Source of the DNA: Duncaniella sp.
GTDB lineage: Bacteria > Bacteroidota > Bacteroidia > Bacteroidales > Muribaculaceae
Direction: 5' to 3'
Assembly: GCA_029060405.1 (NCBI GenBank)
Contig: JAIDUB010000101.1
Location: 1 to 32,258 of the forward strand
DNA length: 32,258 bases
Shown here: one piece after another, positions 1 through 32,258 of the stretch
How positions within the stretch are numbered: position 1 is the stretch's first letter
How the letters are laid out: every line of letters starts with the position of its first letter
Position numbers and translations under genes: made by a program
The notes under the pieces: model-generated
The model's database searches: none
Told to the model about the DNA's origin: nothing
The model's input: the letters and a program-made list of their open reading frames with translations, nothing else

Positions 1-13
1 GTGTGTGGGGGCG

Positions 14-412
14 TTATTCTTTGTCGAATTCGGCGGCGATGCGGGCGGCGATGGCTTGCATTTCGTCGGCCGGCAGGGAGAGTTTGTGGCTGAAATCCAT
101 GTCTTTCTCGCTGTTGAGCGGGATGAGGTGGATGTGGGTGTGGGGTACTTCAAGCCCTATCACAGCCACTCCTATGCGCTTGCAGGGCATTGCGCGCTCG
201 AGGGCTTTGGCTACGCGGCGGGCAAATGCGGTGAGTGCGGCATATTCTTCTTCGGTGAGATTGAATATGTAGCTTTCTTCCTTGCGGGGGATTACGAGTA
301 CATGGCCGGGTGCCACGGGGTTGATGTCGAGAAAGGCATAGTGCTTGTCGTCCTCGGCTACTTTATAGGAGGGGATTTCGCCGGCTGCGATTTTAGAGAA
401 TATGGTAGCCAT
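14..412 (-). CDS. HIT family nucleotide hydrolase
   Basis: A 132-residue protein, the usual length for a small HIT (histidine triad) protein. The triad is visible as H91-T-H93-I-H95 in HTHIHLIP; the last His of the triad is the usual nucleophile attacking the alpha-phosphate of nucleotide substrates. The N-terminal half carries the expected IFxKIxxGEIP and FLDINPVAPGH segments. No signal peptide, so cytosolic. The family hydrolyses adenosine phosphoramidate or dinucleotide polyphosphates; the exact substrate cannot be read here. The start lies 2 bp after the greA stop, so the two genes are almost certainly co-transcribed. Confidence 0.95.
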   Translation of the reverse strand: MATIFSKIAAGEIPSYKVAEDDKHYAFLDINPVAPGHVLVIPRKEESYIFNLTEEEYAALTAFARRVAKALERAMPCKRIGVAVIGLEVPHTHIHLIPLNSEKDMDFSHKLSLPADEMQAIAARIAAEFDKE

Positions 413-414
413 GA

Positions 415-885
415 TCAGAAGTTGATTTCTACGATTTCAAATTTCATGAGGCCGGCGGGAACCTTGATTTCCACGACTTCGCCGAGCTTGTGGCCGAGAA
501 GCCCTTGGGCGATGGGGGTTGACGAGCCTATTTTCTTGTCTTTGAGATTGGCTTCGGAGTCGGCCACGATGGTGTATTCCATCGTCATGCCGTTGGCGAC
601 GTTTTTGATTTTCACGCGGTTGAGTATCTGCACCTCGTGGTTGTTGAGGTTGCTTTCGTCGATGATGCGTGAGTTGGCCACAAGGTCCTTGAGCTGCGAA
701 ATCTTCATCTCGAGCATGCCCTGCGCTTCCTTGGCGGCGTCATATTCGGAGTTTTCGGAAAGGTCACCTTTGTCGCGGGCCTCGGCGATGGCGGCGGATA
801 TGCGGGGGCGCTCCACCGACTCGAGGTAGGCGATTTCTTCCATTTTCTTCTTGTAACCTTCCTTGGTCATATATGTAATAGCCAT
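415..885 (-). CDS. greA: Transcription elongation factor GreA
   Basis: A 156-residue GreA, normal family length. It rescues backtracked RNA polymerase by reaching into the secondary channel and stimulating cleavage of the nascent RNA. The N-terminal coiled coil has the diagnostic tip segment GDLSENSEYDAAKEAQG at about residues 40-56, with the acidic tip residues retained. The C-terminal half (about 80-156) is the FKBP-like globular domain with the usual SPIAQGLLGHKLGE segment. First gene of an operon with the HIT gene; a promoter lies about 115 bp upstream and a hairpin lies in the leader. Confidence 0.97.
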   Translation of the reverse strand: MAITYMTKEGYKKKMEEIAYLESVERPRISAAIAEARDKGDLSENSEYDAAKEAQGMLEMKISQLKDLVANSRIIDESNLNNHEVQILNRVKIKNVANGMTMEYTIVADSEANLKDKKIGSSTPIAQGLLGHKLGEVVEIKVPAGLMKFEIVEINF

Positions 886-936
886 GGTAATAAAGTTTTG
901 AATGTTGGTGTTAGAGAGTTGGTAAACTATAAAAGA

Positions 937-969
937 TAGAATCTCGAGGCATGGTGCTACGAGACTCTA
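937..969 (-). promoter_or_regulatory. Hairpin in the greA leader
   Basis: Inverted repeat TAGAATCTCG (937-946) against CGAGACTCTA (960-969), 10 pairs with one mismatch, inside the predicted greA 5' leader. On the transcribed strand it is followed by TCTTTTATAG, so it could act as a weak attenuator or an RNA-stability element. The structure is seen; the role is inferred. Confidence 0.4.
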
Positions 970-998
970 ATGAAAAGAATGAATGTATAACCTGAGCA

Positions 999-1030
999 CA
1001 AAGGTAAGCATATTTTGCGGCAGAGCCAAC
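999..1030 (-). promoter_or_regulatory. Predicted greA promoter
   Basis: On the minus strand TTG at 1027-1029, a 20-bp spacer, then TACCTTTG at 999-1006. This fits the Bacteroidetes primary sigma consensus (TTG/TTTG about 20 bp upstream of TAnnTTTG). It predicts a leader of roughly 105 nt. Confidence 0.65.
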
Positions 1031-1088
1031 TAATCGTGCCGCAAAATGCAGGGAATGTTAATAACTTGTGCCGGGTATACTCTAAAGA

Positions 1089-1130
1089 CGACGCATGTAT
1101 CTCCCCGCCGAGGGGGTGATACACGCGTCG
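1089..1130 (-). terminator. Terminator-like hairpin after the FKBP lipoprotein gene
   Basis: Arms of about 18 bp (CGACGCATGTATC with CCCC, against GGGG with GATACACGCGTCG), two mismatches and a short loop, 25 bp past the stop of the FKBP gene. The U-tract on the minus strand is weak (TCTTTAGAG), so termination is plausible but not certain. Confidence 0.55.
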
Positions 1131-1154
1131 CATATGGATTATTGGCGGCGGGAA

Positions 1155-2042
1155 TTATTCGGCGGGTTCCACATCTACCACCTCGACCTCAAACACGAGA
1201 GTCGACATGGGAGGAATGTTGCCCATCGACTTGCTGCCGTAGCCGAGTTCGGCGGGGATGATGAGGGTGTAGACGCCACCCTTCTGCATCATCGCAAGAC
1301 CTTCGGCGAAGCCGGGAATTACATTGGAGGTGGAGAAGCGTGCGCCTTCGCCTGAATCGAATTCAGTGCCGTCCACGAGTTTGCCCTTGTAGTTTACCAC
1401 AGCGCGGCCTTTTGCACCTACCTTTTCGCCTTCACCTTCCTTCACTACCTTGTAGTTAAGACCTGAAGGGGTGGTTACGATAGAGGGATCGTCGGCCTTA
1501 GAAGCCTCGATGTATTTCTGTCCGGCGGCGACGTTGGCCTGAGCTTCGGGAGTGGCGGCTGCTTCAGCCTCCTTCTTCTCCTCGGCGAGCTGCATGGCGC
1601 GACGGCTCATTTCCGACAATTTACCCTGAAGCATCATGATGTCCTGTTCTGAAACGGAGTCGCTGTTGAAAGCTTTCTTGAATTCGTTCATGAATGCCTT
1701 GCGGTCGACGGGAACGCCTGCCGATTCGAGACGGTAGAGATTCTGCATCATCTGCTGGCCGATGTTGATACCTACGAGGAAGCCCTGATCGGTGGTGTCG
1801 GCGAGCACCATTGTCTCTACACCCTTGAGGATGCCTGCTTTGCCGAATTTAGAGCGTTCTTCGGCTGGTACCTGCTTGTACTGCATGAGCCAAGTTGAAC
1901 CGTTGGTCTCGCCGGCTACCAGCGAGAGAGAGTCGCCGAGGGCAGCGAGTTCATCGTTGCCGGCCGATTTCTTTGAGGAGTCGCATGAAGCGATCGAGAG
2001 CGCGAGAGCGGCAGCTCCGCACGCTAAGAGGATTTTCTTCAT
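1155..2042 (-). CDS. FKBP-type peptidyl-prolyl isomerase, lipoprotein
   Basis: A 295-residue protein with a lipoprotein signal peptide: basic start MKKILL, a hydrophobic stretch, and a lipobox ending IAS-C20, followed by a Ser/Lys/Asp linker. It should be lipid-anchored and act on extracytoplasmic proteins. Residues about 35-180 are a helical, charged dimerisation-like region of the FKBP_N (Mip/FkpA) type. The C-terminal FKBP domain (about 190-292) has VNYKGKLVDGTEFDSG, VIPGFAEGL and the LGYGS loop. It lies 42 bp after a second FKBP gene in the same direction and has no obvious promoter of its own, so the two are probably one transcript. Confidence 0.92.
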   Translation of the reverse strand: MKKILLACGAAALALSIASCDSSKKSAGNDELAALGDSLSLVAGETNGSTWLMQYKQVPAEERSKFGKAGILKGVETMVLADTTDQGFLVGINIGQQMMQNLYRLESAGVPVDRKAFMNEFKKAFNSDSVSEQDIMMLQGKLSEMSRRAMQLAEEKKEAEAAATPEAQANVAAGQKYIEASKADDPSIVTTPSGLNYKVVKEGEGEKVGAKGRAVVNYKGKLVDGTEFDSGEGARFSTSNVIPGFAEGLAMMQKGGVYTLIIPAELGYGSKSMGNIPPMSTLVFEVEVVDVEPAE

Positions 2043-2084
2043 AATTTTCAGTGTGTTACTACTTTATTATTTTGTGTGATTGAT

Positions 2085-2717
2085 TTATTTGATAACCTTG
2101 AGCAGCTCTACGTCAAATATAAGAGTGGCGTTGGGGCCTATCACGCCGCCCGCGCCCTGAGGACCGTAGGCGAGCTGCGAGGGTATGAAAAGGCGCCATT
2201 TCGAGCCTTGGGACATCATCTGCAGCGCCTCCACCCATCCGGGTATCACCTGAGTCACGCCAAATGTCGCGGGTGTGCCGCGCTCAACCGATGAGTCGAA
2301 TACGGTGCCGTCGATGAGCTTGCCGGTGTAGTGTACTTCCACGCGATCCTGAGCGGTGGGTTTGGGACCGTCGCCTTCGGTGAGTACTTCATACTGCAGG
2401 CCCGAGGGGGTGATGTGGACTTCGGCGCGCTTGCCGTTTTCCTCGAGGAATTCCTTGCCGGCCTTTTCGTTTACGGCCGACATCTCGGCGGCTGCCGCTT
2501 CCTGTTTCTTCTGCATTTCGGTGAAGTAGGCCTGTATTTCGGCTTTGGCTTCATCGTAGGTCATCTTGGGCTGCGAGCCGTAAAACACGGCTGCCACGCC
2601 GTCGGCGAAGTCCTGAACGTTGATTTCGCTGATGCCTGAAGCTTTAAAATTGTTGCCCATGCTCAGTCCGAGAGCATAGCTGATACGGTCAAGTTTCTGT
2701 TCCATTTCTTTATTCAT
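2085..2717 (-). CDS. FKBP-type peptidyl-prolyl isomerase without signal peptide
   Basis: A 210-residue FkpA/Mip-like isomerase. Residues 1-90 form the helical FKBP_N dimerisation region (start MNKEMEQKLDRISYALGLSMG); residues about 105-210 are the FKBP catalytic domain with VEVHYTGKLIDGTVFDSS and VIPGWVEAL. No signal peptide or lipobox is visible, so it looks cytosolic, unlike its neighbour. Methionine 5 is an alternative start. It is first in a two-gene unit with the lipoprotein FKBP. The pair probably arose by duplication followed by change of location (inference). Confidence 0.92.
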   Translation of the reverse strand: MNKEMEQKLDRISYALGLSMGNNFKASGISEINVQDFADGVAAVFYGSQPKMTYDEAKAEIQAYFTEMQKKQEAAAAEMSAVNEKAGKEFLEENGKRAEVHITPSGLQYEVLTEGDGPKPTAQDRVEVHYTGKLIDGTVFDSSVERGTPATFGVTQVIPGWVEALQMMSQGSKWRLFIPSQLAYGPQGAGGVIGPNATLIFDVELLKVIK

Positions 2718-2766
2718 TAATTGATTGTGTTAAACCTATGTCGTGTGATGCAGGTTTAGCGCGGTG

Positions 2767-2799
2767 CAAAGTTAGCGAGATTTTCGCCGCGGGGTGCAA
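2767..2799 (-). promoter_or_regulatory. Predicted promoter of the FKBP pair
   Basis: TAACTTTG on the minus strand at 2767-2774 is an exact TAnnTTTG -7 box; TTG at 2797-2799 lies 22 bp upstream, slightly wider than usual. An inverted repeat AAACCT/AGGTTT (about 2733-2757) sits in the leader. Confidence 0.5.
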
Positions 2800-2897
2800 G
2801 TTTTTTAATAAAAATTATTAAATCACATGCACGCATTGCCCCGGTATCGCTCCGGAGCCTGCATCATAAAGTTTAACGCCTCAATGTGTTGAATGGT

Positions 2898-3506
2898 TCA
2901 GGCTTTGAACTCGTTGAGCCGGGCGAGGTATTTGCCTATGATGTCAAATTCGATGTTGACGCGGTCGCCTGCCTTGATGGCATGGAAGTTGGTGTGCTCC
3001 ATGGTGTAGGGGATGATGGCCACGGAGAATGCGTTGCGGTCGCTGTCGCACACGGTAAGGCTCACACCGTTGACGGTTACAGAACCTTTTTCAACCGTCA
3101 CGTAGCCTTTGGCGGCCATGGCCGGATCTATGTCGTAGCGGAAGCGGAAATAAGCGCTGCCGTCGACTTCGGTGATGCTCTCGCACACGGCGGTGGTGTC
3201 GACATGTCCCTGTACGATGTGACCGTCAAGGCGGCCGTCGAGCTTCATGCTGCGCTCGAGGTTTACAAGCGAGCCTTCGGTGAGGGCGCCCAGATTGGAG
3301 CGGTCGAGGGTCTCGCGGATTGCGGTGACGGTATATGTGCCGTCGGGGTTGAGCGACACCACGGTGAGGCACACTCCATTGTGAGCCACGCTCTGGTCGA
3401 TAGTCAGCTCGTCGACAAACGAGCACTTTACATCGATATCGATGTTACCGTTGTTTTCTCTCACGGCTGTCACACGCGCGGCCTCTTCTACTATTCCTGA
3501 AAACAT
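2898..3506 (-). CDS. ribE: Riboflavin synthase alpha chain
   Basis: A 202-residue riboflavin synthase, which dismutates two 6,7-dimethyl-8-ribityllumazine molecules to riboflavin. It has the expected two tandem lumazine-binding repeats: the first starts MFSGIVEEAARV with HNGVCLTV, the second has LDGHIVQGHVDTTA with VNGVSLTV. The N-terminal MF(S/T)GIVEE is diagnostic. No other rib gene is adjacent. The leader is only about 70 nt and has no FMN-riboswitch-like sequence. Confidence 0.96.
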   Translation of the reverse strand: MFSGIVEEAARVTAVRENNGNIDIDVKCSFVDELTIDQSVAHNGVCLTVVSLNPDGTYTVTAIRETLDRSNLGALTEGSLVNLERSMKLDGRLDGHIVQGHVDTTAVCESITEVDGSAYFRFRYDIDPAMAAKGYVTVEKGSVTVNGVSLTVCDSDRNAFSVAIIPYTMEHTNFHAIKAGDRVNIEFDIIGKYLARLNEFKA

Positions 3507-3578
3507 GTTGAGTTCTTTTATTGGGATTTATCGTGATTAAAAGGGGGTAACCGGGGTTGATGAGGGTTAATCCCGATG

Positions 3579-3586
3579 CAAAATTA
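3579..3586 (-). promoter_or_regulatory. -7 box of the ribE promoter
   Basis: TAATTTTG on the minus strand, an exact TAnnTTTG match about 73 bp before the ribE start. No convincing -33 TTG is seen at the right spacing. The rest of the 377-bp divergent gap (3507-3883) is AT-rich and holds only this element and the ndk promoter/palindrome. Confidence 0.5.
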
Positions 3587-3817
3587 CTACATTTTGCGGA
3601 ATCACCGCAGGCATGCTATTGTTAAAGTCTGCCGAAAAATCATTACAATAATTAACAGAAATTTAACAGAATGAGAATTACCGCCAAGCGGGAGCGGAGA
3701 AAAAGGTTGTAAAATATACAATTCTAACAATACCTGATAATCAGCGTATTAACATCGGATTTCACATTTTTTAGCAAGGGGTTTACAATTTTTATCCTCA
3801 AAAAATTTCGTCAAGCG

Positions 3818-3840
3818 GCTCAAAATTACTAAATTTGAGC
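3818..3840 (+). promoter_or_regulatory. ndk promoter -7 box inside a GCTCAAA palindrome
   Basis: TAAATTTG at 3830-3837 matches TAnnTTTG and lies 47 bp before the ndk ATG. It overlaps an inverted repeat with half-sites GCTCAAA and TTTGAGC (3818-3840), which a dimeric repressor could use as an operator. No strong -33 box is visible. The promoter call is sequence-based; the operator is inference. Confidence 0.5.
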
Positions 3841-3883
3841 AGTAACAAATGGTAACTGCAAAATAATCTTAAAATTCCGTCAA

Positions 3884-4342
3884 ATGGAGCAAACCTTAGT
3901 CATCTTCAAACCGTCGGCCATAGAGCGCGGCCTTGTGGGCGAGATAGTAGCCCGCTTCGAGCGCAAAGGCCTCATAATATCGGCCATGAAGATGATGAAT
4001 CTCAGCGAGGAGCTTCTGCGCGAGCATTACGCCCACCTCACCGACAAGCCTTTCTTCCCTGAAATCCTCTCGTCGATGACAGCGTCGCCCGTAATCGTCA
4101 TGATCCTCTCGGGCAAGGAAGCTATCAGCGTGGTTCGCCTTATGACCGGAGCCACCAACGGCCGTCAGGCCGCTCCCGGTACTATCCGCGGTGACTTCGC
4201 CATGAGCAATCAGGAAAATGTCATCCACGCCTCGTCGTCGCCCGAAGATGCGGCCGCTGAAATCAAGCGTTTCTTCTCCCCCGGCGAAATCTACGATTAC
4301 CGACCCGTTGCCATGAAATACATCAACGGTCCTTCGGAATAA
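3884..4342 (+). CDS. ndk: Nucleoside diphosphate kinase
   Basis: A 152-residue Ndk that transfers the gamma-phosphate between NTPs and NDPs through a phosphohistidine. K9 (LVIFKPSAIERG) contacts phosphate, R102 lies in PGTIRGDF, and the catalytic histidine is H115 in NVIHASSSPEDAAAEI. The Asp that normally follows HxS in the family signature (HGSD/HASD) is Ser here; otherwise the protein is standard. The following M23 peptidase gene starts 62 bp later in the same direction with no visible promoter. Confidence 0.97.
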   Translation: MEQTLVIFKPSAIERGLVGEIVARFERKGLIISAMKMMNLSEELLREHYAHLTDKPFFPEILSSMTASPVIVMILSGKEAISVVRLMTGATNGRQAAPGTIRGDFAMSNQENVIHASSSPEDAAAEIKRFFSPGEIYDYRPVAMKYINGPSE

Positions 4343-4404
4343 ATTTCCCCCCCCGACCGGATTATAATCATCTCCTCAACTTCAAAAACCACCTTAGTAA
4401 CTTC

Positions 4405-5220
4405 ATGAAACTTCTTAAATTTTCCTCTCTTATAGCTGCCGCCCTCGCCGTAATGTCGGCTACTCCCGCAATGGCTCAGCGTCAGCTCCCCGCCGGACAT
4501 AATTCGCAGCACTCCAAGCTGCTTGCCTCGCAGGACGCCTCATCCAACCCCTTTAAATTTGAAAACAACTCGCGACTGATGCGCGACATCAAGGAACGCG
4601 AGAATATGCTCGACAGCGAGATTTTCACCACTTGCTGGGATTCGCAGGCCGTCGACCCCTACGGCAATTCGGTGGAAGTGCCCGAGCGCAAGGATATCGA
4701 TGTATCGGAATATGTGGCTCCCATTCAGGGAATTGTCACTTCCAATTACGGCTACCGTCCCCGCTTCGGACGCAATCACAAAGGTATTGACCTCGCCCTG
4801 CATGTAGGCGACACGGTGCGTGCTGCTTTCTCGGGCAAGGTGCGTCTGGTGCGATATGAGCGCAAAGGTTACGGCCACTATGTGGTGATGCGCCACGAAA
4901 ACGGTCTTGAGACCGTCTACGGCCACCTCAGCCGCACCCTCGTCAAGCCCAACCAGTATGTGAAAGCCGGCGATCCTATAGCTCTGGGCGGTAACACAGG
5001 CCGCAGCACCGGTCCTCACCTCCACTTCGAGACCCGCTATCTCGGTCGCGCAATCAATCCCGCCGAAATCATAGACTTTGAAAACAAGACGGTGCTCCGC
5101 GATGTGTTCACTTTCAACAAGAATATCCACGGCGTCACACCTGCCGTGAGCAAGAAAGCCAAAGCATCGAAGCGCACTTACGCTTCATCGAAGAAGCGCA
5201 CCACAAAACGTCGCAAATAA
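4405..5220 (+). CDS. M23 family peptidoglycan endopeptidase, secreted
   Basis: A 271-residue protein with a Sec signal peptide (hydrophobic core about 7-22, cleavage probably after PAMA-Q). Residues about 110-220 are the LytM/M23 metallopeptidase domain: zinc-ligand motif NHKGIDLA (HxxxD), then YGHLS, and the second zinc motif HLHFE in TGPHLHFETR. All metal ligands are present, so it is probably catalytically active rather than an EnvC-like activator. The last 30 residues are very rich in Lys, Arg, Ser and Thr, which could bind anionic cell-wall polymers (inference). A strong terminator follows. Confidence 0.94.
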   Translation: MKLLKFSSLIAAALAVMSATPAMAQRQLPAGHNSQHSKLLASQDASSNPFKFENNSRLMRDIKERENMLDSEIFTTCWDSQAVDPYGNSVEVPERKDIDVSEYVAPIQGIVTSNYGYRPRFGRNHKGIDLALHVGDTVRAAFSGKVRLVRYERKGYGHYVVMRHENGLETVYGHLSRTLVKPNQYVKAGDPIALGGNTGRSTGPHLHFETRYLGRAINPAEIIDFENKTVLRDVFTFNKNIHGVTPAVSKKAKASKRTYASSKKRTTKRRK

Positions 5221-5293
5221 TCTCCGCTTAGATATATAACACCAATCAGTCCCATCTCTCTTCTATTCAATTACGACATCACATTATCTCAGG

Positions 5294-5330
5294 CAGAGCC
5301 GCATCGGATTTCCGGTGCGGCTCTGTCTTT
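5294..5330 (+). terminator. Rho-independent terminator of ndk-M23
   Basis: A 14-bp stem, CAGAGCCGCATCGG against CCGGTGCGGCTCTG (one G-T pair), ATTT loop, followed by TCTTT. It lies about 75 bp after the M23 stop. Confidence 0.85.
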
Positions 5331-5737
5331 ACGGTCGATATTTCGCAAGGGAGGGATTTTTGAATCATATTGCAGGCGCACCCGGGGCGATAATCAGGAG
5401 ATAAGAGAATGAGTGCTGTGGATGACTATCGCCGGGGCAGGCCTTGGCGGCTCTCAGGTTTTCACAAAGCTTAGTGTGAGCCGTTACAGATAAAGGGATC
5501 GATCAAGTGTCATTACTGCCGCCTCAGCCGGGAGCTTTCGTCAAGCGCCGCCTGCAGGCGTGTGGCAGCATGATTTTTTATGTTCATACTTTTACGTGCG
5601 TCGATTTTGTAATTGCTATTATACTTTTTTTGTGCGGATAAATGTAAAAAGATTGGTTTATTATCTAAGAAATATTCGCAAATTTAACTAAAATCCTTAT
5701 AAATCCAAATTATTTACGAATAAAATTGAAAATATTT
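5331..5737. other. Gene-poor intergenic stretch
   Basis: About 400 bp with no supported ORF. The left part is of average composition with a short palindrome (CGCCTGCAGGCG, 5549-5560). The right part (5580-5737) is strongly AT-rich. It contains a 19-nt word, GATTGGTTTATTATCTAAG at 5651-5669, repeated exactly at 22346-22364 with partly matching upstream flanks. No promoter box or RNA structure could be assigned with confidence. Confidence 0.5.
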
Positions 5738-6304
5738 TTAATTTTCGAGTCTTTTCCACGCTATTTCGGGGGTGGATGTGACATGATTCAGGTGTCGCGA
5801 CAGGGCGAAAAGGTAATCGCTGAGCCGGTTGATCCATTCGAGCGCCGATAATTCAAGAGGGTATCCGGCATCGGCTACATCGAGCATGCGTCGCTCAGCC
5901 CGACGGCAAAGCGTGCGTGCCACGTGGGCCTGAGCTGCGGCATGATGGCCGCCCGGGAGCAGGAAGCACTTGAACGGCGGGGTAGATGCGTCGACCGCAT
6001 CGATCTGCTTCTCGAGTGCTGTCACTGCCGCTTCAGAGGGAGGCGGGAGCATGGCGCCATCCTTGCCTATCGATGCCAGATAGCTGCCCAGATCAAACAG
6101 GCGGCATGAGATTTCCTCGAGCTGCGTGGCTGCCTCCGTATCAACAGGCCCGCATTCGGCCATCAGAAGCCCTATGGCGGCGTTGAGTTCGTCGACAGTA
6201 CCGTAAGCTTCCACGCGCACGTCGTTTTTCTTAACGCGCTCTCCGCCCACGAGAGAGGTGGTGCCGCGGTCACCGCCGCGGGTATACAGATTGCTTTTTT
6301 TCAT
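5738..6304 (-). CDS. Cob(I)alamin adenosyltransferase, PduO type
   Basis: A 188-residue ATP:corrinoid adenosyltransferase of the PduO/MMAB family, making adenosylcobalamin from cob(I)alamin and ATP. The N-terminal ATP-binding segment is visible as YTRGGDRGTTSLVGGERV, followed by VEAYGTVDELNAAIG. The C-terminal helix contains ARTLCRRAERRM, the family's Arg/Glu-rich active-site segment. No B12 biosynthesis or B12-dependent gene is adjacent. It follows the yebC terminator, so expression needs read-through or an unseen promoter. Confidence 0.95.
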   Translation of the reverse strand: MKKSNLYTRGGDRGTTSLVGGERVKKNDVRVEAYGTVDELNAAIGLLMAECGPVDTEAATQLEEISCRLFDLGSYLASIGKDGAMLPPPSEAAVTALEKQIDAVDASTPPFKCFLLPGGHHAAAQAHVARTLCRRAERRMLDVADAGYPLELSALEWINRLSDYLFALSRHLNHVTSTPEIAWKRLEN

Positions 6305-6313
6305 AAGGTCACA

Positions 6314-6351
6314 TTAAAAAAATTACGGCGCGCCGGGATGGTGGCGCGCCG
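6314..6351 (-). terminator. Rho-independent terminator of pheT-yebC
   Basis: On the minus strand GGCGCGCC, a short spacer, then GGCGCGCC again; because each half is self-complementary the two pair as a hairpin. It is followed by GTAATTTTTTT. It lies about 33 bp after the yebC stop and ends only 10 bp before the adenosyltransferase ATG. Confidence 0.75.
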
Positions 6352-6383
6352 GGAATGGGGTATTGTGATAAAGTAGGGGAGGA

Positions 6384-7121
6384 TTATTCTTCCTCCTCCT
6401 TCATGTTGTGGAATACATTCTGCACGTCCTCGTCCTCCTCGATTTTCTCGAGGAGCTTGTTCACGGCCTCACGCTGCTCGGGAGTAACGTCCTTGAGGTC
6501 GTTGGGGATGCGCTCGAACTCTGAGCTGATGATTTCAAAACCGTTGTCCTCGAGGTATTTCTGAATGTTGGAGTATTCCTCGAAAGCGCCGTAGAGCACG
6601 ATCTGCTCGTTGCCGTCCTCATCCTCGTCGTGGCCGAGTTCGTCCACACCGTAGTCGATGAGTTCGAGCTCGAGATCGTCGAGGCTCACGCCGTCTTTGG
6701 GTTTGATTTTGAATACTGACTTGTGGTCAAAGAGGAAAGTCAGCGAGCCCTGAGTGCCGAGCGAACCGCCGTGCTTGTTGAAATAAGAGCGCACGTTGGC
6801 TACGGTGCGGGTGTTGTTGTCGGTAGCAGCCTCCACGAAGATGGCGATACCGAAGGGGCCGTATCCTTCATATACTATTTCCTTGTAATCGCCGGCATCC
6901 TTGTCGGTAGCCTTCTTGATGGCGCGCTCCACGGTATCCTTAGGCATGTTGGCAGCCTTGGCGTTCTGCATGAGTGCGCGCAGGCGGGGATTGGTCGAGG
7001 GATCGGGACCACCGGCCTTGGCGGCGATGGTGATTTCCTTACCGATGCGGGTAAAAGTGCGTGACATGTTGCCCCAGCGCTTGAGCTTGCGGGCTTTACG
7101 GTATTCAAATGCTCTTCCCAT
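6384..7121 (-). CDS. yebC: YebC/TACO1 family protein
   Basis: A 245-residue YebC family protein. It starts MGRAFEYRKARKLKRWGNMSR, with the conserved AKAGGPDPSTNPRLR and NAKAANMPKDTVERAIKKA segments near residues 35-70, and the GYGPFGIAIFVEAATDNNNRT-like region near 85-105. The C-terminus is strongly acidic (DEDVQN...KEEEE). Some family members act as transcriptional regulators and others help ribosomes through proline-rich stretches; the sequence does not decide between these. It lies 31 bp downstream of pheT in the same operon. Confidence 0.95.
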   Translation of the reverse strand: MGRAFEYRKARKLKRWGNMSRTFTRIGKEITIAAKAGGPDPSTNPRLRALMQNAKAANMPKDTVERAIKKATDKDAGDYKEIVYEGYGPFGIAIFVEAATDNNTRTVANVRSYFNKHGGSLGTQGSLTFLFDHKSVFKIKPKDGVSLDDLELELIDYGVDELGHDEDEDGNEQIVLYGAFEEYSNIQKYLEDNGFEIISSEFERIPNDLKDVTPEQREAVNKLLEKIEEDEDVQNVFHNMKEEEE

Positions 7122-7152
7122 AGTGAAGTATTATATTGTATATTTTTTTTGG

Positions 7153-9621
7153 TTATCGGAGTTCAGCACCCACACGGGTGGTGAGATTCTTGATTATCTT
7201 GTTCATTACGGCGTCGATGGCCTTGTCGTTGAGAGTCTTCTCGTTGTCCTGCAAGGTGATGGATATGGCGTAGGACTTCTTTCCGGCAGGGAGATTCTTG
7301 CCTTCGTATACGTCAAAGAGCACCACGTCGCGCAGCAGCTTGCGCTCGCTTTCGCCCACGATGATCTCGATCTGCTCGAAGGTGACGTTGTTGTCGACGA
7401 GCAGTGCGAGGTCGCGTTTCACGGGCATGGTCTTGGGCAGCGCCGTGAAGCTTACCGAGTGCTTCAGGGCGAGTGTCACGAGGTCGTGCCAATTAAGTTC
7501 GGCATACACCACCGGCACTTTTATATCCATCTTGCGGAGCAGCGGGGCCGACACTATGCCCATCGCTCCGAGATGCTTGCCCGAGCGGGTGGCTATGTCG
7601 AGCGAGGCCGAGAAGATGTCGCTTTCTCCGCGGGTGAATTTCAGCCCTGACGCGGCTATGCCGAGGCGGGAGAATACGTTGGCGACCACGGCCTTGAGGT
7701 CGAAGAATGTGGCTTCGACAGCAGGACGCACCCAGTTGGCGGCGCTCATCGAGCCGGTCATCCATATGGCCAGACGTGATGACTCGCTGTAGGGGGCGAG
7801 AGGACGCTCGGCGGTAGATTCGGCAGCGGGATTGAAGAAATAAACGTTGCCAAACTCATACATCATCAGGTCAGCGCTCTTGCGGTTGACGTTGTGGGCT
7901 ATGGATTCAAGGCCGCCGAAAAGCAGGGTCTGGCGCATTACGTTAAGGTCGTTGCTGAGCGGATTGAGCAGCTTCACGCAATGGTCGGCGGGATACTGCC
8001 TGAGCCCGGTGTAATATGCCTCGGCCGTGAGCGAGTTGTTGAGAATCTCGTTGAAGCCGCGGGCGGTCATCTGCTCCGATACGAGATTGCGGAGCGTGTT
8101 ATCCTCGTCCTCGCGGCTCTTGAACGACAGCGAGGAGTGGAGTGTGGATGAAATCTCCACATTGTTGTAACCGTAGATACGCAGCAGATCTTCCACCACG
8201 TCGCAGGGGCGGGTCACATCCACGCGGTAGGTGGGGACTGCTACGGTGAGGCCGGCCTCGTTTCGGTCAAGCACCACCATTTCGAGGCTTTCGAGTATCT
8301 TGACCACGGTGTCAGGCTCGATAGTCTTGCCTATGAGGCCGTTGATGTAATCAAATGTGAGTTCCACGCGGGCGGGCTCGGCCAAGGTGGGATAGAAGTC
8401 GGAAACGGGACCGGTGATGGTGCCTCCCGCCAGTTCCTTTACCATGAGGGCGGCGAGTTTAAGCACATACATGCAGCCGTTGGGGTCGACGCCGCGCTCG
8501 TAGCGGAACGATGCGTCGGTGTTCAGTCCCTGACGCCGCGCCGTCTTGCGCACCCATGTGGGGTGGAAGCAGGCACTTTCGAGGAAAACTGATGTGGCGC
8601 TTTCGGTCACGCCGGAGTCGAGGCCGCCAAACACGCCGGCGATGCACATGGGCTCATCGGCGTTGCATATCATAAGGTCGGCGGCGGTGAGGGTGCGTTC
8701 CACACCGTCGAGAGTCACGAATTTCGAGCCCTCGGCTGCGGTATCCACCACTACCTTTCCGCCCTTGATCTTAGCGGTATCGAAGCAGTGGAGCGGCTGG
8801 CCGGTGGCATGCAGAAGATAGTTGGTGATATCGACGATATTGTTAATGGGGCGCAGGCCTATGGTGAGCAGGCGGTTTTTCAGCCAGTCGGGTGACTCGG
8901 TTACCGTCACGCCCTCGACCGTCACGCCGCAGTAGCGTATGCAAGCCTCGGCGTTCTTGATCTCTACGTGAATACCGCCTTCGGCCTTCTCAACCTTAAA
9001 CTCGTCCACGCCGGGGCGGTGCAGGTCGGGTGTATATCCGTGGCGCATCATCCATGCGGCAAGGTCGCGTGCCACGCCGTAGTGCGATGCAGCGTCGATG
9101 CGGTTGGGCGTGAGGTCGACTTCAAGCACATAGTCTGACTCGATGCCGAAGTATTCGGCGGCCGGTGTGCCGGGAGCGGCAGCGCCCTCGGGGAGCACGA
9201 TGATACCGTCGTGGGAAGTGCCCACGCCTATTTCGTCCTCGGCGCATATCATACCCGACGATTCCACGCCGCGTATCTTGGATTTCTTGATATTGAATTC
9301 CTTGTCGCCGTCGTAGAGCGTGCAGCCTACGGTGGCAACCACCACTGTCTGGCCGGCTGCGACATTGGGAGCGCCGCACACTATCTGTGTGGCTTCGCCG
9401 TCGCCTAAATCGACCGTAGTGATATGGAGATGATCGCTGTTGGGATGTTCCTCGCAGGTGAGCACCTTACCTATTACAATACCCTTCAGTCCGCCGCGTA
9501 TCGATTCCACTTCTTCAACCGAGCCCGTCTCGAGGCCGATTGAGGTCAGGGCATCGGCTACTTCCTGAGCCGACAGCGGAAGATTGACATATTGCTTAAG
9601 CCATTTATATGAAATATTCAT
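7153..9621 (-). CDS. pheT: Phenylalanyl-tRNA synthetase beta subunit
   Basis: An 822-residue PheT, the usual length of the bacterial long form. Domains in order: N-terminal start MNISYKWLKQYVNLPLS, EMAP-like tRNA-binding domain (about 40-150), B3/4 editing domain (about 210-375), B5 DNA-binding-like domain (about 410-480), catalytic-like core, and the C-terminal anticodon-binding FDX-ACB domain (about 725-822). It pairs with PheS, which is not adjacent here, as in many Bacteroidetes. A well-formed promoter lies just upstream and yebC follows in the operon. Confidence 0.97.
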   Translation of the reverse strand: MNISYKWLKQYVNLPLSAQEVADALTSIGLETGSVEEVESIRGGLKGIVIGKVLTCEEHPNSDHLHITTVDLGDGEATQIVCGAPNVAAGQTVVVATVGCTLYDGDKEFNIKKSKIRGVESSGMICAEDEIGVGTSHDGIIVLPEGAAAPGTPAAEYFGIESDYVLEVDLTPNRIDAASHYGVARDLAAWMMRHGYTPDLHRPGVDEFKVEKAEGGIHVEIKNAEACIRYCGVTVEGVTVTESPDWLKNRLLTIGLRPINNIVDITNYLLHATGQPLHCFDTAKIKGGKVVVDTAAEGSKFVTLDGVERTLTAADLMICNADEPMCIAGVFGGLDSGVTESATSVFLESACFHPTWVRKTARRQGLNTDASFRYERGVDPNGCMYVLKLAALMVKELAGGTITGPVSDFYPTLAEPARVELTFDYINGLIGKTIEPDTVVKILESLEMVVLDRNEAGLTVAVPTYRVDVTRPCDVVEDLLRIYGYNNVEISSTLHSSLSFKSREDEDNTLRNLVSEQMTARGFNEILNNSLTAEAYYTGLRQYPADHCVKLLNPLSNDLNVMRQTLLFGGLESIAHNVNRKSADLMMYEFGNVYFFNPAAESTAERPLAPYSESSRLAIWMTGSMSAANWVRPAVEATFFDLKAVVANVFSRLGIAASGLKFTRGESDIFSASLDIATRSGKHLGAMGIVSAPLLRKMDIKVPVVYAELNWHDLVTLALKHSVSFTALPKTMPVKRDLALLVDNNVTFEQIEIIVGESERKLLRDVVLFDVYEGKNLPAGKKSYAISITLQDNEKTLNDKAIDAVMNKIIKNLTTRVGAELR

Positions 9622-9650
9622 TGGATGGGAGATTAATTTTTTTCAAAGTA

Positions 9651-9680
9651 CAAAGATACAACAAAATACTCATTTATCAA
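9651..9680 (-). promoter_or_regulatory. Predicted pheT promoter
   Basis: On the minus strand TTG (9678-9680), a 19-bp spacer, and TATCTTTG (9651-9658), a good Bacteroidetes consensus match 30 bp before the ATG. The leader is short, with no T-box or leader peptide. Confidence 0.7.
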
Positions 9681-9790
9681 TTTGAAATTTAAAATTTAGA
9701 ATTGAAATTTTAGAATGCCGTGAATTGATTTTAGTGAAGTGACAAGAATTGGGAGCAAAATTTGATAATTTTTTGTATTTTTCTGGCAAA

Positions 9791-9824
9791 TTGTTAGGAA
9801 TATTCAAAATTATGTGTAATTTTG
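9791..9824 (+). promoter_or_regulatory. Predicted promoter of the Lrp/AsnC gene
   Basis: TAATTTTG at 9817-9824 is an exact -7 box 30 bp before the ATG; TTG at 9791-9793 is 23 bp upstream, somewhat wide. The upstream DNA is full of AATTT/AAATT runs (about 9679-9716) of the kind Lrp proteins can bind, so autoregulation is possible (inference). Confidence 0.55.
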
Positions 9825-9853
9825 CAGCATGTGATTACAAAAATCCTATAAGA

Positions 9854-10318
9854 ATGGAAAAGATCGACAACCTTGACCGAAAAATACTCGAGATAATAAT
9901 GCGCAATGCGCGTATTCCTTCAAAAGATGTAGCGCAGGAGTGTGGCGTGTCACGCGCCGCGATTCATCAGCGCATCCAGCGTATGATTGACCTTGACGTT
10001 ATCACAGGGTCGGGTTATACGGTCAATCCCAAGGTGTTGGGTTACCGCACATGCACTTATATAGGGGTAAATCTTGAGCGCGGCGCCATGTACCGACAGG
10101 TAGTGCCGGAGTTTGAAAAAATACCCGAGGTGGTGGAGTGTCATTTCACCACAGGCCCCTATACGATGCTGATTAAAGTGTATGCCCGCGACAACGAGCA
10201 CCTGATGGAGCTGCTCAATTCCCACATTCAGAATATTCCCGGTGTGACGGGTACGGAGACCCTCATTTCACTCGAGGAGTCGATTCACCGCGATATGCCG
10301 GTAAGGTATGATTCATGA
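9854..10318 (+). CDS. Lrp/AsnC family transcriptional regulator
   Basis: A 154-residue Lrp/AsnC protein. The frame is open further upstream, but the ATG at 9854 gives the canonical start MEKIDNLDRKILEIIMRNAR and follows the promoter. Residues 5-60 are the helix-turn-helix (DVAQECGVSRAAIHQRIQRM); residues about 70-145 are the RAM ligand-binding/oligomerisation domain, with VVECHFTTGPYTMLIKVYARD. The ligand is probably an amino acid. Its last codons run into a heptamer repeat array. It is divergent from pheT and convergent with the efflux operon, so its target is not evident from position. Confidence 0.94.
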   Translation: MEKIDNLDRKILEIIMRNARIPSKDVAQECGVSRAAIHQRIQRMIDLDVITGSGYTVNPKVLGYRTCTYIGVNLERGAMYRQVVPEFEKIPEVVECHFTTGPYTMLIKVYARDNEHLMELLNSHIQNIPGVTGTETLISLEESIHRDMPVRYDS

Positions 10319-10368
10319 TTATTGATTCATGATTCATGATTCATGATTAATGATTCATGATTCATGAT
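10308..10368. repeat. Heptamer array (ATGATTC)n
   Basis: About eight copies of a 7-bp unit ATGATTC/ATTCATG with a few variants, starting within the last codons of the Lrp gene and including its TGA stop. It contains no ORF or promoter box. Confidence 0.85.
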
Positions 10369-10390
10369 TTTTTGCAGAAGGGCTTGAGTA

Positions 10391-10446
10391 TCAATCCTTA
10401 ATCCTTTAATCCTTAATCCTTAATCCTTAATCATTGATCGTTAATC
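10391..10446. repeat. Heptamer array (TCCTTAA)n
   Basis: About six copies of TCCTTAA with drift at the right end, ending just before the stop of the efflux adaptor gene. A different word from the preceding array but with the same 7-bp period. Confidence 0.8.
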
Positions 10447-10449
10447 GTT

Positions 10450-11640
10450 TCAGTGGTTGTGCTCGCCGTGGTCGGCTGCCATTGAAGCGATGTAGAATGT
10501 ACCTTCTACCGCCACGCGCGTATCGCTCGTGACAGGCATCGAGCCATCGGGGGAGGGGAGTATCGCGGTGATTCCGTCGGCGCTGACGCCGGTGGTTACA
10601 GCGGTCTTTACGAGGTGAAGCTCGTCGTCATCCTCATGTTCGATTACAAATACATAGCTTTTGCCGCCTTCGGTAGTGAATGCATCTGACGGCAGAGTGA
10701 GCTCGGTGCGGTGCCCGGTATTGAGGCGTGCGGTGACGCCCATTCCGGGGAGCAGGCGCACGTCGGCCGGAATGTCGCTCAGGTCAACGCGCACCTCCAC
10801 GGCCTTCGTGGCGGGATCGATGGCGGGGTTGACCGATACAACTTTTCCGCTAATTACCACGGAGGGATTGTTGAGAAGCGTTACAGTGGCGGTCTCACCC
10901 GTGGTGACGAGAGGTAAATCCTTTTCAAATACGGTGGCGGTGCAGTATATACCCGAAGCGTCGAGAATCGACATGACGGGTGTGGTGCCTTCGGCATACG
11001 AGCCGGTTGTTACAGCTATATCGCTAATCGTGCCGGTGATGGGAGCGCTGACCGTCATTACTCTTACGAGGGACGCGGGTGATATCGATGCGGGGTCTAT
11101 TCCGGCCATGCGCAGCCTCACACCGAGGCCGTAAACTTCGGTCGAGGCAATGGAACATTCCGTAGTTGCGGCCTGAAGATTTTTTGCAATTCCGGCACCC
11201 TGCTCGGCGAGTGTCTGCTGTCGGGCAAGTTCTTTCTGCGCGAGACTGAGACGCTCGGCCGCCTGAAGATATTGCTGCTGGAGGGCGATGGCTTCGGTAT
11301 TCTCGATTTCAGCCACGGGCTGACCGGCGGTCACCTGCTGTCCCGGTTTTACGAGAATGCGTTTCACCACACCCGGCATGAGCGGAGTCACCGCTGCATC
11401 GGCGGCCGGATTCACGTCAAGCCGTCCCGTGCACTTCAGTGTGGTGGTCACTTCCGTATAGGCGGGGGTGTCGAATTTTATTCCCACTATGTCGGTCTGG
11501 GCGCGGGTGATATGTACTTCATCCGTGGCTTCGTGGTTATGGCCGTGCTCGTCGGATTCGGCAGATGCGCTTCTGCAGTTGCATGACGTAAATAATACCG
11601 CGGCTAACGCCACGGCGCTGAGTGCGCGTAGTGCTGACAT
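10450..11640 (-). CDS. czcB: RND efflux periplasmic adaptor (CzcB/CusB family), lipoprotein
   Basis: A 396-residue membrane-fusion protein linking the inner-membrane pump to the outer-membrane channel. It has a lipoprotein signal (lipobox FTS-C20), then a His/Glu-rich stretch HGHNHE near residues 33-38 and a second His cluster at the C-terminus (ADHGEHNH), typical of metal-handling adaptors. The core has the biotinyl-lipoyl half-motifs (VKRILVKPGQQVTAGQPVAEIE and VSAPITGTISDIAV) around a helical hairpin at about residues 115-185, then beta-barrel domains. Its start overlaps the channel gene's stop by 1 bp (TAATG). Confidence 0.92.
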   Translation of the reverse strand: MSALRALSAVALAAVLFTSCNCRSASAESDEHGHNHEATDEVHITRAQTDIVGIKFDTPAYTEVTTTLKCTGRLDVNPAADAAVTPLMPGVVKRILVKPGQQVTAGQPVAEIENTEAIALQQQYLQAAERLSLAQKELARQQTLAEQGAGIAKNLQAATTECSIASTEVYGLGVRLRMAGIDPASISPASLVRVMTVSAPITGTISDIAVTTGSYAEGTTPVMSILDASGIYCTATVFEKDLPLVTTGETATVTLLNNPSVVISGKVVSVNPAIDPATKAVEVRVDLSDIPADVRLLPGMGVTARLNTGHRTELTLPSDAFTTEGGKSYVFVIEHEDDDELHLVKTAVTTGVSADGITAILPSPDGSMPVTSDTRVAVEGTFYIASMAADHGEHNH

Positions 11641-12869
11641 TATCTTAACAGATATTTGAGGGTGATTACTGACTGGTTATATCGCTCAATGGCATCGGCA
11701 TGGCGCGAACGCATGTCGGACACCGACTGAAGATACTGGATGAGATCAATCTCGTTTATTTCGCCGAGTGTATAGGATACGGTGGCGAGGCGTTCAAGTT
11801 CGTCGGCCTCTGATGCACCTGTGGTGGTGTGATATTCGAGATTGTGGGCGGCGGTAAGCATCTCGGACTTGGCTGCGAGATACTCGTTGAGGGCGGCTGA
11901 CTCGGCTGCGTCGCGGTCAAGCTGCGCCATAGTGAGGTCGCGCGAGGCGGCGCGGGCGCGGGCGCGCCGCGCTCCGAAAAACAACGGTACTCCCACTCCC
12001 ACCTCAAATTTCATGAAATGACCCTTGAACGGTTCACGCTCCACATCATAGGGATTGAAGCTCTTTATCAGGCAGCGTGTAGTGGCCGACAGCGATATCG
12101 ACGGAGCAAACTCATTGCGGGCAACCGAGAGATTGCGGCGGCTCAGCTCCACACCGGCATCGGCCTCCCGGCCACGCGAGGTGGCGGCAAAAGAGAACTC
12201 CCCGGTCATATCCTGAGGAAGCGCGCGTAGAGTGTCGGATGCGGCAGGTTCCACAGGGCTGTCGAGGCCGAGCAGATTCTGCATGCGGAGGGTGAGCTGA
12301 TAATAGGCTTCGACGGCATCATGATAATCAGCGCGGCAGGCGGCCGCGAGCTGGCGTGCATTTATTACGTCGAGGCGGCTTACTTCGCCGTTGGCGAAGC
12401 GGGTTGACGTAAGGTTGAGAAGCGCTTTGCAGGTGCTGTCGCTTTTTTCAAGCAGCTTCACGCGGTTACGGGCGTGGAGCATGGTGTAATAGAGCGATGT
12501 CACGTCGCGTTCCACGCGGGTTTTCTCTCTGGCGAGAGCGCGGTCGGCAAGCGCGGTCTCGGCTTTCAGCGCCTTGTGGCGTGCGACATACAGGGTGGGG
12601 AAATCAAATGCCTGAGTGAAATTCACGCCGTTGTCGGGGCTGTCGCCGGAGGTGGTCTCCTGAGTCAGCGAAACTTCGGTCATTTCAGGATCAAAGGCCG
12701 TGCCCTGCATTATGCGGGCTTTGTCGACGGCCAGCGAGCCTGACCGCAATGCCGGTGACGATGCTTCGGCCTGACGCAGGCAGTCGTCGAGTGAAAGTGA
12801 CGCAGGCTGTTGGGCCACCGATGAGGCGACCGCAAAAACCATAGTCGGAATGATTATGTATCTTTTCAT
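11640..12869 (-). CDS. czcC: Outer-membrane efflux channel (TolC/CzcC family)
   Basis: A 409-residue TolC-type outer-membrane factor. A Sec signal peptide (MKRYIIIPTMVFAVASSVAQ) is followed by two repeated long-helical OEP halves; LSLDDCLRQAEASSPALRSG at about 25-44 is a typical OEP start. It forms the trimeric exit duct of the pump. Its start overlaps the pump gene stop by 4 bp (ATGA), indicating translational coupling. The Leu/Ala/Glu/Arg composition and lack of Cys in the mature part are normal for the family. Confidence 0.9.
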   Translation of the reverse strand: MKRYIIIPTMVFAVASSVAQQPASLSLDDCLRQAEASSPALRSGSLAVDKARIMQGTAFDPEMTEVSLTQETTSGDSPDNGVNFTQAFDFPTLYVARHKALKAETALADRALAREKTRVERDVTSLYYTMLHARNRVKLLEKSDSTCKALLNLTSTRFANGEVSRLDVINARQLAAACRADYHDAVEAYYQLTLRMQNLLGLDSPVEPAASDTLRALPQDMTGEFSFAATSRGREADAGVELSRRNLSVARNEFAPSISLSATTRCLIKSFNPYDVEREPFKGHFMKFEVGVGVPLFFGARRARARAASRDLTMAQLDRDAAESAALNEYLAAKSEMLTAAHNLEYHTTTGASEADELERLATVSYTLGEINEIDLIQYLQSVSDMRSRHADAIERYNQSVITLKYLLR

Positions 12870-15800
12870 TTATTTCGATTCTTGTATACAGTTTCGTAGA
12901 TTGCGGGAAGCACCATGAGGGTGAGTATCGTGGAGGTGATGAGGCCGCCTATCACCACCGTGGCGAGAGGCCGCTGCACTTCGGCGCCGTCGCCGGTGCT
13001 GAGAGCCATAGGCAGGAAGCCGAGCGAAGCCACAAGGGCGGTCATGATTACCGGACGCAGACGTTCGCGGCAACCTTCGGTCACCCGGCGTCGCACATCG
13101 GCCACTCCGGCTCGCTCGAGATTGTTGAACTGCCCCACGAGCACGAGTCCGTTGAGCACGGCCACGCCAAAGAGGGCTATGAATCCCACGCCGGCCGATA
13201 TGCTGAACGGCATGCCGCGCAGCCACAGCGAGCACACGCCCCCTATGAGCGCAAGGGGTATCGCCGTGAACACGAGCAGGGTCTCGCGGGTGCTCCGCAG
13301 CGTGGCGTAGAGGAGGGCGAGGATGAGTATCAGAGCCGCCGGAACAGCGATGGCAAGACGGCTCATGGCCTGCTTGAGATGGAGGAACTCGCCGCCGTAG
13401 TCATAGCGGTAGCCCGGCGGGAGAGTGAGATTTTTTCCGAGTATCTCCTGAATCTCGCTCACGGTTGACTGCACGTCGCGGCCACGCACATTGAATCCCA
13501 CGTATATGCGTCGCTCGCCGTCGTCATGAGCTATCTGGGCGGGTGCGTCGCGGTATTCCACCGAAGCGATGTTGTCAAGCGCCACCGCTCCGCCCGAGGG
13601 GAGCGGTATGAGCAACTCGCGCACGGCATCGATATCGGTGCTCACGTCTTTTCCAAGTCTTACGGTGAGGTCATAGCGGCGGTCACCCTCATATACGTCG
13701 CCGGCTTTCTTGCCTGCGAAGGCGGCAGCGAGTACATCGTTGGCCGTCGCGATCGATACTCCATACCGAGCCATGCGTTCACGGTCATATTCCACCTGTA
13801 TCTGAGGCAATCCGGCCACTTTCTCCACCTTAGGCTCCATCACGCCGTCGACATCGTGGATGAGATCGGCCACGCGGCGCGCCTGTTGCTGGAGCACACC
13901 CAGATCATTGCCGTAGATCAGCACCGCCACATCCTGTTTTATGCCGGTGATGAGCTCGTTGTTGCGCATCTGTATGGGCTGGGTCATCTCGGCCTCCATG
14001 CCGGGAATCACCGACAGAGCGCGCTCCATGCGCTCCATAAGGTCATCCTTGGTGTGAGCCGACGTCCATTGCTTCTTGGGTATGAGCGAAATGAGCATGT
14101 CGGCACGCTCCACGGGCATAGGGTCGGTAGGAATCTCGGCACTGCCTATGCGTGTCACCACCTGACGCACTTCGGGAAAGCTGTCGCGCAGTATCTTCTC
14201 GGCGAGTGATGTGGATTCCACCATCTGCGATAGCGAGGTGCCCTGCGCCATCGACATCTCCACTGCGAAGTCGCCTTCCTCAAGGCTGGGGATGAACTCG
14301 CCGCCGAGAGTGGAGAAAAGCCACACGGCACCCGCCAGAAGCGCAATCATAAACGCTATTACAGCGCGGGCGCGGTCGAGGCAGAATGTCAGTACGGGAC
14401 GGTAGGCGCGTTGCAGCCACTCCATGATGCGCGAGGATATGCTGCTGAAAAATCCCTCGTGTCCGCCCGGCTTGCGGCTGAGAAACGCAGCCGAGGCCGC
14501 CGGAACATAAGTGAGCGAGAGTATGAAGGCGCCGAGAATGGCGAAGAATATCGTCAAAGCCATGGGACGGAACATCTTGCCCTCGATACCGCCGAGTGTC
14601 ATCAGCGGCAGATACACGATCATGATTATTATTTCGCCGAAAGCGGCGCTGCTGCGTATGGTCGAGGCAGACCGGTATACTTCCTCGTCCATCTCATTGC
14701 GCGTGAGCGGTCTGAGAGATGTGCGCGCAGCCACATGCGCCACCACAGCCTCCACTATTATCACCGCTCCGTCCACTATCAGGCCGAAGTCGATGGCTCC
14801 GAGGCTCATCAGGTTGCCCGAGATACCGGTGGCTTTCATCATGCCGAATGCGAAGAGCATGGCCAGAGGAATCACGGAGGCCACCACCAGTCCGGCGCGG
14901 AAATTACCGAGGAAAAGCACGAGAATGAATATCACTATCAGGCCTCCCTCGATGAGATTGCGGGAGATGGTGCCGCTCACGCGGTTGACAAGTTCCGTGC
15001 GGTCGATGAACGGCTCTATCACCACACCCACGGGAAGCGTTTGGCGTATGCGCTCGATGCGTTCCTTCACGTTGCGGCTCACGTCCTGAAAATTCTCACC
15101 CTTGAGCATCAGGGCTATTCCGGCCACAACCTCGCCCTCGCCGTTGCGTGTCACGGCTCCGTAGCGCGTGGCGCTTCCCTGCTGCACGGTGGCTACGTCG
15201 CCCACCGTCACGGGAGTCCCGCCCGTCACTTTGACGGGGATGCGGGCTATATCGTCGAGTGAGGCCACGCTGCCTATGCCTCTTATGAAATACTGGCGGG
15301 AATTCTTCTCAATATAGCTGCCGCCGGCATTACCGTTGTTGGCCTCTATGGCGTCGAAAACCTCGGGCAGAGTCACACCCGCGGCGTTGAGACGGTGATT
15401 GTCGACCGCCACTTCATATTGCTTTACGAATCCGCCCCAGCCGCTGACTTCGGCCACACCCTCGGTGCCCGACAGTTGCTTGCGCACAATCCAGTCCTGC
15501 ATCGAGCGCAGCTGGTCGAGCGTATACCGGTCCTCATATCCCTCGGCGGCGCGGATAGTGTAGTGGTAAATCTCACCCAGACCGGTGGTGATGGGAGCCA
15601 TGCCCACCGATACGTCGGCCTTGGGCATCGCTTCCTCAGCCTCGCGAAGTGCCTGAGCCACCTGCTCGCGCGCCCAATATATGTCGGCGCGGTCGTCAAA
15701 TACCAGCGTCACCACCGATAGACCGCTGCGGCTTATGCTTCGGCGCTCCTCCACGCGCGGTATATTGGCCATAGCCATTTCCACGGGGGTGGTGATATAC

Positions 15801-15988
15801 TGCTCCACCTCCTGCGCGCCCATCGACGGAGCGGTGGTGATGATCTGCACCTGATTGGTGGTGATGTCGGGCGTGGAGTCAAACGGCAGTGTATAAAGCG
15901 AATATCCGCCCCATATCACGAGCAGAATCGTCAGTATGAAGACCGGAAGTTTATGGTCGATCGAATATCGTATAAGGCGTTGAAACAT
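12866..15988 (-). CDS. czcA: Heavy-metal efflux RND pump, CzcA type
   Basis: A 1040-residue inner-membrane RND transporter of the heavy-metal (HME) group, with the usual layout of 12 membrane spans and two large periplasmic loops. The start MFQRLIRYSIDHKLPVF and FDSTPDITTNQVQI (about 37-50) are HME signatures. The proton-relay helix IDFGLIVDGAVIIVE places D400, D406 and E413 as in CzcA, where the group motif is DFGxxxDGA; the copper/silver CusA group has VDAA instead. Zn, Co, Cd or Ni export is therefore more likely than Cu/Ag (inference from motif). First gene of a tightly overlapping pump-channel-adaptor operon. Confidence 0.95.
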   Translation of the reverse strand: MFQRLIRYSIDHKLPVFILTILLVIWGGYSLYTLPFDSTPDITTNQVQIITTAPSMGAQEVEQYITTPVEMAMANIPRVEERRSISRSGLSVVTLVFDDRADIYWAREQVAQALREAEEAMPKADVSVGMAPITTGLGEIYHYTIRAAEGYEDRYTLDQLRSMQDWIVRKQLSGTEGVAEVSGWGGFVKQYEVAVDNHRLNAAGVTLPEVFDAIEANNGNAGGSYIEKNSRQYFIRGIGSVASLDDIARIPVKVTGGTPVTVGDVATVQQGSATRYGAVTRNGEGEVVAGIALMLKGENFQDVSRNVKERIERIRQTLPVGVVIEPFIDRTELVNRVSGTISRNLIEGGLIVIFILVLFLGNFRAGLVVASVIPLAMLFAFGMMKATGISGNLMSLGAIDFGLIVDGAVIIVEAVVAHVAARTSLRPLTRNEMDEEVYRSASTIRSSAAFGEIIIMIVYLPLMTLGGIEGKMFRPMALTIFFAILGAFILSLTYVPAASAAFLSRKPGGHEGFFSSISSRIMEWLQRAYRPVLTFCLDRARAVIAFMIALLAGAVWLFSTLGGEFIPSLEEGDFAVEMSMAQGTSLSQMVESTSLAEKILRDSFPEVRQVVTRIGSAEIPTDPMPVERADMLISLIPKKQWTSAHTKDDLMERMERALSVIPGMEAEMTQPIQMRNNELITGIKQDVAVLIYGNDLGVLQQQARRVADLIHDVDGVMEPKVEKVAGLPQIQVEYDRERMARYGVSIATANDVLAAAFAGKKAGDVYEGDRRYDLTVRLGKDVSTDIDAVRELLIPLPSGGAVALDNIASVEYRDAPAQIAHDDGERRIYVGFNVRGRDVQSTVSEIQEILGKNLTLPPGYRYDYGGEFLHLKQAMSRLAIAVPAALILILALLYATLRSTRETLLVFTAIPLALIGGVCSLWLRGMPFSISAGVGFIALFGVAVLNGLVLVGQFNNLERAGVADVRRRVTEGCRERLRPVIMTALVASLGFLPMALSTGDGAEVQRPLATVVIGGLITSTILTLMVLPAIYETVYKNRNK

Positions 15989-16007
15989 ACTCTGTCTGAA
16001 TTTTTTA

Positions 16008-16043
16008 CAAAGTTACGAAAAATATCAGTGCAACGCGGTTGCA
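16008..16043 (-). promoter_or_regulatory. czcA promoter with TGCAAC palindrome
   Basis: TAACTTTG on the minus strand (16008-16015) is an exact -7 box 20 bp before the czcA ATG. Around the -33 position lies a perfect inverted repeat TGCAAC-GCG-GTTGCA (16029-16043). The palindrome is placed where a metal-responsive repressor could block polymerase (inference); no metalloregulator gene is adjacent. Confidence 0.5.
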
Positions 16044-16090
16044 GATACTATCCGATACTCCAAAAAATCGTTAGTCGGATGTCATAAAGC

Positions 16091-16124
16091 GCCGGGGGCG
16101 GGTTCTCACGAATCCGCCCCCGGC
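16091..16124 (-). terminator. Terminator of the GH95 gene
   Basis: A 15-bp stem, GCCGGGGGCGGGTTC against GAATCCGCCCCCGGC with one mismatch and a TCAC loop, 50 bp past the GH95 stop. On the minus strand it is followed by a weak tract (TTTATGA). Confidence 0.7.
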
Positions 16125-16173
16125 TTGTATTACTTACCTAAAAGTTCTTGAGTAAGTTGTTGCAGAAACTTAC

Positions 16174-19100
16174 TTATCTATTGATGTATTTGTTATTGCG
16201 CGTGATCACGAGGCCTTTGGCGGCGGCCGATACGGGGCGGCCGAGTATGTCGTAACCCTGACCGGCAGCCGCAGCATCGGCGGCCACGTCGGCTATCGAC
16301 GATGAGCCTGCGGTAAGCTCGATTTCCTGACCGGGCACGGTGGCTATGTCGTAGAGCCATGTTTCGGGAAGCTTGGTCTCGGGGATTTTCTTCATGTCGG
16401 CTACTATGGGATCGGGCATCACATAGGGACGGGTGAGCTCGTTGGCGTTCTCGTCCGATGCGGAGGTGAGAGCGGAGCCGTCGGCATTCTGCAGGGGAGT
16501 GAGTGAGCGCAGACGAAGGTTGCCGCCGAGGGTCGACTTGATTACTACGCGCTCGAGCTTGCCGTTTTTCCAGCTCATTTCCTTGATTTCAAAGCCGCCG
16601 CGGGCGCGGAGACCGTTGACATTGCCGTCGGCCCATTTCGAGGGGAGGGCGGGGAGCAGGTGTATGAAGCCGGCATGTGACTGGAGGAGCATCTCGGCTA
16701 TACCGGCGGTGCAGCCGAAGTTGCCGTCGATCTGGAACGGAGCGTGGGAGTCAAACATATTGGCATATGTTCCGCCGTTGGGGTCGGATGAGGTGATGTT
16801 GGGCGACACGAGGCGCATCTGATTCTTGATGATGTTGAGGGCGTGGTCGCCGTCGAGCATTCGGGCCCATTCGCATACCTTCCAGCCCATCGACCATCCG
16901 CGGGCTGCGTCGCCGCGTCCTACGAGTGACTTGTGTACTCCTTGGAATATGGTGGTGTTGACATAAGGCGATACCTGATTGCCGGGATAGGCACCCCACA
17001 GGTGGGAGAGGTGACGGTGTGACGACGACTCGCGGTCCCAGTCCTCCAGCCATTCCTGTACCTGACCGTATTTGCCTATCTTGTAGGGTACGAGCTTGGC
17101 TTTCAGTTCATCGAGCTCGTGGGCAAACTGGGGATCGGTGTTGAGTATCCGCGCTGCTTCGGCGGTATTTTTCAATACGTCATAAATCATCTGGTTGTCC
17201 ATGGCCACGCCGCCGAAGAGAGCCACGTTCATGCTCTTGCCCTCATCGTTGGTATATGACCAGAGGCCGGGGTGATTCTCGGGGGAGTTGGAAGGCGCTG
17301 CGACTTTATAACCGGTGTTGGGGTCGGTGACGAGGAAATCCTGATAGAACTCCGCGCAGCCTTTAAGCACGGGGTAGATCGAGGCGAGATATTCCTTGTC
17401 GCCCGAGAAGAGGTATTTTTCCCAGAGGTGAGAGGCGAACCATGCGTTGCAGGTGGGCCATACACCTACCGAGCCGTTGTCTACGGCACCCGTCGTGCGC
17501 CATATATCGGTGTTGTGGTGGAGAGTCCATCCGCGGGCACCATACATCTCGCTTGCTGTGACTGCACCGGTCACTGATACATCCTTCACCATCTCGATAA
17601 ACGGATCGTGACACTCGGCGAGATTCGTGACTTCGGCGGGCCAGTAGTTCATCTCTACGTTGATGTTAGTGGTGTATTTGGAATCCCATGCCGGATACTG
17701 GCGTGCGTTGGGGTTCCAGAGGCCCTGCAGGTTGGCGGGCTGGCTGCCGGGCTGCGAGGAGCTGATGAGAAGATAGCGGCCAAACTGGAAGTAATTGGCT
17801 ATGAGCTGGGGATCGTCGGCATAGGTGTAGTATTCCTTGATGCGCTGCTCGGTATCCTTGACCTCCTGAGCGGGATTGTGGCCGAGGTCGATGCTCACGC
17901 GGTCAAACTGCTCGCTGTAGCGTGCCGAGTGTGCCGTCATGGCGGTTTCGGCATCGATGTTCTTGTCGAGATAGTCGTTGAGGTAGCCGAGGGCCTTTGC
18001 TTCGGCATCGCCGCTCACGTCGGCATAGTTCACGAAGTTGGTGGCCGAGGAGATGATGATGGTGGCCGCATTGGCGTCGCTTACGGTGATGGCGGGCACA
18101 TTGTTCTGCCCGGCCACGATGCCGTAGTGCACCACGTTTTTAGTCGCTGACGACAGTGTGCCGCCGTCGTTGATCACTTTGATGAATGTGAAGCAGTTAA
18201 GCTTGTTGTCGACATTTTCGGTCTGGGTCTTGGCGGGTACGAGCGAAGCCTTGATGAGACCTTCGCCGGCCATGGTGTTTACACCGGCCTTGGCCATATT
18301 GGTCTTGATGGGAGCCGCGAAGCACACGTCGAAATTGAGCTTGCCGGGTTCCGACGCTTCGATCTGCATCACGGTCACATTGTCGGCCATTGAGGTGAAT
18401 ACGCGGCGGGTGTAGGTCACGCCGTCGACCACGTAGGTGGTGGTGGCGACTGCTGTGTTCATGTCGAGGTCGCGCACGTATCCCTCGGCGTCGGCTGCAT
18501 TTTCGGCAGCTCCGTGTTCCTCGTCATTGAAGCGGTGGCCGGGGAAACCCACGAGCACGCATCCGGCAGCCTGATACTGGGCGCCGTGCGAGGCCTTTGA
18601 CTGCCATGCGGGGATGGCGAGTTTCTGGGCTTCGGTATATTTCTTGTCAAAGATGAGCTGCTGCACCTGTGCCAGAGCGCCCTTGGCGTCGGGGTTATGG
18701 TTGCTGTTGGGCGACTGTCCCCAGAAGGTATCCTCGTTGAGCTGAAGTGTGTCGCAGGCGACGCTGCCGCTCACCATCGCTCCGAGGCGGCCGTTGCCGA
18801 GGGGAAGGGCTTCTTCCCAGTAGGCCGCGGGGCGGTTGTACCACAGGCGGTTGTGGCTGTCGAGCACGGGCGGGGGCACGGGACGCTTGTCGCCGGTAGT
18901 GAACGTGAAGGTCACGGGTTCGGTGCAAACGTTTCCGGCGAGGTCGGTCAGCGACGAGCCGGGGAGGGTGAAGGTATAGGCGGTGGATAGGTCGAGGTCG
19001 CCGAACTCCATCACGAGCTTGTTGTTATTCACGACAGGCGTGGCTGACTTGGTGACGTTGTTGCCGGTGAGCGAGGCGGTGACACCTTTGTTGAGCACCA

Positions 19101-19878
19101 CGCTCTCGTTGAACACGAGCGATACGCGGCCGGTGGGCGATACCGAGGTGTCGCCATCGGCGGGTGTGGAGCTGAGCAGCGCGGGAGCCTGATGGTCATC
19201 GGCAAGCACGTTGACGTATTTAAGGTTATAGTTGCTTGTCTTTGTGGCCGACTGGATGAGCATGCGCACTATGAGGCTCTCCTTGTTGTCGGCGTTGAGG
19301 CTGTAGCTCTTTTCGGTGTAGGAGTTCCAGTGGGATGCCGCGGTGTAGTCGGGGAGCACGGTCCAAGTAGCGCCGCCGTCGGTGGAATAGACCACGCCGA
19401 ATTTTGTCGATGAGCTGGAGCCGTCGCCTATGGCGAAATTGATGTTTACGTTGGCCAGCGAGGTGGTGGGCATCGAGATCTCGAAATACTGGTCATGTTT
19501 CGACCCGTCGGTATAGTCGGCCTTGGCGGTGAACTTGTCGGTCGATGCGGTATTGAGTCTGAACAGATAGCTGGGAGTGGAGCCGCTAGATGTGAGCTGC
19601 CACTTGCCGTCGGATGTCTTGAGCGATACGCTGCACTTGTCGAGGTCGAGCGCGCAGGTATTGGGGCGGAGTTGCGGCTGGAGAGTTTTCCATGCTACGT
19701 TGGCGGTGGCTGACCATCCGGCATTGTTGGGAGTGTAGATGGCGGTGGTTCCGTCTTTCACCTCGTCGTAACCCGAGGTGAATTCCCAGTGGGCGACTAC
19801 CGACTGTTCGGCTGCCCGGAGCGATGCCGTTGCCGCGATGACGGCGGCTGCCAGCAGGGCTGTGTGAAGAGTTTTCAT
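16174..19878 (-). CDS. Secreted GH95 alpha-L-fucosidase-like enzyme with N-terminal accessory domains
   Basis: A 1234-residue enzyme, longer than plain GH95 proteins (about 750-850). Residues 1-22 are a Sec signal; about 25-230 an N-terminal beta-rich module; about 231-328 an Ig-like domain ([13 protein letters not shown]...FTFTTGD); GH95 runs from about 343 to 1190. GH95 landmarks: [24 protein letters not shown] and EMNYWPAE (about 736-748), SPE with candidate acid E867, and FQIDGNFG with candidate base-helper D1051. The C-terminus (YDILGRPV...[10 protein letters not shown]) resembles a short sorting-like tail. GH95 enzymes remove alpha-1,2-fucose from mucin or milk glycans, or alpha-galactose; the substrate is inferred. 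Divergent from an AraC-type regulator; no SusC/SusD pair in view. Confidence 0.93.
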
Positions 19879-19918
19879 TGGAGAAAAAAGGGGAGTTAAG
19901 GTTAAGAATGTTTTTTTG

Positions 19919-19926
19919 CAAAAGTA
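19919..19926 (-). promoter_or_regulatory. -7 box of the GH95 promoter
   Basis: TACTTTTG on the minus strand, an exact TAnnTTTG match 41 bp before the ATG. No TTG at the -33 position is seen, which fits a promoter that needs an activator bound upstream. Confidence 0.55.
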
Positions 19927-19951
19927 GCAGCACAGAGGCTTATATCAGGTA

Positions 19952-19985
19952 AAAATCGGCTCAATGATTCGGAAAATCGGCTCAA
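19952..19985. promoter_or_regulatory. Direct-repeat operator candidate between GH95 and its regulator
   Basis: The 13-mer AAAATCGGCTCAA occurs at 19952-19964 and again at 19973-19985, a start-to-start distance of 21 bp (two helical turns). AraC-family activators often bind two direct half-sites spaced this way. It lies just upstream of the GH95 -7 box and also upstream of the regulator's own -7 box. The repeat is seen; binding is inferred. Confidence 0.6.
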
Positions 19986-20013
19986 ATCGCATAGGAATGA
20001 CTGAAATTTGTGT

Positions 20014-20021
20014 TATCTTTG
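20014..20021 (+). promoter_or_regulatory. -7 box of the regulator gene
   Basis: TATCTTTG, an exact TAnnTTTG match 20 bp before the GTG start. No clear -33 box. This placement supports GTG at 20041 as the real start. Confidence 0.55.
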
Positions 20022-20040
20022 AGCCGTAAATCAGTAACCT

Positions 20041-22242
20041 GTGAATCGATACCGTATATCTCTGCTGGCAGTGGTGCTTCTCGCTCTTTTTTCGGTGAGC
20101 GGTGAGGTGGTGCGCTATGACCGTGCCGACGGATTGTCAAGTCCGATCGTAGGTGGCGGCATACAGGGCGACAACGGGCTTATGTGGTTTGCCACATGGA
20201 ACGGACTGCACTGCTTTGACGGATATGATTTCTACCGCGTAAGCATCGCGCCCGGCGACAGCGCGTCGATCAACACCAATCTTATCCGCACTATCGCCAA
20301 AGCGCCGTCGGGTAATATCCTGTGCCGCACCGACGACGGTGTATATGAATTTGACCTCGCCGGGATGTCGTTTCGCGACATTCCGTCGCCCGAGGCCGAC
20401 TCGCTCATGAGCCGGCTCCGCCGCGTGTGGCACGGCACCACCGTCAGGCAGGGCGATACCGATATTCTCTGGACCGGTTCCACCGAGGGCATCGGCAAGG
20501 AATTTGAGCCCCATCACCCGGCCCTGCTCCTGAAGGGGACAGCCGGAGTTGAGCCGCGCTCTGTGATGACCGACCGCGCCGGGCGCCTTTGGACCGGTGC
20601 CCGCGCTTATCCGCAGCTTTCGCTGTATGACCGCGGCGGGCGTATCGACTCCATGCGGCTTGACTTCACACCCTACAGCATATATGAGACTTCGTCGGGA
20701 CTGGTGTTTGCCGGTGGTAAACCCGGCGGTCTCGTGAGGGTGACCGACGGCTTGAAGATAAGTGACGATGTGGTATATGACATGGTAGAGGATTCGGCCG
20801 GACGGCTGTGGATAGCCACGTGGGGCGAGGGTATAAAGTATATTTCCGATCCTTCGGGCGACAATCCCGTGGTAACTCCTCTTGGCGCAGGGCGCAAGGT
20901 GAGGAAACTGCTCGTGACCCGCCGGGGGAATCTCGTGGCCGCGACCTCCGACGGACTTCTTACCGTCAGTCTCGACAGTATGACGGTATCGGCAGTGCGC
21001 CGCAGTCCCGGCGACGCGGCGGGTCTCGGCTCTAACTCCACCATAAGCCTCGCGCAGGACTCGGCGGGAAATATCTACGTGGCTACCGAGAGCTCGGGCA
21101 TAAGCCGGGTGACCGAAGAGTCGCTTTTCAGCGAAAAGCCTTCGTTCTCCCACTATAATGTAAGAAACTCGTCGCTCGACCGCGATGAAATCTACGGCAT
21201 GGCGATAGAAAACGACTCCACGCTCATCATCACCGGGCCTGACAGGGTGATGATACTCAATCCCGTCAGCGGCATCAGCACCGGCTACAGTATGCCGTTC
21301 TGGGGAGACGACGTCACTTTCGCCGAGGGCACGCCGGCCCGTCAGACTGACGGCACATGGGCTTTCGCCACTTCGCGCGGAGTGCTCACAGCGTCGGCTC
21401 ATTCGCTTTATTCGCGCGGGTATATTCCTCAGGTGGTCGTTACGGCCGTGTCGGTCAACGGCGGCCCTGACCGTCTCACCTTTCTGCCCGACGGTCATCT
21501 CGATCTCGACAGCCGAAGCCGCAACATTACCCTGCGTTTCGCCGCGATAGACTATGTGGACAATACCCATATCCTCTACCGCTACCGGGTCGACGGCTCG
21601 CCGTGGTCAGCCTACCGCTCCGCACGCACGCTGACACTTTTTAATCTCACCGCCGGCACCCACACCGTTGACCTTCAGTCAACCGACCGCTATGGCCGCC
21701 GGGTCGACAATACGCTTGCTCTCACCGTCACCGTCGCCCCATGGTGGTATGAGACATGGTGGGCCATGACATTGTTTGTCATCTTAGGCGCGGCCGCCTT
21801 AGCCGCCGGAGTGTGGCTTGTGGTCTATATACGCCGCGTCAACCGCCAGCGCCGCGAACTCCTTGCCAAATATATGGCTCTGCTCGAAGCATCCGCGTCG
21901 GCCGGTGCATCCGCCCCCGAGGGAACTCCCGTAGTGGAATCGGCTGAGGATGCCGCTTTCCTGAAGCGCGTGCAGGCCTACATAGAGGAAAACATAGCTA
22001 ATCCCGACGCAAATATTGACTCCATGGCCGAGGCCTCGGCAGTGAGCCGCGCCACGCTCAACCGTCGCCTGCGCTCGCTGATGGGAGTGTCGGCCGCCCG
22101 ACTGCTTCTCGAGGCGCGCATGAACCGCGCCACAGCCCTGCTTGCCGACGGCTCACGCTCTACGGCCGAAGTCGCAGAAGCGTGCGGCTACAGCGACCCC
22201 TACTATTTCACCCGTGTCTACCGCAAGCACACCGGCAAATAA
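20041..22242 (+). CDS. Membrane-tethered AraC-type regulator with periplasmic propeller, no kinase
   Basis: A 733-residue protein from a GTG start; no earlier or nearby ATG preserves the signal sequence. Residues 1-22 are a signal or first membrane segment; about 25-480 are propeller repeats of the Reg_prop type (GLMWFATWNGL, GRLWIATWGEGI); about 495-560 is a Y_Y_Y Ig-like domain; about 573-597 is a transmembrane helix; 598-640 a linker; 641-733 an AraC HTH domain (DSMAEASAVSRATLNRRLRSL, ACGYSDPYYFTRVYRKH). Hybrid two-component regulators of glycan loci share these ends but have kinase and receiver domains between them; here both are absent. The HTH stops at KHTGK, short of the usual SPSEYR-like end. 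It probably senses a glycan and controls the divergent GH95 gene (inference). Confidence 0.9.
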   Translation: MNRYRISLLAVVLLALFSVSGEVVRYDRADGLSSPIVGGGIQGDNGLMWFATWNGLHCFDGYDFYRVSIAPGDSASINTNLIRTIAKAPSGNILCRTDDGVYEFDLAGMSFRDIPSPEADSLMSRLRRVWHGTTVRQGDTDILWTGSTEGIGKEFEPHHPALLLKGTAGVEPRSVMTDRAGRLWTGARAYPQLSLYDRGGRIDSMRLDFTPYSIYETSSGLVFAGGKPGGLVRVTDGLKISDDVVYDMVEDSAGRLWIATWGEGIKYISDPSGDNPVVTPLGAGRKVRKLLVTRRGNLVAATSDGLLTVSLDSMTVSAVRRSPGDAAGLGSNSTISLAQDSAGNIYVATESSGISRVTEESLFSEKPSFSHYNVRNSSLDRDEIYGMAIENDSTLIITGPDRVMILNPVSGISTGYSMPFWGDDVTFAEGTPARQTDGTWAFATSRGVLTASAHSLYSRGYIPQVVVTAVSVNGGPDRLTFLPDGHLDLDSRSRNITLRFAAIDYVDNTHILYRYRVDGSPWSAYRSARTLTLFNLTAGTHTVDLQSTDRYGRRVDNTLALTVTVAPWWYETWWAMTLFVILGAAALAAGVWLVVYIRRVNRQRRELLAKYMALLEASASAGASAPEGTPVVESAEDAAFLKRVQAYIEENIANPDANIDSMAEASAVSRATLNRRLRSLMGVSAARLLLEARMNRATALLADGSRSTAEVAEACGYSDPYYFTRVYRKHTGK

Positions 22243-22345
22243 AATTTTTTCAAAAAAATTCGCCGCACGTTAAACCATTTTCCCCGCCGCGTGTTTTAAA
22301 GATACATAGCAAGATTACTTTTTCCATTGCAAGAAATGTGATAAT

Positions 22346-22405
22346 GATTGGTTTATTATCTAAGCGAGAAGACGTTGTGAAACATCTTCTCGTTTGGTTT
22401 TTATA
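22346..22405 (+). terminator. Terminator-like hairpin preceded by a repeated 19-mer
   Basis: CGAGAAGA (22365-22372) pairs perfectly with TCTTCTCG (22385-22392), followed by TTTGGTTTTTATA. It lies about 120 bp after the regulator stop and could end that transcript. The 19 nt directly before it (22346-22364) are identical to 5651-5669. Confidence 0.6.
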
Positions 22406-22420
22406 CCCCGCCAATATTCC

Positions 22421-22806
22421 GAAACTGGTACAAGCGTCCACAGGATATCCTTATGTCACCGCTGATAGAGCGTGGCAAAAGTAGGTGCCTCCGGCACATA
22501 TAGCCGGCTCAGTCACCCGCAGCGCGGGTGATGGCATAATGGTGTGGTGGTTGAGGCCACACCGAAACCCCACGAAATAAATGGCTTATATAATCGCACG
22601 CGCAGGCGCGTGTGCGAGCATCGCTGCGACAGTAGGTTCAGCTAAACATCACTGCTTGCACACGCTCCCGCGCGTGCATTTTCTTGGGGTAATGATTTGA
22701 CGCAGGGTATCGGCACAGCCTAAACCACGCTATTCTGCTATCACCTGCGCTGCAGGTGACTTATCGCACTATCAAAAAAGGACGCGATGATTCGCGCCCT
22801 TTTTTT
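22421..22806. repeat. Long dispersed repeat, left copy (hairpin array)
   Basis: About 385 bp closely matching 26162-26607 in the same orientation. It is a chain of short GC-rich palindromes: GTGCCTCCGGCAC (22485-22497), CACCCGCAGCGCGGGTG (22514-22530), GTGGTTGAGGCCAC (about 22547-22560), GCACGCGCAGGCGCGTGTGC (22596-22615), a GCACACGC/GCGCGTGC hairpin (22658-22677) and CACCTGCGCTGCAGGTG (22742-22758). ORFs inside are by-products of the repeat. It resembles REP/BIME-type arrays and encodes no transposase. Confidence 0.85.
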
Positions 22807-22807
22807 G
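22774..22807 (-). terminator. Bidirectional terminator after the LRR gene
   Basis: AAAAAAGGACGCGA pairs with TTCGCGCCCTTTTTT (one mismatch), giving a GC stem with A/T tracts on both sides, 19 bp past the LRR gene stop. It forms the right end of the left repeat copy; the matching place in the right copy is the perfect palindrome at 26588-26607. Confidence 0.85.
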
Positions 22808-22825
22808 ATGATGGTGAGTGGAGGA

Positions 22826-24700
22826 TTACTTCACCGCGATTTTCTTCACCTCGTTGCCCTGACGGACGATGTAGAGTCCGGCGGGGAGGGCTGAAATCTC
22901 GGCTGCCGATGCGTTGCGGAGCACTGCGACGCCCTGCGTGGTGTAGACGTCGGCCATTGCCGGGTTGTCGCTGAGAATATCTTCTATGCCGGAAGTGCCA
23001 GTTACGGTACATTCGGCCTTGAGGTCAGAGCCGTCGGTGGTGGCGGCGGTGATTACGCAAGTACCCGCCTTGAGGATTTTCACCAGTCCGGTGGCGCTGA
23101 CAGTGGCGACAGCCTCATCGCTGCTCGACCATGCTATTTCCTTGTTAGTGGCGTCGTCGGGAGTGACGGTGACTGTGAGCTGAACCTCGCTGCCTTCTTC
23201 GGCCTCGATGGAGGTGCGGTCGAGAGTGATGGACTCAACGAGTACCACGGGTTCTGCTACGGTTACTTTGCAGGACTCCGAGTGAGCCACGCCGTAGCCG
23301 TCATATACCGTGTAAGTGATCTCGGCCGTACCGAGGGCTACGGCAGTTACCTTGCCGCCCTCAACAGTAGCTACTTCAGGATTGGAGCTTGTCCACTCGT
23401 GATCACCGATGGTCATATCGTCATCCTTAACAACCGTCACGGTAAGTTCGGCCGACTCACCTTCGCTGAGTCTGAGGGTTGATTCACTGAGAGTGATGTC
23501 AAAAGCACCCATCTCGCGGAAATCGGAGAATTGAGTCCAATCACTCGCAAACATATATGCCATATAGCTGCCTTTGGGGATATATACTACCGCATTGGAA
23601 GGAACACCATAGAATGCACCACTCGCATGTTGTGGGGTGGGATTTAGGTCAATGATTTTTGTCAGGTTGGTGCAATTATGGAAAGCTTCTTGAAGTAACC
23701 AAGTCACGGACTTGGGTATTGTCACCGAGGTCAGGCTGGTGCAATCTTCGAATGTTTTATCACAGACCTCAGTCAAGGAGTTAGGTATTGTCACCGAGGT
23801 CAGGCCACTACGAGCGAATACGTAGTAACCCATCCAAGTCACGGAGTTGGGAATGGTCACGGAGATCAGACTGCTGCATCCAGAGAACGCAGAGTGGCCG
23901 ATCTTAGTCACTGAGTTGGGGATTGTAACCGAGGGTAGGCTACTGCATTCAAAGAATGCACCATCGCCGATCTCAGTCACGGAGTTAGGTATTGTCACCG
24001 AGGTCAGACTGCTGCAAGAACTGAACGTGTTTTTGTAGATCTTAGTCACTGAGTTGGGGATTGTAACCGAGGTCAGGTTACTGCATCCTTCGAATGCTTG
24101 GTTCCCTATATATACCACGGAGCTTGGGAATTCATATTCTGTTTTAGCCCCGGGACACTGATAAAGACTTGTCTTAGCAATGTTATAAAGAACGCCATTA
24201 TCGGAACAGTATTTTTGGTTACCGTCCTCGACTATAATCTCTTCCAGCTTTGTACAGTTTGCAAAGGTACCGTAACCTAATGAATTCACGGAGCTTGGGA
24301 TGGTGACCGAGGTCAGGCTGCTGCATCCATAGAATGCATTCTCACCGATCTGAGTCACGGAGTTGGGGATTGTAACCGAGGTCATACTGCGGCAGTTATA
24401 GAATGCATTCTCACCGATCTGAGTCACGGAGTTGGGGATTGTAACCGAGGTCATATAGCTTTGATAGAATGCCCTCTCACCGATCTGAGTCACAATATAA
24501 CGAAAACTGCCACGCGTGACAAAATTAGGAATGTTGACTTCGTTGGACTTGTTGTATTTATTTTCAGCGACTGCAGCTGTGTGGTTGGCTTCCGAGAGCA
24601 CGGTGTACATGATCCCCTCGAAACCGAAGGTGTCGCCGTCGGCTGCGCGGGCGACTGTGGCGAGCATTATCGCCACTAATGAAAGTAGAATTTTTTTCAT
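22826..24700 (-). CDS. BspA-type leucine-rich-repeat surface protein with two Big2 domains
   Basis: A 624-residue exported protein. Residues 1-19 are a Sec signal (cleavage near ARA-A). About 65-390 hold some 11 BspA/TpLRR repeats of 23 residues with consensus AFxxCSSLTSVTIPNSVTxIG. About 400-482 and 488-567 are two bacterial Ig-like (Big2) domains (WTSSNPEVATVEGGKVTAVALG, WSSSDEAVATVSATGLVKILKAG). About 570-624 is a C-terminal tail (VYTTQGVAVL...LPAGLYIVRQGNEVKKIAVK) like Bacteroidales sorting tails. Such proteins often bind host matrix or other bacteria; the ligand is unknown. The start overlaps the upstream gene's stop by 4 bp (ATGA). The LRR DNA is almost identical between repeats (69-bp period). 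Confidence 0.92.
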   Translation of the reverse strand: MKKILLSLVAIMLATVARAADGDTFGFEGIMYTVLSEANHTAAVAENKYNKSNEVNIPNFVTRGSFRYIVTQIGERAFYQSYMTSVTIPNSVTQIGENAFYNCRSMTSVTIPNSVTQIGENAFYGCSSLTSVTIPSSVNSLGYGTFANCTKLEEIIVEDGNQKYCSDNGVLYNIAKTSLYQCPGAKTEYEFPSSVVYIGNQAFEGCSNLTSVTIPNSVTKIYKNTFSSCSSLTSVTIPNSVTEIGDGAFFECSSLPSVTIPNSVTKIGHSAFSGCSSLISVTIPNSVTWMGYYVFARSGLTSVTIPNSLTEVCDKTFEDCTSLTSVTIPKSVTWLLQEAFHNCTNLTKIIDLNPTPQHASGAFYGVPSNAVVYIPKGSYMAYMFASDWTQFSDFREMGAFDITLSESTLRLSEGESAELTVTVVKDDDMTIGDHEWTSSNPEVATVEGGKVTAVALGTAEITYTVYDGYGVAHSESCKVTVAEPVVLVESITLDRTSIEAEEGSEVQLTVTVTPDDATNKEIAWSSSDEAVATVSATGLVKILKAGTCVITAATTDGSDLKAECTVTGTSGIEDILSDNPAMADVYTTQGVAVLRNASAAEISALPAGLYIVRQGNEVKKIAVK

Positions 24701-25467
24701 CTGGTTTGTTGTTGGTTAATATATTGGATTATTTCTTTAAGTTTCTCAGGCGCGGGGAGGTGGTTGTGCGCCCCCGACAGGCATACGAAGCTCACATCAC
24801 TTAATTTCTCGTCGACAAGGTGGAAGATGTCAAAGTTGATTTTATCTTTTCCATTCTCCCGACACACATTCTGCGGCTCTGAAATTCGATCGCCTGCAAT
24901 ATCCTTAACCTTGCCGTACGCGGCGCGCACGATGACAATACGGTTCAGTTGATCTTTGTCGATGAGTCGCGAGGCTCGGGCGGCAAAGCATAATGCGTGC
25001 TCCACCACATCATCTTTGCTTTTGGTCAGATAATCCTGATTGAGTCGGGGCGAATCACTGTGATAGGGTGCCAATTCAATGCTGAGGTGATGTCGGGTGT
25101 CAGGTGAGATCTCCTCTTCGGATAAGCCGAGAGCGAGCATAAGCGGACGATGGCGGTGACGGTGATGCCAGCGCTCGGTGTCGGCAAGATGTGCGCGCAG
25201 CGCACCGCAGAGCATAGCGGCCGAATATGACAGTCCGCCGATGCCGCACCCTAATGCGCAGGATATGCAGGCCTGCGACTGCAGTTTTCCTCCCGGTCCC
25301 GGGCTGAGATTGACTACGACGCTATGTAGCTTCTCACAGCTCGCGGGATGCCATCCCCACCAAGGCTCGGGCAAATAGGGCACATCGGGTCGGGCTCCGA
25401 GTTTCCAGAGTCTGATAAAATTGTCCCAGTGACTGTAATGTTGTAATATAGCCTCGCAACCGGCCAT
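24697..25467 (-). CDS. Protein of unknown function, possible uracil-DNA-glycosylase-like fold
   Basis: A 256-residue protein from ATG at 25467 (MAGCEAILQHYSHWDNF). The frame continues upstream only to a TTG at 25530, which falls inside a terminator-like hairpin, so the ATG is preferred. No signal peptide. Visible features: PYLPEPWWGW (about 32-41), VVVNLSPGPGGK (about 50-61), a Cys-containing stretch CISCALGCGIGG, HRHRHRP near 105, and near the C-terminus VCLSGAHNHLPAPEKLKE. The NxSPGPGG and late GAHxHxPAP segments recall motifs 1 and 2 of SMUG-like uracil-DNA glycosylases, but this is weak and unproven. First gene of an overlapping pair with the LRR protein, behind a long structured leader. 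Confidence 0.75.
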   Translation of the reverse strand: MAGCEAILQHYSHWDNFIRLWKLGARPDVPYLPEPWWGWHPASCEKLHSVVVNLSPGPGGKLQSQACISCALGCGIGGLSYSAAMLCGALRAHLADTERWHHRHRHRPLMLALGLSEEEISPDTRHHLSIELAPYHSDSPRLNQDYLTKSKDDVVEHALCFAARASRLIDKDQLNRIVIVRAAYGKVKDIAGDRISEPQNVCRENGKDKINFDIFHLVDEKLSDVSFVCLSGAHNHLPAPEKLKEIIQYINQQQTR

Positions 25468-25515
25468 AATTTGCCTTGTGCCGCCGGACCTCTCTCTTTG
25501 GCTTGTAAAGTGGGG

Positions 25516-25550
25516 AATAGAAAAGCGCAAGGTCTGTACCTGTTGCCCGC
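25516..25550 (-). terminator. Terminator-like hairpin between the leader RNA and the ORF
   Basis: On the minus strand GCGGGCAACAGGT pairs with ACCTTGCGC around an ACAG loop (9 pairs, two small bulges), followed directly by TTTTCTATT. It sits between the structured leader and the ATG at 25467, the position of a riboswitch expression platform or of the 3' end of a free-standing small RNA. Confidence 0.55.
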
Positions 25551-25553
25551 TCC

Positions 25554-25741
25554 ACAGTTAGAGGCCTTCGCATTGCCCGGATTCGTAGAACGGACAACGC
25601 AGAGGCCTCGCGCAAATATGCAACGCCATTCGGCACGATGCTCTCGCATCAATACCGGACGAACATGGTTACATATCCACAAAGGCGTCCGTCGCTGCCA
25701 CATTCCTGACGAATCCTGAAAGTTGCGAAGTTTCTAACTGT
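25554..25741 (-). ncRNA. Structured leader RNA or small RNA, family not recognised
   Basis: Read on the minus strand: a perfect 9-bp closing helix (ACAGTTAGA at the 5' end, 25741-25733, with TCTAACTGT at 25562-25554) encloses at least three hairpins. These are GGACG...CGTCC (25690-25657) with an inner UGUGG/CCAUG stem; an 11-bp stem capped by a GAGA (GNRA) tetraloop, GATGC-GAGA-GCATC (25650-25637); and a 19-position stem, GAGGCCT...AGGCCTC (25609-25561), with one mismatch and three G-U pairs. The G-U pairs and the GNRA loop exist only on the minus strand, the strand of the downstream gene. A promoter lies upstream and a terminator-like hairpin downstream. It could be a riboswitch-like leader or an independent RNA. 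Confidence 0.6.
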
Positions 25742-25828
25742 CAAGAAAGAGCGCTAAGTAACGCTTTTCATATGTCATTGCATCCCACCCCGTGCCCATA
25801 TCGGGCCTCCGCGGGCGATATGCACTGG

Positions 25829-25860
25829 CAAAGATACAAATACTCTTGAGTTTGAGCAAA
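25829..25860 (-). promoter_or_regulatory. Promoter of the leader RNA and downstream genes
   Basis: On the minus strand TTTG (25857-25860), a 20-bp spacer, and TATCTTTG (25829-25836): one of the best consensus matches in the window. It predicts transcription from about 25822 and a leader of about 355 nt before the ATG at 25467. Hairpin-forming sequence (25792-25825) and a short GCG/CGC hairpin (25748-25767) lie between it and the structured element. Confidence 0.7.
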
Positions 25861-25950
25861 TTTTTTACGCTCCTTAAATGAAAATGTTGGCCTGTATAGG
25901 ATCGGCACATACCGCGCGACAGTCATTAACCACGACTTCTCGCCATGGAA

Positions 25951-26151
25951 AACCGCGAAGCGGTGCCGTTGTGATTAACCGCGGGTGCAGCCCGCGGAAA
26001 AGGGACACGATAGATATAGAGCCGCGAAGCGGCGACGTCGTGTGAATATAGTTGCTTTTACGACATCGCCGCTTTGCGGCTCAGATAGTTTCGAGATACT
26101 TCCCTCCGCGGGCTACACCCGCGGTTAATGACGACCGCGCCGCTTCGCGGC
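25951..26151. repeat. Nested inverted repeat of about 200 bp
   Basis: The two halves are reverse complements over roughly 90 bp with a short centre at 26042-26059. Each half has two conserved blocks: CCGCGAAGCGG plus ATTAACCGCGGGTG(C/T)AGCCCGCGG (outer), and GAGCCGC(G/A)AAGCGGCGA(C/T)GTCGT (inner). The blocks are themselves palindromic: 25951-25963, 25979-25997, 26021-26033, 26068-26080, 26106-26124, 26139-26151. No ORF of note. It is adjacent to the right copy of the long repeat. Confidence 0.85.
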
Positions 26152-26161
26152 TTAGTTTTTC

Positions 26162-26607
26162 AAAACCAGTACAAGCATCCACAGGATACCCTTATGTCAC
26201 CGCTGATAGAGCGTGGCAAAAGCGGTGCCGGCTCAATCGACCGCTCCCCCGCACTTTCTGACAACAATGTGCCTCCGGCACACATAGCCGGCTCTGTCAC
26301 CCGCAGCGCGGGTGATTGCATAATAGCGTGGTGGTTGAGGCCACGCCGAAACCCCACGAAATAAATGGCTTATATATTCCGCACGCGCAGGCGCGTGTGC
26401 GAGCATCGCAGCGACGGCTGGATTGGCTGCTTGTCACTGCTTGCACACGCTCCCGCGTGTGCATTTTCTTGGGGTAATGATTTGACGCAGGGTTCGGCAC
26501 GGCCTCAACCCTACGCCATTATGCGTTCACCTGCGCTGCAGGTGATTTATGTGGGTAAAGATGCTTTTGTCGCGCACCATTAGTTGTGGACGCGATTAAT
26601 CGCGTCC
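26162..26607. repeat. Long dispersed repeat, right copy (hairpin array)
   Basis: Direct-orientation counterpart of 22421-22806, sharing the same order of small palindromes (GTGCCTCCGGCAC, CACCCGCAGCGCGGGTG, GCACGCGCAGGCGCGTGTGC, a GCACACGC/GTGTGC hairpin, CACCTGCGCTGCAGGTG). It carries roughly 55 extra bp near 26221-26275. The ORFs running through it are repeat translation, not genes. Confidence 0.85.
26588..26607 (-). terminator. Palindrome after the rluA-family gene
   Basis: GGACGCGATT-AATCGCGTCC, a perfect 20-bp palindrome 12 bp past the pseudouridine synthase stop. It lacks a clear U-tract on the minus strand, so its role as terminator is uncertain; it corresponds to the GACGCGA hairpin ending the left repeat copy. 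Confidence 0.4.
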
Positions 26608-26619
26608 GTACTTTATGGG

Positions 26620-27534
26620 TTATTTCATCGCCTTTTCGAAGGAGATGGGGACGGGGGTGGTGAATTCCATCAGCTTGCGGGTGACGGGATGGATGAATTT
26701 CAGCGTCTGGGCATGGAGACACATACGGTGGGCGGGCGAGGGCTTGCCTCCGTAGCGGCGGTCGCCGGAGATGGGGCAGCCGAGGTCTTTCATGTGCACG
26801 CGTATCTGATTCTTGCGGCCGGTGTCGAGCGACAGCTCCACGAGCGAGTAGCCGTGGCCCGAAGCGAGGGTGCGGTAGCGCGTGACGGCGAGTTTGCCTT
26901 CCTCGGGATTTTTGGTGGAATACACCTCATAGCGCGAATTTTCGGCCAGATAGCTGCGGTAGGAGCCTTCTTCGGGGTCGGGGCGGCCGTCGACGAGCGC
27001 CACGTATTTGCGCTCGCGCACCATGTTTTTCCAGTTATACTGCATGGCTTCCTTGGCTTCCTCGGTCTTGGCAAACATCATCAGTCCCGACGTGTCGCGG
27101 TCGAGGCGGTGGATGATAAAGAGCTTGTTGGCGGGATTCTGCCACTTCACCCATTCGCGCAGCAGCTCGTAGGCGGTGCCGTCCTTGATCTTGTCGGTAC
27201 CCATCGAGAGGAGTCCGTAGCCTTTGTTGACCACGATGATATCGTCGTCTTCGTAGAGGATTTTCAGGCGGCGGTTGTAGAACGTGCGGAACTCGCGGGT
27301 GAAGTTGACCTTCACCACCGAGCCGGGATGAACCGGGGTGTCAAACTGCGTGGTCACGGCGCCGTTGACCATCACCTGATTGTGGGCGAGTTTCTGCTTG
27401 ATGGCGGTGCGTGACTGCTCGGGCATCGAGGCTATGAGGAAGTCGATGAGGCGGCCTTCAGAATCGGCACAGAAAGTCTTGATGACATCGGGGCGGTAGG
27501 TCTGCCCACGGTCGGAATCGTTGCGGCGTGGCAT
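26620..27534 (-). CDS. RluA family 23S rRNA/tRNA pseudouridine synthase
   Basis: A 304-residue pseudouridine synthase that isomerises specific uridines in structured RNA. Residues about 18-80 are an S4-like RNA-binding domain; about 92-290 the catalytic domain. Motif II is HRLDRDTSG at 142-150, giving D145 as the catalytic Asp. Other family segments are DDDIIVVNKGYGLLSMG and the C-terminal TGRKNQIRVHMKDLGCPISGDRRYGG. The target uridine cannot be assigned (RluA, RluC and RluD share these motifs). It starts 6 bp after the topA stop, so the two are co-transcribed. Confidence 0.94.
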   Translation of the reverse strand: MPRRNDSDRGQTYRPDVIKTFCADSEGRLIDFLIASMPEQSRTAIKQKLAHNQVMVNGAVTTQFDTPVHPGSVVKVNFTREFRTFYNRRLKILYEDDDIIVVNKGYGLLSMGTDKIKDGTAYELLREWVKWQNPANKLFIIHRLDRDTSGLMMFAKTEEAKEAMQYNWKNMVRERKYVALVDGRPDPEEGSYRSYLAENSRYEVYSTKNPEEGKLAVTRYRTLASGHGYSLVELSLDTGRKNQIRVHMKDLGCPISGDRRYGGKPSPAHRMCLHAQTLKFIHPVTRKLMEFTTPVPISFEKAMK

Positions 27535-27540
27535 GGCTGA

Positions 27541-29871
27541 TTATTTTTTAGCGGCGCGGCGCGTCGTGGTCTTTTTGGGTTTGGAATCCTGATCGGCTAT
27601 GATGGCCATCACGTCGTCGATGGTGAGCGCGGCGGCATCGGTCACGGTCTTGGGTATCTTGTAGTTGGACTTCTTGTAGGAGATATATGGTCCGAAGCGG
27701 CCGTGAAGTATGCTTATGTCGTCGTTGCCCTCGAAGGTCTTGATCACCTTCTCGGCATCGGCCTTGCGCTTGGCGTCGATGAGGGCGATAGCCTCGTCGA
27801 TGGTTATGGACGTGGGAGCATAGTCGGCGGGGATGGACACGAATTTACCGTCGTGGCGCAGGTAGGGTCCGAAGCGGCCTATGGCAGCCACCACGGCTTT
27901 GCCTTCATATTCGCCCACGGTGCGGGGCAGCTCGAATAGCTTGAGCGCCTGCTCGAGGGTGAGGTCAAAGATCGACTGGTCTTTGCGGAGCGATGCGAAG
28001 CGGGGTTTTGCGTCGCCCTCGCCGGTGCCTATCTGCACTACCGGGCCGAAGCGGCCTATCTTGACGCTGACGGGCTCACCGGTAGCGGGATCGGTGCCGA
28101 GCATGCGCTCGCCCACCTTGTGCTCGGTGCGTGTCTCGGCGGCCTTGTCGACCTGCGGGTGAAAGAGCTTGTAGAAGCGTGCTATTTCCTTCTGCCACTC
28201 CGAGTTACCCTCGGCAATATGGTCAAATTTCTGCTCCATCTCGGCAGTGAAATCATAGTCGAGTATGTCGGGGAAATTCTCGGTGAGGTATTCGTTGACG
28301 ATCACGCCGGTGTCGGTGGGCAGCAGCTTGCCCTTGTCGCCGCCGGCTATCTCGGTGTGGACTGATGATGTTATCTTGCCATTGTCGTCGAGAGTGAGCA
28401 CCGTGAGGTCGCGTGGAGTGCCCTGTTTCTCACCCTTTTCCACATACTCACGGGCCTGAATGGTGGAGATGGTGGGGGCGTAGGTCGACGGGCGCCCTAT
28501 GCCGAGTTCCTCCATCTTCTTCACGAGCGATGCCTCGGTGTAGCGGGGCGGGGCGAGGGTGTAGCGCTCGGTAGCGGTGACATCGGCGGCCGTAAGGGTC
28601 TCGCCTACGGTCATAGGCGGCAGCATCGACTCGTTTTCCTGCTCGGTCTCGTCATCGGTACTCTCGAAGTATACGCGCAGGAATCCGTCAAATTTCACCA
28701 CTTCGCCCGTGGCGGTGAAATGCTCGGGGCGATGCTCGGGCAGAATCTCCACGGTTGTTTTCTCGATCTGCGCGTCGGCCATCTGCGAGGCGAGGGTGCG
28801 CTGGCGTATGAGGCGGTACAGGCGCTTTTCCTGAGCGGTGCCGTCGATGGTCTCCTTTTCCACATAGGTGGGACGGATGGCCTCGTGAGCCTCCTGCGCG
28901 CCTTTCGATGAAGTGTGATACTTGCGTATGTGCAGGTATTTCTCGCCGAGTTCGGCGGTGATGAGCGAGGCTATGGAATTGAGCGCGAGTTGCGATAGAT
29001 TGAGCGAGTCGGTACGCATGTAAGTGATGTGTCCGGCCTCATAAAGGCGCTGGGCTACCATCATGGTCTGCGATACGGTGAAGCCGAGCTTGCGCGATGC
29101 CTCCTGCTGGAGAGTGGAGGTGGTGAATGGGGGCGCGGGCGACTTCTTGAGCGGCTTGACGCTTATATCGGCCACCTTATAGTTGCCCTTGGCGCAGTCG
29201 GCGAGAAACTCGCGGGCTGCTTCCTCGGTGGGCAGGCGGCGCGACAGCTCGGCGCGGAGCACGGTGCCGTCAGGGAGCGTAAACCGTGCCGTGACGCGGA
29301 AATAAGGCTCCGACTTGAAATTTTCCACTTCTTTCTCGCGGTCGACAATCAGGCGTACGGCCACCGACTGCACACGGCCGGCCGACAGCGACGGCTTGAT
29401 CTTGCGCCACAGCACGGGCGACAGCTCGAAGCCAACGATGCGGTCGAGCACACGGCGCGCCTGCTGGGCGTCGACAAGATCTATATCGATGTCGCGGGGA
29501 TTCTCGATAGCGTTGAGTATGGCGTTTTTGGTAATCTCGTGAAATACTATGCGGCGCGTCTTGGCCGGGTCGAGTCCGAGCACCTCATAGAGATGCCATG
29601 CGATAGCCTCACCCTCGCGGTCCTCATCGGAAGCCAGCCACACGGTCTCGGCCTCCTTGGCTGCCTTCTTCAATTCAGCCACGAGCTGTTTCTTATCAGC
29701 CGGAATTTCATATACGGGGGTGAAGTCATGGTCAACGTCGATGCTTATGTCTTTTTTGCGCAGGTCGCGGATATGGCCGTAGCTCGACAATACCTTATAG
29801 TCCTTGCCGAGAAACTTTTCTATTGTCTTGGCCTTGGCCGGAGACTCTACTATAACGAGATTTTTCACCAT
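27541..29871 (-). CDS. topA: DNA topoisomerase I
   Basis: A 776-residue type IA topoisomerase relaxing negative supercoils. TOPRIM domain: E9 in VESPAKAKTI, and D82-E83-D84 in SDEDREGEA. The active-site tyrosine is Y284 in HITYMRTDS; SAGRVQSVA near 163-171 is also typical. The C-terminal region has no zinc ribbons (the only Cys lies at about 226) but has TopoI_C-type repeats (GRFGPVVQIG, GRFGPYLRHDGKFVSIP, GRFGPYISYKKSNYKIPK) and a basic end KKTTTRRAAKK for DNA binding. First gene of an operon with the pseudouridine synthase. Confidence 0.97.
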   Translation of the reverse strand: MVKNLVIVESPAKAKTIEKFLGKDYKVLSSYGHIRDLRKKDISIDVDHDFTPVYEIPADKKQLVAELKKAAKEAETVWLASDEDREGEAIAWHLYEVLGLDPAKTRRIVFHEITKNAILNAIENPRDIDIDLVDAQQARRVLDRIVGFELSPVLWRKIKPSLSAGRVQSVAVRLIVDREKEVENFKSEPYFRVTARFTLPDGTVLRAELSRRLPTEEAAREFLADCAKGNYKVADISVKPLKKSPAPPFTTSTLQQEASRKLGFTVSQTMMVAQRLYEAGHITYMRTDSLNLSQLALNSIASLITAELGEKYLHIRKYHTSSKGAQEAHEAIRPTYVEKETIDGTAQEKRLYRLIRQRTLASQMADAQIEKTTVEILPEHRPEHFTATGEVVKFDGFLRVYFESTDDETEQENESMLPPMTVGETLTAADVTATERYTLAPPRYTEASLVKKMEELGIGRPSTYAPTISTIQAREYVEKGEKQGTPRDLTVLTLDDNGKITSSVHTEIAGGDKGKLLPTDTGVIVNEYLTENFPDILDYDFTAEMEQKFDHIAEGNSEWQKEIARFYKLFHPQVDKAAETRTEHKVGERMLGTDPATGEPVSVKIGRFGPVVQIGTGEGDAKPRFASLRKDQSIFDLTLEQALKLFELPRTVGEYEGKAVVAAIGRFGPYLRHDGKFVSIPADYAPTSITIDEAIALIDAKRKADAEKVIKTFEGNDDISILHGRFGPYISYKKSNYKIPKTVTDAAALTIDDVMAIIADQDSKPKKTTTRRAAKK

Positions 29872-29909
29872 TTACACATTAATTATAAAGTGGAATCGAT
29901 TTCAGCCCA

Positions 29910-29917
29910 CAAAGGTA
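29910..29917 (-). promoter_or_regulatory. -7 box of the topA promoter
   Basis: TACCTTTG on the minus strand, 39 bp before the topA ATG. A TTTG at 29934-29937 is 16 bp upstream, closer than the usual 19-20. Promoter likely; exact -33 uncertain. Confidence 0.5.
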
Positions 29918-30047
29918 GGAGAAATTTTTAAAACAAAACGCCCCCGCGGTGAAAAAAGTTGTAAAACCCTGCGCGCGACTTTCATGCGCGGCATTCATCG
30001 CCCCGGATTCGGCCGTATATGAAATGCACATGAATGAATGTGCAAGA

Positions 30048-30145
30048 TAAGCACGAAAAATCTCGTAAAAACAGCTTATTTTATCAAAAATGTAAAAATA
30101 AGTATGTGTTGCTTATGCTTATTTTTACAAAAATGTTTGAATAAG
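30048..30145. repeat. Upstream pair of 28-bp AT-rich palindromes
   Basis: Two 28-bp units, arms CTTATTTT and AAAATAAG (second copy TGAATAAG) around a CAAAAATG core, at 30075-30102 and 30118-30145, with a 15-bp spacer (43 bp start to start). The first is identical to the unit at 31641-31668, and the similarity extends left to 30048, giving a 55-bp direct repeat with 31614-31668. The second unit contains the -33 box of the ATPase promoter. Confidence 0.9.
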
Positions 30146-30166
30146 AAGTTTTTTGTTGTATTTTTG
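30136..30166 (+). promoter_or_regulatory. Promoter of the ATPase gene
   Basis: TTTG (30136-30139), a 19-bp spacer, TATTTTTG (30159-30166): an ideal Bacteroidetes promoter 26 bp before the ATG. The -33 box forms part of the right arm of the 28-bp palindrome, so a protein bound there would compete with RNA polymerase. Confidence 0.75.
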
Positions 30167-30191
30167 TGCTTGAAATCACAATGAAACGATT

Positions 30192-31616
30192 ATGGTAAAT
30201 TTCCCCGAAGAACAGATATTGAAACGAATGGTGCTTGACAATCCGTGGTGGAGCAATGGCGCCGTATTCAACGACTTCGACACGATGAAGCCGCGAATGT
30301 TCTTGCGGCCATTCATGGAGCTTGTCACCACATTGCCCAAGGGCAGAAGTGTGATTCTGCTCGGGCCGCGCCGCGTGGGTAAGACCGTGATGATGTTCCA
30401 CACCATAAAAGAACTGCTTCTCTCGGGAGTGGAGGCGCGCAAAATACTTTATCTTAGCGTGGATGCGCCGCTATATAGCGGATTGTCGCTTGAAGAAATG
30501 CTTCACTATCTGCTGAAAGCTTCCAAGGCCGATGCTACTGATGGCCTGTTCTATGTGTTTTTCGACGAAATCCAATATATGAAGGACTGGGAGGTACACC
30601 TGAAAGTATTGTGCGACAGCTACCGGAATATCAGGTTTGTGGCGTCGGGCTCGGCTGCGGCGGCCTTGAAGATGAAATCGATGGAAAGCGGCGCCGGACG
30701 ATTCACCCACTTTTCGCTGCCTCCGCTGCTTTTCTGTGAATATCTCGCCATGGTGGGTGATGATGCTATAGTGGTGCCGGTCAATATTGAATGGTTTGGC
30801 GACAAAGTGCGCGGATATGATGTATTGGATATGTCGAAGTTAAACGAGCGCTTCATCGACTATATCAATTTCGGCGGATATCCCGAAGTGGTGTCGGACA
30901 TGCAGCTGCGAAAAAATCCGGGACGATATATAAAAGAGGACATCGTTGACAAAGTGCTGATGAAAGACCTGCCCGGCCTTTATGGTATAAATGACACCAG
31001 AGACCTCTACCGGCTCTTTGTGCATATCGTTTTCCGCTCGGGTGAGGAGTTTTCCTATGAGGACCTGTCGAAGGAGTCGGGAATAAGAAAGGAAGTGATA
31101 AAGAAATACGTGGATTATCTCGAATCGGCCTTCCTGATAAAAGTGCTATACAAAATCGACGAGAATGCACGGCGGTTTCAGCGCGTCACCACGTTTAAGA
31201 TATATGTCACGAACCCGTCGGTATTTGCGGCGGTATTCTCACCGCTGTCACAGACCGATGCCGCATTTAATCATCTGGTAGAGACGGCTGTATACTGTCA
31301 GCTGGCATGGAATATGCACGATGTCTATTACGCCAACTGGAAAAAAGGTCGCACCCACGGTGAAGTCGACTTGGTAAGACTCGGCACATTGTCGCAGAAG
31401 CCCGACCGTATTGTTGAAATGAAGTGGAGCGACCGATATTATGAGCATCCGTCGGAGCTTAAATCACTGCTCACATTCATGGAGACAAATAGTATGGGGC
31501 GAGCCGTGGTGACGTCGGTATCCGAGACCGGAATAAAGGATATGAATTGCGGAATACTGCACTTTGTCCCTGCCGCGCTCTACGCTTATGTGAAGGGAAT
31601 GGATTGTGTAAATTAA
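30192..31616 (+). CDS. AAA ATPase with winged helix and DUF4143/nuclease-like C-terminus
   Basis: A 474-residue protein of the abundant Bacteroidales AAA_14/DUF4143 family. Walker A GPRRVGKT (58-65), Walker B YVFFDEIQ with D115-E116, and a sensor-like RFVASGSAAAALK (about 148-160). A helical/winged-helix section (about 285-320, YEDLSKESGIRKEVIKKYVDYLESAFLI) precedes the DUF4143 region. Near the C-terminus G-E391-V-D393 and E409-M-K411 fit a PD-(D/E)xK nuclease-like core (ExD...ExK). No signal peptide or membrane span. The cellular role of the family is not established. It stands alone, has its own promoter, and is bracketed by identical palindromic repeats that begin exactly at its stop codon. 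Confidence 0.9.
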   Translation: MVNFPEEQILKRMVLDNPWWSNGAVFNDFDTMKPRMFLRPFMELVTTLPKGRSVILLGPRRVGKTVMMFHTIKELLLSGVEARKILYLSVDAPLYSGLSLEEMLHYLLKASKADATDGLFYVFFDEIQYMKDWEVHLKVLCDSYRNIRFVASGSAAAALKMKSMESGAGRFTHFSLPPLLFCEYLAMVGDDAIVVPVNIEWFGDKVRGYDVLDMSKLNERFIDYINFGGYPEVVSDMQLRKNPGRYIKEDIVDKVLMKDLPGLYGINDTRDLYRLFVHIVFRSGEEFSYEDLSKESGIRKEVIKKYVDYLESAFLIKVLYKIDENARRFQRVTTFKIYVTNPSVFAAVFSPLSQTDAAFNHLVETAVYCQLAWNMHDVYYANWKKGRTHGEVDLVRLGTLSQKPDRIVEMKWSDRYYEHPSELKSLLTFMETNSMGRAVVTSVSETGIKDMNCGILHFVPAALYAYVKGMDCVN

Positions 31617-31751
31617 GCATGAAAATTCTCGCTAAAACTACTTATTTTATCAAAAATGTAAAAATAAGCATTATGTAAATAGTCTTATTTTGACAAAAAT
31701 GTAAAAATAAGCATGTTTTTAAGGTGAAAACATACTTATTTTGCATAAATG
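31614..31751. repeat. Downstream pair (plus half copy) of 28-bp AT-rich palindromes
   Basis: Full units at 31641-31668 and 31684-31711, again 43 bp start to start with a 15-bp spacer, and a half unit (CTTATTTT...CATAAATG) at 31735-31751. The first unit is identical to 30075-30102. The longer 55-bp match begins at 31614, the TAA stop of the ATPase gene. Confidence 0.9.
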
Positions 31752-31795
31752 GAGAGGGCGGGTCATAATCGCACCGCAAGGAGTGAGGCTGCATG

Positions 31796-31803
31796 TAATT
31801 TTG
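31796..31803 (+). promoter_or_regulatory. -7 box before the small acidic ORF
   Basis: TAATTTTG, exact TAnnTTTG, followed by GCAG and an ATG 27 bp later; the arrangement is very like the Lrp promoter at 9817. No clear -33 box. Confidence 0.5.
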
Positions 31804-31829
31804 CAGCGTAAATCTTAATACCCGTATTT

Positions 31830-32042
31830 ATGTCAGAAACAGTAGAAACACCACCCGCAACGGAGAGCGCTGACTCTCCCGCCACTTCATCGCCACCCGC
31901 CGACGCGGGAGCCGCCGACTCACTTGGTACTTTTGAATTGCTTCGAGCCCCGGGTTCGTCGGATGAGCAGATAGCTTCCTCCCCCGACGAAGATGTCACC
32001 GCATCGGTCCTGTCGCGTCCCCGCCGAAGTGTGTGGGATTAG
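31830..32042 (+). CDS. Small acidic low-complexity protein, unknown
   Basis: A 70-residue ORF (MSETVETPPATESADSPATS...) rich in Ser, Ala, Pro, Glu and Asp, ending with a basic-aromatic tail RPRRSVWD. It has a -7 box at the right distance and a stop that coincides with the start of a heptamer array, so it may be real; composition alone would also allow a chance ORF. No signal peptide, membrane span or known domain. Probably disordered. Confidence 0.45.
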   Translation: MSETVETPPATESADSPATSSPPADAGAADSLGTFELLRAPGSSDEQIASSPDEDVTASVLSRPRRSVWD

Positions 32043-32145
32043 GGTTTAGGTTTTAGGGGTTAGGTTTTAGGTTTTAGGGATTAGGGTTTAGGGTTTAGGG
32101 ATTAGGTTTTAGGGGTTAGGCTTTAGGCTTGAGGCTTTAGGGGCG
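32041..32145. repeat. Heptamer array (AGGNNTT)n
   Basis: About 15 units of a 7-bp repeat with invariant AGG and TT and two variable bases (AGGGTTT, AGGTTTT, AGGGATT, AGGGGTT, AGGCTTT), starting in the TAG stop of the preceding ORF. It resembles plant-type telomere repeats only by chance of composition. Confidence 0.9.
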
Positions 32146-32149
32146 ATGT

Positions 32150-32258
32150 TAACGCCTCACCCAACGGCAAATATCCCTCCTATCTAACGCCAAATAACCC
32201 TCCCACCTAACGCCAAATAACCCTCCCACCTAACGCCAAATAACCCTCCCACCTGCCC
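32150..32258. repeat. 23-bp tandem repeat, continues past the window
   Basis: Units of TAACGCCAAATAACCC plus TCCCACC start at 32185, 32208 and 32231 and are identical; a diverged unit starts at 32162 and a fragment at 32150. The period is not a multiple of three, so it is not coding. The array runs into the window edge, so its copy number is unknown. Confidence 0.9.

Follow-up and report, generated by a model that had tools for sequence, protein, structure and literature searches.

A candidate multi-copy leader RNA with switch-like architecture in Bacteroidota

Judged by comparison of its copies, the element described here is a real, phylum-wide structured leader RNA with a switch-like architecture and no match in Rfam 15, whose function we infer. 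It was identified on the minus strand of a 32,258-nt stretch of DNA from Duncaniella sp. (assembly GCA_029060405.1, contig JAIDUB010000101.1; hereafter the window), where the interval from 25860 down to 25484 comprises, ahead of a gene, a promoter-like site, a rod-shaped RNA with a U-tract at its end, and a segment able to pair. We consider it probable, at about 0.72, that the element is a multi-copy cis-regulatory leader RNA of the attenuator kind that controls the gene behind it, an estimate that includes the pairing states and the common signal proposed below. This reading is based on the kept fold, the promoter-like site, the one-sided spacing to the next open reading frame (ORF), three co-varying pairings, the U-tract and the unrelated genes found behind the element. 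An initial annotation of the region had suggested a riboswitch-like leader: the covarying structured leader, the promoter-like site, the U-tract, the adjoining gene and the lack of an Rfam match all stand, whereas the multi-branch fold assigned to it is replaced by a rod.

Organization of the element in the window

The element, all parts of which lie on the minus strand, begins at 25829-25860 with a promoter-like TTTG-N20-TATCTTTG site, read from the sequence and already recognized in the initial annotation, which we take to be of the Bacteroidota -33/-7 promoter type. It is followed at 25780-25825 by a 5' domain, defined by alignment and fold and consisting of a UAUCG/CGAUA hairpin with a G-rich 3' flank, which can be discerned by eye in most, not all, of the 30 aligned loci. 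The rod core spans 25518-25770, where covariance model R1 scores 213.7 bits (E 1e-53), a score that is not independent, the window copy being one of the 28 training sequences of R1. At the base of the rod, the 5' strand of helix P1 (25760-25769) pairs with 25521-25528, as supported by covariation and permutation tests. Covariation also defines variable helix A, with its 5' strand at 25733-25741 and its partner at 25554-25562, and variable helix B, formed by 25708-25716 and 25579-25587. The alignments reveal a conserved core motif, with its 5' strand GAAACUUCGCAACUUUC at 25718-25734 and its 3' strand GGGCAAUGCGAAGGCCUC at 25561-25578, and fold and sequence together place a GNRA-capped stem-loop, GAUGC-GAGA-GCAUC, at the apex (25637-25650).

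Three further segments concern the alternative pairings. The internal strand GCGCGAGG (25606-25613; coordinates from the sequence, pairing tested family-wide) is an alternative partner of the 3' strand CCUUGCGC. The 3' switch strand CAGACCUUGCGCUUUU, together with the beginning of the U-tract, occupies 25521-25536, and its downstream partner, AGAGAGGUCCGG, lies directly ahead of the gene at 25484-25495, both being defined by permutation tests. The gene itself (24697-25467, ATG at 25467) encodes a protein of 256 aa according to the ORF list. The closing helix, the GAGA-capped stem and the run GCGCTTTTCTATT ahead of the ATG that had been described initially are all present; the closed multi-branch element of about 190 nt in which the helices had been placed is instead one long interrupted rod of about 253 nt with the 5' hairpin as a separate domain. 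In the intergenic region at 25900-26600, short palindromic repeats near GCGGGCTGCACCCGCGG and CCGCTTCGCGG appear REP-like by eye.

Fold conservation, covariation and strand specificity

On the minus strand, the interval 25516-25826 folds with a minimum free energy of -142.9 kcal/mol, compared with -104.0 +/- 5.1 kcal/mol for 100 shuffled sequences, none of which folded as well (z -7.7); the opposite (plus) strand of the same interval reaches a z of -4.3. RNAalifold, applied to alignment A1, which comprises the rod from 28 of 30 loci (one masked by N and one with a long apical insert were left out), predicts 62 pairs, 29 of which display at least one double compensating change. In the R1 alignment of 103 matches (102 distinct, including one 123-nt partial and one reverse-strand match), which is fitted to the structure and thus biased in its favour, 96.7% of 6254 cells are paired, compared with 81.4% after shuffling. 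Sliding the partner by 1-3 columns in this alignment leaves 34-47% of cells paired, and these slid controls agree with the earlier free alignment A1. Changes on both sides affect 47 of the 62 pairs, a count that, like the permutation tests below, retains some kinship among copies despite thinning, and the covariation score is 0.494, compared with 0.195 +/- 0.004 for shuffled data. The check for covariation that the initial annotation had proposed therefore gives a strong result, and in having a conserved, covarying structured domain the element resembles riboswitches.

The pairing is also specific to one strand. Among 101 aligned copies, that is, the 103 matches with the partial and the reverse-strand match left out, G-U occupies 555 cells and A-C 49, and because G-U outnumbers A-C to this extent, the selected strand is taken to be the transcribed one. 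The strand specificity first noticed in the window consequently holds for its relatives. Since the variable helices change by compensating pairs and the lengths of the copies vary, an overlapping protein frame would be an unlikely cause of the conservation; chance ORFs do overlap the rod in the ORF list of the window. The GNRA loop at the apex occurs in 92 of 141 folded long copies, a common feature and not a universal one.

Helices A and B flank the core motif, which reads GAAACUUCGCAAC / UGCGAAGGCCUC in the window and GAAAUCUGGUAAAUUUU / GGGCUUACCAGAGCCUC in short forms. Both helices are highly variable and almost purely Watson-Crick, with G-U in 20 of 1106 cells compared with 351 of 4218 in the other helices of the rod. 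In one case, two copies that are 98% identical in the core columns differ in four of the five pairs of helix A. The idea that these helices serve as orthogonal barcodes within a genome was not convincingly supported and is not adopted. Identical A barcodes occur in 1.3% of 153 within-genome pairs and 2.2% of 4897 between-genome pairs, and identical B barcodes in 3.3% of both. Mean pair identity within and between genomes is 0.32 and 0.34 for A, and 0.33 and 0.42 for B, where the lower within-genome value leans to orthogonality, but most such pairs are divergent copies of a single genome.

A switch strand with three overlapping partners

The 3' strand of the rod (GGCUCUCACGCUUUU type), which has the U-tract next to it, possesses three overlapping partners. 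One is the 5' strand of P1, at the 5' end of the rod; another is the internal strand near the rod tip, which reads GCGCGAGG in the window and GCGUGAG or GCGUGGG elsewhere; and the last is the segment directly before the gene, which reads AGAGGUCCG in the window, with one mismatch, and GGGGAGUCC elsewhere. Permutation tests on thinned copies (73 of 139 long and 51 of 64 short) indicate that, for all three pairings, the partner present in the same copy is superior to the partners of other copies (0 of 2000 permutations each, z -6.2 to -8.4). Three control pairings in the same test, which matched the switch strand with the U-run, with a segment upstream and with one inside the gene, remained at chance level. 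The internal pairing is mostly invariant in long copies, where 96.1% is paired compared with 94.1% expected from the columns and the support comes from few changes (14 on both sides), while the short forms vary more. A GCC...GGC hairpin perceived by eye in the downstream segment was not supported (z 0.9 and -0.6).

The U-tract is conserved, with means of 6.2 and 6.4 U in the 8 nt after CGC, and the element thus presents a GC-rich helix directly followed by a U-tract, as in an intrinsic terminator. P1 likewise adjoins this tract, which counts against fixing which of the states terminates. By position, P1 and the downstream pairing would be compatible with each other, and the internal pairing would exclude both; the alternative pairings, as in riboswitches, therefore appear to be mutually exclusive, to judge from their overlap, and it is this exclusion that suggests the logic of an attenuator.

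Distribution among genomes

A DNA search returned matches in 33 of 61 related genomes. Among 197 genomes of Muribaculaceae, the family to which the window belongs, all at least 90% complete, covariance model R1 detected the element in 179; no more than 10 candidates were scored in each, and the number of copies per family genome is therefore a minimum. At the level of the order R1 matched 34 of 198 genomes (including 3 from Muribaculaceae), and in the phylum set 1 of 296, the own genome only. A second covariance model, R2, constructed from 25 short forms of 164-180 nt, found it in 60 of 247 genomes of the class and in 38 of the 296 phylum genomes (the own genome, 1 of the order, 27 of the class and 9 of other classes), which implies that the near-absence of R1 matches at phylum level is a limit of that model. 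The E-values given by R1 and R2 are approximate, and some of the weak matches near 1e-4 may be false.

Within the own genome, the one searched in depth, 17 places were identified by R1, for which 150 of 381 first-look candidates were scored, and 2 by R2, giving 19; one of the two added by R2 is weak (45 bits, E 2e-4). Six of the copies constitute a subfamily with rods 75-88% identical, and those with a visible gene precede different genes. By eye, the alignment of these copies extends from the promoter box to about 40 nt past the rod, and the flanks outside these limits do not align. Because similar rods precede different genes between unaligned flanks, it appears that copies spread or become homogenised irrespective of the gene behind them.

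Contigs of named genomes, at least 119, were retrieved by a 17-base pattern and analyzed with R1 (80 contigs, E up to 0.01) and R2 (all 119). Together, the models match at least 21 of the 119 pattern-holding contigs listed, all titled Bacteroidota or Fibrobacter, and contigs titled as other phyla that hold the same pattern, which serve as a negative control, gave no model match among those listed. The carriers include Runella, Emticicia, Dyadobacter, Rikenellaceae, Bacteroidaceae, Muribaculaceae, a Bacteroides MAG and Candidatus Minthenecus, with the lineage checked for three genera and the remainder assigned from their titles. R2 scores arise by construction for seven of the 21 carriers, six that were used to train the model and one whose sequence is identical to a training copy; their R1 matches are independent. 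The weakest match to a named carrier has 18.9 bits (locus L173). Beyond its own family, the element is more thinly spread through Bacteroidota and is present in Fibrobacter.

Mobile carriers were surveyed as well. BLAST against 50,697 phage records gave one weak match, to an unverified faecal contig that does carry the element, the BLAST search of plasmids gave no match, and 3 of 12 viral contigs retrieved by pattern carry the element according to R1 or R2. An association with phages was not retained on the basis of one weak record and three viral contigs that may be host DNA. The copies at loci L122, L124 and L125 are located on contigs from viral collections, which may be prophage or host DNA, and the gene behind the L124 copy resembles an EF-Tu-type GTPase.

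Placement and downstream genes

The gathered elements comprise 186 distinct copies (192 with duplicates), 182 of which have at least 250 nt of downstream sequence. ORFs were counted when they started within -10 to +260 nt and encoded no fewer than 60 aa, or 40 where the locus ended inside them. Such an ORF follows 171 of the 182 copies, and the 11 copies without a qualifying ORF within 260 nt are counted against the leader reading. The start lies 30-90 nt past the rod in 136 of the 171 (median 54 nt). Where no less than 700 nt is available on each side (107 loci), an ORF starts at this distance on the 3' side in 77, compared with 3 reading outward from the 5' side. Upstream of the rod, TAnnTTTG is present within 160 nt in 129 of 136 long copies versus 9 matches in control windows farther upstream, and in 48 of 63 short copies versus 5, with room for a control window at some loci and not at others. 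By position only, the element thus resides in the 5' leader of a gene, as riboswitches do.

The genes behind the element are unrelated even within one genome. Of the 171 downstream proteins, 150 were scanned against Pfam, and among the matches listed (25 of 64 families) BspA-type LRR accounts for 16, DUF4595 for 6, and caspase, LytTR and TerB for 2 each, the others being single or double. BspA-type LRR proteins are equally numerous among neighbouring controls (16 of 141, compared with 16 of 150). Direct downstream genes matched 64 Pfam families and controls 153 (25 of each listed), a difference that may be explained by ORF length, the controls being the longest neighbouring ORFs; some control genes are also second genes behind the same element. 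PADLOC returned 26 families for the 150 downstream proteins, with restriction, DndC/SspD and others matching single members, and 117 for the 141 neighbouring proteins, largely one kinase-like group among the 25 listed. A defence regulon was accordingly rejected, the controls matching more PADLOC families, and no enrichment is claimed. A crude signal-peptide rule flagged 95 of the 171 downstream proteins, the only set to which it was applied. At loci L018, L020 and L316, the leader precedes a Cys-rich peptide with a Tat-like start, and at L018 and L020 the next protein resembles a radical SAM enzyme, so that a RiPP cluster is possible there.

The 256-aa protein of the window has no match in Pfam; in NCBIfam it weakly resembles Brig1, an anti-phage DNA glycosylase, at a score of 14.8 bits (E 0.014) that is below the cut-off of 230, and a profile search of solved structures retrieved nothing up to E 1. 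The gene is sporadic, occurring in 10 of 197 family genomes, and the protein family is marked by the motifs PEPWWG and NLSPGPGG. Full-length homologues were found at eight loci, and the element lies upstream in 7 of the 7 testable ones, down to 29% protein identity, the contig of the eighth ending 115 nt upstream. Counted among the seven is the closest homologue (88% protein identity, L248), whose upstream match is weak (19.8 bits) and counts against the leader reading. Upstream of the partial protein matches L255-L257, no R1 match was obtained, which likewise speaks against it.

Relation to known RNAs and alternative explanations

To our knowledge, few riboswitch-like elements have been described in Bacteroidota, and a 2017 RNA survey reportedly presented 224 motifs. 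A comparison with Rfam, also proposed in the initial annotation, yielded no family on the element at the gathering thresholds of Rfam 15 for the window and 39 further loci. Under a permissive threshold, three weak matches appear in the window region; one of them, to mir-33 (E 0.32, 18 bits compared with a cut-off of 50), overlaps the rod on the same strand and is taken as a chance match, and sub-threshold matches elsewhere are weak as well. No description of the element was found in the parts of the literature covered (PMC8040213 and PMC2864571 among them), and an earlier listing of a portion of this RNA may exist. As far as the portion consulted extends, 6S-flavo, Flavo-1, Bacteroidales-1 and Bacteroid-trp are structured RNAs of Bacteroidota found by comparative genomics, and a few motifs have no Rfam number (PMC2864571). 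These four come from the same phylum as the element, but none matches it in the Rfam scans. At locus L324, a Flavo-1 RNA (RF01705) occupies 1051-1126, separated by 375 nt from a short-form copy downstream, without overlap. A structured regulatory leader is thus a known kind of RNA, while the fold, the three-way choice of the switch strand and the use before many genes are new to us.

Metabolite and second-messenger riboswitches with attenuation platforms combine a 5' position, internal loops, alternative helices, a U-tract and mixed genes, and c-di-GMP riboswitches are known for many copies before functionally mixed genes. The element shares with those that act by transcription attenuation the 5' position, conserved internal loops, overlapping alternative helices, U-tract and mixed gene set, but differs in being a rod rather than a multi-branch structure, in having three competing partners for one strand, and in matching nothing in Rfam. 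A narrower form of the leader reading, in which the element would be a riboswitch in the strict sense and bind a ligand that conveys a general signal, for instance a second messenger, is in our view unlikely: the many copies before functionally mixed accessory genes, the conserved internal loops and the overlapping alternative pairings speak for it, but no ligand theme is seen among the downstream genes, and a protein effector fits equally well. Like retron msr-msd RNA, the element stands directly before an ORF, and a retron-like RNA-protein pair had been entertained initially; this idea is not supported, since the same RNA precedes many unrelated genes and the window ORF has no reverse transcriptase match in Pfam or NCBIfam.

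A free-standing small RNA, in which the rod would end at the U-tract and act in trans with the gene behind being incidental, would account for the conserved U-tract, the very stable rod and a promoter-like site of its own. The tight, one-sided spacing to the next start codon and the co-varying partner that lies past the U-tract, beside the gene, make this quite improbable, and 19 divergent places within a single genome would be unusual for one small RNA. Less probable still is that the element is a MITE- or attC-like repeat, mobile or selfish, that is recognised as folded DNA. Such a repeat would suit the 19 places in the genome, the six copies 75-88% identical with unaligned flanks, and the near-absence of G-U from helices A and B (20/1106 cells versus 351/4218), but folded DNA would pair equally on both strands, and over the whole rod the wobble bias is 555 to 49; the promoter-like site upstream and the one-sided placement relative to genes argue against it as well.

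Proposed mechanism and significance

For the favoured reading, a cis-regulatory leader, we propose that the RNA could adopt two exclusive states, one with P1 and the downstream pairing and the other with the internal pairing. In the internal-pairing state, a helix of 7-9 bp would adjoin the U-tract and serve as an intrinsic terminator. After read-through, the downstream pairing might affect translation or mRNA stability, and a common signal, either a protein or a small molecule, would shift the balance for all copies in the cell.

A broader proposal, which we advance tentatively and hold to be somewhat doubtful, is that all copies belong to a single class of leader that would act as a global RNA switch, so far uncatalogued, across the phylum Bacteroidota and in Fibrobacter: with about 19 copies in a cell such as that from which the window comes, a shared signal would set the expression of surface-protein, lipoprotein and anti-phage-type genes via the three-way choice of partner. 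If this is true, the surface and accessory genes behind the leader, mostly uncharacterised, would form a regulon, and one RNA and one signal would provide a direct handle on how these bacteria switch them.
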